Origin: Conyzicola nivalis
GTDB taxonomy: Bacteria > Actinomycetota > Actinomycetes > Actinomycetales > Microbacteriaceae
Assembly: GCF_014639655.1 (NCBI RefSeq)
Contig: NZ_BMGB01000001.1
Location: 2,329,082 to 2,393,081 of the forward strand
DNA: 64,000 nucleotides
Direction of reading: 5' to 3'
In this document: positions 1 through 64,000 of the stretch, one piece after another
How the letters are laid out: each line of letters begins with the position of its first letter
How positions within the stretch are numbered: the first letter of the stretch is position 1
Made by a program: the position numbers and the translations under genes
The notes under the pieces: generated by a model
The model's database searches: none
What the model was told of the DNA's origin: nothing
Seen by the model: the letters and a program-made list of their open reading frames with translations, nothing else

Positions 1-336
1 GACGACGATGATGCCGCCGAGGGCTACGGATGGCCCGCCCGACGCGGTGGCCGCGCTGATGGGGGCGAGGAAGGCGAACGACGACCCGAGGTAGCTCGGC
101 AGCCGGTTGGCGGTGATCAGCAGGAAGAGCAGGGTGCCGATGCCGGAGAACAGCAGCGTCGTCGCGGGCGGGAAGCCGGTGATGAGGGGCACGAGGAAGG
201 TGGCGCCGAACATCGCGACGACGTGCTGGCTGCCGAAGCCGATCGTGCGCAGCCAGGTGAGGCGCTCCTCGGGGGCGACGATCTCCGTCGCGCCGACGTT
301 CTTGCCGTCGCCGTGCAGTGTCCAGGGCAGGGCCAC
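1..336 (-). CDS. NCS2 family uracil/xanthine permease, N-terminal part (runs off window)
   Basis: The visible 112 codons encode the N-terminus of a nucleobase:cation symporter-2 permease, an integral membrane protein importing uracil, xanthine or a related base. The diagnostic stretch is QHVVAMFGATFLVPLITG, typical of UraA/PyrP-like proteins, followed by a second hydrophobic segment and the LPSYLGSSFAF region. The chosen start is GTG at 336, preceded by GGAGGAAAC, which is a good but closely spaced ribosome binding site. The remainder, including the substrate-determining helices, lies to the left of the window, so uracil versus purine specificity cannot be decided. Confidence 0.85.
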   Translation of the reverse strand, partial: MALPWTLHGDGKNVGATEIVAPEERLTWLRTIGFGSQHVVAMFGATFLVPLITGFPPATTLLFSGIGTLLFLLITANRLPSYLGSSFAFLAPISAATASGGPSVALGGIIVV

Positions 337-392
337 GTTTCCTCCGTAGGGGTGCGGCGCCCGAAATGGCGCTTATCGAGGATAACGGCTGG

Positions 393-1508
393 TCACAGTT
401 CCAGCGCGCCCAACAGGTTCGTCGCCACCGTCGCGTGCGCCGACTCCGGGTCGCTCGGGTGGAACAGCCCGGCGAGGGCGTCGCGATACAGGCGCGAGAG
501 CTCGGTGTCGGCGCCGTACGACGAGCCGCCCGATACCCGGATCGCCGTCTCCACCACCGACCGCGCCACGTCGACGGAGCGCGTCTTGGTGCCGACGAGC
601 AGGCGGAACCACGCCGTCCCGTGGTCGGCCAGTTCGTCGACGTCGCGGGCGAGCCCCTCGATCTGGGGCGCGAGCGAGTCGAGCGCGATCGCGGCGTCGG
701 CGAGCTGCCAACGGATGTCCGGGTCCTGCCCGTAGGCGAGTCCGGTTTTCATCGAGCGGCGCGAGGAGACGTTCTCGACCGCCAGCTCGAGGGCGCGGTC
801 GGCGATGCCGGCGTACACGCTCGAGATCAGCAGCAGGAAATCGGCGAACAGTCCGAAGATGTAGGGGTCGGCGACCGGGCCGACGGGCAGGATCCGGGTG
901 ATGCGTTCGGGAGCGACGCGCGCGCCGTCGAGCACGGTCGTGAAACTCTGCGTGGCGCGCATGCCCAGGGGGTTCCACTCCCCCGCAGCGTGATGGCCCG
1001 GCGTCTCGCGAGTGAGCACACCGTGCACGAGCGTCGGCCCCGAGTCATCCGAATCGTCGCGCCCGAAGACGGCCAGGCGCGTCCACGCCGGGGACAGCGA
1101 GGTGAAGATCTTCGTGCCCGTGAACAGGTACGACCCGTCGGGCTGCGGCTCGGCCTTCGTGCGCGAGTCGAACATCACCTGGTCGTTGCCCGCCTCGCTG
1201 TTGCCGAACGCGAAGAGCTCGCCCGCGGCGGCCTCGGCCGCGATCCAGTCGAGCGAGCCGTCGCCGCGCTCGTGCAGCACCCGGGCGATGCCGACCACAA
1301 CGAGGTGCATGTTGATGCCGAGCGCCGTCGCGGGCGCATGCGCCCCGAGCAGTCGCTGGTCGCGGGCGACCTCGAGCAGCGGGCGCGACCCGAGGTAGCC
1401 GGCGGCGCGCAGGTCGTCGAGGTCGTCGGAGAAGAAGGCGTTGTCGCGGTCGTAGCCTGCGGCGCGCGAGCGGATGCGGGCGAGCAGGTCTTCGTTGAGG
1501 GCGGTCAC
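393..1508 (-). CDS. Acyl-CoA dehydrogenase family protein
   Basis: This 371-residue protein has the acyl-CoA dehydrogenase layout: an all-helical N-terminus, a middle beta domain with TGTKIFTSLSPAW (about residues 129-141), and a C-terminal helical domain (SVYAGIADRALELAVENV onward). Such enzymes use FAD to oxidise acyl-CoA or related substrates; some members are instead flavin monooxygenases. I see no unambiguous catalytic Glu by eye, so substrate and reaction are open. The start is GTG 1508. It has no Shine-Dalgarno but has TAGTTT ending six bases upstream, so the transcript is probably leaderless. The ketopantoate reductase-like gene lies 41 bp upstream on the same strand. Confidence 0.75.
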   Translation of the reverse strand: MTALNEDLLARIRSRAAGYDRDNAFFSDDLDDLRAAGYLGSRPLLEVARDQRLLGAHAPATALGINMHLVVVGIARVLHERGDGSLDWIAAEAAAGELFAFGNSEAGNDQVMFDSRTKAEPQPDGSYLFTGTKIFTSLSPAWTRLAVFGRDDSDDSGPTLVHGVLTRETPGHHAAGEWNPLGMRATQSFTTVLDGARVAPERITRILPVGPVADPYIFGLFADFLLLISSVYAGIADRALELAVENVSSRRSMKTGLAYGQDPDIRWQLADAAIALDSLAPQIEGLARDVDELADHGTAWFRLLVGTKTRSVDVARSVVETAIRVSGGSSYGADTELSRLYRDALAGLFHPSDPESAHATVATNLLGALEL

Positions 1509-1549
1509 CCGTCCAAACTACGCCCAGCGGTGCCGCCGGGGCCGGGGTG

Positions 1550-2515
1550 CTACGCGGCGATCTCCTCGTCGAGCGGCTGGGGCTTGGCTCCGAGCGCGTC
1601 GATCAACCCGTGCACCATGCGCACGGTGGGCACGTCGATTCCGTGCCGCTCGGCCGCGGCCAGTACTGCGCCGGTCAGGTAGTTGTGCTCGAGCGGACGC
1701 CCCGCCCGGCGGTCGAGGTGCATCGACGTCGCGCTGTTGCGGGGCAGGCCGTCCATGCGCAGCAGGAACGTCTCGGCCGCGCCCGGCGCGAACCGCGCTC
1801 CCTCGGCAGCGGCGACGATTACACCCTCGGCGAGGAGCGCGCTCAGCAGCGGGCGCACGCTCGGGTCGGTCGTGACCTCCATCGTGCGGTCGGTGAGCGC
1901 GGTCACGGTGTTCAGGGCCGAGTTCATCACGAGCTTGGTCCACGACTCGGTCACGAAGTCCTCGACGAGGCGCACGGCGATGCGGTCGGCGTCGAAGAGC
2001 TCGGCGAACGCGGCGGCGGCGCGGTGCGAGGCGGCGTCGGTGCCCGCGGCGAGCGCGAGCGCACCGGGGTCGCGACAGACCACGAGGTCGCGCGTCACCT
2101 TTTCGGCGGCGATATAGACGATGCCGGGGATGACACGGTCTGCGCCCACCCACTCGCTGACGCGCTCGGCGTGGCCGATGCCGTTCTGCAGCACGACGAC
2201 GGTGGTGTGCGGACCGACGAGGGCGTCAAGCCAGGGGCCGACGGCAGCGGTGTCCTGCGCCTTGACGGTGACGACGACCCAGTCCACCGGGCCGAGGGCG
2301 GCGGGCGTGGTGGCGACGGCCGCATCCACCCGCCTGACGTCTCCCGCGACCTCGATGGTCATCGGTGCCGCGGTCCCGCGGCGGCAGAGAACGACCTCGG
2401 CGCGCTCGGCGAGAGCGTCGGCGACGACCGTGCCGATGGCGCCGACTCCGACGATGGCGACGGTGGGTCGGCGTGCGGCACCCGCGGTCGGAACGGCGCG
2501 GAGAAAGTCGGTCAT
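1550..2515 (-). CDS. 2-dehydropantoate 2-reductase (ApbA/PanE) family oxidoreductase
   Basis: The 321-residue protein begins with a Rossmann fold carrying VAIVGVGAIG (Gly23, Gly25, Gly28), the NADP-binding signature of ketopantoate reductases. The central DWVVVTVKAQDT and VVLQNGIGH segments and the later NSALNTVTAL segment are family hallmarks. PanE reduces 2-dehydropantoate to pantoate in pantothenate synthesis, but many paralogues act on other 2-oxo acids. With no pan genes nearby, the specific role is uncertain. The start ATG 2515 has CATCCT ending six bases upstream and no Shine-Dalgarno. It is divergent from an Lrp-type regulator 99 bp away, a plausible controller. Confidence 0.78.
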   Translation of the reverse strand: MTDFLRAVPTAGAARRPTVAIVGVGAIGTVVADALAERAEVVLCRRGTAAPMTIEVAGDVRRVDAAVATTPAALGPVDWVVVTVKAQDTAAVGPWLDALVGPHTTVVVLQNGIGHAERVSEWVGADRVIPGIVYIAAEKVTRDLVVCRDPGALALAAGTDAASHRAAAAFAELFDADRIAVRLVEDFVTESWTKLVMNSALNTVTALTDRTMEVTTDPSVRPLLSALLAEGVIVAAAEGARFAPGAAETFLLRMDGLPRNSATSMHLDRRAGRPLEHNYLTGAVLAAAERHGIDVPTVRMVHGLIDALGAKPQPLDEEIAA

Positions 2516-2614
2516 AGCTCAAGGATGTGGACGTTGAGCATGGTGCGCAACACGGCCTCACAGATTGCGCATCCTGCGCGATTCCAGCGTTGAGTCAGCC
2601 CGTTACACTGCACT

Positions 2615-3088
2615 ATGCCCAATCTCGATGCCACCGATGCGCGAATCATTCTCGCTCTCGATGCCGAGCCCGAGGCGACCACCCTGTCGCTCTCGCGCGC
2701 GCTCGGCATCGCCCGCAACACCGTGCACGCGCGCCTGCGCAAACTGGCCGACCGGCACCAGCTCGGATCGCCCAGCCAACGCGTGAGCCCCGCGTCGCTC
2801 GGCTACCCGCTCATCGCCTTCCTGCGCCTCTCGATCACGCAGAGCAACTCCGACGACACTGTGCGCCAGCTCACGGCGATACCCGAGATCCTCGAGGCGC
2901 TGGCCATCACGGGCGAGGGCGACCTGCAGGTGCGCATCGCCGCGCGCGACCCCGCGCACCTCTACCGCCTGACCACGGGCATCCTCGAGATCGAGGGGGT
3001 CACGCGGTCGAGCACGACGCTCGCGATGGCCGAGATCATCCCGAACCGCATGGGTCCGCTGCTCGAGCGTCACGCCCGCGCGAAGTAG
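2615..3088 (+). CDS. Lrp/AsnC family transcriptional regulator
   Basis: The 157-residue protein has an N-terminal winged helix (LDATDARIILALDAEPEATT; recognition region NTVHARLRKLAD) and a C-terminal RAM ligand-sensing domain, matching the usual Lrp/AsnC length of about 150 residues. Such proteins bind amino acids or related small molecules as octamers and regulate the adjacent divergent operon. Here that would be the reductase and acyl-CoA dehydrogenase-like genes to its left. The start ATG 2615 follows TACACT (2604-2609) after five bases and lacks a ribosome binding site, so a leaderless mRNA is likely. It converges on ltrA with an 11-bp gap. Confidence 0.88.
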   Translation: MPNLDATDARIILALDAEPEATTLSLSRALGIARNTVHARLRKLADRHQLGSPSQRVSPASLGYPLIAFLRLSITQSNSDDTVRQLTAIPEILEALAITGEGDLQVRIAARDPAHLYRLTTGILEIEGVTRSSTTLAMAEIIPNRMGPLLERHARAK

Positions 3089-3099
3089 CGGCCGCGGTT

Positions 3100-4269
3100 C
3101 TACCGCTTCGACTCGGCAACGAGGGTGAGGGCGAGCAACGCCACGAGCACCATCACCATGGCCACGACGGCCCCGGCGACGCCGAGCGCGGGGGCCGCGA
3201 ACGCCGCCGCGACGACGAGCGCGGCGGTCACCCCGATCGCGGCCGGGTTGATCACGACCCGGTCGACGATCGGCGCGTGCACGGCCCACAGCATCACGAG
3301 GAACACCGCGGTCGGGATCGCGATGGCGAGCGCTACAACCGTGTCGGCGGTCTCGGTATGGTGGCCAGCCGACTCGACCGCGACCTCCAGCCCGGCGCCC
3401 ACCGCCGCGAGCGCCGCGAAGATCAGGTAGTGGCCGTAGCCCCAGACGAACGAGAGGTCGCGGCGTCGCGCGAGCCCGTCGCCGGCGGGCTCGGAGAAGT
3501 AGAGCCACCAGAGCACGAACAGCAGCGCGAGTCCTGCGAGTGCGATCACGATGAGGTCGGCGCTCAGGCCGCCGCCCTCCAGCGCGTCCTGCACCCCGAC
3601 GGTCGCGGCGAGCACGCTCTCGCCCAGCACGATGATCGTGAACAGCCCGTAGCGCTCGGCGATGTGGTGCGGATGCCACGCGGTGTGGCCCGTGCGCTCG
3701 GCCCACAGCGGAACCGAGAGGTCGGCCGCGGCGATGATCACGAAGATCCACCAGGGTCCGCCGTCGGGGAGCGCCAGCCGCGCGAGCCACAGCGCCTGCA
3801 CGACGGTGATGGCCGCGGCGTAGCGGAACGCGGTGGCACGGCCCTCCGGATGCTGGACTCCCGCCCTCAGCCACAGTGCCACCAGTCCGACGCGCATCAC
3901 GAGGTAGCCGACCGTGACCGCGGTGAATCCGCCGTCGACGCCCGAGAACGCGGAGGGCACTCCGGCCGCCAGGATGAGCACCCCGGCCATCTGCACGAGC
4001 ACGAGCGCGCGATAGGGAACGTCGTCGGTGTCGTACGCCGACGCGAACCAGGTGAAGTTCATCCAGGCCCACCAGATGGCAAAGAACACCATGAGGTAGG
4101 GGCCGAGTGTCTCGAGGGCGTGTCCGTCGGCGATGCTGTGGGCGAGCTGCGCCGCCACCTGGGCGATCGCGGCGACGAAGACGAGGTCGAAGAGCAGCTC
4201 GAGCGGACTCGACGAGCGGTGCGCCTCGGCCGTGTCGCGGGCGGACATGCGGGTCAGGAGACGAGGCAT
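3100..4269 (-). CDS. ltrA: Low temperature requirement protein A (LtrA) family membrane protein
   Basis: The 389-residue polytopic protein has the LtrA signature near its N-terminus: SSPLELLFDLVFVAAIAQVA (residues 20-39), then about a dozen hydrophobic segments and internal motifs WWAWMNFTWFASAYDTDD and RYGLFTIIVLGESVLA. LtrA was named from Listeria mutants unable to grow in the cold; its biochemical activity is not established. The start ATG 4269 has TACAGT ending exactly six bases upstream and no Shine-Dalgarno. It stands alone between the convergent Lrp gene and kynU, from which it is separated by a GC-rich tandem repeat. Confidence 0.9.
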   Translation of the reverse strand: MPRLLTRMSARDTAEAHRSSSPLELLFDLVFVAAIAQVAAQLAHSIADGHALETLGPYLMVFFAIWWAWMNFTWFASAYDTDDVPYRALVLVQMAGVLILAAGVPSAFSGVDGGFTAVTVGYLVMRVGLVALWLRAGVQHPEGRATAFRYAAAITVVQALWLARLALPDGGPWWIFVIIAAADLSVPLWAERTGHTAWHPHHIAERYGLFTIIVLGESVLAATVGVQDALEGGGLSADLIVIALAGLALLFVLWWLYFSEPAGDGLARRRDLSFVWGYGHYLIFAALAAVGAGLEVAVESAGHHTETADTVVALAIAIPTAVFLVMLWAVHAPIVDRVVINPAAIGVTAALVVAAAFAAPALGVAGAVVAMVMVLVALLALTLVAESKR

Positions 4270-4312
4270 GCCACCACTGTAGGGGCTGGAGGAATGCCGG
4301 CCCGGTGGCGCG

Positions 4313-4366
4313 GCGGCGGCTCGGCCGCGGCGGCTCGGCCGCGGCGGCGGCTCGGCCGCGGCGGCT
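4313..4366. repeat. GC-rich short tandem repeat between ltrA and kynU
   Basis: Three imperfect copies of CTCGGCCGCGGCGG occur between 4320 and 4364, one with an extra CGG. The unit contains the palindrome CCGCGG, so the region can form alternative hairpins. It lies directly after the kynU stop codon and upstream of ltrA. It could help end kynU transcription, but there is no T-run and it may simply be a slippage-prone microsatellite. Confidence 0.7.
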
Positions 4367-4374
4367 CCGGCCCG

Positions 4375-5568
4375 TTACTCCTTGACCAGCTCGGCGATCG
4401 CCGTGACGCCCGCCGCCACCTCGGCGAAACTCGTTGACAACGGCGACAGGCCGAGCCGGATGCCGTTCGGACGACGGAAGTCGGGGATAACGCCGCGCTG
4501 CCAGAGTCGGGGCATGATCGCCTCGAACCCGTCGTGGTCGATCGTCACGTGGCTGCCGCGGCGCCGCTGGTCGCGCGGGCTGGCCAGAACCGCCGAGGGA
4601 AGCAGCTCGTCGACGATCGCCACCGCGTACTCGGTGAGCGCCACGGACTTCGCCCGGACCGCGTCGATGCCGACCTCCTCGATGAGGGCGATCATGTCGC
4701 GCATCGCGAGCATTCCGACGATCGGCGGCGTGCCGCTCGTGAACGCGCGGATCCCCTCGGCGGGCTCGTAACCCTGCCCCATTTCGAAGGGGGTCGCACT
4801 GCCCAGCCAGCCCTGGATCGGCTGGCGCATCCGCTGGTTCCGCGTCGCGACGTAGGCGAACGCGGGCGATCCCGGCCCGCCGTTCAGGTACTTGTAGGTG
4901 CAGCCGACCGCGAGGTCGACACCCCATCCGTCGAGTTCGGTGGGCACGACGCCGGCGGAGTGGCAGAGGTCCCAGAGGATGAGCGCGCCCGCCTCGTGCG
5001 CCAGCGCCGTGAGCGCGGGCACGTCGGCGAGGAAACCGGACCGGTACGACACCGCGCTCAGCACGACGACCGCGGTTGCCGGCGACAGAACCGCGGCGAG
5101 CGCCTCGGGCGTCGGTTCGCCCGAGGCGATCCAGCGCAGCGTGAGGCCGCGCTCGGCCGCGATGCCCTCGAGCACGTAGCGGTCGGTCGGGAAGTTGTCA
5201 CGGTCGATCACGAGCTCGGTTCGCCCCGGACGGGCGTCGACCGCCGCGCGCACGAGCTTGTAAAGCAGCACCGTGGTCGAGTCGCCGATCGTGGTCTGTC
5301 CGGCCGCGGCCCCGAGAGCGACCCGGCCGAGGTCGTCGCCGATCTGCTGGCCGAGTTCGAGCCAGCCGTCGTCCCATCCCCGGATCAGTCGGCCGCCCCA
5401 CTGCTCGGTCATAAACGTCGCGACGCGGTCGACGGATGCCGTAAGCGGGCGCCCGAGGGAGTTGCCGTCGAGGTAGGCGGTCACCGAGGCGTCGCTGACG
5501 AAGAGGTCGCGGTGGCGAGCGAGCGGGTCGGCGTCGTCGAGGGGGCCGGGGGCCAGGTCGGTCGTCAT
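4375..5568 (-). CDS. kynU: Kynureninase
   Basis: This 397-residue pyridoxal-phosphate enzyme cleaves kynurenine to anthranilate and alanine in tryptophan degradation. Family motifs visible are YLDGNSLG (32-39), the aspartate/histidine pair in ILWDLCHSAG (Asp200, His203), and the PLP lysine in CTYKYLNGGPGSPAF (Lys226). Length matches known kynureninases (about 400-420). No dioxygenase or formamidase gene is in the window, so the upstream pathway steps must be elsewhere. The start ATG 5568 is preceded by TAGCGT ending six bases upstream and no ribosome binding site, indicating a leaderless transcript. The neighbour to its right is the divergent terC gene. Confidence 0.95.
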   Translation of the reverse strand: MTTDLAPGPLDDADPLARHRDLFVSDASVTAYLDGNSLGRPLTASVDRVATFMTEQWGGRLIRGWDDGWLELGQQIGDDLGRVALGAAAGQTTIGDSTTVLLYKLVRAAVDARPGRTELVIDRDNFPTDRYVLEGIAAERGLTLRWIASGEPTPEALAAVLSPATAVVVLSAVSYRSGFLADVPALTALAHEAGALILWDLCHSAGVVPTELDGWGVDLAVGCTYKYLNGGPGSPAFAYVATRNQRMRQPIQGWLGSATPFEMGQGYEPAEGIRAFTSGTPPIVGMLAMRDMIALIEEVGIDAVRAKSVALTEYAVAIVDELLPSAVLASPRDQRRRGSHVTIDHDGFEAIMPRLWQRGVIPDFRRPNGIRLGLSPLSTSFAEVAAGVTAIAELVKE

Positions 5569-5665
5569 GGCTCGACGCTACTATCAAGCGTCCCCGCCTG
5601 CGGAACAGGGGCAACGGTGGCAGTTTCTCAGTTTCGACGCGCCGTGCCTCTATACAGTCACAAGC

Positions 5666-6559
5666 ATGGACTTCGCTCTCGAACTGACGCCCGACCTCCT
5701 CGTAGCTTTTCTCACACTCTTCGTTCTCGAGATCGTTCTCGGCATCGACAACGTGATCTTCATCTCGATCCTCGCGAGCAAGCTGCCCGTCGAGCAGCAG
5801 GCGAAGGCCCGGAACCTCGGGTTGTCGCTGGCCATGCTCATCCGCATCGGACTGCTGTTCTTCGCGTCGTGGATCATCTCGCTCACCAACGACCTGTTCG
5901 AACTGTTCGGCATGGGGTTCTCGGGCCGCGACCTCATCCTCATCGCCGGCGGACTCTTCCTCGTCTACAAGGCGGTTCACGAGATCCACGAGAAGCTCGA
6001 GGGCGGCGAATCCCACGGCAAGGAGAGCGGCAAGGCCGTCACCTTCGGCGCGATCATCGCCCAGATTCTGCTGCTCGACATCGTCTTCTCGTTCGACTCC
6101 GTGATCACGGCGGTCGGCATGGTCGACAACCTGCTCGTGATCATCGTCGCGGTCGTGCTCTCGTTCGGTGTCATGCTCTTCTCCTCCAAGTTCCTCTTCG
6201 CGTTCGTCAACAAGCACCCCACGGTGAAGATGCTCGCCCTCGCCTTCCTGGTGCTCATCGGGTTCACCCTCATCGCGGACGGCTTCGAGGTACACATCGA
6301 CAAAGCACTCATCTACGTTCCGATCGGTTTCGCGATCATCGTCGAGGCGCTCAACCTCACCTACAAGGCCCGCCAGGAGAAGCGCTCCGGCACCCACACC
6401 GATCCGGTCAAGCTGCGCCACGCGTACACGAAGGCCGACGACCACGACGCCGTCGCCGCTGCCACGTCGAACAGCGCCGACTCCGGATCGGTCGGACTCT
6501 CGCGCAAGCCGGTCTCGGGTAAGAACACCGGCGGCGAAGAGCCCTTCGGTCTCGGTTAG
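5666..6559 (+). CDS. TerC family integral membrane protein
   Basis: The 297-residue membrane protein carries the TerC hallmark EIVLGIDNVIFISILASKLP near its N-terminus and a second acidic motif LLDIVFSFDSVITAVGM. Conserved Asp/Asn/Ser residues in these helices are thought to bind metal. TerC proteins are linked to tellurite resistance and, in some bacteria, to manganese export to secreted enzymes. I count about seven to eight membrane segments and a hydrophilic C-terminal tail. An in-frame longer reading is possible, but ATG 5666 fits homologues and has TACAGT (5653-5658) seven bases upstream. The stop overlaps the convergent HNH gene by 4 bp. Confidence 0.92.
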   Translation: MDFALELTPDLLVAFLTLFVLEIVLGIDNVIFISILASKLPVEQQAKARNLGLSLAMLIRIGLLFFASWIISLTNDLFELFGMGFSGRDLILIAGGLFLVYKAVHEIHEKLEGGESHGKESGKAVTFGAIIAQILLLDIVFSFDSVITAVGMVDNLLVIIVAVVLSFGVMLFSSKFLFAFVNKHPTVKMLALAFLVLIGFTLIADGFEVHIDKALIYVPIGFAIIVEALNLTYKARQEKRSGTHTDPVKLRHAYTKADDHDAVAAATSNSADSGSVGLSRKPVSGKNTGGEEPFGLG

Positions 6560-8220
6560 CCGAGCTGGCGTCGAGCCGGGGGGCCGACGCAGGGGCCGCG
6601 CGGGGCCCGAGGCGGGAGCCGCGGGGGCCCACGCGGGGCCCGACGCTGGAGCCTTCGCTCGAGCGTCGCGCCCCAAAACGGAGTCGGCCCGATCGCGACG
6701 TCGGTCTCGGGCCAATCGCCGGGCGGCGGCGCACCGGCTCGGGTGGAGCCATCCGGCAGTTCAGAGGGCCGCGTTAGTTCAGAGGCCCGCGCCGTACCCG
6801 GCGGCGCACCGGACCGTGCGGCACCTTGCGTCGGCGCACCGACCGTGTTCGCCGGGTAGGTGACGTAGGTGCGGCCCGCCCGTGTGGTCCACTCGATGCG
6901 GCCGTCACCGGCATTGCGCAGCCGAACCCGCGTGTGATGCTTCCGGTTGTGGTGCGCCCGGCAGAGATGACTGAGGTCGCCCGCGCAGGTCGTTCCACCG
7001 CGGGCGAAGTCGACGGTGTGGTCGACGTCGCAGGTGACGGCGGGGCTGTTGCATCCCGGCGCTCGACAGACCTCGTCACGCACCCGCAGAACCAGTCGCA
7101 GGTCGGCCGGCACGGCGTACTTCGTCCGGTCGAAGTCGAGGATCGCGCTCGTCACCGGGTCGGTGAGCACGCGGGTGAAGCTCGGGGCATCCGCCGCGAG
7201 TTGGCGCGCCACCTCTGGATCGATCGGCCCGTATCCCTCGAGGTTGGCCGGCTGTTGCGACTTGCCGAGGAGCGTGAGCATCGGCACAGTCACGAGAACC
7301 TTGGGCCGGATGCCGTGCCCGGTGCCGGTGCCGGTAGCCGAGCCAGAGCCAGAGCCCGCGCTAGAGCCAGAGCCCGAGCCCGAGCCCGAGCCGGAGCCGG
7401 AACCACCCTCGGCAGCACAGGTATCGCCGTCGAGCAGCAGGTCTCCGAGTGCGTCGGCCCGCTTCTGGGCAAGCGTGCGGTCGTCGCCGGGAGCGTCTTG
7501 GGAGCGCCCGATCTCGGTCAGGCGCCCGTACGCGGCAACGCCGACCTCGGCACTGAGGTGCACCCCAAGGAACGCCATTCCGTCGGGCAGCGGGTCGAGC
7601 CACACCCGGCGCTCTTCGAGGCCTTTCTGCCTGCGGTCGGTGATCGACTCGGGATGCAGCACCTCGCGCTTCTTGCGGGCGACCCGCACGAATTTGGCGA
7701 CGGTGAGCGTCTTGGCGAACGGCAGCAGCTCGCGCTCGTAGTCGGCGGCCGCCTCGTCGGGCAGCGTCGCCGTCTGTTCGACGATCACCTGGGCGTGACG
7801 GTAGCTGATCTCGCCCTCACGAAGCGCTGCGTGCGTCTCGGTGAGCACGTTGACCAGCTGTTTGGACTCGTCGAACAGCCTGTCGGCCGTCGACTCGGGA
7901 ATGCGCAGCGCGCAGGCCAGCTCGAAGAGCAGTTCGCGCCGGCCGCGCACCGCGGGAGTCCAACCGTGCGGCTCACCGCCCGCGGCCACCGGACCCTCCG
8001 CCGCGACCATCGACTCGCTCCACACCCGCAACTGGTCGATCTGGGAGGCACGCAGCGCCATCGAGGCGCCGACGATGCGTTCGGCCGACTGGGCCGAAGA
8101 CACCAGCCCGTCGAACGTCGCGAGCATGGTGCGGGCGAGCGCGTCGCCCTCCACAAGCTCGTGTTCAGCGGCGTCAGCGCCGCCCGGCGGACTCTCGTTC
8201 GCTCCCGTTGGTTCGTTCAT
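6556..8220 (-). CDS. DUF222 domain-containing HNH endonuclease (13E12-type)
   Basis: The 554-residue protein combines an N-terminal DUF222 helical region with a C-terminal HNH nuclease motif: CRAPGCNSPAVTCDVDHTVD, then HLCRAHHNRKHH. The paired Cys and His residues fit a zinc-supported HNH fold. This large actinobacterial family has no established role; links to mobile DNA are suspected. Between the two domains lies a Ser-Gly repeat of about 30 residues encoded by hexanucleotide repeats. After the HNH domain a long Pro/Arg-rich tail looks unstructured. The start ATG 8220 was preferred over an upstream in-frame ATG at 8259 because the DUF222 part begins soon after it; this choice is uncertain. 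Confidence 0.85.
   Translation of the reverse strand: MNEPTGANESPPGGADAAEHELVEGDALARTMLATFDGLVSSAQSAERIVGASMALRASQIDQLRVWSESMVAAEGPVAAGGEPHGWTPAVRGRRELLFELACALRIPESTADRLFDESKQLVNVLTETHAALREGEISYRHAQVIVEQTATLPDEAAADYERELLPFAKTLTVAKFVRVARKKREVLHPESITDRRQKGLEERRVWLDPLPDGMAFLGVHLSAEVGVAAYGRLTEIGRSQDAPGDDRTLAQKRADALGDLLLDGDTCAAEGGSGSGSGSGSGSGSSAGSGSGSATGTGTGHGIRPKVLVTVPMLTLLGKSQQPANLEGYGPIDPEVARQLAADAPSFTRVLTDPVTSAILDFDRTKYAVPADLRLVLRVRDEVCRAPGCNSPAVTCDVDHTVDFARGGTTCAGDLSHLCRAHHNRKHHTRVRLRNAGDGRIEWTTRAGRTYVTYPANTVGAPTQGAARSGAPPGTARASELTRPSELPDGSTRAGAPPPGDWPETDVAIGPTPFWGATLERRLQRRAPRGPPRLPPRAPRGPCVGPPARRQLG
7318..7405. repeat. Hexanucleotide microsatellite encoding a Ser-Gly linker
   Basis: Within the HNH gene, units close to GAGCCC and GAGCCA (plus strand) are repeated about a dozen times and encode alternating Ser and Gly on the minus strand, ending in Ala/Thr-Gly pairs. 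All visible variants keep the six-base period, so copy changes would lengthen or shorten the linker by two residues without shifting frame. Confidence 0.85.
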
Positions 8221-8306
8221 GCCGACAGTGCAATTGTTACCACCGACATTCCCGTGCACCCCGCCGAAACCTGTGGAAAGTCGCGCGGTTGTGCATAACT
8301 GCCGGC

Positions 8307-8711
8307 CTACGACACCGACTTCACCGCCGCACCCGAGACAGCCGCACCCGAAACCGCCGCCTCCGAGTCGGCCGCACCCGAATCATCCGCCCCACGTCCC
8401 TTCAGCAGCTTCAGCCCCACGACGCTCCCGACGATCCCGACCAGGAACAGCACCCGCAGCACCGTCACCACCTCTGAACCGGTGGCCATTCCGTACGCGA
8501 CGGTGAGGGCGGCCCCCGTGCCCGCCCAGACCGCGTACGCGGTGCTGATCGGGATGTGCTTCGCGACGTACGCCAGCGTCCCCATGCTCGCCACGAGCGC
8601 GACGGCGAACACGACGCTCGGCACGACCTCGGTAAAACCCTCGCTGGCACCGAGCGCGGTCGCCCAGACCGCCTCGAGGCCCGCGCTGACGAACAGGATG
8701 ATCCACGGCAT
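8307..8711 (-). CDS. Small multidrug resistance (SMR) family protein, second subunit of a pair
   Basis: The 134-residue protein has four membrane helices and the SMR signature MPWIILFVSAGLEAVWATAL with the essential glutamate at residue 13, plus ISTAYAVWAGTGAALTV. SMR proteins exchange protons for cationic drugs, quaternary ammonium compounds or guanidinium. Its ATG shares one base with the stop of the upstream SMR gene (TAATG), so the two are probably translationally coupled and work as an antiparallel heterodimer, like EbrAB or YkkCD. An extra hydrophilic C-terminal tail of about 30 residues, made of SGAAV-like repeats, is absent from its partner and from typical SMR proteins. Confidence 0.92.
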   Translation of the reverse strand: MPWIILFVSAGLEAVWATALGASEGFTEVVPSVVFAVALVASMGTLAYVAKHIPISTAYAVWAGTGAALTVAYGMATGSEVVTVLRVLFLVGIVGSVVGLKLLKGRGADDSGAADSEAAVSGAAVSGAAVKSVS

Positions 8712-9025
8712 TAGCTCACTACTTTCAGTCCGATGACGCACCCGATGAGCACGACCAGCAGGGCCGCACGCCCCAGTGACAGAACTTCCTTCTTGCGCAC
8801 GACCGCGACGATCACGGTCAGCACGGCGCCGATCCCGACCCAGACGGCGTAGGCGGTACCCACGAAGATATCGGTCATCGCGTAGGCCAGCCCCGCCATG
8901 CTGAGCACGAGCGAGACCGCGAAGAGCGCCGTCGGTTTCGGGCGTTTGAGATTGTCGGATGCACCGAGCGCGGTAGCCCAAACGGATTCGAGCACCCCCG
9001 ATGCGATCAGTACGACCCACGTCAT
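8711..9025 (-). CDS. Small multidrug resistance (SMR) family protein, first subunit of a pair
   Basis: This 104-residue four-helix protein starts MTWVVLIASGVLESVWATAL, with the proton/substrate-binding glutamate at residue 13, and contains GTAYAVWVGIGAVLTVIVAV. The length is standard for the family. It is the first gene of a two-gene SMR operon. The start ATG 9025 is preceded by AAGGAG with adequate spacing. The promoter region is shared with a divergent TetR gene and contains repeated inverted GCACA/TGTGC half-sites, so repression by that TetR is likely. Substrate cannot be told from sequence; guanidinium and quaternary ammonium compounds are the usual candidates. Confidence 0.92.
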   Translation of the reverse strand: MTWVVLIASGVLESVWATALGASDNLKRPKPTALFAVSLVLSMAGLAYAMTDIFVGTAYAVWVGIGAVLTVIVAVVRKKEVLSLGRAALLVVLIGCVIGLKVVS

Positions 9026-9050
9026 TTCGAACTCCTTAAACCTTCTCGCG

Positions 9051-9107
9051 TATTCGCACACCTGTGCCATAACCGAATCTAGCACATTCCGTACGACTGT
9101 GCGAATA
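9051..9107. promoter_or_regulatory. Candidate TetR operator region between SMR pair and tetR
   Basis: TATTCGCACA at 9051-9060 recurs as its exact inverse TGTGCGAATA at 9098-9107. Inside, GCACA-CC-TGTGC (9056-9067) is a compact palindrome, and GCACA (9082-9086) pairs with TGTGC (9098-9102). The half-site GCACA therefore appears at several places covering both divergent promoters. This arrangement suits repression of the SMR genes and of tetR itself. Confidence 0.65.
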
Positions 9108-9113
9108 TGGGGT

Positions 9114-9704
9114 ATGCCGAAGATCGTGGACACCGCCGAACGCAACCGGATCGTCTCCGAGGCGGCCTGGCGGGTGATGGTGCGCGACGGGCTCACCGCG
9201 CTGTCCGTGCGCAACGTCGCCGCCGAGGCCAACCTGCCCCCGTCGTCGCTGCGGTACACGTTCCCCACCCAGGCGAGCGTGCGCGACAGCGCCGTCGCGC
9301 TGCTCGTGGAGCGCATGGCCGAGCGGGTGGCGCGGCACGGCGAGAGCGGCGCAGACGACACGGCCGAAGCAGACGCCAGCACCGCCCGAGCCATCCTGCT
9401 CGAGCTCCTCCCCCTCGACGACGAGCGCCGCGTCGAGATGGAGGTCTCGCTCGCCCTCGGCGCGATGGCGGCCACCGACCGCGCCCTCTGGCAGGCGCAC
9501 CAGAGAACGCACCTCGCCGTGCGCGAGGCGTGCGTGCGTGCGCTCGCACTGCTCGGCGCCGATCCGCGCGACGTCGACGGCACCCACGCCCTCATCGACG
9601 GCCTCGCGCTGCACCTCGTGCGGCAGGCACCGACGACGGGCGACGCCTGGGCACTGCGCGCGCTCGACGCCCACCTGCACCGGCTGCGCACCCCGGCCGG
9701 CTAG
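9114..9704 (+). CDS. TetR family transcriptional regulator
   Basis: The 196-residue protein has an N-terminal TetR helix-turn-helix (NRIVSEAAWRVMVRDG, then LSVRNVAAEANLPPSSLRYTF, about residues 10-48) and a divergent C-terminal ligand domain. TetR repressors release DNA on binding a small molecule, often a substrate of the pump they control. Its divergent position to the SMR pair, with inverted repeats in the 88-bp gap, makes those genes the likely target. The start ATG 9114 is where homology to the DNA-binding domain begins; no strong Shine-Dalgarno is seen. Downstream is the low-GC island. Confidence 0.88.
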   Translation: MPKIVDTAERNRIVSEAAWRVMVRDGLTALSVRNVAAEANLPPSSLRYTFPTQASVRDSAVALLVERMAERVARHGESGADDTAEADASTARAILLELLPLDDERRVEMEVSLALGAMAATDRALWQAHQRTHLAVREACVRALALLGADPRDVDGTHALIDGLALHLVRQAPTTGDAWALRALDAHLHRLRTPAG

Positions 9705-9844
9705 CGGAACACCCGCCGGCCAAGGCGACGGCGGCGGCGACGAGCGGCATTGGCGCTACACGGCACTTTTTGGCCTATCGGATAATGGCTCTTCCCGATT
9801 ACCCGCAAAGGCCGATATGGGCGAGATCTCGCGCGACCCCACCC

Positions 9845-9867
9845 GTCCAGCGTTTTACTTGCTGGAC
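9845..9867. repeat. Inverted repeat GTCCAGC/GCTGGAC with a further direct copy
   Basis: GTCCAGC (9845-9851) and GCTGGAC (9861-9867) form a 7-bp stem with a 9-base loop. GCTGGACA occurs again at 9917-9924. The three half-sites lie in the left part of the low-GC island, upstream of the small gene, and could be protein-binding sites. Confidence 0.55.
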
Positions 9868-9927
9868 ACATTGCGATGGGCGTGTCTATTTGCTTAGTAC
9901 ATGCTCACGCGCACAAGCTGGACATGC

Positions 9928-9954
9928 AAAAACCCCCGCACTTCAGGGCGGGGG
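9928..9954 (-). terminator. Intrinsic terminator for leftward transcription
   Basis: Read on the minus strand, CCCCCGC (9954-9948), an 8-base loop and GCGGGGG (9939-9933) form a 7-bp GC stem followed directly by TTTTT (9932-9928). This is a classic rho-independent terminator for transcripts coming from the right, for example read-through from the POT transporter gene. On the plus strand there is no T-run, so it would appear only as a leader hairpin before the small gene. Confidence 0.7.
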
Positions 9955-9985
9955 CCGTGCATTCAACTAAAGAGAGGAGAAACAA

Positions 9986-10105
9986 ATGGCGAAGCGTGTT
10001 AAACGCAAACCGTTTGAGACTGCTATCAGTCTCGTTACCAAGATGCTTGCAACATCTGGTTTCGGTGGATTGATGGTTGTTCTTGGTATCTACTTTTCCC
10101 GGTAG
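9986..10105 (+). CDS. Small membrane peptide, 39 residues, function unknown
   Basis: The gene has a textbook ribosome binding site, GAGAGGAGAAACAA before ATG. It encodes a basic N-terminus (AKRVKRKP) followed by one hydrophobic segment (about residues 12-37) containing SGFGGLMVVLGIY. The layout of a cationic head plus one transmembrane helix with small residues resembles phage holin-like or type I toxin peptides, but also many small structural membrane proteins; I recognise no family. Codons such as GTT, AAA, TTT and CTT are common here and rare in neighbouring genes, and GC is 46%. The gene is therefore foreign in origin. A weak promoter may be TTGCGA (9871) with TAGTAC (9895). Confidence 0.65.
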   Translation: MAKRVKRKPFETAISLVTKMLATSGFGGLMVVLGIYFSR

Positions 10106-10119
10106 CTATGCCAACTAGG

Positions 10120-10185
10120 TTGACACATCTCAATAGTGACACATTTGTACCACAGCTAGTGACGAACTATTGGTGTGTCACTAGC
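10120..10185. repeat. TGACACA repeats and a 9-bp inverted repeat downstream of the small gene
   Basis: TGACACAT occurs at 10121-10128 and 10137-10144, 16 bp apart, and TGTGTCA (the inverse) at 10174-10180. GCTAGTGAC (10155-10163) and GTCACTAGC (10177-10185) form a perfect 9-bp stem with a 13-base loop. Spaced repeats beside a dyad recall iteron or recombinase-binding regions, but no replication or recombination gene is present. Confidence 0.6.
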
Positions 10186-10189
10186 GGTG

Positions 10190-10232
10190 AATACGGAGTT
10201 AGTTCCAGTGATACTGGAACTAACTCCGTATT
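10190..10232. repeat. Perfect 20-bp inverted repeat with a 3-base loop
   Basis: The arms 10190-10209 and 10213-10232 are exact reverse complements, separated only by GAT. The arm begins AATACGGAGTT and ends TTCCAGT. Such a long perfect hairpin without mismatch in a 41% GC stretch is unlikely by chance. No T-run follows on either strand, so it is not a standard terminator. A recombination site, a protein-binding dyad or an RNA-stabilising structure are possible. Confidence 0.9.
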
Positions 10233-10401
10233 ACATTTCGTGAAAATGAACTTATTCGCACGGTGCCTGCATACCCTCCGGAGGCTGTCACCTAATCGCG
10301 CTCCAACATCAAAATCGGGGGTGCTTCCGAGACAGCCCGAAAGGCAGTTGCGGACCTCGAAGACGGGTCGCCGATAGAGTCCGACCTCAGCGCCCGCCGG
10401 G

Positions 10402-11862
10402 CTACCGCACCCCGCGCATCATCCGCAATACCGGTCGCGCGAAGGCGACGAGCACCGCCCCGATCACCACCGCGATCGTGCCGATCACGCCGAAGTAGGG
10501 CACCTCGTTCTGCGGGTCGTATAGGCCCGCGAGCTGCCCCGACGCCGCGGAGCCCAGGGCCACCGACAGGAAGAACAGCGCCACCATCTGGGTGCGGAAC
10601 CGCGCGGGCGCCAGCTTGGTCGACACCGACAGCCCGATCGGCGAGAGCAGCAGCTCGGCGACCGTGAACACCAACAGGATCAGCACCAGCGCGAGCAGCG
10701 GCGTCCCGTTCGCGCCGGTCGCCACGAACGGCAGGAAGAGCAGGAAGCCGAGGCCGACACCGATCGTGCCGAGTCCGAACTTCACCGGCGTGGTGGGCTG
10801 GCGCGTGCCGAGCCGGGTCCACAGTGCCGCGAACACGCCCGACAGCACGATGATGAAGATCGGGTTGATCGACTGCACCCACGACACCGGGAACTCCCAG
10901 CCGAACAGACTGCGGTCGAGCCGTTCGTCGGAGTAGATCGTGATCACCGTGAACTGCTGCTGGTAGATCGACCAGAAGGCCGCGCTCGTGAGGAAGAGCG
11001 GGATGAACGCGAACACCCGGCTGCGTTCGTCCGAGGTGAGCCCGGCCGACGACAGGATCACCACGAAATACGCGACCGCGGCGAGCGCCGTCACCACGAT
11101 CACGATGATCGCGAGGTTCTCCGCGGTGATGAGTCCGGCCAGCACGAGCACCACGACCGCCACCACGACGACGACGGTCGCGACGATCACCAGCGGGTAG
11201 CGTTGCCGCGGCAGCGGGTTGGGGATCTCCCGCGCGACATCCGGCAGCCTCTTGCGGCCGAACGCATACTGCACGAGCCCGGCCGCCATGCCGACCGCCG
11301 CGAGGCCGAACCCGAAATGGAACCCGGCGGTGGTCTGCAGCAGGCCCGTGAGCAGCGGCCCGAAGAACGCGCCGAGGTTGATGCCGAGGTAGTAGAGCGA
11401 GAATCCGGCGTCGCGGCGCGTGTCGTCGGCCGAGTAGAGCGTTCCGACGATCGAGGTCGCCGTCGCCTTGAGCCCGCCGCTGCCGAGCGCGATGCAGATG
11501 AGGCCGACCCCCACGCCCGCGAATCCGGGCAGCACGGCGAGCGCGATGTGCCCGACCATGACCACCGTGGCGCTGATGAACAGCACCCGCTCGCTGCTCA
11601 GCAGGCGGTCGGCGACCCAGGCGCCGAGCACCGTCGCGAGGTAGACCCCGCCGCCGTACGCGCCCACGATGCCCGCCGCCACGGTCTGGTCGACGCCGAG
11701 GCCGCCGTCGGCCACCGAGTAGTACAGGTAGATGAGCAGGATGCCCTGCATGCCGTAGAACGAGAACCGCTCCCACGTCTCGACTCCGAAGAGGGTGGCG
11801 AGGGCCCGCGGTTGCCCGAAGAAGCCGGTGTCGCGCGCGACGCCGCTGTCAGTGTGGCTCAT
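10402..11862 (-). CDS. POT family proton-dependent oligopeptide transporter
   Basis: The 486-residue membrane protein starts MSHTDSGVARDTGFFGQPRA and carries the POT proton-coupling motif ETWERFSFYG (ExxERFxYYG type) in helix 1, and SLYYLGINLGAFFGPLLTG, the second POT signature. These transporters import di- and tripeptides using the proton gradient; about 14 helices are visible. ATG 11862 was chosen over longer in-frame readings because it directly precedes the conserved N-terminus and is preceded by GGGGG. It follows the mocR-type gene on the same strand by 10 bp, so the two may be co-transcribed. Its 3' side faces the low-GC island and its leftward terminator. Confidence 0.93.
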   Translation of the reverse strand: MSHTDSGVARDTGFFGQPRALATLFGVETWERFSFYGMQGILLIYLYYSVADGGLGVDQTVAAGIVGAYGGGVYLATVLGAWVADRLLSSERVLFISATVVMVGHIALAVLPGFAGVGVGLICIALGSGGLKATATSIVGTLYSADDTRRDAGFSLYYLGINLGAFFGPLLTGLLQTTAGFHFGFGLAAVGMAAGLVQYAFGRKRLPDVAREIPNPLPRQRYPLVIVATVVVVVAVVVLVLAGLITAENLAIIVIVVTALAAVAYFVVILSSAGLTSDERSRVFAFIPLFLTSAAFWSIYQQQFTVITIYSDERLDRSLFGWEFPVSWVQSINPIFIIVLSGVFAALWTRLGTRQPTTPVKFGLGTIGVGLGFLLFLPFVATGANGTPLLALVLILLVFTVAELLLSPIGLSVSTKLAPARFRTQMVALFFLSVALGSAASGQLAGLYDPQNEVPYFGVIGTIAVVIGAVLVAFARPVLRMMRGVR

Positions 11863-11872
11863 GCCCCCAGAG

Positions 11873-13297
11873 CTACACCCTCGGTGGCGCCTGCGCAAAC
11901 GCACGCGCCCGGTCGAGCGCGCGGGCCAGCCTCTCGACACCCTCCGGAATAAGATCCGCGGATGTCTCGCCGAACGTCAGCCGCAGGTGCGGTCCGTCCG
12001 GCTCGGCCGGGAACCACGCGCGCCCCGCGGTCACGGCCACGCCATCGGCGAGCGCGAGCCCAGCCAGCGCGACATCGTCGACCTGGTCGGGCAATCGCGC
12101 CCACAGGTGCATGCCCCCGCGCGGGCGCACGGCGACGGCGAGCTCAGGTAGCTTCGCGGCGAGACTCGAGACCAGCGCGTCGCGCCGCACGCCGAGCTCG
12201 GCCGAGACCTTGCGTTTGTGGGTGGCCCAGGCCGGCGAGTTCACGAAGTCGGACGCCGCATCCTGCAGCGGCCCGGCGACGTAGAAGTCTTCCAGCGCCT
12301 TGGCCGAACGCAGCCGCGAATAGGCCGCGCCCTTCGCGACGAGGGCGGCGACGCGCAGCCCCGCCGCTGCCGACTTGGTGAGCGACCGGATGTGCACGAC
12401 GTGCCCGTTCGGGTCGGCGCTCGCCAGCGACGCCGGGGCGGGACGTTCGATCGCCAGGTCGTGCGCGTAGTCGTCTTCGATCACGAACACCGAGTAGTGC
12501 TCGGCGATACGCATGAGTTCGGCGCGACGCTCGGCGGCCATCGTGACGCCCGTCGGGTTCGCGAACAGCGGCTGGGTGAGGATGACCCGGGCGTTGCTGC
12601 GCTCGAGAATCGCGGGCAACAGGTCGGTGCGCATACCGCGGTCGTCCATGGGTACCGGCGCGACATCCAGACCATAACTGCGGGCGATCGAGATCGCGCC
12701 CGTGTAGGTGGGGCTCTCGAGCACTATCGACTCCCCCGGCCTGGTGAGCGACCGGATGGCGATCGACAGCGCGGCCTGGCCGCCCGAGGTGATCATGACG
12801 TTGGACGCGTCGACCCCGCCGATCTCGCGTGCGAACCACTGGCGCAGGCTCTCGCGCCCCTCGGCGGGGACCCGCCCCCAGCTGCCCGGGCGGCGCACCG
12901 CCCGCGTCATCGACGCCGACAGTGCGGCGGACGGCACCAACGCGTCGTCGAGGTAGCCGCCGGCGAGACGGATGACGCCCGCCGCCGGTTTCGCGAACAG
13001 CGACAGCGTGCTCGAGACGTCGAGCGGACTGTGCCCGCCGAGGGCCGCCTGCTGCCACGACGTGTCGGCCAGTTCGGCCGGTTGGGCGGCCCGCGCGACG
13101 AACGTGCCCGACCCCGGCCGGGCGGTCACGAGGCCCTCCGCGCTCAACTCGCGCACGACCGCCTGCACGGTGAGCGGCGAGACGCCGTGCTGCTGTTGCA
13201 GCGACCGCACGCTCGGCAGACGGTCGCCGGGGGTCGCGGATGCGACGAGTCCACGAAGCGCTCGCGATAGTGCTCGGGTGCTGTTATCGTCATCCAT
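11873..13297 (-). CDS. MocR family regulator (GntR DNA-binding domain fused to aminotransferase fold)
   Basis: The 474-residue protein has a GntR winged helix at residues 5-70 (DRLPSVRSLQQQHGVSPLTV, GLVTARPGSGTFVAR), then a fold-type I aminotransferase domain with SGGQAALSIAIRSL, QPLFANPTGVTM, FVIEDDYAHDL and the PLP lysine region SLTKSAAAGLRVA. MocR proteins bind PLP or a PLP adduct and regulate vitamin B6, amino-acid or transport genes, usually the divergent neighbour. Here the start codon (ATG 13297) overlaps the start codon of the divergent EamA exporter, and a symmetric GTTATCGT/ACGATAAC dyad flanks both. The POT gene follows on the same strand. No Shine-Dalgarno is present. Confidence 0.9.
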   Translation of the reverse strand: MDDDNSTRALSRALRGLVASATPGDRLPSVRSLQQQHGVSPLTVQAVVRELSAEGLVTARPGSGTFVARAAQPAELADTSWQQAALGGHSPLDVSSTLSLFAKPAAGVIRLAGGYLDDALVPSAALSASMTRAVRRPGSWGRVPAEGRESLRQWFAREIGGVDASNVMITSGGQAALSIAIRSLTRPGESIVLESPTYTGAISIARSYGLDVAPVPMDDRGMRTDLLPAILERSNARVILTQPLFANPTGVTMAAERRAELMRIAEHYSVFVIEDDYAHDLAIERPAPASLASADPNGHVVHIRSLTKSAAAGLRVAALVAKGAAYSRLRSAKALEDFYVAGPLQDAASDFVNSPAWATHKRKVSAELGVRRDALVSSLAAKLPELAVAVRPRGGMHLWARLPDQVDDVALAGLALADGVAVTAGRAWFPAEPDGPHLRLTFGETSADLIPEGVERLARALDRARAFAQAPPRV

Positions 13298-13313
13298 GAA
13301 AGCTCACGATAAC
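13283..13313. promoter_or_regulatory. Symmetric divergent promoter/operator with overlapping start codons
   Basis: GTTATCGT (13283-13290) and its inverse ACGATAAC (13306-13313) are separated by 15 bases that hold both start codons, which overlap within CCATG. Each arm includes TATCGT, a TAnnnT-type -10 box. It lies 5 bases before the rightward ATG and 8 bases before the leftward ATG. Both mRNAs would therefore be leaderless, and one bound regulator dimer, probably the MocR protein, could block both. Confidence 0.7.
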
Positions 13314-14282
13314 GTTATTGCCCCTCCGGCGGTAACGCCGCCGGCCGTTTCGCGCATCTGGATACCGGGCGCCGGACTCGGATTTCTCGGCGTGCTGGAC
13401 TTCAGCTTCTCGCTGCCGGCCAACAAGCTCGCGGTCGACGGGATCGACCCCTTCTCGATCACGATACTGCGCGCGGCCGCGGCCGGGCTGCTGGCCGTCG
13501 GCTATCTCCTCGCCGTGCGCGCCCGCGTGCCCCGCCGGGCCGACCTGCGCGACCTCGCGCTGTCGTCGCTCGGCGTCGTCATCGGCTTTCCGCTGTTCTC
13601 GTCGCTGGCGCTCGTCACGAGCGGATCGGGTCACAGCGCCGTGACCCTCGGTCTGCTGCCCGCACTCACCGCGGTGTTCGCCGCGCTCGTCGGCGGCGAG
13701 CGCCTGCCGCGCGGGTTCTGGCTCGCGAGCGGCGCGGGCGTGGTGGTGCTCGTCGGCTACCTGCTCGTGCACCAGTGGGCGGAGACCGGTGCTGTCGCCG
13801 TGAGCGTCGGCGACTTCTGGATGCTCGCGGCGGCCGTCAGCGCCGGTTTCGGCTACGCGATGGGCGGGCGGCAGGCGAAGGTGATGGGCGGCGCTCGCAC
13901 CGTGTCGTGGTCGATCGTGCTGGTGCTGCCCGTTTCGGCGCCCCTCGCGATCGTGGTGCTCGCGACGCAGCAGTTCGACTGGACGCCCGGCGTCATCGCC
14001 GGCATGGTCTACGTCACGCTGATCTCGCAGTTCCTGGGCTTCTTCGCCTGGTACGGCGGACTGGCAAGGGGCGGCATCGCCCGCGTCGGCCAGCTGCAGC
14101 AGATCCAGCCGTTGCTCACGCTCGTCTGGGCTTCGCTACTGCTGGGCGAGGCCTTCGACCCGTGGACGATCGTCGTCGGCATCGCGATCGCGGTGTTCGT
14201 CTGGCTCGCCCAGCGGGCGCGGTTCACGGCGCCGACCCCCGCGCCCGACGCCCCACCGAAAGAGCCGGTTCCGGCGCCGTGA
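13296..14282 (+). CDS. EamA/DMT superfamily transporter
   Basis: The 328-residue protein has ten hydrophobic segments in two EamA repeats (about residues 20-145 and 165-305), with LPANKLAVDGIDPFSITILRAAAAGL and SGHSAVTLGLLPALTAVFAALVGGE typical of the family. Such drug/metabolite transporters export amino acids or metabolites. The divergent MocR regulator sharing its start region suggests the cargo is related to a PLP-linked ligand, perhaps an amino acid. ATG 13296 lacks any ribosome binding site and has TATCGT five bases upstream, so it is probably leaderless. The last codons form the left arm of a 16-bp stem. Confidence 0.88.
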   Translation: MKAHDNVIAPPAVTPPAVSRIWIPGAGLGFLGVLDFSFSLPANKLAVDGIDPFSITILRAAAAGLLAVGYLLAVRARVPRRADLRDLALSSLGVVIGFPLFSSLALVTSGSGHSAVTLGLLPALTAVFAALVGGERLPRGFWLASGAGVVVLVGYLLVHQWAETGAVAVSVGDFWMLAAAVSAGFGYAMGGRQAKVMGGARTVSWSIVLVLPVSAPLAIVVLATQQFDWTPGVIAGMVYVTLISQFLGFFAWYGGLARGGIARVGQLQQIQPLLTLVWASLLLGEAFDPWTIVVGIAIAVFVWLAQRARFTAPTPAPDAPPKEPVPAP

Positions 14283-14319
14283 GCCCACCGCGGCGGGGTC
14301 ATTGCGCCGGAACCGGCTC
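14262..14319. terminator. 16-bp perfect hairpin ending the EamA gene
   Basis: GAGCCGGTTCCGGCGC (14262-14277) and its exact inverse (14304-14319) enclose 26 bases containing the stop codon. It lies between the converging eamA and rocD genes and could stop transcription from both sides, though there is no T-run. The right arm sequence recurs exactly at 63515-63530. Confidence 0.65.
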
Positions 14320-14331
14320 ATCTGGCTGAAG

Positions 14332-15537
14332 TCAGGCGCCGAGTTCCACCAGCACCGCGTCGAGCTGCGCGACAGCAAAGTCGAGGTCGGCTTCGGATGC
14401 CACGATCGGAGGCGCGAAGCGGATCGTCGAGCCGTGCGTGTCTTTCACGAGCACGCCCCGCTGCATCAACGCCTCGCAGACCTCCCGGCCGGTGGCCAGT
14501 GCCGGATCGATGTCGACTCCGGCCCAGAGTCCGGCGCCGCGCACCTCGACGACTCCCCGGCCGATGAGCGACCGCAGGCCGGCCTGCAGGCGCTCCCCGA
14601 GCATCCGGGCACGCTCCTGCATCTCTCCCGTCGCGAGCAGCTCGACGACCGCGAGGCCGACGGCCGCGGCGAGCGGGTTTCCGCCGAAGGTGGAGCCGTG
14701 TTCGCCCGGGCGCAGCACGCCGAGGACGTCCTTGTCGCCGACGACCGCCGACACCGGCAGGATCCCGCCGCCGAGCGCCTTGCCGAGCAGGTAGAGGTCG
14801 GGCACGACACCCACGTTGTCGCACTGGAACGTGGCACCGGTGCGGCCGAGGCCCGACTGGATCTCGTCGGCGATGAACAGCACGTTGCGTCGGGTCGTTA
14901 TCTCGCGCACGGCGGGCAGGTATGACTCCGGCGGCACGACGATGCCGGCCTCGCCCTGGATCGGCTCGATCAGCACGGCGACGGTGTTCTCGTCGATCGC
15001 GGCTTCAAGTGCCGCGGCGTCGCCGTAGGGCACGCTCACGAAACCGGGCGTGAACGGACCGAAGTCAGCTCGCGCCTGCTCGTCATTGCTGAAGCTGATG
15101 ATCGTGGTGGTGCGCCCGTGGAAGTTACCGTCGGCGACGATGATCTTCGCCTCGTTCGGCTTGACGCCCTTCACCCGGTAGCCCCAGGCGCGGGCGATCT
15201 TGATGCCCGACTCCACGGCCTCGGCGCCCGTGTTCATCGGAAGCACCATGTCCTTGCCCGCGAGGTCCGCGAGCGCCGCCACGAACGGGCCGAGCTGGTC
15301 GTTGTGGAACGCGCGACTGGTGAGCGTGATGCGGTCGAGCTGGTCTTTGGCCGCCTTGACGAGGGCCGGATGCCCGTGGCCGAAGTTCACCGCCGAGTAC
15401 GCCGCCAGGCAGTCGAGGTAGCGGCGGCCGGTCACGTCGGTGACCCACGCGCCGTCGCCGCGCGTGACGACGACCTCGAGCGGGTGGTAGTTGTGCGCGG
15501 CGTGCTGGTCTTCCTGGGTCAGAAACCCACTGCTCAC
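14332..15537 (-). CDS. rocD: Ornithine aminotransferase
   Basis: The 401-residue class III aminotransferase transfers the delta-amino group of ornithine to 2-oxoglutarate, giving glutamate semialdehyde. Motifs include NTGAEAVESGIKIARAWGY (102-120), the PLP-contacting ADEIQSGLGRTG (Asp224) and the lysine in LLGKALGGGILPVSAV (Lys253). GTG 15537 is the preferred start because AAGGAGG lies eight bases upstream and the length equals typical RocD; an upstream in-frame ATG at 15603 would add 22 unconserved residues. The dimethylargininase gene lies immediately upstream on the same strand. With PutA elsewhere in the window, the product can be oxidised to glutamate. Confidence 0.93.
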   Translation of the reverse strand: MSSGFLTQEDQHAAHNYHPLEVVVTRGDGAWVTDVTGRRYLDCLAAYSAVNFGHGHPALVKAAKDQLDRITLTSRAFHNDQLGPFVAALADLAGKDMVLPMNTGAEAVESGIKIARAWGYRVKGVKPNEAKIIVADGNFHGRTTTIISFSNDEQARADFGPFTPGFVSVPYGDAAALEAAIDENTVAVLIEPIQGEAGIVVPPESYLPAVREITTRRNVLFIADEIQSGLGRTGATFQCDNVGVVPDLYLLGKALGGGILPVSAVVGDKDVLGVLRPGEHGSTFGGNPLAAAVGLAVVELLATGEMQERARMLGERLQAGLRSLIGRGVVEVRGAGLWAGVDIDPALATGREVCEALMQRGVLVKDTHGSTIRFAPPIVASEADLDFAVAQLDAVLVELGA

Positions 15538-15614
15538 GTTAGTAACCTCCTTCGCAGGCTCAGTCGGCGCTGGGGTCGCGAAATCGCTGGCGCGACTTCT
15601 CATAGCTCCACCGC

Positions 15615-16490
15615 TCACGACCGAAGCTCCAGCGTGCAGCACTTCACTCCGCCGCCGCCGAGCAGCAGCTCGGAGAGGTCGACGCCGATCGGGTTGTAGC
15701 CACGCTCCTTGAGCTGGCGCTCGAAGTCTTTCGCGCGCTTCGCGATGACGACGTTCAGCCCGTCGCTGAAACTGTTGAGGCCAAGAACCGCGGCATCCTC
15801 TTCGTTCACGATGATGGCGTCGGGGTAGCGCTCGCGCAGAATCGCGAGGCTAGCCTCGTCGAACGCGCTCGGCAGGTAGGCGATGTTGGGGGCTTGCACT
15901 GAGCCTGTCGAAGTGTCGACCACAGGCTGGGGATCGAGCACGGCGATGGCCGTGTCCAGGTGGTAGAAACTCGGGTTGATCAGCTTCAGCGTGATCACCG
16001 GACGCCCGAAGATCTCGGCCATCTCTTCGTGGCTGTTCGAGGCGCTGCGGAAGCCGGTGCCGGCGAGGATGACGTCGCCGACGAGCAGGAAGTCGCCCTC
16101 GCCCTCGTTGATGTTCTTGGGCTCGCGCACCTCGAAGCCGTTGTCGCCGAACCACTTCATGTAGGCGGGGCCCTCGGGCTGGCGCTCGGGGTGGGTGAAG
16201 CTCGCGCCATAGGCGATGCCGTCGAGCACGAAGCCGCCGTTGGCCGCGTAGACCATGTCGGGCAGGCCGTCGATCGGGTCGACGAGCTTCACATCGAAGC
16301 CGAGGTCGACATAGGTCTGATAGAGCGTCTCCCACTGCCGCACGGCGAGGCTCGTGTCGGTGGGGACGGCGGGGTCCATCCACGGGTTGATCCGGTAGAC
16401 GACGGTGAAAAAATCGGGGCGGCACATGAGGATCGTGCGCTTGCTGGCGACGCGCGTCGGGGCGCTCAGGGATGGCTCGATGAGGGTCAT
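15615..16490 (-). CDS. ddaH: Dimethylargininase (DDAH) / amidinotransferase-fold hydrolase
   Basis: The 291-residue protein belongs to the guanidine-modifying pentein fold. It shows the N-terminal MCRPDFFTV, the substrate motif DMVYAANGGFVLDG, the active-site histidine region NPSFYHLDTAIAVL and the C-terminal catalytic cysteine in GGGVKCCTLELRS. DDAH hydrolyses methylated arginines to citrulline; arginine deiminase-like activity is an alternative. Coupling with rocD and a divergent Lrp regulator fits arginine/ornithine breakdown. ATG 16490 follows GGAGCC with GAGACT six bases upstream. A dispersed repeat (15898-15920) is inserted in frame as DTSTGSVQ in a loop after DPQPVV. Confidence 0.88.
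   Translation of the reverse strand: MTLIEPSLSAPTRVASKRTILMCRPDFFTVVYRINPWMDPAVPTDTSLAVRQWETLYQTYVDLGFDVKLVDPIDGLPDMVYAANGGFVLDGIAYGASFTHPERQPEGPAYMKWFGDNGFEVREPKNINEGEGDFLLVGDVILAGTGFRSASNSHEEMAEIFGRPVITLKLINPSFYHLDTAIAVLDPQPVVDTSTGSVQAPNIAYLPSAFDEASLAILRERYPDAIIVNEEDAAVLGLNSFSDGLNVVIAKRAKDFERQLKERGYNPIGVDLSELLLGGGGVKCCTLELRS
15898..15920. repeat. Dispersed GAGCCTGTCGAAG repeat, copy 1 (inside ddaH)
   Basis: ACTGAGCCTGTCGAAGTGTC is a partial copy of the repeat also found inside the AcuI-like gene and hemH. It is translated in frame as part of a surface loop. Only one arm of the palindromic repeat is retained here. Confidence 0.75.
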
Positions 16491-16516
16491 GGCTCCAGTC
16501 TCACACGCACCATATG

Positions 16517-16587
16517 ACACGTTTTCGCTATCTTGCGCACGTTTTCGCCGCGTATGCGCCGGGTGACACATTTTTTCGCCATAGGCT
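16517..16587 (+). promoter_or_regulatory. Direct repeats and leaderless promoter before the Lrp/AsnC gene
   Basis: ACACGTTTTCGC (16517-16528), GCACGTTTTCGC (16537-16548) and ACACATTTTTTCGC (16566-16579) form a direct-repeat series, the first two exactly 20 bp apart (two helical turns). Lrp-type octamers bind such phased sites. TAGGCT at 16582-16587 lies six bases before ATG 16594 and is the likely -10 box of a leaderless transcript, overlapped by the third repeat. Confidence 0.6.
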
Positions 16588-16593
16588 GGGCGG

Positions 16594-17031
16594 ATGGACA
16601 GCCTCGACTACGGCATCATCGACCACCTGCGGCTCAACGCCCGCGCCGGCTACGGCGACATCGGCGACATCATCGGCCTGTCGGCGTCGGCCGTGAAACG
16701 CCGCGTCGACCGGCTGGTTTCCGACGGGGTCATCCGCGGCTTCACGATCCAGGTCGACCCCGCTGTAGAGGGACTGAGCACCGAGGCCTACGTCGAGCTC
16801 TTCTGCCGCGGCACCGTGGCGCCGGACGAGTTGCGGCGCATCCTGTCGGGCATCCCCGACGTGGTCGACGCCGGCACGGTCACCGGATCCGCGGACGCGA
16901 TCGTGCACATGCGCTCCAGGGACATCGCGTCGCTCGAGCTCGCACTCGAGAAGGTGCGCGTCGCACCCAACGTCGACCACACGCGCAGCGCGATCGTGCT
17001 ATCCCGCCTGATCAGCCGCTCGCACGACTGA
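16594..17031 (+). CDS. Lrp/AsnC family transcriptional regulator
   Basis: The 145-residue protein has an AsnC-type HTH at the N-terminus (LDYGIIDHLRLNARAGYGDI, recognition helix SASAVKRRVDRLVSDGVI) and a RAM domain (VELFCRGTVAPDELRRIL, VTGSADAIVHM). It is divergent from ddaH-rocD with phased direct repeats in the 103-bp gap, so it very likely controls those arginine/ornithine genes in response to an amino acid. There is no Shine-Dalgarno; TAGGCT ends six bases before the ATG. Confidence 0.9.
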   Translation: MDSLDYGIIDHLRLNARAGYGDIGDIIGLSASAVKRRVDRLVSDGVIRGFTIQVDPAVEGLSTEAYVELFCRGTVAPDELRRILSGIPDVVDAGTVTGSADAIVHMRSRDIASLELALEKVRVAPNVDHTRSAIVLSRLISRSHD

Positions 17032-17055
17032 GCCGGCCGCCGCTCTGGCGGGTTT

Positions 17056-17117
17056 CCGCGCAGTCCTGGGACGACCGCGCACGGGCGCCGCACCGCGGTC
17101 GTCCCGAGAGTGCGCGG
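17056..17117. repeat. Intergenic two-part hairpin, family member 1
   Basis: CCGCGCA (17056-17062) pairs with TGCGCGG (17111-17117), and GGGACGACCGCG (17068-17079) pairs with its exact inverse at 17094-17105. They are separated by internal loops GTCCT/GAGAG and a 14-base terminal loop containing GGCGCCGCAC. A second hairpin at 37018-37089 has the same plan with different but still complementary stems. It lies between the Lrp gene and a convergent hypothetical gene and could act as a bidirectional terminator. Confidence 0.8.
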
Positions 17118-17136
17118 TAACGCGGCACGCTGTCGG

Positions 17137-17634
17137 TCAGGCGGACTCGACGAGCAGCCCCACCCGGTCGTCGAGGTACGGGCCGAGGGCGCGCGACTGC
17201 GCGAGGTTCGTGGGGTTCCAGCGCACCCGCGCCTCACCGCCCTCGACGAACAGCGGCGTCGTGTTCGCGTCGAGTCGCGCCAGCACGATCTCGGCCGTGT
17301 CGAAGTTGACGGTGTCGCCCTCGACGAATTTGCCCGCGTGGGCGGCCGCGCGATATCCCCGCCGCACCTCGATGCCCGGCGACTGGTAGCCCGGATACCC
17401 GGCCGGCACGGCACGCGTGATCTTGCCGGTGGCGTGCAGGCGTCCGTCCCGCCCGAGCAGCAGTACACCGAGCGGCCAGACCCGACCGGTCGGCACCATC
17501 ACCGGCGCGCGCTCCATGCCGAGGATGCGCTTTCGGTGCACGAACTCGGCGAGCGCCTCGTCCGCGACCCCCGCCTGTTCGAGCCGTCGAACCGCCCGCT
17601 CGAGCGACTCGAGCACGTGGTCGGACCCGGCCAC
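17137..17634 (-). CDS. Conserved hypothetical protein
   Basis: I do not recognise a named family. The 165-residue soluble protein reads as an N-terminal helical part (ESLERAVRRLEQAGVADEALAEFVHR) followed by a beta-rich region with RVWPLGVLLLGRDGRLHATGKITRA, and EGDTVNFDTAEI, recalling small conserved actinobacterial proteins that accompany metabolic enzymes. GTG 17634 is the most likely start because the reading frame upstream runs into the end of the aldo/keto reductase gene only 6 bp away; another GTG lies six codons further in. It is co-directional with that gene and probably co-transcribed. Confidence 0.7.
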   Translation of the reverse strand: MAGSDHVLESLERAVRRLEQAGVADEALAEFVHRKRILGMERAPVMVPTGRVWPLGVLLLGRDGRLHATGKITRAVPAGYPGYQSPGIEVRRGYRAAAHAGKFVEGDTVNFDTAEIVLARLDANTTPLFVEGGEARVRWNPTNLAQSRALGPYLDDRVGLLVESA

Positions 17635-17639
17635 CTCGG

Positions 17640-18473
17640 TCAGTGACCGGTCGTATCGGAATCGACCCCGGCATCCGGGCCCTGCGCCAGCTGCGCGATC
17701 AGCGCGAGATCCGCGGAGCTGAGCTCGAAATCGAAGACCTCGAGGTTCTCGGCGAGGCGCTCCGGGGTCTTGCTCTTCGGGATGGCGACCAGTCCCTGCT
17801 GCACGTGCCAGCGCAGGATCACCTGGGCCGGGGTGCGACCGTGCGCGCCGGCGACCTCGAGGATGCGGGCGTCGGTGAGCAGGCCGGTGCCGGGGCCGAG
17901 CGGGCTCCACGACTCGGTGACGATGCCGAAGTGCTCGTCGGCGGCCCGCTGTTCGGCACGCACGACGAGCGGGTTGAGCTCGATCTGGTTCACGGCCGGG
18001 GTGATACCCGTCTGCTCGATGAGCCGCTCGAGGTGCGCGGGCTTGAAGTTGGAGACACCGATCGACCGCGTCTTGCCCTCGTTCAGCAGCTTCTCGAAGG
18101 TGCGGAACGTCGACACGTACTCGTTGCGCGCGGGCAGCGGCCAGTGGATGAGCAGCAGGTCGACGTAGTCGAGGCCCAGGCGGTCGAGTGATGCGTCGAG
18201 GCCGGCGATGGCTCGGTCCTCGCCCTGGAACTGGCCGTCGAGCTTGGTGGTGACGAAGATCTCGTCGCGGGCGACACCGCTCGACGCGACCCCGACCCCG
18301 ACGCCCCGCTCGTTGCCGTACTTCGCGGCCGTGTCGACGTGCCGGTACCCGAGATGCACCGCCTCGACGATCACCTCGGCGACGGCGTCGTCGTCGAGGG
18401 GCCAGGTTCCGAGCCCGATCTGGGGAATGGAGTGGCCGTCGTTCAATTGGATGCGCGGGGCGAGAGAAGCCAT
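17640..18473 (-). CDS. Aldo/keto reductase
   Basis: The 277-residue TIM-barrel oxidoreductase contains IPQIGLGTWPL, the catalytic aspartate and tyrosine in YRHVDTAAKYGNE, LDYVDLLLIHWPLP (catalytic histidine), GVSNFKPAHLERL and the NADPH-binding IPKSKTPERLAENL. It matches the 2,5-diketo-gluconate reductase branch of aldo/keto reductases, which reduce a range of aldehydes and ketones; the physiological substrate is unknown. ATG 18473 begins just before the conserved barrel and has GAGGCT ending six bases upstream with no ribosome binding site. It precedes a hypothetical gene on the same strand and is divergent from the membrane protein/YtrA pair. Confidence 0.93.
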   Translation of the reverse strand: MASLAPRIQLNDGHSIPQIGLGTWPLDDDAVAEVIVEAVHLGYRHVDTAAKYGNERGVGVGVASSGVARDEIFVTTKLDGQFQGEDRAIAGLDASLDRLGLDYVDLLLIHWPLPARNEYVSTFRTFEKLLNEGKTRSIGVSNFKPAHLERLIEQTGITPAVNQIELNPLVVRAEQRAADEHFGIVTESWSPLGPGTGLLTDARILEVAGAHGRTPAQVILRWHVQQGLVAIPKSKTPERLAENLEVFDFELSSADLALIAQLAQGPDAGVDSDTTGH

Positions 18474-18512
18474 GCGTCCAGCCTCGCAGATGGCCGGTCG
18501 CACGCACCACCC

Positions 18513-18548
18513 TTGACAGGTCACTTTGTATTGCTACGATGGTACAAA
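18513..18548 (+). promoter_or_regulatory. Promoter and candidate YtrA operator
   Basis: TTGACA (18513-18518) and TACGAT (18535-18540), 16 bases apart, form a near-consensus sigma-70 type promoter for the membrane protein/GntR operon. TTTGTA (18525-18530) and TACAAA (18543-18548) form a dyad overlapping the -10 box, well placed for repression by the downstream YtrA-type regulator. Confidence 0.7.
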
Positions 18549-18578
18549 ACGACGCACAATCGAGTCGAGGAGGACCCC

Positions 18579-19481
18579 GTGGACAATGCGACCCTGGTCG
18601 TCAGTGCTTGTGTCGGCATCATCGCCGTCGTCGGCCTGGCGGCGACCTTTGTTCCTTGGTATGGGCGCTGGCGCGCGTACCAGCAGTCGGCCTATCTCCG
18701 CGTCGATCTGCCGACCCGGTTGGAGCGCGCGGTGAGTTCGCGGCTCATCTCGCGTGAACGGGGCGGGATCATCGGGGCCGCGGCCCTGGGCGGATTGGCG
18801 GTTCTCGGGTTCGCCACCGGCATCGTCGACGGGCTCGAGCCGAGCCTCACCATATTTTTCATCGTCGGGGCCGTCTTCGTCGGCGTCGGCGTGGGCACGG
18901 CGATAGCCGCGCTGACCGGAAAAAAGGAGGTCCCCTCCGACGTACCGCGCGTCGCGAGGTCGGAAGCCGCGTCCGTCGCCGACTACATAGCTCCGATCGA
19001 GCGCATCGGAGCGCGGGTGTGTGTGGCGATCGTCGTCGCACTTGCCATTGCGGTTGGCCTCGCTGGGCCTTCGGCTGATGACCTCCTGCTGCCCGTCACG
19101 CTTTTCGCGGCGGCCGCGATCCTCACGCTCGCGCTGTTCGAGATGGCGAGCCGGCGAATCGTGGAAGCGTCGCAACCTGCCGGATCGACGGCCGAGCTGG
19201 TCTGGGATGACGCGATACGCGCTTCCGTGATCCGTGACCTCGTGACGGCTCCCCTCGCCCTGTCGGTCTACGGAACGGTATTCGGGGTGTTTGCGCTGGC
19301 GGACAGAAGCATCGGGGCTGCCGCCGCCACCGCGTACCTCGGCTCCGCCCTCGTGATCGCCGGTTTCATCATCACCGTTGTGGTGTCGGCGGTCACTCGC
19401 CCGCGCCGCTACTTCCTCGACCGGCTGTGGCCGAATCTGCGCTGGAGCGACACCGCCGACGTCGCGACGGATGCCGCCTGA
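18579..19481 (+). CDS. Multi-pass membrane protein of unknown function
   Basis: I do not recognise this 300-residue protein. It has a membrane segment at residues 4-25, a short basic loop, two helices around 65-110 and four more after 145 (for example VCVAIVVALAIAVGLAG and YLGSALVIAGFIITVVVSA), with soluble linkers. GTG 18579 follows AGGAGG with correct spacing. Its stop shares one base with the start of the GntR-type gene (TGATG), so the two are translationally coupled. YtrA-type regulators usually control ABC transporters; a six-to-seven-helix protein without an ATPase here is unusual. It could be the permease half of a split transporter or an unrelated membrane protein. Confidence 0.8.
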   Translation: MDNATLVVSACVGIIAVVGLAATFVPWYGRWRAYQQSAYLRVDLPTRLERAVSSRLISRERGGIIGAAALGGLAVLGFATGIVDGLEPSLTIFFIVGAVFVGVGVGTAIAALTGKKEVPSDVPRVARSEAASVADYIAPIERIGARVCVAIVVALAIAVGLAGPSADDLLLPVTLFAAAAILTLALFEMASRRIVEASQPAGSTAELVWDDAIRASVIRDLVTAPLALSVYGTVFGVFALADRSIGAAAATAYLGSALVIAGFIITVVVSAVTRPRRYFLDRLWPNLRWSDTADVATDAA

Positions 19482-19834
19482 TGCTCACGATCGACCCGAA
19501 GTCGGCGACACCGCCGTTCGAGCAGCTGCGTCTGCAGTTCATGGATCAGGTGCGCAGCGGCGAGCTCGCCGCCGGCGCGAAGCTGCCCACCGTGCGCCGT
19601 CTGGCCGACGACCTGGGTCTGGCGCCGAACACCGTGGCGCGCTGTTACCGCGAGCTCGAACGCGACGGCTTCATCGAGACCCGGGGCCGCAACGGCTCGT
19701 TCGTGAGCGCACAGGGCGACGCGGCCGAGCAGCAGGCGCAGGTCGCAGCCCGCGCGTACGCCGACCGGGTCGCGCAGCTCGGGGTGTCGCATGACGACGC
19801 GCTCGCCTGGGTCACCGCGGCGCTGAAGGCGTAG
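19481..19834 (+). CDS. GntR family transcriptional regulator, YtrA type
   Basis: The 117-residue protein contains only a GntR winged helix (PPFEQLRLQFMDQVRSGELAAGAKLPTVRRLADDLGLAPNTV, about residues 10-55) and a short helical dimerisation tail, the layout of the YtrA subfamily. These repressors bind their own promoter and control adjacent membrane-transport genes, often in response to cell-envelope stress. Its ATG overlaps the stop of the membrane protein gene. A dyad in the operon promoter (18525-18548) is the likely binding site. Confidence 0.9.
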   Translation: MLTIDPKSATPPFEQLRLQFMDQVRSGELAAGAKLPTVRRLADDLGLAPNTVARCYRELERDGFIETRGRNGSFVSAQGDAAEQQAQVAARAYADRVAQLGVSHDDALAWVTAALKA

Positions 19835-19837
19835 CGC

Positions 19838-22800
19838 CTAGACGCGCAGCCCGATCATGCCGGCGTCGGGGTTGCCGAAGCGGTGTGCGGTGATGCTCAC
19901 GGCCTGCTCGCGCAGGAAGGGCAGCAGTTCGACGCGTCCGGCGGCCGTGACCTCGCCCGCGTAGATCGCGAGGTCGGGCGTGCCGCCCACCGCAGCGGCG
20001 AGAGCCGATGCGTCCCCACCGACGAGACGTACGCGGGCCGTCGTGACGGCACCCGCCGCCGCGCGGGCCAGCCACGCCGCATCCGATTCGATCTTCACGT
20101 CGCGCAGGGCCAGCGGCGAGGTTCCACGCGCGACCCCCTCGATGAGTGTCGCCGGCAGCGGGACGGCCGAGCTCACGAACACCGGAGCCTTGGCACGCGT
20201 CGCGGCGGCGAGCAGGCGCACGAGCTTGCCGAGCGGCTCGCCCTCCGCGAGGCGAAGCGTGACCGGCACCGGCAGGTAGCGGAAGACGTTGCGTTCGACC
20301 CCGAGACCCGAGGCGTCGCGGCTGACGCCGAACTCCTGCTGCCAGGCCTGCTCGTCGCTGAACGCGCTGCGGCGCACGCCATCGAACTCGAGGAACTCCA
20401 GTCCGGTCTGCGCCAGCTTGATGAAGCTCGCCACGCCGGTGCTGAGACCGTCGAGACGCAGGTCCTCGTCGGGCTCGGCGGTGACCGCCGACCAGCTGCC
20501 GAGCGTCATGAGGTAGTTCGGGCCGCCCGCCTTGGTTCCGGCGCCGACCGACGAGCGCTTCCAGCCGCCGAAGGGCTGGCGCTGCACGACCGCGCCGGTG
20601 ATGCCGCGGTTGACGTAGACGTTGCCGGCCTCGACGTAGGCGAGCCACTTGGCGACCTCGTTCGGGTCGAGCGAGTGGATGCCGGCGGTGAGGCCGTAGG
20701 CGCTGGCGTTCTGCATCTCGATGGCGTCTTCGAGCGTGTCGGCGGTCATGATGCCGAGCACCGGGCCGAAGTACTCGGTGAGGTGGAACTCGCTGCCCGC
20801 GGCCACACCCTCGCGCACACCGGGCGACCAGAGGCGGCCGTCGGCGACCGAGGGGTCCGACAGTTCGACCGGCTTCACGAGCCACGACTGTCCGGGCTCG
20901 AGGGTCGTGAGCGCGCGCAGCAGCTTGCCCTGCGCCGGTTCGATGATCGGGCCCATCTGGCTGAGCGGGTTCTGCGGGACGCCGACGCGCAGCGTGCGCA
21001 CCGAGTCGACCAGCTGGCGGCGGAACCGCTCGGACTTCGCGACCGAACCGACCAGGATCACGAGCGAGGCGGCCGAGCACTTCTGTCCGGCGTGCCCGAA
21101 GGCGCTGCGCACGATGTCGGCCGCGGCGAGGTCGAGGTCGCCGCTCGGTGTCACGATGATGGCGTTCTTGCCGCTCGTCTCGGCCAGCAGGGGCAGGTCG
21201 GGTCGCCACGATCGGAACAGCTGCGCGGTCTCGTAGCCGCCGGTGAGGATGACGCGGTCGACGGCGGGGTGTGCCACGAGCTCCCGCCCGAGGTCGCCCT
21301 CTTCGATGTCGACCAGCACGAGCACGTTTCGCGGCACGCCGGCCTCCCACAGCGCTTCGACCATGACGGCGGCCGCGCGCTTGGCCTGCGGTGCCGGCTT
21401 GATGATGACGGCGCTGCCCGAGGCGAGCGCGGCGAGCACGGAGCCCGCGGGGATCGCGACGGGGAAGTTCCAGGGCGGGGTGACCACGATCAGCCGTGAC
21501 GGCGTGAACGTGGCATCCGCGACCTCGTGAAGTTCGAGCGAGCGCGCCGCGTAGTAGTGGGCGAAGTCGATCGCCTCGCTCACCTCGACGTCTGCCTCGG
21601 CGATGGTCTTGCCGGTCTCGCTGGCCATGACCTCGATGAGTCGGCCGCGGAAGGCGCCGAGCACGTCGCCGGCGTCGTGCAGGATGCGGGCCCGGGTCTC
21701 GACGGGGAGCGTCTGCCACCCGTCGGCGGCGTGCACGGTCGCGCCCACCGTGGTGAGCAGCGTGTCGAGGTCGTCGATGCGCGCGGCCTCGATCGTGTCG
21801 ATGCCGAGTCGCGAGTACGCGCTGCGTTCGAGGATGCGCCGTCCCCACGCGCGGTTGGCCGCGATGGAGTTGTCGGTGTCTGCCTCGTTGTGGAACTCGT
21901 CGACCGCGACGGTCGGCGGGGCCTCGGGGGCCGTGCGGTCCTGCACGCGGTGCGAGCCCGGGATCTCGCGGTCGAAGGCCTCCATCGACGCGACGAACCG
22001 GCCCTCCTCGCGGGCGAACACCTGCTCGTTGCCCGCGAGCTCGAACAGCCCGCTCATGAAGTTCTCGGTGCTCGCGTTCTCTTCGAGCCGGCGGATCAGG
22101 TAGCTGATCGCGGAGTCGAACTCGCTCGGCCGCACGACGGGCGTGTAGAGCAGGAGGCCGCCGACGTCCTTCTTCACGGCCTCCGCCTGCCCGGTGGCCA
22201 TGCCGAGGAGCATCTCGAACTCGATGCGGTTCTCGACCCCGCGCTGTTTCGCGAGCAGCCAGGCGAAGGCGACGTCGAACAGGTTGTGGCCGGCGACGCC
22301 GATGCGCACGGCGTCGGTGCGCTCGGGGGTGAACGCCCAGTCGAGCACGCGCTTGTAGTTGGTGTCGGTCTCGACCTTGCTCGACCAGGTGGCGAGCGGC
22401 CAGCCGTGCATCGTGGCGTCGACGTACTCCATGGCGAGATTCGCGCCCTTCACGACGCGCACCTTGATGCCCGCACCGCCCGCGGCGCGGCGTTCGGTGG
22501 CCCACGCGGTGAGCCCCTGCAGCGCGGACAGCGCGTCGGGAAGGTAGGCCTGCAACACGATGCCGGCCTCGAGTTCGTGCAGCTGCGGCTGCGAGAGCAG
22601 CGCCTCGAACACGGCGACCGTGAGGTCGAGGTCGTGGAACTCCTCCATGTCGAGGTTGATGAACTTGGGGGTGGGCGACCCGGCGGCGAGCTCGTAGAGC
22701 GGCGTGAGCCGCTCGACGACGCGCGCGACGGTCTCGTCGAACGCCCACATCGACAGCTGGGCCGACACCGACGACACCTTGATCGAGACGTAGTCGACGT

Positions 22801-23347
22801 CGTCGCGGCGCAGCAGCTCGAGCGTGCCCGCGAGGCGGCGGTCGGCCTCGTCGTCGCCCAGCACGGCCTCGCCGAGCAGGTTGATGTTGAGGCGCACGCC
22901 GTTCTCGCGCAGGTGCGAGAGCGTCTTGTCGAGGCTCGTCGGCGTCGCGTCGATCACCAGGTGGCCGACCATGTTGCGCAGCACGCGGCGGGCGATCGGC
23001 ACAACGACCCAGGGCAGCGCCGGGGCGACCGCCCCGCCGACGCCGATCGCGGCCCTCAGGTACCAGGGCAGGAACTTCGGGACGCGGTGGCTCAGCTGCT
23101 CGAGGCTGCGCGCCGCGACGTGCAGGTCTTCGGGCCGCACGACCTTGTCGACGAACCCGATCGTGAACTCCAGGCCCAGCGGGTCTTTGAGTACACCGGC
23201 GAGACGGGCGGCACTCGCGTCGGTCGCGACGTCGGCGCTCTCGGTGAGCCACCGGCGCACCGTGGCGACCGTCTCCGTGACGAGCCCGTCGATCGGGGCG
23301 TCTGGCGCGGTGTCTTCGGGTTCTGTGCGCTGGGTCGACATGCTCAC
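19838..23347 (-). CDS. putA: Bifunctional proline dehydrogenase / glutamate-semialdehyde dehydrogenase
   Basis: This 1169-residue enzyme oxidises proline to pyrroline-5-carboxylate with FAD and then to glutamate with NAD. The proline dehydrogenase barrel (about 130-450) shows RLNINLLGEAVLGD, VKVSSV-type strands and RVVKGANLAMEYVDA. The aldehyde dehydrogenase half (about 530-1000) shows VVTPPWNFPVAIP, LLAETSGKNAIIV (glutamate) and AFGHAGQKCSAAS (catalytic cysteine). A C-terminal domain of about 150 residues follows, as in longer actinobacterial PutA. There is no N-terminal DNA-binding domain, so regulation falls to the divergent LysR. GTG 23347 is nine bases after GGAGG; ATG 23341 is possible. 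Confidence 0.97.
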   Translation of the reverse strand: MSMSTQRTEPEDTAPDAPIDGLVTETVATVRRWLTESADVATDASAARLAGVLKDPLGLEFTIGFVDKVVRPEDLHVAARSLEQLSHRVPKFLPWYLRAAIGVGGAVAPALPWVVVPIARRVLRNMVGHLVIDATPTSLDKTLSHLRENGVRLNINLLGEAVLGDDEADRRLAGTLELLRRDDVDYVSIKVSSVSAQLSMWAFDETVARVVERLTPLYELAAGSPTPKFINLDMEEFHDLDLTVAVFEALLSQPQLHELEAGIVLQAYLPDALSALQGLTAWATERRAAGGAGIKVRVVKGANLAMEYVDATMHGWPLATWSSKVETDTNYKRVLDWAFTPERTDAVRIGVAGHNLFDVAFAWLLAKQRGVENRIEFEMLLGMATGQAEAVKKDVGGLLLYTPVVRPSEFDSAISYLIRRLEENASTENFMSGLFELAGNEQVFAREEGRFVASMEAFDREIPGSHRVQDRTAPEAPPTVAVDEFHNEADTDNSIAANRAWGRRILERSAYSRLGIDTIEAARIDDLDTLLTTVGATVHAADGWQTLPVETRARILHDAGDVLGAFRGRLIEVMASETGKTIAEADVEVSEAIDFAHYYAARSLELHEVADATFTPSRLIVVTPPWNFPVAIPAGSVLAALASGSAVIIKPAPQAKRAAAVMVEALWEAGVPRNVLVLVDIEEGDLGRELVAHPAVDRVILTGGYETAQLFRSWRPDLPLLAETSGKNAIIVTPSGDLDLAAADIVRSAFGHAGQKCSAASLVILVGSVAKSERFRRQLVDSVRTLRVGVPQNPLSQMGPIIEPAQGKLLRALTTLEPGQSWLVKPVELSDPSVADGRLWSPGVREGVAAGSEFHLTEYFGPVLGIMTADTLEDAIEMQNASAYGLTAGIHSLDPNEVAKWLAYVEAGNVYVNRGITGAVVQRQPFGGWKRSSVGAGTKAGGPNYLMTLGSWSAVTAEPDEDLRLDGLSTGVASFIKLAQTGLEFLEFDGVRRSAFSDEQAWQQEFGVSRDASGLGVERNVFRYLPVPVTLRLAEGEPLGKLVRLLAAATRAKAPVFVSSAVPLPATLIEGVARGTSPLALRDVKIESDAAWLARAAAGAVTTARVRLVGGDASALAAAVGGTPDLAIYAGEVTAAGRVELLPFLREQAVSITAHRFGNPDAGMIGLRV

Positions 23348-23404
23348 GAGAATAGGCCTCCATCTGGGGCGGTTGCTGGATTAGGTCAGTGTCCCTCGCG
23401 ATTC

Positions 23405-23428
23405 AATAAAGCAAAAGCGATGGTTTAT
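23405..23428. promoter_or_regulatory. Candidate LysR binding dyad between putA and lysR
   Basis: ATAAA (23406-23410) and TTTAT (23424-23428) are inverse sites 13 bases apart in an AT-rich stretch of the 114-bp divergent region, consistent with an LysR-type T-N11-A box. The rest of the gap holds weak promoter-like hexamers for both genes. Confidence 0.45.
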
Positions 23429-23461
23429 GCACGATATTGTTTAGCTCCACCGAAAGAACGG

Positions 23462-24352
23462 ATGCCCGTGCTCGATCTGAAGAGGCTGCGCCTGTTGCGA
23501 GAACTCAAGATCCGCGGAACCATCACGGCCGTCGCCGAAACCTTCTCCTACAGTCCCTCGTCGGTGTCGCAACAGCTCGCCCTGCTCGAGGTGGAGGCGG
23601 GCGTGCCGCTGCTCACCAAGTCGGGGCGACGCGTGCAGCTCACGCCGCAGGCCGAAGTGCTCGTCGCACACACGACACAGCTGCTCGAGCGGGTCGAGCT
23701 GATGGAGAGCGAACTCGTCTCGAGCCTCACCGAGGTGCGCGGCACGGTGCGGCTCGCCGTGTTCCAGTCGGCCGCGCTCGGCATCATCCCGCAGGCGCTC
23801 ACGCTGCTCGCCGACGAGTACCCCGAGCTGCGCGTCGAGGTGACCCAGCGCGAACCCGAGAACGCGCTGTTCGAGGTGTGGGCGCGCGAGTTCGACCTCG
23901 TGATCGCCGAGCAGTACCCCGGTCACGCCGCGCCGCACCAACCCGACCTCGACCGCGTCGAACTGTGCGTCGACGAACTGCGACTCGGGGTGCCGTCGGC
24001 ACGTGGCATCCGGTCTCTCGAAGACGCAGCCCACCTGCCCTGGGTGATGGAACCGCGCGGGACCGCCAGTCGCCACTGGGCGGAGCAGGCCTGTCGCCGC
24101 GCCGGCTTCGAGCCCGACGTGCGGTTCGAGACGGCCGACCTGCAGGCGCACATCCGGTTCGTCGAGTCGGGAAACGCCGTGGCGATCCTCCCCGACCTGG
24201 TCTGGTCGGGCCGCACCCCCAGCGTGCACCTGGTCCGGCTCGACGGGCATCCGACGCGTACGGTGTTCACGTCGGCGCGCGATGCGAGCAAGGATCGTCC
24301 CACTATCCTCGCCTGCCGAGCCATTCTCAATCAGTCGGTCGCTTTCCTCTAG
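23462..24352 (+). CDS. LysR family transcriptional regulator, probable putA regulator
   Basis: The 296-residue protein has the LysR HTH (DLKRLRLLRELKIRGTITAVAETFSY, SPSSVSQQLALLEVEAGVPLL, residues 4-52) and a periplasmic-binding-like effector domain (GTVRLAVFQSAALGIIPQAL onward). LysR proteins usually activate the divergent gene with its substrate or product as co-inducer, so proline-dependent control of putA is the natural inference. ATG 23462 was selected because the HTH starts at residue 4; the upstream frame stays open only as an artefact of antisense GC-rich coding. Spacing to putA is 114 bp. Confidence 0.93.
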   Translation: MPVLDLKRLRLLRELKIRGTITAVAETFSYSPSSVSQQLALLEVEAGVPLLTKSGRRVQLTPQAEVLVAHTTQLLERVELMESELVSSLTEVRGTVRLAVFQSAALGIIPQALTLLADEYPELRVEVTQREPENALFEVWAREFDLVIAEQYPGHAAPHQPDLDRVELCVDELRLGVPSARGIRSLEDAAHLPWVMEPRGTASRHWAEQACRRAGFEPDVRFETADLQAHIRFVESGNAVAILPDLVWSGRTPSVHLVRLDGHPTRTVFTSARDASKDRPTILACRAILNQSVAFL

Positions 24353-24426
24353 CACCGGCCCGGCTGGCCTCCGTATCCCAGCGAAACGGTAGGCTGACCG
24401 CGAAAGAAACACACAGGGAGAATCAA

Positions 24427-25089
24427 ATGAGCACCGAAATCGCGGGTGCGAGTGTGCGCCGGATTCCACGTCAGGACCGTAGCGAACAACGCTTCGAACT
24501 GATCCTTGACACCACGGCCGCACTGATCGACGAGGTGGGCTACGGCAACCTCACGACCTCGCTCATCGCCAAGCGGGTCGGCATGTCCGGCCCCGGCATC
24601 TACCGCTATTTCGACGGCCTCCAGGCCATCGCCACCGCCCTCGCGACCCGCAACCTGCGTCGCCTGCTCGAGCGCGCGACCGAACTCACCTCCGACACCA
24701 GCCTCGAGTGGGAGGCCGCCATGCACGGCCTCGTCGGCGTGTACTGCGACATGTTCCGCACCGAGCCGGGTTTCCGCTGGCTGCGGCTGGGAGACGCCAT
24801 CGACCGCCACCTCATCGACGAGACAGAGACCAACCGCACGGTCGTGGCGCGCCACATGGCGAACCACTTCGTCGAGCGCTACGACGTCTTCCCCCGGGTC
24901 GACCTGCTCGAGCACGTCGAGGTCATGGTCGAGATCGCCGACAGCCTCGTCGCCCGCGCCTTCGTGTCCAACAGCCAGGGCGACGAATTCTTCATCGACG
25001 AGACCTCGCGCCTACTCACCCGCTACCTCGGCGAATACCTCGCGAGCACGCTCGACGAGGCAGAGCGGCTGCAGGCCCTGAAGGCCTGA
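24427..25089 (+). CDS. TetR family transcriptional regulator
   Basis: The 220-residue protein has a clear TetR HTH (FELILDTTAALIDEVGYGNL, SLIAKRVGMSGPGIYRYFD, residues 20-62) and a helical C-terminal domain of unknown ligand. AGGGAG sits well before ATG 24427, and TAGGCT at 24390-24395 is a probable -10 box, giving a leader of about 25 bases. It is followed after 40 bp by a FAD-dependent oxidoreductase with its own promoter-like box; whether it regulates that gene or a distant one is unknown. Confidence 0.9.
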   Translation: MSTEIAGASVRRIPRQDRSEQRFELILDTTAALIDEVGYGNLTTSLIAKRVGMSGPGIYRYFDGLQAIATALATRNLRRLLERATELTSDTSLEWEAAMHGLVGVYCDMFRTEPGFRWLRLGDAIDRHLIDETETNRTVVARHMANHFVERYDVFPRVDLLEHVEVMVEIADSLVARAFVSNSQGDEFFIDETSRLLTRYLGEYLASTLDEAERLQALKA

Positions 25090-25129
25090 GCCCTTTCTCG
25101 AGCGGCCCCCTTTTCGGTATGGTCGGCAA

Positions 25130-26470
25130 ATGATCGACACGGCCGAGCTTCGTTCACGCATCGCCGGCGTTGTGCTCAGCGCCACCGACGAGGGCTTCGC
25201 CGCCGAAGTCGCCGGATTCAACCTGGCGATCGAACAGACCCCGGATGTCGCGGTGGGCGCCGCCTCCACGAGCGACGTCGTCGACGCGGTGCGTTTCGCG
25301 CGCGAGCTCGCGTTGCCCGTGCGTGTGCAGTCGACCGGCCACGGTGCCCACGAACGGATCACCGACGGTGTGCTCATCACCACCAGGCGCCTGAACTCGG
25401 TGAAGGTCGACCCGGCCACCCGCATCGCCACGATCGGCGGGGGCGCCCGTTGGAGCCGAGTGATCGCGGCCGGCGCACCGCTCGGGCTCGCCCCGGTCGG
25501 GGGTGCCTCGCCGGCGGTCGGCGTCGTCGGCTACCTCACCGGAGGCGGGTTTGGGCCACTCGCGCGCAGCCACGGCGTCTCGTCCGACCTGGTGCGGGGC
25601 TTCACCGTCGTCACCGGTACGGGCGACGTCGTCGAGGCGAGCGCCACGAGCAATCCCGACCTGTTCTGGGCCCTGCGCGGCGGCAAGACGGGGTTCGGCA
25701 TCGTGACCGAGGTGCGCCTCGAGCTCGTCGAACTGCCGTCGCTCTACGCCGGCTCGCTGCTGTTCGAGAACCAGCACATCGAGAAGGTGCTGCGCGGCTG
25801 GCTCGACTACACCCACACCGCCGACGACGCCGTGACGACGAGCGTCGTTATGCTGCGCTTCCCGCCCATCGACGCCGTTCCCGAGCCGATGCGCGGCAAG
25901 AACTTCGCCAGCGTGCGCTTCGCGTTCCCCGGCGAGATCGGCCAGGGCAAGCGCCTCGCCGCTCCCCTGCGCGCCCTCGCCCCCGTGTTCATCGACTCGC
26001 TCGGGGAGCTGCCGATCGACGAGATCGGGCTCGTGCACAACGACCCGGAGGGGCCCTCGCCGTCGTGGAGCAACGGCACGCTGCTCTCGCACGACGACCC
26101 CGGCCTCGCGGACGCCGTCTTAGCCGCCGCGGGCCCGGCCGCGCGCATCCCGTTCGTCGCCGCCGAGTTGCGCCACCTGGGTGCAGCGACCGCCGTCGAC
26201 GTGCCGGAGGGTTCCGCCGTCGGAGGCCGTTCCGGCCGGTACACGTTCACGCTCATCGCGGCGCCCGAGCCCAGCCTGTTCCAGAACATCGTGCCCGAGG
26301 CGGCGAACCGGATCTTCGAGGCGCTGCGCCCGTGGATCAACGCCGAATCCAACGTCAACTTCTCGGGCCACGGCGGCGCGGGCACCCCGAACTGGTCGCC
26401 CGCCGCCACAGAGCGCCTCGCTGCGGTGCGCGCCGCGTACGACCCCGACCGCGTGTTCGCGCGCCCGTAG
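25130..26470 (+). CDS. FAD-binding oxidoreductase (PCMH/FAD_binding_4 family)
   Basis: The 446-residue protein resembles berberine-bridge/6-hydroxynicotine oxidase-like flavoenzymes. Seen are the FAD-binding strands (VAVGAASTSDVVDAVRFARE, LPVRVQSTGHGAHE, TIGGGARWSRVI), VVGYLTGGGFGPLARSHG and the C-terminal NWSPAATERLAAVRAAYDPDRVF. A His in STGHGAHE is where covalent flavin attachment occurs in relatives, but this is inferred. Substrate is unknown. TATGGT (25118-25123) lies exactly six bases before the ATG and there is no Shine-Dalgarno, so the mRNA is likely leaderless. It converges on the AlkA-type gene with a 14-bp gap. Confidence 0.88.
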   Translation: MIDTAELRSRIAGVVLSATDEGFAAEVAGFNLAIEQTPDVAVGAASTSDVVDAVRFARELALPVRVQSTGHGAHERITDGVLITTRRLNSVKVDPATRIATIGGGARWSRVIAAGAPLGLAPVGGASPAVGVVGYLTGGGFGPLARSHGVSSDLVRGFTVVTGTGDVVEASATSNPDLFWALRGGKTGFGIVTEVRLELVELPSLYAGSLLFENQHIEKVLRGWLDYTHTADDAVTTSVVMLRFPPIDAVPEPMRGKNFASVRFAFPGEIGQGKRLAAPLRALAPVFIDSLGELPIDEIGLVHNDPEGPSPSWSNGTLLSHDDPGLADAVLAAAGPAARIPFVAAELRHLGAATAVDVPEGSAVGGRSGRYTFTLIAAPEPSLFQNIVPEAANRIFEALRPWINAESNVNFSGHGGAGTPNWSPAATERLAAVRAAYDPDRVFARP

Positions 26471-26484
26471 CGGTGTACCGGCGG

Positions 26485-27441
26485 CTAGTGCCTGCGGTGG
26501 TCCTGGATCGTCATGCGCGGGCCGAACGTCGGCTTGCGGAACCCGCTCGCCTCGATCAGCCGCATCACCCGCTGCCGGTGTCCGGCGAACGGCTCAAGCA
26601 GTTCGAGCATGCCGTCGTCGTCGACCGGCTTTCCGATCAGCGCCCAGCCGACGACGGCCGGCAGGTGGTAGTCGCCGACGCTCGGTGAGTCGGGGTCGCC
26701 GTGGGCGCGCTGGGTGGTCTCGGCCGCCGTCCACACTCCGATGCCGGGAATCGAACGCAGCTTCGTCGAGACGGTCGGACCGCCGCGCCCGTCGGCGAGG
26801 GTGCGCTCCAAAGACGCGGCGACGGATGCTGCGCGCATCACGGTCGCGGACCGCTGGGGCCCCACTCCAGCCGTGTGCCACTCCCACGAGGGCACGCGGC
26901 GCCAGCGCTCGGCGCTCGGGAACACGCGCATACCCTCGGGCGCCGGCCCCGGCGGCACGTCGCCGAACTTCCAGAGCAGCGTGCGCCAGGCACGCCGGGC
27001 CTCGATGCCCGTCACCTTCTGCTCGAGGATCGCGACGAGCAGCATCTCGAACACCTGACGCGTGCGCAGCAGCCGCAGGCCCGGGTTGCGGCGCAGCGAA
27101 TCGGCGAGGAACGCATTGCCCGAGACGTCGAGCCCTGCCCAGTCGTCGCCCGCGCCGAGCAGCTCGGGAACGCCCGCGATCGCCCACTCCGCGCCGTCTC
27201 CCCACGCCCGGGCCTCCACCGAGCCCTGCCGCTCGGCGAGGTGCAGCGTGGCGGCGCCGTGGGGCGTCAGCATCGTTCTCCAGACCCCCGTGACATCCAC
27301 CCGCATGGTCGGATCGGCGTGCCCGCGACGCAGCGGACGAAGGGTTGCCTGCACTGCCACTCGGATACGCGGCGTGTAGGTCGTGGAGAAGAAGGGTACA
27401 GCGTCCATCAGATCGAGCCTACGTCGATCGGGGCCGCTCAT
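26485..27441 (-). CDS. DNA-3-methyladenine glycosylase 2 (AlkA-like HhH-GPD family)
   Basis: This 318-residue base-excision repair enzyme has the helix-hairpin-helix RSIPGIGVWTAAET (229-242) and the catalytic aspartate in SVGDYHLP (Asp257), with the N-terminal beta domain seen in AlkA. It removes alkylated purines from DNA. No Ada or AlkB gene is adjacent. ATG 27441 is supported by TACGAT ending seven bases upstream; a second ATG at 27408 is possible. The upstream gap to the divergent GT2 gene holds a GC hairpin. Confidence 0.88.
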   Translation of the reverse strand: MSGPDRRRLDLMDAVPFFSTTYTPRIRVAVQATLRPLRRGHADPTMRVDVTGVWRTMLTPHGAATLHLAERQGSVEARAWGDGAEWAIAGVPELLGAGDDWAGLDVSGNAFLADSLRRNPGLRLLRTRQVFEMLLVAILEQKVTGIEARRAWRTLLWKFGDVPPGPAPEGMRVFPSAERWRRVPSWEWHTAGVGPQRSATVMRAASVAASLERTLADGRGGPTVSTKLRSIPGIGVWTAAETTQRAHGDPDSPSVGDYHLPAVVGWALIGKPVDDDGMLELLEPFAGHRQRVMRLIEASGFRKPTFGPRMTIQDHRRH

Positions 27442-27457
27442 CGTCGCGATCGTAGCA

Positions 27458-27478
27458 CCCCCCGAACTGGGAGGGGGG
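27458..27478. repeat. Short C6/G6 hairpin in the alkA-GT2 divergent region
   Basis: CCCCCC (27458-27463) and GGGGGG (27473-27478) can pair across a 9-base loop. It lies just upstream of the alkA -10 box. The remaining 107 bases to the GT2 start contain a weak promoter-like TAGGAT at 27518-27523 and a ribosome binding site GAGGAATC; I see no riboswitch. Confidence 0.5.
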
Positions 27479-27585
27479 AACGTTCGGTCTATTTACGAAA
27501 TGTCACGTTATCGGGTTTAGGATCGCTGTCGAGACCTCCCGAAGCGCGAACCCGAAACGTGCTGGTCTCACCGAGGAATCCCCCT

Positions 27586-29880
27586 ATGTCTGCAAACCCT
27601 ACAACCGCGCCCGCTCGCAAGAGACAGTGGGGCGCCGAACGCAGTACCGAACCGCTGCCCACTATCCACGTTCGCCCTAGCGACCGTCAGATCGCGATGA
27701 GCCGACTCGCCATTGTGGCGACCGTCGTGTTCTGGGCGATCTACGTCGTCTATACGATCCTGCGCCAGTTCATCGACAACGGAACGCAGAACTTCCGCTT
27801 CACGACCGAGGCGGTGTCGTACGTCATCGTGGTGACATTCCTCACGTTCTCGGCGCTGATGTATCTCGTCGCGCGCCAGGGAGCGCTCATCCGGTTCCGC
27901 GACCACGTGCGCGTTCCCCGCGCCGAACTCGACCGGCACTTCGCGCAGAACCACTCGTCGATCACGGTTCTCGTGCCGTCGTACAGCGAAGAGCTCGTCG
28001 TCATCCGCTCGACCCTGTGGTCTGCCGCGCTGCAGGAGTACCCCGAGATGCGCGTCGTGCTGCTGATCGACGACCCGCCCTTCCCCACCGACAAGACCGT
28101 CGCGGCCAAGCTCGACCAGGCGCGCGGCATCGCGACCGACATCATGGACGCCCTCTCGGAGCCGCGTCAGCGCTTCGCCGACGCGCGCATGCAGTTCGAG
28201 CTCGAGACGATGGACAACGCCGAGCCTACGATCGAGGCCGTGCGCCAGCTGGCCTACCAGTATTTCTGGGCGGCCGACTGGCTCGAGACGATGGCCGAGG
28301 GCGAGCGTATCGAAGACCACGTCGACGAGTTCTTCGCCGACCAGGTGCTGCGCGGACTGAGTGAGGAGCTGGCGCTCGTCGGAACCGCGCTCACCGCCGC
28401 GGCCGACCAGGGCGAAACGCCCGCCATCGAGCGGATGGCCGAGCTGTACCGCCGCCTCGACTGGACCTTCAACGCCGAGATCACCACGTTCGAGCGCAAG
28501 AAGTACGCCTCGCTCTCGCACGAGGCGAACAAGGCCATGAACCTCAACTCGTACATCGGCCTCATGGGCGACAGCTACGAGGAGGAGCTGACCCCCAACG
28601 GCCTCGTGCTGCGTCCGTCGGTCACGGGCGATTTCATCGTGCCCGACTCCGACTACCTGCTCACGCTCGACGCCGACTCCGTACTGCTGCGCGACTACTG
28701 CCTGCGCCTCGTCTACTTCCTCGAGCAGCCCGAGAACGCCCGCGTCGCGGTGACGCAGACGCCGTACTCCTCGTTCCGCGGTGCGGGCACCCGCATCGAG
28801 CGTCTCGCCGGGGCGACCACCGACATCCAGCACCTCCTGCACCAGGGCATGTCGTACTACAACGCCGCCTTCTGGGTGGGCGCCAACGCGGTCATCCGTC
28901 GCGAGTCGCTCGTCGACATCGTCGAGATCGAGAACATCGGCGGCTTCGACATCAAGCGCTACGTGCAGGACCGCACGGTCATCGAGGACACCGAGTCGAG
29001 CGTCGACCTCGGCACCCACGGTTGGACGATCGTGAACTACCCCGAGCGCCTGAGCTACTCGGCCACACCGCCCGACTTCGGCTCGCTCGTCGTGCAGCGT
29101 CGGCGCTGGGCCAACGGCGGACTGCTGATCATGCCCAAGTTCGTGCGCCAGGTGCGCGAGCGCCGGGCGCGCGGCGAGCGCGTGACCTTCACCGAGATCG
29201 CCCTGCGCACCAACTACATGACGTCGATCGCCTGGGCGAGCTTCGGCCTGATCTTCCTCCTCGCGTACCCGTACGACAGCCGGCTGCTCAGCCCCGTCGT
29301 GGTGCTCGCGGCGGTGCCGTACTTCCTCTGCATGGGCTTCGACCTTCGCCGATTCGGCTACCGGTTCACCGACATCGCGCGCATCTACGGCTTCAACCTG
29401 ATCCTGCTGCCCGTCAACCTGGCCGGCGTCTTCAAGTCGATCGAGCAGGCCATCACTGTCAAGAAGATCCCGTTCTCCCGCACGCCGAAGGTCAAGGACC
29501 GCACCGCGGCTCCGCTGCTCTACGTCGTCGCGCCCTACGTGATCGTGGCCTTCTCGGTCATCACCCTCTGGCGTGACGTCATGGCGGGCAACTGGGGCAA
29601 CGCGGCCTTCGCCGGCCTGAACGCCTTCCTCGCCCTCACCGCGATCATCGCCTACATCGGCATCTGGAACTCCATCGTCGACATCTGGATCGCCATGACC
29701 GGTTGGTTGTTCGTTCCGGTGAAGCCGAAGACCACCACGGCCGACGACGCGGCCGACGGCGACGCCCCCATCGACTGGCGCTCGGTTCTCTACCGCGGCG
29801 ACACCGACGGGCTCGGCTCGACGACGATCGCCAGTGCCGAACCGCGCAACCCCGCATCGACTTCAAGAAAGGGGGCGTGA
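27586..29880 (+). CDS. Membrane glycosyltransferase family 2 (cellulose/chitin/hyaluronan synthase-like)
   Basis: The 764-residue protein is a processive-type GT2. Two N-terminal helices (about 40-60 and 75-97) precede a cytoplasmic catalytic domain with VLLIDDPPF (Asp162-163), LTLDADSVLL (DxD at 362-364), VIEDTES (467-471) and the QxxRW-type motif QRRRW (504-508); at least five C-terminal helices follow. An unusual helical insertion of about 180 residues separates the first aspartate from the DxD motif. Such enzymes polymerise UDP-sugars and extrude the glycan. A GH18 protein with chitin-binding modules starts 3 bp downstream, so a GlcNAc-containing or chitin-like product is the best guess. 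GAGGAATC precedes ATG 27586. Confidence 0.9.
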   Translation: MSANPTTAPARKRQWGAERSTEPLPTIHVRPSDRQIAMSRLAIVATVVFWAIYVVYTILRQFIDNGTQNFRFTTEAVSYVIVVTFLTFSALMYLVARQGALIRFRDHVRVPRAELDRHFAQNHSSITVLVPSYSEELVVIRSTLWSAALQEYPEMRVVLLIDDPPFPTDKTVAAKLDQARGIATDIMDALSEPRQRFADARMQFELETMDNAEPTIEAVRQLAYQYFWAADWLETMAEGERIEDHVDEFFADQVLRGLSEELALVGTALTAAADQGETPAIERMAELYRRLDWTFNAEITTFERKKYASLSHEANKAMNLNSYIGLMGDSYEEELTPNGLVLRPSVTGDFIVPDSDYLLTLDADSVLLRDYCLRLVYFLEQPENARVAVTQTPYSSFRGAGTRIERLAGATTDIQHLLHQGMSYYNAAFWVGANAVIRRESLVDIVEIENIGGFDIKRYVQDRTVIEDTESSVDLGTHGWTIVNYPERLSYSATPPDFGSLVVQRRRWANGGLLIMPKFVRQVRERRARGERVTFTEIALRTNYMTSIAWASFGLIFLLAYPYDSRLLSPVVVLAAVPYFLCMGFDLRRFGYRFTDIARIYGFNLILLPVNLAGVFKSIEQAITVKKIPFSRTPKVKDRTAAPLLYVVAPYVIVAFSVITLWRDVMAGNWGNAAFAGLNAFLALTAIIAYIGIWNSIVDIWIAMTGWLFVPVKPKTTTADDAADGDAPIDWRSVLYRGDTDGLGSTTIASAEPRNPASTSRKGA

Positions 29881-29883
29881 CCG

Positions 29884-31473
29884 ATGACCACCGTCGAGAA
29901 TGCTTCCCAGAAGCCGCCGAAGACCCGGCGTCTCTCCATCACCCGACTGCTCATCGCCATCACCGTCACGGCGGCGCTCGTCGCCGCCGGCGTGATCGGC
30001 GCGCGCTCCTGGTATTCCTCCGCGAATACCCCTGAGATCGACCCCTGGTTCGCCGGCTACGTCGACGTGACCGCCACCCCCACCTTCGCGTTCGAGACGC
30101 CGAAGAGCGACGCCGCGAAGAACGTGGTGCTCTCGTTCATCGTCGCGAAGTCGGGCGAGGACTGCACCCCGTCGTGGGGCAACGCCTACACGATGGACGA
30201 GGCCGCGAACTCGCTCGACCTCGACCGGCGCATCGCCCGCCTGCAGCAGCAGGGCGGCGAGCCGATCGTGTCCTTCGGCGGCTTGCTCAACGACGAACTC
30301 GCCACGGCGTGCAGCGATGAGAACAAGCTCGTCGACGCCTACCAGAGCGTGATCGACCGCTACTCGCTCACGACGATCGACCTCGACATCGAGGCCGGCA
30401 ACCTCGCCGACACCGATTCGAGCGCCCGTCGCGCCGAGGCCATCGCGAGCCTGCAGAAGTCGCAGAAGGCCGACGGCAAGAACCTGGCCGTCTGGCTCAC
30501 CCTTCCCGTGGCTCCCACCGGCCTCACCGAGGCAGGCACCGATGCCGTGTCGGCCTTCCTCGACGCCGGAGTGGACCTCGCGGGCGTCAACGTGATGACG
30601 ATGGACTACGGCGACAGCCGAGTCGAGGGCCAGAGCATGCTCGACGCCTCGACCGCCGCGCTCGAGCAGACCCACCGCCAGCTCGGCATCCTCTACTCGC
30701 GCGCCGAGATCGACCTCACCAGCGACACGCTCTGGAGCAAGATCGGCGCGACGCCGATGATCGGCCAGAACGACGTCGAAGAGGAGATCTTCTCCCTCGC
30801 AGACGCGAAGGCATTCAACAAGTTCGTGGTCGGCCACAACCTCGGCCGCATGTCGATGTGGTCCCTCAACCGCGACGTGACCTGCAGCCCGAACTACGGC
30901 GACACCCGTCGCGTCTCCGACTCGTGCAGCGGCGTGCCGCAGGGCGACGCGTCCTTCGCCGACCTGCTCGGCAAGGGCATCGACGGCGACCCCGTGGTCT
31001 CCGCCGCGGTCGTCACCACCAACGAGCCCCTCGCCCCGGTCGTGGAAGACGACCCGGCCACCAGCCCGTACCAGATCTGGTCGCCCGACTCGACCTACCT
31101 GCTCGGCACGAAGGTCGTCTGGCACCAGAACGTCTACTCGGCCAAGTGGTGGACGCGTGGCGACCTGCCCGACAACCCCGTGCTCGAGACCTTCGAGACC
31201 CCGTGGGAGCTGGTCGGTCCCGTGCTGCCCGGCGAGACGCCCGTCCCGATCCCGACGGTCCCCGCCGACGCGTATCCCGCGTGGGACGGAGCGACCACCT
31301 ACCGGGAGGGCGACCGCGTGATCGTGGGACAGTACGCCTTCGAAGCGAAGTGGTTCAACGAGGGCGAGGCCCCCGCGGCAGCGTCCACCGACCCCGACAG
31401 CTCGCCGTGGGTGGTCCTTACCGACGCGCAGGTTCAGGAGCTGCTCGACGCCCAGGAGACCCCGGCCGGCTGA
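29884..31473 (+). CDS. Membrane-anchored GH18 chitinase-like protein with two CBM5/12 modules
   Basis: The 529-residue protein has a basic head and a single hydrophobic segment (20-40), acting as a signal anchor, then a GH18 barrel (50-335). The chitinase-type motif TIDLDIEAG places aspartates 166 and 168 and glutamate 170 as the catalytic DxDxE set; NVMTMDYG and GRMSMWSLNRD are also family features. Two chitin-binding type modules follow: YQIWSPDSTYLLG with SAKWWTRGDLP (396-444) and YPAWDGATTYREGD with EAKWFNEGEAP (464-510). It starts 3 bp after the GT2 gene, implying co-translation and a shared polysaccharide: trimming, release or retention of the GT2 product at the cell surface. Confidence 0.88.
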   Translation: MTTVENASQKPPKTRRLSITRLLIAITVTAALVAAGVIGARSWYSSANTPEIDPWFAGYVDVTATPTFAFETPKSDAAKNVVLSFIVAKSGEDCTPSWGNAYTMDEAANSLDLDRRIARLQQQGGEPIVSFGGLLNDELATACSDENKLVDAYQSVIDRYSLTTIDLDIEAGNLADTDSSARRAEAIASLQKSQKADGKNLAVWLTLPVAPTGLTEAGTDAVSAFLDAGVDLAGVNVMTMDYGDSRVEGQSMLDASTAALEQTHRQLGILYSRAEIDLTSDTLWSKIGATPMIGQNDVEEEIFSLADAKAFNKFVVGHNLGRMSMWSLNRDVTCSPNYGDTRRVSDSCSGVPQGDASFADLLGKGIDGDPVVSAAVVTTNEPLAPVVEDDPATSPYQIWSPDSTYLLGTKVVWHQNVYSAKWWTRGDLPDNPVLETFETPWELVGPVLPGETPVPIPTVPADAYPAWDGATTYREGDRVIVGQYAFEAKWFNEGEAPAAASTDPDSSPWVVLTDAQVQELLDAQETPAG

Positions 31474-31481
31474 TCCGGCGC

Positions 31482-31517
31482 CCTTCGTGCCGCGCGGTCA
31501 GACGTGCGGCACGAAGG
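31482..31517. terminator. 12-bp hairpin between converging GH18 and carboxylesterase genes
   Basis: CCTTCGTGCCGC (31482-31493) pairs exactly with GCGGCACGAAGG (31506-31517). The right arm lies in the last codons of the esterase. Its position between two converging genes suggests bidirectional termination, although there is no T-run. Confidence 0.6.
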
Positions 31518-33048
31518 CCTGCCAGGCCTCGCGCCTGCTCGAGCGCGGGTCCGACTCCACCCGGTCGCGCTCGTCGAAGATGAGCGTCTCGCGCGACGTC
31601 TCGTCGTAGGGCGGCCAGTCGGCGCCCGCCCGCCCCGACCGCGCGAACTCGACCCAGTGCGCGCGCATGCGCGCTCCCGTTCTCTTGAAGGCGCGACGGC
31701 CGCCCAGCGCCCCCATCGCGCGCCCGAACGGGCCATCCATTCGGTCGAAAAGGGCGAACAGCTCTATTCCGTGGGTCGCGTCGAATCCGAGCGCGCGCAC
31801 CAGCCGCGGCGCGATGTCGAAGCGGTAGAAGTACACCGGCGCGAACCGCGAGTGCCGCTCGGCCACCTTCACCGTCGGATACCAGAACGCGAAGTCGCCG
31901 GCGAAGTCCGCGGCCGGGCGCTTCTCGGGCAGTCCCGGGTATTCGGCCTTGATCGCCTTGCGCGCCTTCTTCTTCGTCTTCGAAAAGATCGAACGGATGC
32001 GAGGGGGCGTCGTGGCGAGGATGTCGAGACGACCCGTAAACAGCGAGCCTTCGCGGTCGTTGGTGCCGATGATCAGCGGGACCCGCATCGCCGTGCCGCT
32101 CTTGAACGCGTCGAGCGGACGGACCGGCAGGAAGTCGCCGTCGATGACCGGGCTCAACGCGATCGTGCCCGGGTCGCGGTCGGGCGTGAGCAGCGTGAGC
32201 TGCACGGCGGCCTCGACCAGGTCGGCCGGGTCGGCGATCGTGAGCATCAGCGCCGCGTCTTCGAGCGTCGTCGACTCCACGCCTGAGGGCTCGAGGCGTT
32301 CGGTGAGAAATTCCAGGTACTCGTCGGCCCAGCGCGTCGAGACGTCAGGTTCGTAGAGCGCGTTCGTCGGCGCGCTCTGGGCGATCGCCTTGGCGAACAG
32401 CCCGTGCGCGGCGGGCGTCGCCATCAACGTCGTCACGGCGTTGCCACCCGCCGACTCGCCGAACAGGGTCACGTTGCGGGGGTCGCCGCCGAACGCCGAG
32501 ATGTTGTCGCGCACCCACTCGAGAGCGGCCACCTGGTCGCGAAGGCCGAGGTTCGACTCGATCGGCCTGCCCGGCGTCGAGTAGCGCGAGAAGTCGATGT
32601 AGCCGAGCGCACTGAGGCGGTAGTTGAAGCTCACGTAGACGATGCCGCCCTCGCGCACGAGAGTCTCGCCGTTGTGCGGGTGCTCGGCCGAGGAGCCGAC
32701 CGCGTAGGCGCCGCCGTGTACAAAGACCATCACCGGCAGGTTCTCCCCGCCGCCCGCCGGTCGCAACACATTGAGGGTGAGGCAGTCCTCGCTCATCACC
32801 TGCCCCTTGGCCGCTCCGACGAAGTTGCCCGAGCGCGACTGCCAGGCCACGGCACCGAAGGCGCTCGCGTCGCGCACCCCGGTCCACGGCTCGGCCGGTG
32901 CCGGCGCCCGCCAGCGCCGGGAGTCGACGGGAGGTGCCGCGAAGGGCAGCCCGCGCCACGCCTCGAGGCCCCGGGTCCGCACGCCGCGCGCGACGCCCTG
33001 GGCGACCGGGATATCGAGGCTGACCGCTGCCGAGGTACGAGTAGACAC
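31498..33048 (-). CDS. Type B carboxylesterase
   Basis: This 516-residue alpha/beta hydrolase hydrolyses carboxylic esters. It shows the early [12 protein letters not shown] motif, the oxyanion [10 protein letters not shown] and the nucleophile elbow [10 protein letters not shown] (Ser199), with the later NDREGSLF and [13 protein letters not shown] regions supplying the acid and histidine. There is no signal peptide, so it acts in the cytoplasm. GTG 33048 is chosen because TACCAT lies six bases upstream and the conserved part starts at about residue 12. It is divergent from trhO with a 53-bp gap. Confidence 0.92.
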
Positions 33049-33101
33049 CGGCCGATGGTAACTCCACAGTGTTAACGCCCGGGTGCGACTACCCTCGAAC
33101 G

Positions 33102-33977
33102 GTGGCAGTACCGAAAATCATCCTCTTCTACGGGTTCACCCCGCTCGCGGACCCCGAGGCCGTTCGGCTGTGGCAACGCGACCTGTGCGAGTCGCTGGGA
33201 CTGACCGGGCGCATCCTGATCTCGGCCGACGGCATCAACGGCACCCTCGGCGGCGAACTGAAAGACGTCAAGCGCTACGTGCGCAAGACCCGCGAGTACG
33301 CCCCGTTCAAGAACATCGACTTCAAGTGGAGCGAGGGCACCGGCGACGACTTCCCCCGCCTCAGCGTGCGGGTGCGCGACGAGATCGTGAGCTTCGGCGC
33401 CCCCGGCGAGCTGAAGGTCGACGAGAACGGCGTCGTCGGCGGCGGTACGCGCCTGACGCCGCACGAACTGCACGAACTGGTCGAACGCAAAGATGTCACC
33501 TTCTTCGACGGACGCAACGCCTTCGAGGCGGAGATCGGCCGGTTTGCGGATGCCGTGGTTCCGAACGTGGCGAACACGCGCGAGTTCGTGGCCGAGCTGG
33601 ACAGCGGAAAGTACGACCATCTCAAGGACCAGCCGATCGTCACCTACTGCACCGGCGGCATCCGGTGCGAGGTGCTGTCGTCGCTGATGGTGAGCCGCGG
33701 CTTCGGCGAGGTGTACCAGCTCGAGGGCGGCATCGTGAAGTACGGCGAGGAGTTCGGCGACTCGGGGCTCTGGCAGGGTTCGCTTTATGTCTTCGACAAC
33801 CGCATGTCGATCGACTTCACCGACGACGCCACCGTGATCGGGCACTGCTACTGCTGCGGGGCCGACACCAAGAACATGCGCAACTGCCGCGAGCTCTCCT
33901 GCCGCGAGCAGCTCGTCGTCTGCGAGGTGCACGCCGCCGAGACCGTGTGCACCGAGCACGCGCCACTCTTCGCTTAA
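33102..33977 (+). CDS. trhO: tRNA uridine-34 hydroxylase (TrhO, rhodanese-like)
   Basis: The 291-residue protein belongs to the UPF0176/YceA family, which hydroxylates uridine 34 of certain tRNAs to 5-hydroxyuridine. It has the N-terminal acylphosphatase-like region ([16 protein letters not shown]), a rhodanese domain with the active cysteine in [16 protein letters not shown] (Cys183) and a Cys-rich tail ([17 protein letters not shown]). GTG 33102 is supported by TACCCT (33090-33095) six bases upstream and by the conserved [10 protein letters not shown] start; an ATG 11 codons earlier is less likely. It ends at a strong hairpin. Confidence 0.92.
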
Positions 33978-33980
33978 CGG

Positions 33981-34014
33981 GGTAACGCCCCGGCAGCTGG
34001 GCCGGGGCGTTACC
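33981..34014. terminator. 14-bp bidirectional terminator-like hairpin
   Basis: GGTAACGCCCCGGC (33981-33994) and its exact inverse (34001-34014) enclose AGCTGG. It sits between the converging trhO and small membrane protein genes. The stem is very stable but lacks a T-run. Confidence 0.75.
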
Positions 34015-34023
34015 TGGAAACGA

Positions 34024-34353
34024 CTACGGGCAGGTGACCTGCACGCCCTCGGCGGTCTCGACGACCGTGCCGGAGGCGACGCCCGCGCAGGACTCCTGCA
34101 GCAGCTCGACGGCCGCGATGCCCGCGGTGATCGCGAGGATGACGAGGATGACCTGGATCACGAACAGCACGAGACCGATGATGATCGCGGCGAGCGCGAA
34201 GCCGTTGTTGTAACCGGCCTTCTTCGACTTCGAGCGGGCGACGAAGCCAACGATCGCGCCGACGATGGAGAGGAAGATCGCCAGCACGAGGGCGACGATT
34301 CCGAGGGTCTTGCCGGGATCGGTGCCGGCGGGCGTGTTGTTGACTTCAGACAT
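34024..34353 (-). CDS. Small DUF4190-like membrane protein
   Basis: The 109-residue protein has two hydrophobic segments (TLGIVALVLAIFLSIVGAIVG, about 16-38, and FALAAIIIGLVLFVIQVILVIL, about 52-78) joined by a basic loop, then a short extracytoplasmic tail with two cysteines. This resembles small DUF4190-type proteins often of unknown function in actinobacteria. CAGGAG precedes ATG 34353 at a normal distance. It stands alone, divergent from pfkA across 156 bp. Confidence 0.75.
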   Translation of the reverse strand: MSEVNNTPAGTDPGKTLGIVALVLAIFLSIVGAIVGFVARSKSKKAGYNNGFALAAIIIGLVLFVIQVILVILAITAGIAAVELLQESCAGVASGTVVETAEGVQVTCP

Positions 34354-34509
34354 GGAAACTCCTGTTTTCTGGGTGAAGCGCGGTTGATAAGAATGTGAAT
34401 CGATCCACTTTATAGGGAAACTCTCAGCTTTGGCCATGGGCAGATCTATCCACATCGCGGTGAGCACCCCCGCACGGGTTACCCGGCACGCGTACGCCAT
34501 GATGGAGTC

Positions 34510-35538
34510 ATGAAAATCGGCATCCTCACCAGCGGCGGCGACGCGCCCGGCCTGAACGCTGTTATCCGTGGAATCGTCTACACCGGGATCGCCACTGGGA
34601 AGTGCGAGGAGTTCGTCGGATTCATCGGCGGCTGGAAGGGCGTCGTCGAGGCCGACATCATCCCCCTCGGCCGTCACGAGATCAAAGGCATCCACAAGCA
34701 GGGCGGCACGATCCTCGGCACCTCGCGCACCAATCCGTTCGACGGCAACGGCGGCGTCGAGCGCATCAACGAGGTCATGCGCGACAACGGCATCGACGCG
34801 ATTATCGCGATCGGCGGCGAGGGCACGCTGGCCGCGGCCAAGCGCCTCACCGACGCCGGCATCAACATCGTCGGAGTGCCGAAGACGGTGGACAACGATC
34901 TGGATGCCACGGACTACACCTTCGGCTTCGACACCGCCGTGCAGATCGCGACCGACGCCATGGACCGCCTCCGCACCACGGGCGACTCCCACGGCCGCTG
35001 CATGATCGCCGAGGTGATGGGCCGCCACGTCGGCTGGATCGCGCTGCACTCGGGCATGGCCGCCGGCGCCCACGCGATCCTCATCCCCGAACAGAAGACG
35101 AGCGTCGACCAGATCATCGAGTGGGTCACCTCGGCCCACGACCGCGGCCGCGCGCCCCTGGTCGTGGTCGCGGAGGGCTTCTCGCTCGACACCATGGACG
35201 ACGCCCACAGCGAGCGCGGACTGGATGCCTTCGGCCGCCCCCGGCTCGGCGGCATCGGCGAGCTGCTCGCCCCCATCATCGAGGAGCGCACGGGCATCGA
35301 GACCCGCGCCACGACCCTCGGCCACATCCAGCGCGGCGGAACGCCCAGTGCCTACGACCGCGTGCTCGCGACGCGGCTCGGCATGGCGGCGCTCGACGCC
35401 GCGATCGCCGGCCGCTGGGGTCACATGGTCGGCCTGCGCGGAACCGACATCATCACCGTGCCGTTCGCCGACGCGCTCGGCAAGCTCAAGACGGTTCCGC
35501 AGCAGCGCTACGACGAGGCGCGCATCCTCTTCGGCTGA
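34510..35538 (+). CDS. pfkA: 6-phosphofructokinase, ATP-type
   Basis: The 342-residue enzyme phosphorylates fructose 6-phosphate in glycolysis. Motifs are TSGGDAPGLN (8-16), GGEGTL (102-107), PKTVDNDL (124-131) with the catalytic aspartate, and MGRHVGWIAL. The glycine at position 105 in GGEGT is the residue associated with ATP use; pyrophosphate-dependent relatives have Asp there, while the PKT lysine is shared with the PPi-type group. This mix is typical of actinobacterial group III ATP enzymes. A short GGAG precedes ATG 34510. The following gene starts 34 bp downstream from its own -10 box. Confidence 0.95.
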   Translation: MKIGILTSGGDAPGLNAVIRGIVYTGIATGKCEEFVGFIGGWKGVVEADIIPLGRHEIKGIHKQGGTILGTSRTNPFDGNGGVERINEVMRDNGIDAIIAIGGEGTLAAAKRLTDAGINIVGVPKTVDNDLDATDYTFGFDTAVQIATDAMDRLRTTGDSHGRCMIAEVMGRHVGWIALHSGMAAGAHAILIPEQKTSVDQIIEWVTSAHDRGRAPLVVVAEGFSLDTMDDAHSERGLDAFGRPRLGGIGELLAPIIEERTGIETRATTLGHIQRGGTPSAYDRVLATRLGMAALDAAIAGRWGHMVGLRGTDIITVPFADALGKLKTVPQQRYDEARILFG

Positions 35539-35572
35539 CGCGCTCCCGCCGGCACGGTTCTAGGCTGGCCGT

Positions 35573-36592
35573 ATGTTCCGTGCCATCGTCGTCACCCGCC
35601 CCTCGGATGCCCCGGCTACCGCCACCCTCGAGAGCGGTGTCACCGACTCCGCGCTCGGCGAGGGCGACGTCGAGATCGACGTGGAGTTCTCGAGCATCAA
35701 CTACAAGGACGGCATGGCGCTCACCGGGCGCCCCGGCGTCATCAAGGCCGAGAGCCTGATCGCCGGCATCGACCTGGTCGGAGTCGTGTCCTCGGTCCCC
35801 GAGCCTGTCGAAGGGTCCGCGTCGGCAGGCTCAGCGACCGTCTCCGTCGGCGACCGCGTCATCGTCACCGGCTTCGGGCTGGGCGAGAACCACCCCGGCG
35901 GACTCTCCGAGCGCGCGCGGGTGAAGAGCGAGTGGCTCGTGCCCTTGCCCGACGGCCTCAGCCTGCGCCGGGCGGCGGCGATCGGCACGGCGGGCTTCAC
36001 CGCCATGCTCGCGGTGCTGGCGATCGAGAAGTCCCTGACACCCGCCGACGGCGGAGAGGTGCTCGTCACCGGTGCATCCGGGGGCGTCGGCTCCATTGCG
36101 ATCGCCCTCCTCGCCGGCCTCGGCTACAGCGTCACGGCGTCGACCGGACGCGCCGCCGAACACGACTACCTGCGCTCGCTCGGCGCCACGACCGTGATCG
36201 ACCGCGCGGAACTCGGCGGGCCCGGCAAGCCGCTGCAGTCGCAACGCTGGGCCGGTGCCGTCGACTCGGTCGGCAGCCACACCCTCGCGAACGTGCTGGC
36301 CCAGGCGAACTACGGCGCGACCGTCGCGACCTGTGGTCTCGCCCAGGGCCCCGACCTGCCGGCGACTGTGATGCCGTTCATCCTGCGTGGGGTGTCCCTC
36401 GTCGGCATCAACTCGGTCTACTGCCCGCTGCCGCTGCGCACGGAGGCCTGGCGACGCTTGGCCCTCGATCTCGACCTCGACCTGCTCGACTCGCTCACGA
36501 CATCCGTCGGTCTGGACGGCGCCATCGATGTCGCGCACGCCATCATCGACGGCACGGTGCGCGGGCGCACGGTCGTCGAGGTGCGAAAATAG
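35573..36592 (+). CDS. AcuI/YhdH-type medium-chain reductase (acrylyl-CoA reductase-like)
   Basis: The 339-residue NADPH-dependent reductase shows VEFSSINYKDGMALTG, GIDLVGVV, GENHPGGLSERARV, GFTAMLAVLAIE and the nucleotide-binding VTGASGGVGSIA, all matching the YhdH/AcuI group that reduces acryloyl-CoA or related enones. A dispersed repeat adds PEPVEGSASAGSA in frame (about residues 75-87) in the loop before the conserved DRVIVTGFG. ATG 35573 has TAGGCT (35561-35566) exactly six bases upstream and no ribosome binding site. A DUF1304 gene follows after 4 bp. Confidence 0.9.
   Translation: MFRAIVVTRPSDAPATATLESGVTDSALGEGDVEIDVEFSSINYKDGMALTGRPGVIKAESLIAGIDLVGVVSSVPEPVEGSASAGSATVSVGDRVIVTGFGLGENHPGGLSERARVKSEWLVPLPDGLSLRRAAAIGTAGFTAMLAVLAIEKSLTPADGGEVLVTGASGGVGSIAIALLAGLGYSVTASTGRAAEHDYLRSLGATTVIDRAELGGPGKPLQSQRWAGAVDSVGSHTLANVLAQANYGATVATCGLAQGPDLPATVMPFILRGVSLVGINSVYCPLPLRTEAWRRLALDLDLDLLDSLTTSVGLDGAIDVAHAIIDGTVRGRTVVEVRK
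35794..35839. repeat. Dispersed GAGCCTGTCGAAG repeat, copy 2 (inside the AcuI-like gene)
   Basis: A 46-bp palindromic repeat: GAGCCTG (35801-35807) pairs with CAGGCTC (35826-35832), with flanks GGTCCCC and GCGACC. It is translated in frame as VPEPVEGSASAGSAT. Confidence 0.85.
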
Positions 36593-36596
36593 GCGG

Positions 36597-36995
36597 ATGA
36601 ACCCTGCACTCCTGATCATCGGCTCGATTTTCGCGGTCCTCGCCGCCCTCGTACACGTGATGATCTTCTACTTCGAGTCGATCGTGTGGACGAAGCCCGC
36701 GACCTGGAAGCGCTTCGGCCTCGCGTCGCAGGCGGACGCCGACACGGTGCGGCCGATGGCCTACAACCAGGGGTTCTACAACCTGTTCCTCGCGATCGGC
36801 GCCGTGGTCGGTGTGATCCTTCTGGCGACCGAGGCCGCGGAGGCCGGGTACGCCGTCGCACTGTTCGCGACGCTGAGCATGGTCGCCGCGGCCACCGTGC
36901 TGGTGCTGTCGAACCCGAAACTTGCCCGCGCCGCGCTCACGCAGGGCGCGCTGCCGCTCGTTGCGGTGCTGTTCCTGCTGCTCGCGCTGATCTAG
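36597..36995 (+). CDS. DUF1304 family membrane protein
   Basis: The 132-residue protein has four hydrophobic segments and the DUF1304 signature HVMIFYFESIVWTKPATWKRFG followed by NQGFYNLFLAIGA. Its function is not established. It starts 4 bp after the AcuI-like gene and is presumably in the same operon; TAGGCGG just before the ATG overlaps the upstream stop. It ends before a long intergenic hairpin. Confidence 0.9.
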   Translation: MNPALLIIGSIFAVLAALVHVMIFYFESIVWTKPATWKRFGLASQADADTVRPMAYNQGFYNLFLAIGAVVGVILLATEAAEAGYAVALFATLSMVAAATVLVLSNPKLARAALTQGALPLVAVLFLLLALI

Positions 36996-37017
36996 TCCGC
37001 GGGCACCGCCGGCACGG

Positions 37018-37089
37018 GGTGTCTGCGCCGTTTCGGGTCACCTGCGCGACGGCGCCGCACCGCACGTGACCCGAGAGTGCGCAGACACC
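37018..37089. repeat. Intergenic two-part hairpin, family member 2
   Basis: GGTGTCTGCGC (37018-37028) pairs with GCGCAGACACC (37079-37089). After internal loops CGTTT/AGAGT, CGGGTCAC (37034-37041) pairs with GTGACCCG (37066-37073), leaving a 24-base loop with GGCGCCGCACCGCA. It shares loop and CCCGAGAGTGCGC text with the hairpin at 17056-17117 while the stems differ. It lies between converging DUF1304 and hemL genes. Confidence 0.8.
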
Positions 37090-37103
37090 GGGCGGCGGCC
37101 GGC

Positions 37104-38405
37104 CTACTGGGGCGGCGTCGCCGCGGCTGCCGCGCGCGCCGCGGCCGGCAGCGCCGTCAGGATGCGATCGGTCGCCTCGTCGTCGAGCGCCGCGGAGACG
37201 AACCATGCCTCGAACACGCTCGGCGGCAGCGAGACGCCGGCGTCGAGCATCGCGTGGAAGAAGGCGGGGTAGCGGAAGGCGTCCTGCGCCTTCACCTGCT
37301 CGTAGTTCTCGGGCACACCCGAGCGGAACGCGAACGAGAACAGGTTGCCGGCGTACTGCACCGAGTAGGCAACACCGGCGGCGTCGAACGCCGCGGCGGT
37401 CGCGGTCGAGATCGTCTCGGCGGCTGCGTCGAGCCGCGCGTACACCGACGTATCGGCGGCCTTCAGCGTTGCGATGCCCGCGGCCACGGCCACCGGGTTT
37501 CCGCTGAGGGTGCCGGCCTGATAGACGGGGCCGAGCGGCGCGAGGTAGTCCATGATGTCGGCACGCCCACCGAGGGCGGCGAGCGGCATCCCTCCGCCGA
37601 CGACCTTGCCGAACGTCACGATGTCGGGCGTGTAGGAGCCCGCCTCGAGCCCGAGCCAACCGCCCGCACCCACCCGGAAGCCGGTGAGCACCTCGTCGAC
37701 GATGAGCAGCGCGCCGTTCGCGTGTGCGGTCTCGGCGAGGAACGCGTTGAAACCGGGCAAGGGGGTTACGACGCCCATGTTGGCCGCGGCCGCCTCGGTG
37801 ATGACGGCGGCGATGCGGTCGCCGAACTCGGCGAAAACGGCGGTGATCGCGTCGCGGTCGTTGTACGGGATCACGAGCGTCTGCGCGGCGGTGGCGGCGG
37901 TCACACCGGCCGAGCCGGGCATGGCCATCGTCGCGAGGCCCGAGCCGGCCTCGGCCAGCAGCCCGTCGGAGTGACCGTGATAGTGGCCGGCGAACTTCAC
38001 CAGCAGGTCGCGATCGGTGAAACCGCGCGCGAGCCGGATGGCGGTCATCGTCGCCTCGGTGCCCGTCGACACGAGTCGCACCTTCTGCACGGCGGGCACC
38101 CGCGAGAGGATCAGCTCGGCCAGCTCGGTCTCGCCCGGGGTGCTCGCCCCGAACGAGAGGCCGCGGCCCGCGGCATCCTGAACCGCTTTGATGACCGACG
38201 GATGCGCGTGGCCGAGAATCGCGGGACCCCAGGAGTTGACGAGGTCGACGAACGAGCGGCCCTCGACGTCGGTGATGTAGGCGCCCTTGGCCTCGACGAA
38301 GAAGCGCGGGGTGCCGCCGACGGAGCCGAAGGCCCGCACCGGGGAATTGACGCCGCCGGGGATGGCGGCGCGTGCGCGGTCGAAGGCCTGCTGGTTTGTG
38401 GTCAT
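37104..38405 (-). CDS. hemL: Glutamate-1-semialdehyde 2,1-aminomutase
   Basis: The 433-residue PLP enzyme converts glutamate-1-semialdehyde to 5-aminolevulinate. Motifs include [54 protein letters not shown] (about 217-225) and the PLP lysine in [18 protein letters not shown]. It is the last gene of the leftward heme operon; its ATG overlaps the hemB stop by 4 bp (ATGA), indicating translational coupling. It supplies the substrate of HemB from the product of HemA. Confidence 0.97.
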
Positions 38406-39382
38406 GAGCGGCGGAGTCTTTCTGCGAGCTCGAGGGCCCAGTAGGTGAGCACGACATCGGCGCCGGCGCGCTTGATCGCGAGCACGGATTCGTCGATGGC
38501 ACGGTCGCGGTCGATCCAGCCGTTGGCGGCGGCGGCCTCGATCATCGCGTACTCGCCCGACACCTGGTACGCCCAGACGGGCACCGTCGAGGTGGCCGCC
38601 ACGTCGGCGAGAACGTCGAGGTAGCTGCCGGCGGGCTTGACCATCACGACGTCGGCACCCTCGATGATGTCGAGTTCGACCTCGAGCGAGCCCTCACGGC
38701 GGTTTGCGGAGTCCATCTGGTACGCGCGGCGATCTCCGACGAGCGAGGAGTTGACCGCCTCGCGGAACGGCCCGTAGTAGGCCGAGGCGTACTTGGCGGC
38801 GTAGGCGAGGATCGCGGTGTCGACGAAGCCGGCGCCCTCGAGGGCCTCGCGCACGACGGCGGTCTGGCCGTCCATCATGCCGCTGAGCCCGAGCATCTCG
38901 GAGCCGGATTGCGCCTGCACGAGAGCCATGTCGCGGTAGCGCTCGAGGGTCGCGTCGTTGTCGACACGACCGGCGCCGTCCAGCACGCCGCAGTGCCCGT
39001 GGTCGGTGAACTCGTCGAGGCACAGGTCGGTCTGCACGACGAGAGCGCCGCCGGCCTCCTGCACCGCCACGCGGGTGGCGAGGTTGAGGATGCCGTCGGG
39101 GTCGGTGGCACCGGAACCGATCGCGTCCTTCTCGAGGGGAACGCCGAACAGCATCACGCCGCCGATTCCCGCCTCGGCCGCCGCCGCGATTGCGCCCTTC
39201 AGGCTGTCGAGCGAGTGGTGCACGACGCCGGGCATCGAGCCGATCTCGACCGGCTCGCTGATGCCCTCGCGCACGAACATCGGCAGGACCAGGTCGGCGG
39301 GGTGCAGCCGCGTCTCGGCGACGAGTCTGCGCATCGCGGGCGAGCTGCGCAGTCTTCGGGGGCGGACGCTGCGCTGGCTCAT
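38402..39382 (-). CDS. hemB: Porphobilinogen synthase (5-aminolevulinate dehydratase)
   Basis: The 326-residue enzyme condenses two 5-aminolevulinates to porphobilinogen. Visible are the two active-site lysines in [18 protein letters not shown] and [15 protein letters not shown]. The metal-site segment [14 protein letters not shown] keeps two of the three cysteines of the zinc type, with Asp in the middle position. Its ATG overlaps the hemD stop by 4 bp and its own stop overlaps the hemL start likewise. Confidence 0.97.
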
Positions 39383-40167
39383 CGTTCTTCTTCCGTGTTT
39401 TCCGGCGCCCCTGCCGTGACGAATTCGACGAGGGCGTCGACGAGGGCGTCCGCCGAGCGGGACTCGGCGATGACGTGGACGTTCAGGCCGGCCGCGCGCG
39501 CGTCGAACGCGGTGCGCGGGCCGATGCAGGCCACGATCGTGGCGTCGGGCAGGGGGGCGAGCTGCTCCGCGACCTGGCGGGCGACGCTGCCGGAGGTCAC
39601 GAGCACGGCGCCGATGCGGCCGGAGGCGACGTCGGCGGCGACGTGCTGGGCGATCGGCACGCCGACGGTGCGGTAGGCCGACACGAACTGCACGTCTAGC
39701 CCGAGTTCGGCGAGCCCGCTGACGAGGGTCGGCTCGGCGATGTCGCTCTGCGGGATGAGCACCCGCCCGGTGATCTCGGCGGTCGGCCACTCCTTCAGCA
39801 GGCCGCGGGCCGAGTTGTCGCCCTCGGGGATGAAGGTGACCTGGTAGCCGGCGACGGCGAGTGCGGCCGCCGTGGTCTCGCCGACCGCGGCGATGCGGGT
39901 GGTCGGCGGCACGATGACGCTCTGCCCGGCGAGCACGTCGACGGTGGTGGCGCTCGTCACGACGAGCCAGTCGAACTGGCCGTCCTGCAGCTCGTAGAAG
40001 GCGTTCGCGAGGGTCTGCGCGTCATCGCTCGAGGCGAAGTTGATCAGCGGCGCGATCACGGGCACCGCGCCGTGCCCGCGCAGGGTCGCCGCCACGGTGT
40101 CGCCCCAACGGCCGCCGCGCGGCACGAGGACCCGCCAGCCGGCGAGGGGTTTCGGCTTGACGGTCAC
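39379..40167 (-). CDS. hemD: Uroporphyrinogen-III synthase
   Basis: The 262-residue protein has the weakly conserved two-domain HemD fold; useful marks are [12 protein letters not shown] at the N-terminus, [25 protein letters not shown], and [16 protein letters not shown] with [10 protein letters not shown] near the C-terminus. It closes hydroxymethylbilane to uroporphyrinogen III. The GTG start overlaps the hemC stop by 4 bp, and this position plus the fold make the assignment secure. Confidence 0.92.
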
Positions 40168-41135
40168 TGCGCGCTCCCGAGGGGCGCGAGCGTGGCCGCA
40201 CCGTTCTCGAGCAGCTCGTTCGCCACCCGTTCCGCGACCTCGAGCGACGGATGCACCGTGTCGGACACATACAACGCGTGGGAACTCGTGAGCTTCTCGG
40301 TGCCGTCGGGACTGTAGACCCGCGCGTCGAGGAACAGCAGGCCGTCGTCGATCTGGCCGTGTGCGCCGATCGGCGCCGCGCAGCCGGCCTCGAGCAGGGC
40401 GAGAACGTGACGCTCGGCCTCGACGATCGTGCGGGTGGGGTTGTGGTTGAGCGCCGCGACGAGCTTCTCGTCGCCCTCGCGCACCTCGAGGGCCAGCGCG
40501 CCCTGGCCGGGCGCCGTGGGCCAGCCGTCGAGCGACAGGAATTCGGTGATGGCGCCGAGGCGGCCGAGACGGTCGAGGCCGGCGGCGGCGAGCACGACCG
40601 CGTCGAGGCGGCCCTCCGCGACGTGCGCCAGGCGGGTGTCGACGTTGCCGCGGATGTCCACGACCTCGATGTCGGGGCGGCGGGCACGCAGCTGTGCGGC
40701 CCGGCGCGGCGAGCCGGTGCCCACGCGGGCGCCGGCCGGCAGCTCGTCCATCGTGAGTCCGTCGCGCGCGCAGAGCGCGTCACGGGCGTCGACGCGCTTC
40801 GGCACCGCGCCGATCGAGAGCCCGGGGTAGGCGGCGGTGGGCAGGTCTTTCAGCGAGTGCACCACGACGTCGACGCGGCCGGCCACGAGGGCCTCGCGCA
40901 GCGCACCGGCGAAGACGCCGGTTCCGCCGAGGCTCGCGAGCGACTCGGTCGACGTGTCGCCCTCGGTGCGCACCGTGACGATCTCGATCACCACGCCGGT
41001 CTTGGCGGCGAGGGCGTTCGCGACCGTCGTGGTCTGCGCCACGGCGAGCGCGCTGCCGCGGGTGCCGATGCGCACGACCGCGCCGGTTCCGGCGTGCGCC
41101 GAGCCGATCGTCGGGTGCGAAGGGGCGGGTGTCAC
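40164..41135 (-). CDS. hemC: Hydroxymethylbilane synthase (porphobilinogen deaminase)
   Basis: The 323-residue enzyme polymerises four porphobilinogens on a dipyrromethane cofactor. Motifs are RIGTRGSALAVAQT, VHSLKDLPT (catalytic aspartate region), VGTGSPRRAAQLRARRPD, APGQGALALEVR and the cofactor cysteine in LLEAGCAAPIGAHG. GTG 41135 overlaps the hemH stop as GTGA and gives a short Pro/Ser-rich N-terminal extension before the conserved start. Confidence 0.96.
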   Translation of the reverse strand: MTPAPSHPTIGSAHAGTGAVVRIGTRGSALAVAQTTTVANALAAKTGVVIEIVTVRTEGDTSTESLASLGGTGVFAGALREALVAGRVDVVVHSLKDLPTAAYPGLSIGAVPKRVDARDALCARDGLTMDELPAGARVGTGSPRRAAQLRARRPDIEVVDIRGNVDTRLAHVAEGRLDAVVLAAAGLDRLGRLGAITEFLSLDGWPTAPGQGALALEVREGDEKLVAALNHNPTRTIVEAERHVLALLEAGCAAPIGAHGQIDDGLLFLDARVYSPDGTEKLTSSHALYVSDTVHPSLEVAERVANELLENGAATLAPLGSAQ

Positions 41136-42352
41136 GGCAGCACTCCGGCGAGCGCGGGTTTGAAGCCCGCGCGCTTGTTCTCGCAGCAGCCGGGGCGGCA
41201 CACGTCGTACCACGGGCCGAGGTCGGTCATGGCGGGGCGGTCTTCGACCGGCACGCCGTCGCGGCGCTCGAGCACGAGGTCGATGAGTCCGCTGACGTAG
41301 GCGGCGTGTACCCCGGGGGTCGGCACACGGACGGCGAACACGTCGTGCTCGGCCGACGTCTCCATCGCCTCGGTGTCGAGGTCCCACTTCACTTCCATGT
41401 GGTCGCTCACGAAGCCGAGCGGCACGATGACGACCGCCTTGATGCCCTTCCCGGCGAGTTCCGCGATCGAGTCGTTGATGTCGGGCTCGAGCCACGGCAT
41501 GCTGGGCGGGCCCGAGCGCGACTGGTAGACGAGGCTCCAGGCGATCTCGGTCGCTGAGCCTGTCGAAGCGTCTGCCCCTTCGACGAGCTCAGGGACCGTC
41601 TTGGCCTCGTGCATGACGACCTCGGCGACCGCGAGGTGCTGCGCCGCGTACGCGCCCTCGGGGCCGAAGCCGCGCGAGGCGGGACCGCTGCGCTCCGCGT
41701 CACTCGACGGGATGCTGTGGGTGGAGAAGAGCACGTGTGTCTGCTCCGGAGTGAAACCCTTGGCCGCGACATCCGCCAGCCCCTGCTTCACACCGTCGAT
41801 GAACGGCTGGACGAATCCGGGGTGGTCGAAGAACTGGCGCACCTTGTCGATCGACATGGTGTCGCCGAGGCCGGTCTCTTCGAGGGCGATCGCGTAGTCC
41901 TCGCGGTACTGGCGGCAGCTCGAGAACGAGCTGTAGGCGCTGGTGCCGATGGCGATGAGCTTGGTGAAACCGCGCTCGTTAGCCTCGGTGAGGGCATCAC
42001 GCACGTACGGCGTCCAGTTGCGGTTGCCCCAGATCACGGGAAGGTCGATGCCGCGGCGCTCGAGTTCGGCCTCGAGGGCCGCCTTGAGCTCGCGGTTCTG
42101 GTCGTTGATCGGGCTCACCCCGCCGAAGGCGCGGTAGTGGTGGGCGACCTCTTCGAGCCGCTCCTCGGGGATCCCGCGACCGCGCGTGACGTTGCGCAGG
42201 AACGGGATGACGTCGTCCTGTCCCTCCGGTCCGCCGAAGCTCGCGAGCAGGATCGCGTCGTAGTCGACGGGGGTCGTCACGTGCTCGGCACCCGATGCTG
42301 CTTCGGCGGATGCCGCGTTGAGAACTACATACTCGCCGTTGCTGATGGTCAC
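41132..42352 (-). CDS. hemH: Coproporphyrin III ferrochelatase
   Basis: The 406-residue enzyme inserts iron into coproporphyrin III in the pathway used by Gram-positive bacteria. Seen are LLASFGGPEGQDDVIPFLRNV, the histidine-containing VLFSTHSIPSSD and C-terminal cysteines in YDVCRPGCCENKRAG which, with a cysteine in SSCRQYRED, match the [2Fe-2S] ligands of actinobacterial ferrochelatases. A dispersed repeat inserts VPELVEGADASTGSAT in frame between AEVVMHEAKT and EIAWSLVYQSRSG. The GTG start overlaps the hemQ stop by 4 bp. The symbol cpfC is also used. Confidence 0.95.
   Translation of the reverse strand: MTISNGEYVVLNAASAEAASGAEHVTTPVDYDAILLASFGGPEGQDDVIPFLRNVTRGRGIPEERLEEVAHHYRAFGGVSPINDQNRELKAALEAELERRGIDLPVIWGNRNWTPYVRDALTEANERGFTKLIAIGTSAYSSFSSCRQYREDYAIALEETGLGDTMSIDKVRQFFDHPGFVQPFIDGVKQGLADVAAKGFTPEQTHVLFSTHSIPSSDAERSGPASRGFGPEGAYAAQHLAVAEVVMHEAKTVPELVEGADASTGSATEIAWSLVYQSRSGPPSMPWLEPDINDSIAELAGKGIKAVVIVPLGFVSDHMEVKWDLDTEAMETSAEHDVFAVRVPTPGVHAAYVSGLIDLVLERRDGVPVEDRPAMTDLGPWYDVCRPGCCENKRAGFKPALAGVLP
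41549..41597. repeat. Dispersed GAGCCTGTCGAAG repeat, copy 3 (inside hemH)
   Basis: A 49-bp imperfect palindrome beginning GGTCGCTGAGCCTGTCGAAG and ending CTTCGACGAGCTCAGGGACC. It is the longest of the three copies and is read in frame as part of ferrochelatase. Confidence 0.88.
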
Positions 42353-43038
42353 GCTAGTACCTCGGAAATCTCGGAAATCTCGATGCGCCGCCCGGTATAG
42401 AACGGCACTTCTTCGCGCACGTGTCGACGCGCCTCGGTGTTGCGCAGGTGGCGCATGAGGTCGACCAGGTCGACCAGCTCGGGGGCTTCGAGCGCGAGGA
42501 TCCACTCGTAGTCGCCGAGCGCGAAGCTCGCGACCGTGTTGGCGAGCACCTGCGGGTACTGGCTGCCCTTGCGTCCGTGGTCGCCGAGCATCTTCTTGCG
42601 CTCGTCTTCGGGAAGCAGGTACCACTCGTAGCTGCGCACGAACGGATAGACCGTGAGCCACGCCTCGGGCTCCTTGCCACGCATAAACGCGGGCAGGTGG
42701 TTGTTGGTGAACTCGGCCTCGCGGTGCACGCCCATCGCGTTCCAGACGGGGAGCAGCGAGTTCAGCGATGCGGAGCGTCGAAGCTCGCGCAACGCCCACT
42801 GCACCGTCTCGGGGCTCGGGCCGTGGAGCCAGATCATGAGGTCGGAATCGGCACGGATCGACGACACGTCGTAGAAACCGCGCACGGTGACGCCCTTGGC
42901 CTCGACGGCGGCTACGGCGGCGTCGAGGCCTCCGTCGCCGGCGGGCGTCGCGGGGTCGCGCTTGAGGACAGACCAGAGGGTGTAACCCAGGGCGTCTGCG
43001 GATGGAAGGGTGGGCTCAGTCGGAGAGCTATGGCTCAT
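42349..43038 (-). CDS. hemQ: Coproheme decarboxylase (HemQ/ChdC)
   Basis: The 229-residue protein is of the chlorite-dismutase fold and converts coproheme to heme b with hydrogen peroxide. It shows the region YPFVRSYEWYLLPEDERKKM, containing the radical-forming tyrosine, and GDHGRKGSQYPQV with the proximal heme histidine; FTNNHLPAF may supply the distal histidine noted for actinobacterial enzymes. Context within hem genes excludes a true chlorite dismutase. The start ATG 43038 has a strong GGGGGAGG site, but this site is in the right arm of a 7-bp hairpin (43048-43067). Confidence 0.95.
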   Translation of the reverse strand: MSHSSPTEPTLPSADALGYTLWSVLKRDPATPAGDGGLDAAVAAVEAKGVTVRGFYDVSSIRADSDLMIWLHGPSPETVQWALRELRRSASLNSLLPVWNAMGVHREAEFTNNHLPAFMRGKEPEAWLTVYPFVRSYEWYLLPEDERKKMLGDHGRKGSQYPQVLANTVASFALGDYEWILALEAPELVDLVDLMRHLRNTEARRHVREEVPFYTGRRIEISEISEVLA

Positions 43039-43047
43039 GACTCTATC

Positions 43048-43067
43048 CTCCCCCTGTCTTGGGGGAG
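43048..43067 (-). promoter_or_regulatory. Hairpin that would mask the hemQ ribosome binding site
   Basis: On the minus strand CTCCCCC, loop AAGACA and GGGGGAG form a 7-bp GC stem; GGAGG of the ribosome binding site begins within the second arm, eight bases before the hemQ start. TAGAGT adjoining the start could be an accidental -10 match. The hairpin could limit translation or act as a weak attenuator. Confidence 0.6.
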
Positions 43068-43081
43068 TTGCTAATCGAGAG

Positions 43082-43309
43082 TTACTCGTCGTTGCTCAGC
43101 AACGCCCATGCAACAATGCCGATCACCGAAATGCCGACGGCGGTCGCGCCGACGATCCACGGCACGGGGTTTTCGTTGTAGGCGACCTTCGCCTTGTCGG
43201 CGAAGCGGCTCGCCTGCTTGGGAACGTTGAGCTTGTTCTCGATGGCATCGAGGGTGTGTTCGAGGTTCGCGCGCTGGGCCGCGATTTTGGCGTCGATGTC
43301 GTCGCTCAT
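43082..43309 (-). CDS. DUF3618 family small membrane protein
   Basis: The 75-residue protein has an N-terminal amphipathic helix (DIDAKIAAQRANLEHTLDAIENKL), the usual start of DUF3618 proteins, and one C-terminal membrane helix (PWIVGATAVGISVIGIVAWALL). The function is unknown. It lies last in a three-gene run of small envelope proteins placed between hemY and hemQ, one base from its upstream neighbour. Confidence 0.85.
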   Translation of the reverse strand: MSDDIDAKIAAQRANLEHTLDAIENKLNVPKQASRFADKAKVAYNENPVPWIVGATAVGISVIGIVAWALLSNDE

Positions 43310-43310
43310 G

Positions 43311-43715
43311 TCAGTTTCGCTTTCCGATGCCCTTGATGGCATTCACGTCTTCTTTAACACTGGCGATGGTCTCTTCGGGAACCGGAGGGACACCACGCTT
43401 CAACTGCTTGACGCCGATGAGCACGAGGATCGCCGTGATCACCAGCAGGGCGAACGCCACGATGAGGGCGGACAGCCACGCGGGAAGTGCGGTGGCAATT
43501 CCCAGGATCGCCGCCGTTACCAGCACGCCGAACGCGAAGAACGCGAAGAACGCGCCAGCCGCGATTAGGCCGACGCCGACACCGAGGTGCTTGGCCTTCT
43601 CGACGAGCTCCTGCTTGAGGCGCTCGAGTTCGCTGCGCAGCAGTTCGACGAGGTACCCGGGCAGATCGCCGATGAGTTTGAACAGCGACCGCTTGGGGAG
43701 TTCTCTCTCGCTCAC
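43311..43715 (-). CDS. Phage-holin-like/Actinobacterial holin-X family membrane protein
   Basis: The 134-residue protein begins with a soluble helix (LFKLIGDLPGYLVELLRSELERLKQELVEKAK), followed by two membrane helices (about 50-75 and 82-103), and ends in a short soluble tail. This is the YqjE/holin-X pattern, common in actinobacteria and not evidence of a prophage. The GTG start is 6 bp after the YtxH-like stop. It forms a unit with the DUF3618 and YtxH-like genes. Confidence 0.8.
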   Translation of the reverse strand: MSERELPKRSLFKLIGDLPGYLVELLRSELERLKQELVEKAKHLGVGVGLIAAGAFFAFFAFGVLVTAAILGIATALPAWLSALIVAFALLVITAILVLIGVKQLKRGVPPVPEETIASVKEDVNAIKGIGKRN

Positions 43716-43721
43716 GGCGAC

Positions 43722-44030
43722 CTACTTGCTCGAACCGGAGCTCGCCGCGGACGACTGTGCCGGCGTGGTGCGGGCGGAGGACTTGGACGACGGCTTGCGG
43801 CCGGAGACCTGCGTGGCGACCTTCTTCGCACCGCTGGCGAGGGCCGAGACGACCTCGGGGGTCTTGTCTTTGACGAAGCCCTCGGCGTCGTCGAACTGGC
43901 GCTGCACGCGCGGGTCATTCCAGAACTTGCCGGCGATGCGCTTGATGTCTTCGTAACGCTCACGCCCAGCCCGAGCACCAAGTACGTAGCCGACGCCGAT
44001 GCCGACTACAAGAAGGATCTTGCCTTTCAT
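43722..44030 (-). CDS. YtxH-like small membrane-anchored protein
   Basis: The 102-residue protein starts MKGKILLVVGIGVGYVLGARAGRERYEDI, a single N-terminal helix with a Gly-rich face followed by the RAGRERY motif of YtxH-type proteins, and continues as a basic Ser/Lys/Ala-rich tail. The function is unknown; homologues are linked to envelope stress. GGAG precedes ATG 44030. It follows hemY by 46 bp on the same strand. Confidence 0.8.
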   Translation of the reverse strand: MKGKILLVVGIGVGYVLGARAGRERYEDIKRIAGKFWNDPRVQRQFDDAEGFVKDKTPEVVSALASGAKKVATQVSGRKPSSKSSARTTPAQSSAASSGSSK

Positions 44031-44076
44031 GGTTTACTCCGTTTTCGTTCGTGAATGTTCGTCCAGCGTAACCGGG

Positions 44077-45339
44077 CTACTGCAATTCGCCCCTGACGAC
44101 AGCATCAGCTTGTGCCAGTGAGTGCCCAATGATATTTGCGAGACCCGTTCCGGCGATACCCTCCCCGACGAGCGTCACGCCGTCGGGAGCGGTCTCCACC
44201 GCGGTCGTGCGCGTCCACTGCACCCGCGCGAAATCGACGACCGCCGCGGGGTCGATCGGCACACCGAGCAGGGCCGCGGCGTCCGCGCGCGCGATCTCGG
44301 CGAGACCGGCCGGATCTTCGCCGTAGGACAGCCGCAGCACGTGACGGCCGTCGGCGCGCTCGGCGAGCCACTGCCACTTCGCGGTGGCGTGCGTCAGTGC
44401 CCTGGCCCGGATGCCTCTGGCCCCCTTCGCCACGAGAAGTCCGGTTCCGCGCGGGGCCGCGTCGAGCAGCGGCTGTTCGACCACGAGGGTGGCGAGGGTC
44501 ACGACCCGGTCGGGCGTGGCGAGCGGACCGAGCACTCCGGACGCCGCCACGACGATGTGGCCGCCGAGCACGTCGTCGTCCGTCGTGGCGCTGCCGACGG
44601 TGACCGAGCGCACGGACGTGTTCAGGCGCACGTCGGCGCCGAACCGGTCGAGGTCGGCGACGAGCTCGTCGACGATCCGCGAGATGCCGCCGCGGAGTCC
44701 GGCGACTGCGGTGCCGGCGGGCGCCTCGACGCGCAGCGAGCGCACGGCCCGGGCGAGCGAGCCCTCGCGGCGCAGCGCAGCGCGCAGGTGCGGGGCGACG
44801 CGGTCGAGGTCGAGGTCGTCGGGCGACGCCGAGTGCACGCCGTTCACGATCGGGGCCACCAGCTTGTCGAGCACGTCGTCGCCCATGCGCCGGCGCACCA
44901 GTTCGCCGAGCGTCGTCGCTTTCGATCCGACGGTTCCGGGCAGGAAGGCGTCGACGGCGAACGCGCGCAGGGCGGCACTCTGCCCGAGCACCGCGATCAC
45001 GTCTTCGGCGACCGGCGATCCGGGAATGCCGAGCAGGCTCGTCGCGGGGATGGGGACCGCGGGTCCGTCGACCGGCTGCAGCCAGGCGCCCGCCGGGTTC
45101 GGAGCGACGATCTCGTCGCCCAGCCCGAGGTCGCGCACGAGCGCTTCCACGGTGCCCCCGCGGGTGGCGAAGCTCTCGGCGCCGGCGTCCAGCGCGATTC
45201 CGCCGACGACGTGGCGCGAGACGCTGCCGCCGAGACGATCGCCCGCCTCGAGCAACGTGACCGATTTGCCCTCGATCAGCAGTTTGCGGGCGATCACCAG
45301 CCCCGCGATGCCCCCGCCGACAACGACGACATCGCTCAT
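44077..45339 (-). CDS. hemY: Coproporphyrinogen III / protoporphyrinogen oxidase
   Basis: The 420-residue flavoprotein starts with the FAD dinucleotide fold VVVVGGGIAGLVIARKLLIEGKSVTLLEA and ends in the second FAD contact GEGIAGTGLANIIGHSLAQADAV. HVVGGIALDAGAESFATRGG is characteristic of HemY. With HemQ in the same operon it most probably oxidises coproporphyrinogen III to coproporphyrin III (CgoX role). Its ATG overlaps the hemE stop by 4 bp. Confidence 0.94.
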   Translation of the reverse strand: MSDVVVVGGGIAGLVIARKLLIEGKSVTLLEAGDRLGGSVSRHVVGGIALDAGAESFATRGGTVEALVRDLGLGDEIVAPNPAGAWLQPVDGPAVPIPATSLLGIPGSPVAEDVIAVLGQSAALRAFAVDAFLPGTVGSKATTLGELVRRRMGDDVLDKLVAPIVNGVHSASPDDLDLDRVAPHLRAALRREGSLARAVRSLRVEAPAGTAVAGLRGGISRIVDELVADLDRFGADVRLNTSVRSVTVGSATTDDDVLGGHIVVAASGVLGPLATPDRVVTLATLVVEQPLLDAAPRGTGLLVAKGARGIRARALTHATAKWQWLAERADGRHVLRLSYGEDPAGLAEIARADAAALLGVPIDPAAVVDFARVQWTRTTAVETAPDGVTLVGEGIAGTGLANIIGHSLAQADAVVRGELQ

Positions 45340-46391
45340 CCCGCGTGCACCTGCTCCACGATGCGGGTCAGAACGTCGGGGTCGGTCGAGGGCGGGACGC
45401 CGTGGCCGAGGTTGAGCACGTGGGCGGGCGCCTCGCGGCCGCGGTCGATCACGTCGTCGACGTGGGCGGCGAGCACCTTCGCGGGGGCCGCGAGCAGGGC
45501 GGGGTCGAGGTTGCCCTGCAGGGGCACGGTGCCGCCGAGGCGGCGGTTGGCCTCGTCGAGCGGGATGCGCCAGTCGACGCCCATGACGTCGGCGCCGATG
45601 TCGCGCATCGCCGCGAGCACCTCGTTGCTGCCGACGCCGAAGTGCACCTTGGGAATGTCGAGGCCGCGCAGATGCGACAGCGCGCGCTTCGAGTGCGGGG
45701 CGACGCGGCGCACGTACTGCTGCTCGCTGAGCGAGCCGACCCACGAGTCGAAGAGCTGGGCGGCCGAGGCGCCGGCGAGCACCTGGGCCTGCAGGAACGC
45801 CCCGCTCACGTCGGCACACCAGTTGAGGAGCGTCGCCCAGGCGTGCGGCTCGGTGTACATCATGGTGCGGGCGCGCAACTGGTCCTTCGACGGGCCACCC
45901 TCGACGAGGTACGAGGCGAGAGTGAACGGCGCACCCGCGAAGCCGATCAGGGGCGTCGAGCCGAGCTCGGCGACGGTGCGCGCGACACCCTCGATGATCG
46001 GTGCGAGCGCGGCCGGGTCGAGAGGTCGCAGCTTCGCGACATCCGAAACGCTTCTGATCGGATCGGCGAGAACCGGACCGCGACCCGGCACAATTTCGAC
46101 CTCTACACCTGCGAGTTTGATGGGAATCACGATGTCGCTGAAGAAAATCGCGGCGTCGACGCCGTGTCGGCGAACCGGCTGCAGGGTGATCTCGCTCGAC
46201 AGCTCGGGGGTCAGGCAGGCGTCGAGCATGGCGTTGCCGACGCGGAGTTCCCGGTATTCCGGCAGCGAACGGCCCGCCTGGCGCATGAACCACACGGGCG
46301 GAGTCGCCTGACGCTCACCCCGGTAGGCGCGGATGAGGGGCGCGTCGGTCGTTCGGCCGTCGGTGAGAGGGTGGTTCGCAGGCAGGGTCAC
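45336..46391 (-). CDS. hemE: Uroporphyrinogen decarboxylase
   Basis: The 351-residue enzyme decarboxylates uroporphyrinogen III to coproporphyrinogen III. Conserved PPVWFMRQAGRSLPEYREL (N-terminal), FFSDIVIPIKLAGVEVEI and LNLGHGVPPSTDPDVL (C-terminal) are visible. GTG 46391 gives the standard length. TAATGT lies seven bases upstream and no ribosome binding site is present, so the operon leader is probably absent. It is the first gene of the leftward heme operon and divergent from hemA, only 17 bp between start codons. Confidence 0.96.
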   Translation of the reverse strand: MTLPANHPLTDGRTTDAPLIRAYRGERQATPPVWFMRQAGRSLPEYRELRVGNAMLDACLTPELSSEITLQPVRRHGVDAAIFFSDIVIPIKLAGVEVEIVPGRGPVLADPIRSVSDVAKLRPLDPAALAPIIEGVARTVAELGSTPLIGFAGAPFTLASYLVEGGPSKDQLRARTMMYTEPHAWATLLNWCADVSGAFLQAQVLAGASAAQLFDSWVGSLSEQQYVRRVAPHSKRALSHLRGLDIPKVHFGVGSNEVLAAMRDIGADVMGVDWRIPLDEANRRLGGTVPLQGNLDPALLAAPAKVLAAHVDDVIDRGREAPAHVLNLGHGVPPSTDPDVLTRIVEQVHAG

Positions 46392-46408
46392 GGAGTTAAC
46401 ATTAGATT
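46392..46408. promoter_or_regulatory. Overlapping divergent -10 boxes of hemA and hemE
   Basis: In the 17 bases between the two start codons, TAACAT (46397-46402, rightward) lies six bases before the hemA GTG and TAATGT (minus strand, 46404-46399) lies seven bases before the hemE GTG. The two hexamers share four positions, so the two promoters cannot be occupied at once. No Shine-Dalgarno fits in the gap. Confidence 0.7.
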
Positions 46409-47677
46409 GTGCTCCTCTGCCTGACCGCGAACCATCAAAATGCCAGCTTCGACCTTCTCGAGAAGCTGTCCATTGGCGCACCGGCGGCAGCCTCCGATCT
46501 CGTGGCCGGCAGCGCGTTCGTCTCGGGCGCCGTCGTGCTCGCGACCTGCAACCGCTTCGAGGCCTATCTCGACATCGACGAGCCGCTCACCGGTTCGAGC
46601 GCCGTCGCCGTGGAATCCACGATCGACGCCATGAGCTCGGCCAGCGGCGTGCTGCCCGAAGAGCTGCGCAAATCGGTGAAGGTCATCACCGGCGACGCCG
46701 TGGCCGGGCACCTGTTCTCGGTCACCGCCGGTCTCGAATCGGTGGTCGTCGGCGAAGACGAGATCTCGGGCCAGGTGGGCCGGGCACTCGAGGCGGCGCG
46801 CGTATCCGGCACCGCGACATCCACCCTCGACACCCTGTTCCAGACCGCGACCCGCACCTCGCGCGAGGTGAAGAACCACACGGCCCTCGGCGGCGCAGGC
46901 CGCTCCCTCGTGCGCCTCGCGCTCGAACTCGCCTCGAGCCGCGTTACGGACTGGTCGAAGACCCGCGTGCTGCTGGTCGGAACCGGCCAGTACGCCGCGA
47001 CCACGCTCGGCGCCCTCCGCGACCGCGGCGCGACCGACGTGCGCGTCTTCTCCCCCAGCGGCCGGGCCGCCAAGTTCGCGTCGAAGTACGGGATCGAATT
47101 CGAGACGTCGCTGTCGGAGGCGATCGCCGATTCGGATGTTGTGCTCACCTGCACGTCGACCCTCGCGATCACGCCGGCCGACGTGCCAAACGACAACCGC
47201 CGCCTCGTCATCGACCTCGGGTTGCCCCGCAACGTCGACCCGGCCGTCGCCACGCTCGCGGGCGTCGAACTGCTCGACCTCGACCTGATCAGCCGGCACG
47301 CGCCGGTCGAGGCGCTGACCGCCGCCACCGACGCCCGCGCGCTCATCGGCGACGCGGCAGCGTCCTACCTCTCGGCCGCGACCGTCGAGCCGGCCATCGT
47401 GGCGTTCCGCTCGCACGTGTTCGACCTGCTCGACGCAGAGATCGAACGCGCGCAGCGTCGATCCGGTGACAGCACCGACACCGTCGCCGCGCTGCGCCAC
47501 CTCGCCGGAGTGCTGCTGCACGGACCGTCGGTGCGGGCGCGCACGCTTGCCCGCGAGGGCCGCGGCGGCGAGTTCGTGGCGGCGCTCGACGCCCTCTACG
47601 GAATCGCGCCGGAAGCCGTCATCCACCCGCTGGTCACGGCGACCGACTCTTCCGACGCGGACGACCTCGCGGTCTGA
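46409..47677 (+). CDS. hemA: Glutamyl-tRNA reductase
   Basis: The 422-residue enzyme reduces glutamyl-tRNA to glutamate-1-semialdehyde, the first step of heme synthesis. The nucleophile is in VVLATCNRFEAYLD (Cys47); the catalytic domain continues with GEDEISGQVGRAL, followed by the NADPH-binding VLLVGTGQYAATTLGALRDRG and the helical dimerisation domain. GTG 46409 is preceded by TAACAT six bases upstream, indicating leaderless translation. It is the only heme gene on the plus strand and ends at a 15-bp hairpin. Confidence 0.96.
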   Translation: MLLCLTANHQNASFDLLEKLSIGAPAAASDLVAGSAFVSGAVVLATCNRFEAYLDIDEPLTGSSAVAVESTIDAMSSASGVLPEELRKSVKVITGDAVAGHLFSVTAGLESVVVGEDEISGQVGRALEAARVSGTATSTLDTLFQTATRTSREVKNHTALGGAGRSLVRLALELASSRVTDWSKTRVLLVGTGQYAATTLGALRDRGATDVRVFSPSGRAAKFASKYGIEFETSLSEAIADSDVVLTCTSTLAITPADVPNDNRRLVIDLGLPRNVDPAVATLAGVELLDLDLISRHAPVEALTAATDARALIGDAAASYLSAATVEPAIVAFRSHVFDLLDAEIERAQRRSGDSTDTVAALRHLAGVLLHGPSVRARTLAREGRGGEFVAALDALYGIAPEAVIHPLVTATDSSDADDLAV

Positions 47678-47727
47678 GGCCGCCGGTCGCGTGCTACTCG
47701 CCCGGCACGTACCCACGACCGCTGCCG

Positions 47728-47771
47728 TTCGGCTCGGGTGCGCCCGTTCGATCGGCCGCACCCGAGCCGAA
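47728..47771. terminator. 15-bp bidirectional terminator-like hairpin
   Basis: TTCGGCTCGGGTGCG (47728-47742) and its exact inverse (47757-47771) enclose 14 bases. The hairpin lies between converging hemA and the YbdD-like gene. It has no T-run. Confidence 0.75.
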
Positions 47772-47787
47772 GCACCGCGGTCGACGG

Positions 47788-47979
47788 CTAGCAGCAGCGA
47801 CCCTCGGGGTTCGCGTCCTGCCGGTCGGTGCGGTCGCGCCAGAACTCGCGCTCGGTCATGACCGGCACCGCTCCGGCGTGCTCGCCCTGCACATGCTCGA
47901 GGTACTTGTCGTAGGCGTCTTCGCCCATCAGTCCGCGCACGTACCAGCGGATCCCGCGCGCCACCTCGGTCACGCCCAT
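47788..47979 (-). CDS. YbdD/YjiX family small protein
   Basis: The 63-residue protein contains YVRGLMGEDAYDKYLEHVQ and MTEREFWRDRTDRQDANPEGRCC, the DUF466 signature of YbdD/YjiX, which is encoded next to CstA-type transporters and is needed for their activity in Escherichia coli. Its ATG shares one base with the cstA stop (TGATG), so stoichiometric co-translation is likely. The C-terminal GRCC is typical. Confidence 0.93.
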   Translation of the reverse strand: MGVTEVARGIRWYVRGLMGEDAYDKYLEHVQGEHAGAVPVMTEREFWRDRTDRQDANPEGRCC

Positions 47980-50231
47980 CAGTGACCGCCCCTCTTGGGC
48001 TTGGCGGGGAGCTTGTCCCACTCGGCCTGCAGCTCGCGCTCGGCCGCCGTCGGGATCAGCCCCGCGGGGGCGAACACCTTCGACTGCACGGCGGGATCCT
48101 CGCTGCTCTCGCTCGCCCCGCGCCGCGCGGCCCTGATCGTGGCCAGGATCGCGGTCACGATCACGATGATCGCGAGCGTCACGAACAGGATCGACAGGAT
48201 GCCCTGCACCATCGTGTTGCGCACGACGGCCTCCATCGCCTCGACCGTCGGCGCGGTGCCGAAGCTCGTCTCGCCGTCGGCGAGCGCCTGCCGGAACGCG
48301 GCGTTCTGGGCGAAGTAGCCCACCGCGGGTACGGGCGAGAAGATCTTCAGGAACGACGCCGAGATGGTGACCACCGCCGCGAACCCGAGCGGCAGGGCGA
48401 CCACCCAGAGGAACCGGAAGTACCCGCGCTTGGCGATGATGGCCATGCACACGGCGAGCGCGATGGCCGCGAGCAGCTGGTTGGCGATACCGAACAGCGG
48501 GAACAGCGTGTTGATGCCGCCGAGCGGGTCGGTCACGCCCATAACCAGGATCGCGCCCCACGCCGCCACCATGATCGCGGTCGCGATCCAGGCTCCCACG
48601 CGCCAGGACGTGTTCTTGAACTTCGGGATGAAGTTGCCGATCGAGTCCTGCAGCATGAACCGCGCGACCCGGGTGCCGGCGTCGACGGCGGTGAGGATGA
48701 ACAGCGCCTCGAACATGATGGCGAAGTGGTACCAGAACGCCATCAACCCGCTGCCGCCGATCAGCTGCTGCATGATGTTCGCGAGTCCGACCGCGAGGGT
48801 CGGGGCGCCGCCGGTGCGCGAGACGATCGACTCCTCGCCGACGTTGTCCGCGGTCTGCTGCAGCATCTCCGGTGTCAGGTTCACCCCCGACATCCCCAGC
48901 CCGTTGACGAACGCCACGGCGCCCTCGATCGTTCCGCCGGTGGCCGCCGCAGAAGCGTTCATCGCGAAGTAGATGCCGCGGTCGATCGACAGGGCGGCGA
49001 CGAGCGCCATGATCGCCACGAACGATTCCATCAGCATGCCGCCGTAGCCGATGAACCGGGTCTGCCGCTCTTTCTCGACGAGCTTGGGGGTGGTTCCGGA
49101 TGCGATGAGCGCGTGGAATCCGGACAGCGCGCCGCAGGCGATGGTGACGAACAGGAAGGGGAAGAGGGTTCCACTCACGACCGGACCGGTCCCAGTAGAC
49201 GCAAACTCGCTCACGGCCGGGGCGAAGATCTCGGGGCGCACGATGATGATCGCGATGGCGAGCATCACGATCGTGCCGATCTTCATAAACGTCGACAGGT
49301 AGTCGCGCGGGGCGAGCAGCAGCCAGACCGGCAGAACGGCCGCAACGAAACCGTAGATGATGATGCCGATGGCGAGCGGCACCTTGTCCATGGTGAAAAG
49401 AGCGACGCCCCAGTCGGTCTCGGCGACCGCGCCGCCGCCGATGATGGCGGCGAGCAGCAGCACGAATCCGATGATCGACACCTCGGTGACCTTGCCGGGT
49501 CGGAAGAACCGCAGGTAGCACCCCATGAAGAGCGCGATCGGGATGGTCATGGCGACCGAGAACACGCCCCACGGGCTCTCGGCGAGCGCGTTCACCACGA
49601 CGAGCGCGAGGATCGCGACGATGATCACCATGATCGTGAGCGTGGCGATGATCGCGGCGGTTCCGCCGACGCGGCCGAGCTCGTCGCGCGCCATCTGGCC
49701 GAGCGAGCGACCGCCGCGGCGCATGGAGAAGAACATGACCAGGTAGTCCTGCACGGCGCCCGCGAGCACGACGCCGACGATGATCCAGATCGTGCCGGGC
49801 AGGTAGCCCATCTGCGCGGCGAGCACCGGTCCGACGAGCGGTCCGGCGCCTGCGATGGCCGCGAAGTGGTGGCCGTAGAGCACCCGGCGGTCGGTGGCGG
49901 CGTAATCCTTGCCGTCGGCCTTGTACTCGGCCGGTGTCGCCCGGCTGTCGTCGGGCTTCACGATGTTCTTCTCGATGTACTTCGAGTAGAACCGGTAGCC
50001 GATGAAGTAGGTGCACACCGCGGCAAACACGAACCAGATGGCGTTGACCGTCTCGCCTCGCACGACCGCCAGCATCACCCAGCTGAGACCGCCGAGCAGG
50101 GCGATCGCGATCCAGATGGCGATCTTGGCGGGGGTCCAGCGCCGGTCTTCGGCCTCCAGAATCGCGGGATCGACCGCTACCGGGGGTAGGTTCCCGTCTT
50201 TCGTGCGCGTGCTCGCTGACGTCTTTGGCAT
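47979..50231 (-). CDS. cstA: Carbon starvation protein A, pyruvate/peptide transporter
   Basis: The 750-residue membrane protein has about 16 to 18 helices and CstA signatures: YRFYSKYIEKNIVKPDDSRATPAEYK, YGHHFAAIAGAGPLVGPVLAAQMGYLPG and SGFHALIASGTTPK. Members take up peptides on starvation and act as proton-linked pyruvate transporters. ATG 50231 is preferred because GGGGAG lies directly upstream; an in-frame ATG at 50243 is an alternative. The N-terminal 30 residues are polar. The YbdD-type partner follows with a one-base overlap. Confidence 0.94.
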   Translation of the reverse strand: MPKTSASTRTKDGNLPPVAVDPAILEAEDRRWTPAKIAIWIAIALLGGLSWVMLAVVRGETVNAIWFVFAAVCTYFIGYRFYSKYIEKNIVKPDDSRATPAEYKADGKDYAATDRRVLYGHHFAAIAGAGPLVGPVLAAQMGYLPGTIWIIVGVVLAGAVQDYLVMFFSMRRGGRSLGQMARDELGRVGGTAAIIATLTIMVIIVAILALVVVNALAESPWGVFSVAMTIPIALFMGCYLRFFRPGKVTEVSIIGFVLLLAAIIGGGAVAETDWGVALFTMDKVPLAIGIIIYGFVAAVLPVWLLLAPRDYLSTFMKIGTIVMLAIAIIIVRPEIFAPAVSEFASTGTGPVVSGTLFPFLFVTIACGALSGFHALIASGTTPKLVEKERQTRFIGYGGMLMESFVAIMALVAALSIDRGIYFAMNASAAATGGTIEGAVAFVNGLGMSGVNLTPEMLQQTADNVGEESIVSRTGGAPTLAVGLANIMQQLIGGSGLMAFWYHFAIMFEALFILTAVDAGTRVARFMLQDSIGNFIPKFKNTSWRVGAWIATAIMVAAWGAILVMGVTDPLGGINTLFPLFGIANQLLAAIALAVCMAIIAKRGYFRFLWVVALPLGFAAVVTISASFLKIFSPVPAVGYFAQNAAFRQALADGETSFGTAPTVEAMEAVVRNTMVQGILSILFVTLAIIVIVTAILATIRAARRGASESSEDPAVQSKVFAPAGLIPTAAERELQAEWDKLPAKPKRGGH

Positions 50232-50283
50232 TTTTCTCCCCATTGAGACTGTGACCGACTTTCACAAGTACGGTAACACGGGG

Positions 50284-51192
50284 CTAGTGCACGTACTCCA
50301 GAAGCTCTTCCCCGACCGAGCGCATCGCCTCCACGACACTCAGCCGCCGCGCGAGCGAGTCGTCGGCGAAGTGCACGGAGACCGCGTAGGACACCGCGGC
50401 ACGCCGGCCGCGCAGCGCTCCGGCTTCACTGCGGACGCCGACATCCGACCCCGTCTTGTTGATGAGGAGGGTCGAGTGGTCGGCGTTGCGGTGGGCGAGC
50501 GGGTCGAGACCGAAGGCGCTCGCCACGAGCGAGAGGTCGCTGTTGAGCGAGAGCCAGCCCATCACGCGCTGGCTCGTCACCGCGTCGACGACTTCTTCGC
50601 GGGCGAGCATGCCGAAGAGCCTGGCCAGCTCGTCGGTCGAGCCGACCGAGAGCTGGGGCGCGTCGTCGGGTCCACGCTTGTCGCGGGCGAAGTCGAGCAG
50701 CGCCGTGCGGCTGAGCCCGAGCGACTCGGTGCGAGCGCGCACGGCCTCGAGTCCCACCCGGTTCAGCAGCAGGTTGGTCGCCACGTTGTCGCTCGACGAG
50801 CCGACGAGGGTCGCGAGGTCGGTTATCGGGAGCGACGGTGCCTGCAGGTGCTGCCAGACTCCCGCGCTGCCGACGAGCCCGATGGGCGGCTTGTCGACGA
50901 TGCCGTACCCGGAGTCGTCGCGGGCGCTGAGCCGCGCCGACACCTCGATGAGCAGCAGCACCTTGCCGATGCTCGCCGTCGGCAGCACAATGCGGTCGTC
51001 GATTTCGAGAAGGGCACGACCCGAGCCCAGATCGCGCACGCTCGCCGACACCTCGGCTCCGTCGTAGGCGAGGCGACCGAGCGCACGGAACGATCCGGCG
51101 AACTTCGGCTCGCGCTGGGTGCTGACGTGTCGCCCGGGCGAGGCGGCGCGCAACCGCTCGGAGCGTTCTCTAATTCGGGCTACTTGCGCCAC
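50284..51192 (-). CDS. Class A beta-lactamase-like serine hydrolase
   Basis: The 302-residue protein has three landmarks of the class A fold: PTASIGKVLL (Ser74, Lys77), SSSDNVATN (Ser134, Asp135, Asn136) and INKTGSD (Lys246-Thr-Gly248). The omega-loop ExxLN motif that supplies the deacylating glutamate of true beta-lactamases is not visible, and no signal peptide precedes the domain. It may therefore be a cytoplasmic or cryptically exported esterase/amidase of this fold. GTG 51192 is the longest start; GTG 51126 is possible. It is co-directional with pepO upstream. Confidence 0.8.
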   Translation of the reverse strand: MAQVARIRERSERLRAASPGRHVSTQREPKFAGSFRALGRLAYDGAEVSASVRDLGSGRALLEIDDRIVLPTASIGKVLLLIEVSARLSARDDSGYGIVDKPPIGLVGSAGVWQHLQAPSLPITDLATLVGSSSDNVATNLLLNRVGLEAVRARTESLGLSRTALLDFARDKRGPDDAPQLSVGSTDELARLFGMLAREEVVDAVTSQRVMGWLSLNSDLSLVASAFGLDPLAHRNADHSTLLINKTGSDVGVRSEAGALRGRRAAVSYAVSVHFADDSLARRLSVVEAMRSVGEELLEYVH

Positions 51193-51225
51193 CGGCGGCC
51201 TCTGCAGTGCGCTCGAGCGGGAGGG

Positions 51226-53211
51226 TCACCAGATGGTGACTCGTTCGTTCGGATCAAGCCAGAGCGCGTCAGTGGGCGTGACCCCGAAGGTGGTGTAGAA
51301 GTCGTCAATGTTACGCACGATCTGGTTGCAGCGGAACTCATTTGGGGAATGAGGATCTATTGAAATTAAGCGAATAACTTCCGCATCCCTGGCCTTGATC
51401 TGCCACGCCTGAGCCCACGAGAGGAAGAAGCGCTCGGCGCCGGTGAGGCCGTCGACAACGGGCGGTTCCTCCCCGTCGAGCGACAGCAGGTAGGCCTTCC
51501 ACGCGATGCTGAGACCGCCGAGGTCGCCGATGTTCTCGCCGATCGTGAGGGCACCGTTGACGTGGTGCTCGGGGGTCTGCGCGGGGGCGAGGGCGTTGTA
51601 CTGCTCGATGAGCGATGCGGTGAGCTTCTCGAACGCCGCCTTGTCGTCTTCGGTCCACCAGTCGGTCAGCTTGCCGTCGCCGTCGTACTTCGAACCCTGG
51701 TCGTCGAAGCCGTGGCCGATCTCGTGCCCGATCACGGCGCCGATCGCGCCGTAGTTCGCTGCTGCGTCGCGCTTCTCGTCGAAGAACGGGAACTGCAGGA
51801 TGGCCGCCGGGAACACGATCTCGTTGAAGCCGGGGTTGTAGTAGGCGTTGATGGTCTGCGGCGTCATGAACCACTCGTCCCGGTCGAGCGGCTTGCCGAT
51901 CTTGCCCAGCTCGCGCTGGAACTCGAACTCGTTGGTCGCGCGCACGTTGCCGAGCAGGTCGAGCGCGTCGATCTCGAGGGTCGAGTAGTCGCGCCACTTC
52001 GCCGGGTAACCGATCTTCGGCGTGAACTTGTCGAGCTTCTCGAGCGCGCGGCGGCGGGTCTCCTCGCCCATCCAGGTCAGCCCGGTGATGCTCTGCCGGT
52101 AGGCCTCGACGAGGTTGGCGACGAGCACGTCCATGCTCGCCTTCGCCTCCTCGGGGAAGTGGCGGTCGACGTAGATGCGGCCGACGGCCTCGCCGAGTGC
52201 GCCCTCCACGAGCGAGACGCCGCGCTTCCACCTGGCGCGCAGTTCGGGGGTGCCGGTGAGCGTCTTGCCGTAGAAGCCGAAGTTCGCGTCGACGAAGTCC
52301 TGGCTCAGGTAGGCGGCGTTCGACCGGATGACCTGCCAGGCGAGCCAGTCGGTCCAGCTGTCGATGCGGTCGGGGCTGAGCAGATCCGCGACGCCGGCGA
52401 GGAAGCTCGGCTGGCGCACGACGACTTCGTCGAAGGATGCCTGCGGCACGTCGAGAGCGGACTTCCAGATGTCGAAGTCGGCACCGTCGGCGACGGCGTC
52501 GACCGAGGCGAGGGCGCGGGCGTCGACCCACGGCATCGGGTTGTAGGTGGCCTCGCTGTCGCGGTTCTTCACGTTGTCCCAGTGGTGGGCCGCGAGATCG
52601 GTCTCGAGCGCGAAGATGCGGGCGGCCGCCTCGGCCGCGTTCTCGCGACCGGCTAGCCGCAGCATCCGCTCGATGAATGCCACATAGGCGGTGCGGACCT
52701 CGGCGAACTTCTCTTCGCGGAAGTAGCTCTCGTCGGGCAGTCCGATTCCGCCCTGCTCGAGGAAGACGCGGTAGCGCTCGGGGTTGCCGGGGTCGTTGTC
52801 GACGAAGACCTGCACGAACCCGGTCGAACCGCGGCGCTCGAGACGGCCGAGTGCGGCGAGCAGGTCGGGGATGGAGCCGACCGCGTCGACCTCGGCGAGA
52901 AGGGGTTCGAGCGGCGTCGCGCCGAGGGCCTCGATGCGCGCCTCGTCGAGGAAGCTGGCGTACAGGTCGCCGAACTTGCGCTGTTCGGTGCCGGGCTCGG
53001 CCGACTGCGCCTCGACGATGATGTCGCGCACGGCCTTTTCGGCCTCTTCGGCGAGCACATAGAAGGAGCCGTAGCGTGCCTTGTCGCTCGGGATCTCGGT
53101 GCGGGCGATCCACTTGCCGTTCACGTGGCGGAAGAGGTCGTCTTGCGGACGCACCGCCTGGTCGAGTTCTTCGGTGAGGATTCCGGACGGGAGGGAGTTG
53201 TCGACGCTCAT
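51226..53211 (-). CDS. pepO: M13 family zinc metallopeptidase (PepO/neprilysin-like)
   Basis: The 661-residue peptidase has the zinc site VIGHEIGHGFDDQG (His496, Glu497, His500) with the third ligand in GENIGDLGGLSIAW, and upstream substrate-site motifs AYYNPGFNEIVFPAAILQ. The C-terminus ends in RVTIW as in relatives, preceded by NEFRCNQIVRNIDDFYTTFGV. There is no signal peptide or membrane anchor, so it acts in the cytoplasm on short peptides, unlike mammalian neprilysin. ATG 53211 has TAGGGT seven bases upstream; a GTG three codons earlier is less likely. Confidence 0.95.
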   Translation of the reverse strand: MSVDNSLPSGILTEELDQAVRPQDDLFRHVNGKWIARTEIPSDKARYGSFYVLAEEAEKAVRDIIVEAQSAEPGTEQRKFGDLYASFLDEARIEALGATPLEPLLAEVDAVGSIPDLLAALGRLERRGSTGFVQVFVDNDPGNPERYRVFLEQGGIGLPDESYFREEKFAEVRTAYVAFIERMLRLAGRENAAEAAARIFALETDLAAHHWDNVKNRDSEATYNPMPWVDARALASVDAVADGADFDIWKSALDVPQASFDEVVVRQPSFLAGVADLLSPDRIDSWTDWLAWQVIRSNAAYLSQDFVDANFGFYGKTLTGTPELRARWKRGVSLVEGALGEAVGRIYVDRHFPEEAKASMDVLVANLVEAYRQSITGLTWMGEETRRRALEKLDKFTPKIGYPAKWRDYSTLEIDALDLLGNVRATNEFEFQRELGKIGKPLDRDEWFMTPQTINAYYNPGFNEIVFPAAILQFPFFDEKRDAAANYGAIGAVIGHEIGHGFDDQGSKYDGDGKLTDWWTEDDKAAFEKLTASLIEQYNALAPAQTPEHHVNGALTIGENIGDLGGLSIAWKAYLLSLDGEEPPVVDGLTGAERFFLSWAQAWQIKARDAEVIRLISIDPHSPNEFRCNQIVRNIDDFYTTFGVTPTDALWLDPNERVTIW

Positions 53212-53303
53212 GGGTTCCACCCTATTCCTCGCGGCCGTCGGAGCAGCTCGTGCGCCGACCCCCTCGAGATTCGTCTACCTTTCGTCTAGAACTGCACTCA
53301 TCA

Positions 53304-53333
53304 TTGGCGAAGACGATCTTTGAAGAGTATGAT
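53304..53333 (+). promoter_or_regulatory. Leaderless promoter of the MarR operon
   Basis: TTGGCG (53304-53309) and TATGAT (53328-53333), 18 bases apart, form a recognisable promoter. TATGAT ends exactly six bases before ATG 53340, so transcription would start at or next to the start codon. Confidence 0.7.
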
Positions 53334-53339
53334 CTCGCT

Positions 53340-53918
53340 ATGAACATTTCTTCGGCTACAGACGTGGCGGACTTCCCGCCGGAGATCGATTGGGGCGCGG
53401 GAGGGATCGAGACCGAACTCGGCTGGGCCCTGCCGGCGATGTATCAGGGGTTCTCCCGGTCCGCTACGGGTGCGGTCGCCGATGTTCCGGGCGGACCGCG
53501 GGGCTACCAGGTGCTCGTGGCGATCACGACCGAGGAGCCTTCCTCCCAACTGGCGCTCGCCCAGCGTCTCGGGATCGACAAAACCCAGATGACCTATGTC
53601 ATCGATGCCCTCGAGGCCGGCGGATTCGTCGAGCGTCGCCCCGACCCGAACGATCGGCGGATCCGCCAGGTGCATCCGACAGACGGCGGCCGGACGCTGT
53701 TGACCTCCGCACGTGTCGCCCTCCGCGACGTCGAGGGTGTCCTGATGCGACACCTCGGCCCCGACGAGCAGACGCAACTCCGCCGGCTCTTGGCCCGGGT
53801 CGCGCTCGGCGCCGGAAACGTCGAATCCTGCATTGCCGACGCACGCGCATCGGCCGACCAGCCCCTCGCCGCCCCCGACCGATCCCGCCGATCCACCCCT
53901 TCGCCCACAACAGATTGA
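53340..53918 (+). CDS. MarR family transcriptional regulator
   Basis: The 192-residue protein has a MarR winged helix: YQVLVAITTEEPSSQLALAQRLGI, DKTQMTYVIDALEAGGFVERRPDPNDRRIRQVHPTDGG (about 55-115), where the DPNDRR wing is diagnostic. The C-terminal tail is long and Pro/Ala-rich. MarR proteins sense aromatic or oxidising compounds and repress adjacent genes. The NmrA-like oxidoreductase starts 11 bp downstream, so the two form an operon, with a MATE transporter following. Confidence 0.93.
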   Translation: MNISSATDVADFPPEIDWGAGGIETELGWALPAMYQGFSRSATGAVADVPGGPRGYQVLVAITTEEPSSQLALAQRLGIDKTQMTYVIDALEAGGFVERRPDPNDRRIRQVHPTDGGRTLLTSARVALRDVEGVLMRHLGPDEQTQLRRLLARVALGAGNVESCIADARASADQPLAAPDRSRRSTPSPTTD

Positions 53919-53929
53919 GACGCTCCCCC

Positions 53930-54850
53930 ATGACCCACACCATCCTCATCGCCGGGGCCACCGGCGACCTGGGCCAGCGGATCGTCCGCGAACTCCTGCA
54001 ACGCGACGCCCGGCTCCGGGTGCTCACCCGCCCCGGCAGCGCGACCGCAGCCGCACTCTTCGGCGACGACGACCGCATCGACATCGTGACCGCCGCCTAT
54101 TCCGACCACGCCGCGCTGACCGCCGCCGTGTCCGGCGTCGACGTGGTTGTCTCGGCCGTCAGCGGCGTCCGCCCGGTCATCGTCGACGCCCAGCGCGCCC
54201 TCCTGAAAGCGACCGTCGCAGCCGGTGTGCCCCGGTTCATCCCGTCGGACTACTCCGCCGACTACCGTCAGATCAGCCCGGGCACCAACCGCAACTTCGA
54301 AATCCGTCGCGAGTTCGCGGCCGATGTCGATGCCGCGCCCGTTCAGGCGACGTCGATCCTCAACGGCATGTTCACCGACCTGCTCACCGACGAGGCACCC
54401 ATGATCCTCTTCGGCCGTCGACGGGTCCTGTTCTGGTCCTCCGCCGACCAGATCCTCGACTTCACCACGAAAGACGACGTCGCTCGCGTCACCGCCCTCG
54501 CCGCGCTGGACGACGATGCTCCACGCGTCATCGAGATCGCCGGTGCACAGGTCTCCGCCCGCGACGTCGCCCGAACGATGACCGAGCTCACGGGAACCGA
54601 ATTCAAGCTGCAGTGGGCCGGCACGACGGGAACGCTTTCGGCAATGAGCAAGGTCGGCAAGCGGTTCTCGAAGAACCCGGATGAGACCTTCCCGGCCTGG
54701 CAGGGCATGCAGTATTTCGTCAGCATGTTCAGCGGCCAGGCGCAGCTCCATCACGTCGACAACGACCGGTTCGGCCCCCACGCCTGGACCTCCGTGCGAG
54801 ACGTGCTCCAGGCGCACCTCGCCGGTCGGAAAGCGTCGACGACGGCTTGA
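53930..54850 (+). CDS. NmrA-like NAD(P)-binding oxidoreductase
   Basis: The 306-residue protein has an N-terminal Rossmann fold, TILIAGATGDLGQRIVRELLQRD (GxxGxxG at 10-16), and the atypical SDR pattern without a clear Tyr-x-x-x-Lys pair (GVPRFIPSDYSADY instead), matching NmrA/isoflavone-reductase-like proteins. These are reductases or redox sensors. It follows a MarR gene closely, suggesting induction by a toxic or aromatic compound. No strong ribosome binding site is visible. Confidence 0.88.
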   Translation: MTHTILIAGATGDLGQRIVRELLQRDARLRVLTRPGSATAAALFGDDDRIDIVTAAYSDHAALTAAVSGVDVVVSAVSGVRPVIVDAQRALLKATVAAGVPRFIPSDYSADYRQISPGTNRNFEIRREFAADVDAAPVQATSILNGMFTDLLTDEAPMILFGRRRVLFWSSADQILDFTTKDDVARVTALAALDDDAPRVIEIAGAQVSARDVARTMTELTGTEFKLQWAGTTGTLSAMSKVGKRFSKNPDETFPAWQGMQYFVSMFSGQAQLHHVDNDRFGPHAWTSVRDVLQAHLAGRKASTTA

Positions 54851-54908
54851 CCCGGTCGCGGCCGTCAGGGCGGCCGCGACCCGACTCCCCAACCGGCAGA
54901 CTGTGACT

Positions 54909-56219
54909 GTGACCAGAGCCCTCGACCGCGACATCCGGCGGCTCGCCCTCCCGGCGCTCGGTGCCCTCGTGGCCGAGCCGCTCTTCCTGCTCACCGACAC
55001 CGCTCTCGTCGGCCACCTGGGCAGCGTGCCGCTCGCCGGTCTCGGCATCGCGAGCGTGGTGATCCAGACCGTGGTGGGTCTGCTCGTCTTCCTCGCCTAC
55101 GCGACGACCCCGATGGTCGCCCGGCGCCTCGGTTCCGGCGATCTCACCGGCGCGGTGCGCGCGGGAATCGACGGCGTCTGGCTCGCGCTCGCGGTCGGCG
55201 CAGTGCTCGTCGCCGCCGGAGTACCGCTCTCGGGCTGGCTCGTCGGGCTGTTCGGGGCGTCGCCAGAGGTCACCGCCGCAGCGGCCACCTACCTCGCGAT
55301 CGCCCTGTGGGGCATCCCCGCGCTGCTGCTCACGCTCGCCGCGAGCGGCCTGCTGCGCGGCCTGCAGAACACCACCACCCCGCTCGTCGTCGCCGGCGTC
55401 GGCTTCGCCGCGAACGCCGCACTCAACGCCGTGTTCATCTACGGTTTCGGCTGGGGCATTGCGGGCTCGGCGATCGGCACGGTCGTCGCCAGCTGGGGAA
55501 TGGCGGCGGCTTACCTCGTGATCATCGTGCGTTCGGCGCGGGCGACCGGGGCGTCGCTCACCCCGCACGTCTCCGGGCTCGGCAGCGCGCTGCGCAGCGG
55601 CGGCTGGCTGCTGCTGCGCACGGCGTCCCTGCGCGTGGCCATGCTCGCGACGGTCGTCGTCGCGACCGACTTCGGCACGCACGAACTCGCGCCCACCCAG
55701 ATCGCGCTGACGCTCTTCTCCACCCTGGCGTTCGTGCTGGACGCGCTGGCCATCGCGGGTCAGGCGATGATCGGTCACGGGCTGGGCGCATCCGACCTGC
55801 CGCGCGTCCGTGCCATCACCACGCGCCTGCTGCACTTCGGGGTGGGCGGCGGCGCCCTGCTCGGCGTGGCGATCGCCGCGCTCAGCCCGGTGCTTCCGGT
55901 GATTTTCACTTCGGATGACGCGATCTCGGTTGCCCTCACGGTGGTGTTGCTCGTGATGGCGGGCGGGATCCCGATCGCGGGTTACGTGTTCGTGCTCGAC
56001 GGAGTGCTGATCGGCGCGGGCGACGCGAAGTACCTCGCGCTCACCGGCTTGGTGAACCTCGCCGTGTATCTGCCGCTGCTCTGGGCGGTCTCTGGCCTCG
56101 ACGGAACTGCCGGTATCGCCTGGCTGTGGGCCGCGTTCGGCTTCGGCTACATCGGAGCCCGCGCGGTCACGCTGGGCCTGCGCGCGCGGGGCGACCGCTG
56201 GATCGTGACCGGCGCCTGA
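54909..56219 (+). CDS. MATE family efflux transporter (DinF-like)
   Basis: The 436-residue protein has twelve hydrophobic segments and MATE features ALPALGALVAEPLFLLTDTALVGHLG (first helix), GIPALLLTLAASGLLRGLQNTTTPL and DGVLIGAGDAKYLALTGLVN. Members export drugs or metabolites using sodium or protons; the sequence is closest in style to the DinF branch. GTG 54909 was chosen with CAGACT ending six bases upstream, and a second GTG two codons earlier is possible. It follows the MarR/NmrA pair after 58 bp. Confidence 0.9.
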   Translation: MTRALDRDIRRLALPALGALVAEPLFLLTDTALVGHLGSVPLAGLGIASVVIQTVVGLLVFLAYATTPMVARRLGSGDLTGAVRAGIDGVWLALAVGAVLVAAGVPLSGWLVGLFGASPEVTAAAATYLAIALWGIPALLLTLAASGLLRGLQNTTTPLVVAGVGFAANAALNAVFIYGFGWGIAGSAIGTVVASWGMAAAYLVIIVRSARATGASLTPHVSGLGSALRSGGWLLLRTASLRVAMLATVVVATDFGTHELAPTQIALTLFSTLAFVLDALAIAGQAMIGHGLGASDLPRVRAITTRLLHFGVGGGALLGVAIAALSPVLPVIFTSDDAISVALTVVLLVMAGGIPIAGYVFVLDGVLIGAGDAKYLALTGLVNLAVYLPLLWAVSGLDGTAGIAWLWAAFGFGYIGARAVTLGLRARGDRWIVTGA

Positions 56220-56305
56220 GGCCGGCCGGTCCCGTCGCGCCGCGTTTTGTCACCCCAGCGGCCAAATGTCCGGGGCGGGTGTGAAAAAAGGCCGCGCAAC
56301 CCTGG

Positions 56306-57376
56306 TCAGCGGCCGGGCGCCGGGCCGGTCGTCGCACCGATGTGCAGCTCGCTCGTGAAGGCGGCAGGCTCGTCGGGTGCCGCGGCGAGACTCGCCAGCA
56401 CGGCCCGACCGGCCGCGCTGCCCTTCTCGACGGCGGGCTGCACGAGCGTCGTGAGGTCGAGGTCGAGGCGCACGCCGTCGAAACCGAGCACGCTCAGGTC
56501 GCCGGGAACGCTGAGTCCGAGCGCCTCCGCCGCGCGGATCACACCCACGGCGAGCAGGTCGCTCTGCGCGATGACCGCTGTCGGGCGGTCGGCAGCCGAC
56601 AGCAGCTCGCGGCCGGCGAGCTCGCCCTCCTCGACCGTGCTTCCCGCCGCGACGACCCCGACGGCGTCGGGATAGACGTCGCGGGCGCCCCGGATGCGTT
56701 GGGTCGCCGTGAACGCGGAACTCGCGGCCTCGCGCTCGGGCGTGAGCGCCCCGCGCTCGTGTTCCGGGCCGAGCGGCAGCGTGACGAGCGCCACCCGCTC
56801 GTGGCCGAGACCGCGCAGGTGCTCGGCGCCGCGCCGGGTCGCGTCGCGGTTGTCGAGGTCGATCGGCACGACGCCCTGCATGCGCTCCGCCTCGATGGCG
56901 ACGATCGGGATGCCGCGTTGGCGCAGCGTCACGACGGACTGGTCGAGCCGCGTGCTGCAGCCGATGAGCACGACGGCGTCCATGGGCGCGACGGAGATGT
57001 CGGCCGCTCCCCCGGTGTCGGTGAGCAACAGCAGCGCGAGCCCGGCCGTGCCGGTGACGTCGGCGATGCCGTCGAGCATGGCGATGTTCATCGGGTCGCG
57101 GAACGCGTCGGCCAGACGGTCCTCGATCACGACGCCGATGATCCCGGAACGCCCGCGCCGCAGCGACTGGGCCCGCGGGTCGGGTCCGGCGTAATCGAGT
57201 TCGGCCGCCGCGGCGAGCACGCGCGCGCGGGTGGCGTCGGACACCGGGCCGGCGCCGCTGAAGGCGAGGGAGGCGGTAGACGCCGAGACGCCGGCGAGGG
57301 CGGCGACCGCCGCGAGGTTGGGGCGCGGGGGTGCGGCTGGCGCATCCGCCCCACTGGTAGTTGCTTCGGCTCCCAT
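56306..57376 (-). CDS. LacI family transcriptional regulator
   Basis: The 356-residue protein has a LacI HTH (LAAVAALAGVSASTASLAFSGAGPVSDATRARVL, residues 24-57) and hinge (LDYAGPDPRAQSLRRGRSG), then a periplasmic-binding-type sugar-sensing domain (IIGVVIEDRLADAFRDPMN onward). The hinge and fold are normal; the effector is unknown. It is divergent from an MFS transporter, and two abutting 14-bp palindromes lie between them. The start ATG 57376 is preceded by TAAGCT after eight bases. Confidence 0.93.
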   Translation of the reverse strand: MGAEATTSGADAPAAPPRPNLAAVAALAGVSASTASLAFSGAGPVSDATRARVLAAAAELDYAGPDPRAQSLRRGRSGIIGVVIEDRLADAFRDPMNIAMLDGIADVTGTAGLALLLLTDTGGAADISVAPMDAVVLIGCSTRLDQSVVTLRQRGIPIVAIEAERMQGVVPIDLDNRDATRRGAEHLRGLGHERVALVTLPLGPEHERGALTPEREAASSAFTATQRIRGARDVYPDAVGVVAAGSTVEEGELAGRELLSAADRPTAVIAQSDLLAVGVIRAAEALGLSVPGDLSVLGFDGVRLDLDLTTLVQPAVEKGSAAGRAVLASLAAAPDEPAAFTSELHIGATTGPAPGR

Positions 57377-57391
57377 AGCTTGCTAGCTTAG

Positions 57392-57419
57392 TCGAATCGA
57401 TTCGATCGAATCGATTCGA
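57392..57419. promoter_or_regulatory. Two tandem perfect 14-bp palindromes, LacI operators
   Basis: TCGAATCGATTCGA occurs twice with no gap (57392-57405 and 57406-57419). Each is a perfect palindrome centred on CG. They lie in the 66-bp gap between lacI and the MFS gene, where two LacI dimers could bind side by side and block both promoters. Confidence 0.85.
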
Positions 57420-57442
57420 CCTCCTGATCTCTCGGAGACCCC

Positions 57443-58702
57443 ATGTCAGCAACGCCACCGTCGGCGCCGGCTACCAACGCAGCCGGCGCCCTCTCCCGCC
57501 ACCAGGTCGTCGCCTGGCGCAACGCGATGTTCGTGATCTTCGCGCTGTGCGGGCTCGCCCTCGCCAGCTGGGTGTCCCGGTTGCCCGCGGTGCGCGACGA
57601 ACTCGGCGCCTCGACCCTCGACATGGGCGTGCTCATCTTCGGGCTGTCGTTCGGCTCGATCCTCGGCCTGCTCGTGTCGAGCCACATCATCGCCCGGCTC
57701 GGGGCGCGCACGACCATGCGTTGGGGGTTCGTCATCGCGCCGATCGGCCTCGCCTCCGCGGGCCTCGCCGCGACCGTCGGGCCCAGCTTCCCCGTGATCT
57801 TCGTGGGACTCGCCGTGTTCGGCGCGGCGTTCAGCATCTGCGACGTGGGCATGAACGTCTCCGGCGCCGCCAACGAGCGCGCCCTCGGCCGCGCCATCAT
57901 GCCGATCTACCACGCGTTCTTCAGCTTCGGCACGATCGTCGGCGCCGGTCTGGGTGCTCTCGCCGAAGCGCTCGACGTGCCGATCGCCGCCCACATCGGC
58001 ATCATCGCCCTCGTCATCGTCGCGCTCGGCCAGGTCTCGCTGCGCTTCCTGCAGGACGAGAACTTCCTCGCCGACGGCGACGAACCGGTGGCCGACGACG
58101 ACCACTCGAAGAGCTGGCGCGGCCGCCTGAGCATCTGGCGCGACCCGCGCACCCTGCTGATCGGCGTGATCGTGCTCGGCATGGCGTTCGCCGAGGGATC
58201 CGCGAACGACTGGCTGACCCTCGCCATGGTCGACGGCCACGGTGTCAGCGGCACCGTCGGCGCGCTGATGTTCGGCATCTTCGTGACGGCGATGACCGTC
58301 GGCCGCCTCAGCGGCGTCTTCCTGCTCGACCGGTTCGGGCGTGTCCCGGTGCTGCGCGGCTCGGCCGTGCTCGCCATCATCGGACTCGTCATCGTGATCT
58401 TCGGCCCGAGCGCCGAGATCGCGATCGTGGGCATCGTGCTCTGGGGGCTCGGCTCGTCGCTGGGCTTCCCGGTGGGCATGTCGGCCGCCGCGGACGACCC
58501 GAAGACCGCGGCCGCCCGGGTGAGCGCCGTCGCCACGATCGGCTACTGCGCGTTCCTGGTCGGCCCGCCCGTGATCGGCCTGCTCGGCGAGCACTTCGGC
58601 ATCCTGCGCGCGCTGCTCGTGGTGCTGGTGCTTGTCGTCGCCGCGGGACTGGCGAGCGGCGCGGCCCGCGAGCCGAAGAACCCGACCGTCGCCGAGGCGT
58701 GA
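57443..58702 (+). CDS. MFS transporter
   Basis: The 419-residue protein has twelve hydrophobic segments and MFS features: RNAMFVIFALCGLALASWVSRLPAVRDELG (helix 1 and loop), GARTTMRWGFVIAPIGLASAGL and a second half starting near residue 220 after a charged loop. Its style recalls YbjJ-like transporters and sugar permeases. Divergent LacI control suggests a carbohydrate or derivative as substrate, but this is inference. GGAG lies seven bases before ATG 57443. A structured intergenic element follows. Confidence 0.88.
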   Translation: MSATPPSAPATNAAGALSRHQVVAWRNAMFVIFALCGLALASWVSRLPAVRDELGASTLDMGVLIFGLSFGSILGLLVSSHIIARLGARTTMRWGFVIAPIGLASAGLAATVGPSFPVIFVGLAVFGAAFSICDVGMNVSGAANERALGRAIMPIYHAFFSFGTIVGAGLGALAEALDVPIAAHIGIIALVIVALGQVSLRFLQDENFLADGDEPVADDDHSKSWRGRLSIWRDPRTLLIGVIVLGMAFAEGSANDWLTLAMVDGHGVSGTVGALMFGIFVTAMTVGRLSGVFLLDRFGRVPVLRGSAVLAIIGLVIVIFGPSAEIAIVGIVLWGLGSSLGFPVGMSAAADDPKTAAARVSAVATIGYCAFLVGPPVIGLLGEHFGILRALLVVLVLVVAAGLASGAAREPKNPTVAEA

Positions 58703-58717
58703 GCCGCGGCATCCGTC

Positions 58718-58809
58718 TCGCAACTCAGGCAGGAAATTGCGGGAGGCCCGAAAGGCCTGACAATTCGCGGATGCCACGGGTCGGCAGCCCGAATCTGCCT
58801 GATTTGCGA
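58718..58809. repeat. Nested inverted-repeat element between the MFS gene and nucS
   Basis: Outer arms TCGCAA-CT-CAGGCAG (58718-58732) and CTGCCTG-AT-TTGCGA (58795-58809) are complementary apart from a two-base bulge. Inside, AATTG (58735-58739) pairs with CAATT (58761-58765), which encloses AGGCC-CGAAA-GGCCT (58744-58758). The element could be a bidirectional RNA structure or terminator; no T-run is present. The remaining 48 bases hold the nucS promoter. Confidence 0.7.
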
Positions 58810-58857
58810 AGGTAGGCGGGTGGCAATCACGCCCGCGGCAGCACATAGGCTTGCCGG

Positions 58858-59553
58858 GTGCGCCTCGTTATAGCCAAGTGTTCCGTCGACTACGCCGGAA
58901 GGCTCAGTGCTCACCTGCCGGTGGCCACCCGGCTGCTGCTCGTGAAGGCCGACGGGAGTGTGCTCGTGCACTCCGACTCGCTGAGCTACAAGCCGCTCAA
59001 CTGGATGAGCCCGCCGTGCACCCTGGCGCAGGTCGACCCCGAGCAGGCGCAGCTCGACGCGGGCGTCACCGAGATCTGGAAGGTCACGCAGGCGAAGACC
59101 GCCGACATGCTGGTGATCTCGATCCACGAGATCATGCTTGATTCGACCCACGACCTCGGCATCGACCCCGGCCTGCAGAAGGACGGCGTGGAGAGCGACC
59201 TGCAGAAGCTGCTCGCCGAGCAGATCGAACTGCTGGGCGACGGCTACCACCTGGTGCGGCGCGAGCACATGACCGCGATCGGTCCCGTGGACATTCTGGC
59301 GAAGGATGCCTCGGGCGCCAGTGTCGCCGTCGAGATCAAGCGGCGCGGCGACATCGACGGCGTCGAACAGCTCACCCGCTACCTCGAGCTGATGAACCGC
59401 GACCCGCACCTCGCGCCCGTGGTGGGCGTTTTCGCGGCGCAGGAGATCAAGCCGCAAGCCCGGATGCTGGCCCAGGACCGCGGCATCCGCTGCCTGCTAC
59501 TCGACTACGACGCGATGCGCGGCATGGACGACAGCCACTCGCGCCTGTTCTAG
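58858..59553 (+). CDS. nucS: Endonuclease NucS, mismatch-specific
   Basis: The 231-residue protein is the EndoMS/NucS nuclease used by actinobacteria and archaea in place of MutS/MutL. It begins [20 protein letters not shown], has the beta-clamp-style N-terminal domain and the restriction-like catalytic core [31 protein letters not shown], with the D-x-n-ExK set in DILA and VEIK. GTG 58858 has TAGGCT (58846-58851) six bases upstream and no ribosome binding site. Confidence 0.95.
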
Positions 59554-59594
59554 CGACGCGGACCGACCCGCCACACTCGGGCAGCCGGTTTTAG

Positions 59595-59625
59595 TTACTT
59601 ATCGTGCGTAACGCACGGATAGTAT
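59595..59625 (+). promoter_or_regulatory. Dyad over the HxlR promoter
   Basis: CGTGCGT (59603-59609) and ACGCACG (59611-59617) form a perfect palindrome around one base, with nearly symmetric flanks (ACTTATC, GGATAGT). TAGTAT (59620-59625) is the likely -10 box, with TTACTT upstream as a weak -35. The dyad between them is well placed for autorepression by the HxlR protein. Confidence 0.6.
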
Positions 59626-59660
59626 TCTCGTACCCGTCTGCCACGGACCGGAGGTAAGGA

Positions 59661-60047
59661 GTGACGAGCCACATGCCCGACATCGAGCAGATCTGCCGCG
59701 GTGACGTCGTAACGGCCGGACACTTGCGCGACGTGCTCGACCGCGTCGGCGACAAGTGGAGCATGCTCGTGATCAGCCTGCTCGAGCACGGGCCCCGCCG
59801 GTACGGCCAGCTCGCCACCGACATCCCCGGCATCTCACAACGGATGCTCACGGTGACGCTTCAGCGCCTCGAACGCGACGGACTGGTCACGCGCACGAGT
59901 TATCCGGAAATCCCTCCCCGCGTCGAATACGCTCTGTCCCCCCTCGGCGCGAGCCTGCAGGAGCCGATCAGCGCCCTGGCGCAGTGGGCCTACGCGCACA
60001 AGGACGAGTTCCTCGCGAGCCGCGACCGGTACGACGCGAAGGCCTGA
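59661..60047 (+). CDS. HxlR family transcriptional regulator
   Basis: The 128-residue winged-helix protein contains VLDRVGDKWSMLVISLLEHGPRRYGQLATDIPGISQRMLTVTLQRLERDGLV, the HxlR signature. Members respond to aldehydes, quinones or redox change. GTG 59661 lies three bases after AAGGA in a stretch GGAGGTAAGGAG, and an in-frame ATG five codons later at 59673 is an alternative. Its target may be itself or the HAD gene 28 bp downstream. Confidence 0.92.
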   Translation: MTSHMPDIEQICRGDVVTAGHLRDVLDRVGDKWSMLVISLLEHGPRRYGQLATDIPGISQRMLTVTLQRLERDGLVTRTSYPEIPPRVEYALSPLGASLQEPISALAQWAYAHKDEFLASRDRYDAKA

Positions 60048-60075
60048 CATCTCGCCCGCCTAAACTGGGCGCAAT

Positions 60076-60732
60076 ATGACGACCCCATACAGCTGCATCC
60101 TGTTCGACCTCGACGGAACGATCGTCGACTCCGCTCCCGGAATCACCGCCACCCTGGCCTACATGTTCGAGCAGCTGGGCAAGCCGATCCCGACGCCGAG
60201 CGAACTGCTTCGCTATGTCGGCCCGCCGCTGCTCGATTCGTTCCGCGATCTCGCCGGGTTCTCCCCCGAGGAGTCTGCCCGAGCGCTCGGGATCTACCGC
60301 GAGAAGTACCTGAACGTGGGCGCCTACGACGCCACCCAGTACCCCGGCGTCGGCCTCGTGCTCAAGGCCGTGCACGAGAGCCCGCTGCCGATGTCGCTCG
60401 CGACGTCGAAGCCGGAGACGCCGGCCACGCTCATCCTCGAGCACTTCAACCTGGCCAGATACTTCGACATCATCACCGGCGCCTCCGACGACGAGGTGCG
60501 GAGCGCCAAGAAGGACGTCGTGGCCGAGGCGCTGATCCGTCTCGAGGCGATGGGGGCCGACATCTCGCGCCCCGTGCTGGTCGGCGACCGGGAGCACGAC
60601 GTGCACGGTGCCGCCGCCAACGACGTCCCCACGATCTTCGTCGAGTGGGGCTACGGCTCGGTCGCCGAACAGGCCGGATCGGTCGCCGTAGTGAAGACGC
60701 CGGAAGAGCTCAAGACCCTGCTGCTCGGCTAG
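60076..60732 (+). CDS. HAD-superfamily hydrolase, Gph/PGMB type
   Basis: The 218-residue protein has the HAD motifs: FDLDGTIVDSAPGI (motif I, nucleophile Asp), SLATSKPE (motif II), AKKDVVAEAL (lysine) and VLVGDREHDVHGAAANDVPTIFVEWGYG (motif IV). The helical cap places it with phosphoglycolate phosphatases and beta-phosphoglucomutase-like enzymes. The substrate is unknown. TAAACT lies nine bases before ATG 60076, so the leader is very short or absent. Confidence 0.9.
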   Translation: MTTPYSCILFDLDGTIVDSAPGITATLAYMFEQLGKPIPTPSELLRYVGPPLLDSFRDLAGFSPEESARALGIYREKYLNVGAYDATQYPGVGLVLKAVHESPLPMSLATSKPETPATLILEHFNLARYFDIITGASDDEVRSAKKDVVAEALIRLEAMGADISRPVLVGDREHDVHGAAANDVPTIFVEWGYGSVAEQAGSVAVVKTPEELKTLLLG

Positions 60733-60738
60733 GTCGGC

Positions 60739-61677
60739 TCAGCCGAAGCTCACCCCGGTCAATTCTTCCGAGACCTCCCACACCTTCTTCGCGTCGTCCG
60801 CGCTGCGAAGGGGCGCCCACAGCTTCTGTTCGCCCGGCGCTCCCCCGAGGTTGCCCAGACCCTGCGGCCCGTAGAAGCCGCCGTTCTTGGCGTCCGGCGT
60901 TGTCGCGGCCAGGAGGGCGGGCAGCTTCGCACTGTCGACAGTGCCGACGACGACGCCGCGGGCGGAGAGCCAACGGATTATCCGCACCTCCCGCGTGTCC
61001 TCGGTCCTCCCCACCTCCGGTCGCGCCGCCAGAAGGTTGGTCGGCGCGACGCCCGGGTGTGAGACATTGCTCGTGATGCCCCAGCCGGCCGCCACACTAC
61101 GTCGCGCCAGTTCCAGGCCGAACAGCCCGAAGGCGATTTTCGACTGCGTGTAGGCGCGCATCCCGTCGTAATCGTGCTGCCAGCCGAGGTCGTCCCAGTT
61201 GATCGTGCCGCTGCGGGCAGCGATGCTCGACTGGGAGGTCACGCGGCCGCGACCGGCTCGGAGCAACGGCAGGAGGTGCGCGGTGAGCGCGAAGTGACCG
61301 AGATGGTTGGTGCCGAACTGCAACTCGAACCCGTCGGCCGTCGTCTGCCGCGTCGGCGGGGTCATCACACCCGCGTTGTTGACGAGCAGTTGCACGGGCA
61401 CGCCCTCGGCCCGCAGCTCTTCGCCGAGCGCCGCTACGGACGCGAGCGAGGAGAGATCCATCTGGCGCAGCGACACCCGGGCGTCGGGCTGGCCGTCGCG
61501 GATCTTCGCTATCGCCGCTTCGCCCTTGCGGAGGTTGCGCACCGGCATGATCACCTCCGCCCCTGCGGCGGCGAGTCGCGCGGCAATGCCGGTGCCCATC
61601 CCGTCGCTGGCACCGGTGACCACGGCTCGCGTGTTCGAGAGGTTCCGAATGGTGATGTCGTGCTGTCGTCGTGACAT
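60739..61677 (-). CDS. Short-chain dehydrogenase/reductase
   Basis: The 312-residue SDR has the cofactor motif [15 protein letters not shown] (TGxxxGxG), NNAGVMTPP, the serine in [10 protein letters not shown] and the active-site tyrosine and lysine in [18 protein letters not shown]. It resembles the retinol dehydrogenase/light-dependent protochlorophyllide reductase-like group that acts on hydrophobic or xenobiotic carbonyls. It is divergent from an XRE/MmyB regulator; this pairing is common in actinobacteria. ATG 61677 directly precedes the protein's conserved part; a GTG at 61719 could extend it. Confidence 0.92.
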
Positions 61678-61702
61678 GGGTGGCGCCTTCTGGTCGGTGG
61701 AT

Positions 61703-61716
61703 GCACCGTTCGGTGC
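61703..61716. promoter_or_regulatory. Palindrome GCACCGTTCGGTGC in the SDR-XRE gap
   Basis: This 14-bp perfect palindrome lies 26 bp upstream of the SDR start within the 126-bp divergent region and is a probable operator of the XRE regulator. Confidence 0.55.
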
Positions 61717-61803
61717 CACAAGCGATGGTGCGCGACTTCGCGCCCGCTATCCACGGCCCGACGATCCGTGGATGAGCGCGACCGGGTGGGCGAGAATCAA
61801 CTC

Positions 61804-62646
61804 ATGATCGATCGCGTCGGCCTCGCCGACTTCCTCCGCCGCCGCCGCGAAGACCTGCAGCCCGAAGACGTCGGGCTGCCGAGGGGTCCACGACGCCGCA
61901 CAACCGGCCTCCGCCGGGAAGAGGTCGCCGCGCTCTGCCACATGTCGACCGACTACTACTCCCGGCTCGAGCGAGAGCGCGGCCCGCAGCCGTCGGAGCA
62001 GATGATCGCCTCGATGGCCCAGGGACTGCATCTGTCCCGCGACGAGCGTGATCACCTCTTCCTCCTCGCCGGGCACAGGGTTCCAGACCGGATCTCCGGG
62101 GGCGACCATGTCAGCCCCGGGATGATGCGCATCTTCGACCGGCTGACCGACACGCCTGCCGAGATCGTCACCGAGCTCGGCGAAACCCTGCGGCAGACGG
62201 CGCTCGGCGCCGCGATCGCCGGCGACGCGAGTCCGCGCACCGGCCCCTCGCGCAGCATCGGCTACCGCTGGTTCAGCGACCCGGCGGCACGGGAGCTCCA
62301 CCCGCCGGAAGACCACGAGTTCTACTCGCGCCTCTACGTCTCGGGGCTGCGGGGCGCGATGGTCCGACGCGGACCCGACTCGCGGGCCGCCCATCTCGCG
62401 ACGCTGTTGAATGAGAACAGCAGGGAGTTCGCCGCCCTGTGGGACAAGCACGAGGTCGGGATCGCGCCCCGCGAGCTGAAGCGCTACCAGCACCCGACCG
62501 TCGGCCTGCTCGAGCTCAACTGCCAGGTCTTGCTCGATCCGGAGCAGGCGCACGCGCTGCTCGTCTACACCGCGGTGCCCGGCAGCGAGAGCTATGAGAA
62601 GCTGCAGTTGCTCTCCGTATTGGCGGTCCCGGTGGCGGCTGAGTAG
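61804..62646 (+). CDS. XRE family regulator with MmyB-like ligand-binding domain
   Basis: The 280-residue protein has an HTH_31-type region (LADFLRRRREDLQPEDVGLPRGPRRRTTGLRREEVAALCHMSTDYYSRLERERGPQPSE, residues 6-65) and the MmyB-type C-terminal domain (YRWFSDPAARELHPPEDHEFYSR onward). Such proteins regulate the adjacent divergent SDR in response to fatty-acid-like ligands. GAGAAT lies six bases before ATG 61804 and no Shine-Dalgarno is present; an upstream in-frame ATG at 61768 is less likely. Confidence 0.92.
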   Translation: MIDRVGLADFLRRRREDLQPEDVGLPRGPRRRTTGLRREEVAALCHMSTDYYSRLERERGPQPSEQMIASMAQGLHLSRDERDHLFLLAGHRVPDRISGGDHVSPGMMRIFDRLTDTPAEIVTELGETLRQTALGAAIAGDASPRTGPSRSIGYRWFSDPAARELHPPEDHEFYSRLYVSGLRGAMVRRGPDSRAAHLATLLNENSREFAALWDKHEVGIAPRELKRYQHPTVGLLELNCQVLLDPEQAHALLVYTAVPGSESYEKLQLLSVLAVPVAAE

Positions 62647-62663
62647 GGTGCCGCGCGACGTGC

Positions 62664-63407
62664 TCAACCGGCGAGAACGCGCGCGATCGTCACCCGGGTT
62701 CGGTAGGGCATCCGGTACTCGGTGAGCCCGGCGAGGTCGGGGTGGGTGTCGAGCAGCGTGCCGAGCTCGGCGAGCAGCGCGTCCCGCTCGAGCGCCTCCA
62801 TCGTGATGACGTAGCTGCGCGACGTGACCATCGCGAGCAGCTCGTCGCGGGTCAGGGTGTTCTCCCAGGGGAACTCGGTGTAGCTCTCGATCTTCAGCGG
62901 CGCCGCGACATCCGGGTCGACGCTGTCGTACCTCTCCGCCTCCGAGGCCCCCATCACCTCGCCGAGGGCCGCGACCCAGTCGACGTCAGGATCGCGGATG
63001 TTCCAGACCAACGCGAGGGCGCCGCCGGGCCGAAGCACACGCGCCACCTCGGCGCTTGCCGCGGGCACGTCGACCCAGTGCCACGCCTGCGCGAACGTCA
63101 CGAGGTCGGCGCTCGCGTCGGGCAGCGGGATCTCCTCGGCGCGTCCGGCGAGCGCGGTCACGCCCGGGTGGTTGCGCGCGAGGCGCGCGAGCATCGCCGC
63201 GTCGGGTTCGACCGCGGTCACCGCGAGCCCACGCGCGACGAGCGAGGCGGTGAACTTGCCCGTCCCGGCTCCGACGTCGACGACCGCGTGCGGGTCGACC
63301 CGGTCGACGATCCAGTCGACGGCGTCGTCGGGGTAGCCTGGGCGGCCGCGCTCGTAGTCGCCGACGTTCTGGCCGAATGAGAGGGCGTGCCGGGGGTCGC
63401 GGGTCAT
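62664..63407 (-). CDS. Class I SAM-dependent methyltransferase
   Basis: The 247-residue protein has the SAM motif VVDVGAGTGKFTASLVARG (residues 37-55), VEPDAAML, FAQAWHWVDVPAASAEVARVLRPGGALALVWNIRD (Methyltransf_11 type) and a C-terminal cap. The substrate is unknown. CAGACT lies exactly six bases before ATG 63407, with no ribosome binding site; longer in-frame starts lie upstream. It converges on the XRE gene with a 17-bp gap. Confidence 0.9.
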   Translation of the reverse strand: MTRDPRHALSFGQNVGDYERGRPGYPDDAVDWIVDRVDPHAVVDVGAGTGKFTASLVARGLAVTAVEPDAAMLARLARNHPGVTALAGRAEEIPLPDASADLVTFAQAWHWVDVPAASAEVARVLRPGGALALVWNIRDPDVDWVAALGEVMGASEAERYDSVDPDVAAPLKIESYTEFPWENTLTRDELLAMVTSRSYVITMEALERDALLAELGTLLDTHPDLAGLTEYRMPYRTRVTIARVLAG

Positions 63408-63514
63408 GACTCCAGTCTGGGCGGATCGGGTTAGGCCGTCCACTGGCGCGGGTTGACGGCCGTCACGCAACCGAGGCGGTTTCGGGCGGATGACTCGACC
63501 GTGACGGGCTCATC

Positions 63515-63530
63515 GCGCCGGAACCGGCTC
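63515..63530. repeat. Second copy of the 16-bp GCGCCGGAACCGGCTC repeat
   Basis: The 16 bases are identical to 14304-14319, and the preceding TCAT(C/T) is shared. Here no inverse partner follows. It lies in the 237-bp gap between the methyltransferase and the partial flavoprotein. Confidence 0.75.
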
Positions 63531-63580
63531 GGGTGAGGGCACCGGTGGGTGCGGTCTCGATGCGGTCGCTGCGCGCCCTG

Positions 63581-63635
63581 CTCGACCGGCTCGACCGGCT
63601 CGACCGGCGACCGGCGACCGGCGACCGGCGACCGG
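63581..63635. repeat. Tandem CTCGACCGG / CGACCGG repeats
   Basis: Three copies of CTCGACCGG (63581-63607) are followed by four of CGACCGG (63608-63635), just downstream of the partial flavoprotein's stop. It is a 9-bp to 7-bp repeat transition of the sort produced by replication slippage. Confidence 0.85.
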
Positions 63636-63644
63636 CCTCCGGCG

Positions 63645-64000
63645 TCAGCGCGCCAGGCGCTCCACCACCCCGCCGTACACCCGCGGGAGCGCGGCGGCGA
63701 GCGGCACGATCGCGGGCCGCAGCGGCGACCGGGCGGCCGCGACCAGCCCCGACGTGAGCACCCGGAAGTCGCGCGTGATGCTCATCCAGTCCTGCTCGTA
63801 ACCACCCGGGAGGCCGTGCGCCACCGCGGACACGGCCGCCTCCGCCTGGGCGAAACCGAGCCGGAGGCCCTCCCCCGTGATCGCGTCGACGTAGCCCGAG
63901 GCGTCGCCGACGAGCAACACCCGCCCGCGGTGCCGCCGCGAGGTGCGCTGCCGCAGCGGGCCGGCGCCGCGCAGCGTGCTCGCCGGCTCGGCGTCGAGCA
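63645..64000 (-). CDS. FAD-dependent oxidoreductase, geranylgeranyl-reductase-like, C-terminal part
   Basis: Only the C-terminal 118 codons are inside the window. VLLVGDASGYVDAITGEGLRLGFAQAEAAV is the second FAD-binding (GD) motif of the group that includes geranylgeranyl and menaquinone reductases and p-hydroxybenzoate-hydroxylase-like flavoproteins. The helical tail EQDWMSITRDFRVLTSGLVAAARSPLRP follows. The N-terminal nucleotide fold lies beyond the right end, so assignment to MenJ-like or other activity is not possible. Confidence 0.8.
   Translation of the reverse strand, partial: LDAEPASTLRGAGPLRQRTSRRHRGRVLLVGDASGYVDAITGEGLRLGFAQAEAAVSAVAHGLPGGYEQDWMSITRDFRVLTSGLVAAARSPLRPAIVPLAAALPRVYGGVVERLAR

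Follow-up and report, generated by a model that had tools for sequence, protein, structure and literature searches.

Between a tetR-family gene and a gene for a POT-family peptide transporter, the chromosome of Conyzicola nivalis carries a short island of low GC content. The question that this locus raises is whether the island is a working gene brought in from elsewhere, the debris of a mobile element, or a structured non-coding site. The window referred to below is the whole stretch of 64 kb that was analyzed (C1 2329082-2393081), part of a 3.34-Mb genome in three contigs. Our preferred answer, to which we give about an even chance, is that the island is a cassette with one gene, coding for a small membrane peptide, that came in by horizontal transfer and is laid out like a phage moron. 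The main rival is a decayed scrap in which the open reading frame (ORF) arose by chance.

The best two-state fit within positions 9001-11500 placed the low-GC segment at 9853-10315, with 47.1% GC against 69.1% around it and a log-likelihood gain of 38.5. The preliminary description had drawn the low-GC region wider, from 9760 to 10330; its extent holds for the fitted segment, whereas 9760-9852 is not clearly inside it. The lowest GC windows of 120, 155, 300, and 500 bases in the 64 kb all fall in the island, whose minima are 42.3% at 300 bases and 48.2% at 500 bases, compared with at least 56.7% and 59.2%, respectively, in the rest of the window. A recount gave 45.8% for the ORF (9986-10105) and 41.3% for the 155 bases after it, reproducing the earlier values of 46% and 41%. 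The second lowest 500-base region (34126-34625, 59.2%) lies near a 14-bp hairpin at 33981-34014, the second longest perfect short-loop hairpin.

Table 1 Features of the island and its surroundings, in window positions
Feature	Position	Strand	Basis and remarks
Kynureninase-like gene	4375-5568		E 3.6e-68, slightly below curated cut-off
YkoY/TerC-like membrane protein ("terC")	5666-6559		Sub-cut-off YkoY-family match; name from reading
tetR-family gene (TetR_C_6), upstream of island	9114..9704	+	Divergent from two SMR efflux genes
Perfect 7-bp dyad GTCCAGC / GCTGGAC, 9-nt loop	9845..9867	.	Sequence; left island edge
Low-GC island	9853..10315	.	Two-state segmentation, 47% vs 69% GC
Predicted leftward intrinsic terminator, GC stem then GTTTTTGC	9926..9955	-	Terminator prediction, folding
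Ribosome-binding site AAGAGAGGAGAAA	9970..9982	+	Sequence; AGGAG-type, scored in shuffles
39-codon ORF MAKRVKRKPFETAISLVTKMLATSGFGGLMVVLGIYFSR, likely coding	9986..10105	+	Shuffles and model; basic head, one hydrophobic helix
Imperfect long hairpin	10114..10189	.	Folding; arms carry most TGACACA repeats
Perfect 20-bp dyad, 3-nt loop	10190..10232	.	Candidate bidirectional terminator or 3' stabilizer, no T-run
POT-family peptide transporter	10402..11868	-	Convergent with island gene
Ornithine-oxo-acid transaminase (rocD)	14332-15642		Follows the variable interval

The ORF is preceded by AAGAGAGGAGAAACAA, and the strong ribosome-binding site (RBS) and the basic head ascribed to its 39-residue peptide are present in the sequence as claimed. 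The best 19-residue Kyte-Doolittle mean of the peptide is 1.59, and a single-sequence AlphaFold2 model (mean pLDDT 75, pTM 0.34) is helical at residues 9-24 and 26-38; a single membrane helix is probable. GC by codon position is 0.49/0.44/0.46 in the ORF, unlike both the POT gene (0.66/0.46/0.96) and terC (0.60/0.35/0.91). When 9760-10330 was shuffled 2000 times with dinucleotides preserved, 90% of the shuffles contained an ATG ORF of 39-100 codons, so ORF length is uninformative by itself; together with an AGGAG-type RBS, such an ORF appeared in 4.75%. When the ORF had to combine an RBS, a length of 25-100 codons, and a hydrophobic segment of 19 residues with a mean of at least 1.5, 24 of 5000 shuffles qualified with an ATG start (0.48%) and 52 of 5000 with any start (1.04%). 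These shuffle criteria were set, and the hydrophobicity criterion was added, only after the ORF had been seen, and the initial cut-off had been a stricter 1.6, which 0.3% of shuffles reach and which the real ORF, with its 1.59, narrowly misses. The rarity of the combination, found in 0.5-1% of shuffles, is suggestive evidence for coding, and we therefore consider the ORF likely to be a real gene, short of proof. Conservation at the codon level cannot be shown, because no relative of the peptide was found.

The search of phage and plasmid records proposed in the preliminary description yielded no relative: tblastn with the peptide, at E up to 10, found nothing among phages (50,697 records) or plasmids (72,556 records). 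At the DNA level, blastn of 9740-10340 produced chance-level pieces only, in 13 plasmid and 10 phage records, the phage matches being 23-45 bases long at E 0.2 or worse. Seven of 299 family genomes matched the peptide at E up to 0.1, C. nivalis itself included and the best other at E 0.012; among class genomes, the count was 2 of 394 at E up to 0.05, again including its own. Of 398 family genomes, 6 matched the DNA of 9926-10260 (E up to 0.01); one was C. nivalis itself, and in the other five the matches were pieces of 27-55 bases. Six pattern scans of viral contigs were without a match, and a seventh gave one unrelated hit, a basic ORF sharing only the head of the peptide. The repeat block TTGACACAT..ATAGTGACACA was absent from genome contigs and viral contigs in pattern scans, and no second copy of 9700-10400 was present in its own genome, save the hairpin matching itself. 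PADLOC, NCBIfam, and PHROGs contained no family match for the peptide and Pfam gave a single one, below the threshold; none of the solved structures matched it, and Pfam on hand-read frames of the island flanks found nothing. Rfam on 9000-11000, at E up to 1, gave two matches, both under the gathering score. Distant relatives may exist, since scans for exact patterns pick up only close ones and a query of 39 residues is weak. The phage or satellite remnant envisaged earlier found no sequence support in the peptide, DNA, or viral-contig pattern searches.

Several candidate origins were rejected. The likeness to an MMPL/Patched-type permease fragment (PF02460) reached 18.6 bits, below the cut-off of 23, at E 0.0017, and a derivation from Patched/MMPL or MetI-like proteins (the latter a reading of L007) had weak matches only. 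Seven weak peptide matches outside its own genome fall within larger reading frames (82-501 aa) or within one of 46 aa that is interrupted by a stop, and we take them for chance membrane-helix likeness. The peptide core KPFETAISL gave 12 genome-contig matches in unrelated frames or contexts, which look like chance, about six being expected by our own estimate. At 9787 stands GGCTCTTC..., which resembles an ISL3-type insertion end motif; the 17-mer, with at most one mismatch, occurs in 4 of 199 genomes, the present one included. The three other sites fall in a dapC gene, an amidase-like frame, and an ABC-transporter-like frame (the last two named by reading), and the likeness is therefore attributed to chance. 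The alignment of 9785-9853 to DapC_actino, with a score of 35, begins exactly at the seed and is gappy with little gain beyond; the intact dapC of the same genome (C1:70184) and five dapC genes of genus mates score 15-21 against this stretch, and a dapC fragment was rejected as a selection effect.

The near neighbors of the island encode SMR, TetR, POT, GntR-aminotransferase, EamA, and DUF222 proteins, with no phage genes or phage homology recognized among them. Five genus mates were compared over the interval at about 6573-14330, which is empty in two and filled with other genes in three. In G001 and G005, terC is followed directly by rocD (72 and 243 bases between them, respectively), so the interval is absent there; among the matches listed, G005 keeps one of 47 bases. 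In G002 and G003, the stretch from the kynureninase-like gene to rocD is occupied by other genes; G004 carries there the kynureninase-like gene, the POT gene, and further genes. The POT gene was matched in one of the five, at 80% identity. It adjoins the kynureninase-like gene in G004 (L023 2123-4840; window 10402-11868), the two being almost 5 kb apart in the window, with other genes between them. In the genus, the only matches to 9700-10400 beyond the C. nivalis genome were three short pieces (23-33 bases, window 9717-9749), in G002 and G003, and the island is absent from all five genus mates, of which G003 is 82% and G004 63% complete. The tetR gene gave, among the matches listed in the DNA comparison, a single 39-base match, in G002, and on this basis tetR is taken to be absent from the genus mates. 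The SMR/TetR module also occurs in three family genomes (L027, L028, and L029). Neither of the two readable loci, L028 and L029, has a low-GC stretch behind tetR (L027 ends at a contig edge); at most about 160 bases separate tetR from the next gene, and over the following 1200 bases every 150-base window has at least 58% GC. The module thus occurs elsewhere without the low-GC stretch, which indicates that the island is not part of it and was acquired separately.

These comparisons uphold the view of the island as an insertion or foreign cassette, given five genus mates in which the interval is absent or differently filled and two tetR-module loci without the low-GC stretch. The suggested comparison with related genomes shows the island in none of the five genus mates, but the genes around it are variable as well, so that no empty site defines the exact ends of the insertion. 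Two further observations were made along the way. A long out-of-frame reading frame in tetR (9114-9704) gives significant translated matches (E down to 2e-27) to family tetR loci, which can mislead six-frame searches where the GC content is high. A repeat of about 70 bases at 15544-15617 is dispersed in G001, G002, G004, and G005 at about 80-94% identity and in at least dozens of places, with three tandem copies at G001:C2:173446-173654.

Inverted repeats are dense around the ORF. The leftward terminator reported earlier is borne out by two overlapping predictions, against 0.6 expected in shuffles, with a stem at 9949-9932; in plus-strand RNA, this stem folds into a hairpin (z -2.9) some 15-20 nt upstream of the RBS. 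The perfect 20-bp dyad was likewise found; among perfect hairpins of the window with a loop of 3-10, none is longer, and the runner-up has 14 bp; folding of 10180-10240 gave z -8.8. For the imperfect hairpin, 10110-10189 gave z -2.3, and 3 of 200 shuffles fold as well. A 9-bp perfect dyad, also claimed, was not found as such; what was found is the 7-bp dyad (arms 9845-9851/9861-9867) and a 10-bp pair, TAGTGACACA/TGTGTCACTA, at 10134-10143/10174-10183. Repeated TGACACA and GCTGGAC sites do form local clusters, largely as hairpin arms, but neither motif is enriched over chance in the window: TGACACA occurs 4 times (3.75 expected), with 3 in the island, and GCTGGAC 15 times (14.6 expected), with 3 at 9845-9923.

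Under the preferred reading, an AT-rich cassette would have arrived recently between the tetR and POT genes, in a chromosome stretch where the genus appears to swap genes freely. Recent acquisition is argued from the composition step, the absence in relatives, and the codon positions unlike those of the host; no integrase, transposase, or target duplication marks the island. Its sole plausible gene would encode the 39-residue single-pass membrane peptide. The mRNA would come from a promoter that our scans do not recognize or from read-through of tetR, and would start with a GC hairpin followed by an exposed strong Shine-Dalgarno site; the perfect 20-bp hairpin would end or protect it. The peptide would enter the cytoplasmic membrane with its basic head inside and may act there, for example on membrane potential or phage entry. 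The combination of RBS, ORF, and helix, together with the intact perfect hairpin, argues mildly for a working unit. The stand-alone small-peptide cassette suggested at the outset is, among the readings then offered, the best that remains, with coding short of proof and no relative found.

Deviant GC content is typical of morons. They are described as accessory, independently transcribed loci in phage genomes (PMC7067206, PMC6469090). The island resembles them as an extra gene of deviant GC with terminator-like hairpins around it, set between unrelated genes. It differs in having no recognized phage genes or promoter, and the resemblance is one of layout only; consensus scans found no promoter-like site, and the strong 20-bp hairpin, a candidate terminator, lacks a T-run. 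The Fst/par system is described as having two convergent RNAs that share a bidirectional terminator and direct repeats, and the Fst/Ldr signature as comprising a transmembrane helix, a W, a PXXXG-type motif, and a charged C-terminus, the W and P varying between members (PMC7472228). Like Fst/par, the island has a gene followed by strong hairpins, with repeats nearby, and the encoded peptide would have about 30-40 residues and a single membrane helix. In contrast to Fst, its peptide shows no sequence match and, by eye, no W, PXXXG, or charged C-tail, and no antisense promoter was seen; in Fst/par the start site is blocked by pairing at the repeats, which in the island are located 3' of the gene. 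Homology to Fst/Ldr toxins, or their signature, was found neither in PADLOC, PHROGs, and NCBIfam, nor above the cut-off in Pfam, nor by eye. ORFan small membrane-protein genes are likewise short, AT-rich, and without relatives or database matches found; nothing tested contradicts this label, which is a description rather than a family.

The main rival, which we consider less likely, is that a phage, plasmid, or insertion element left a decayed, non-functional scrap, with an ORF produced by chance and with hairpins that once served as terminators. The lack of homologues, of a recognized promoter, and of clear ends, the frequency of long ATG ORFs by chance here, and the variable location all accord with such a remnant; it fits poorly with the rare RBS/ORF/hydrophobic-segment combination, with a 20-bp hairpin that is perfect and undecayed, and with collections of phages, plasmids, and viral contigs that gave no convincing match. 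It is highly improbable that the island is an origin of replication or transfer, or a non-coding element of the MITE type, in which the hairpins serve as recognition sites. Such a site would account for several hairpins within 400 bp and the locally repeated TGACACA, and a perfect 10-bp inverted pair (9829-9838/10433-10442) brackets the island; this pair is at chance level, its right arm falls within the POT gene, and another pair of equal length (9623-9632/10261-10270) fails to bracket the island. The neighbors examined include no rep, relaxase, or transposase genes, its own genome holds no other copy, target duplication was not seen, and the repeat block and both short motifs behave as reported above. 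The hairpins are all that speaks for the cryptic origin put forward earlier.

A unit of type I toxin-antitoxin kind, which we regard as unlikely, would pair the peptide, as a toxin acting on the membrane, with an antisense RNA that runs leftward, ends at 9955-9926 just upstream of the Shine-Dalgarno site, and blocks translation. Its general toxin trait, a small hydrophobic peptide, is present (39 aa, 1.59, helical model), with the single helix and structured transcript ends to match, and the terminator stands where an RNA that runs leftward from within the island would overlap the Shine-Dalgarno site and leader before it ends. However, no sigma-70-type promoter was found on either strand of 9600-10500 (0.4 expected in shuffles) in consensus scans, which miss part of the actinobacterial promoters. 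TANNNT boxes are absent from the plus strand between 9705 and the ORF start, and the minus strand of 9705-10402 has a single one, at 10254, on the far side of the 20-bp hairpin. The leftward terminator may merely end transcription of the convergent POT gene, and the peptide is by eye unlike Fst, with its basic head and a single Arg at the C-terminus. The type I toxin mooted earlier fits in size and layout, but the scans and searches showed neither an antisense promoter nor a family match.

A more elaborate possibility, which we hold to be improbable, is that the island represents an undescribed mobile or phage-derived single-gene unit of actinobacteria, encoding a membrane-active peptide for toxicity or phage exclusion, with translation controlled by the 5' and 3' hairpins and by an antisense RNA ending at the terminator before the Shine-Dalgarno site. 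Among the papers listed in full-text literature searches, none was devoted to type I toxins in the host's group. If expressed, the peptide would be one more orphan membrane peptide, a class often missed by annotation pipelines. Should the island prove a mere scrap, it would still mark the terC-rocD interval as a hot spot of gene exchange in the genus.
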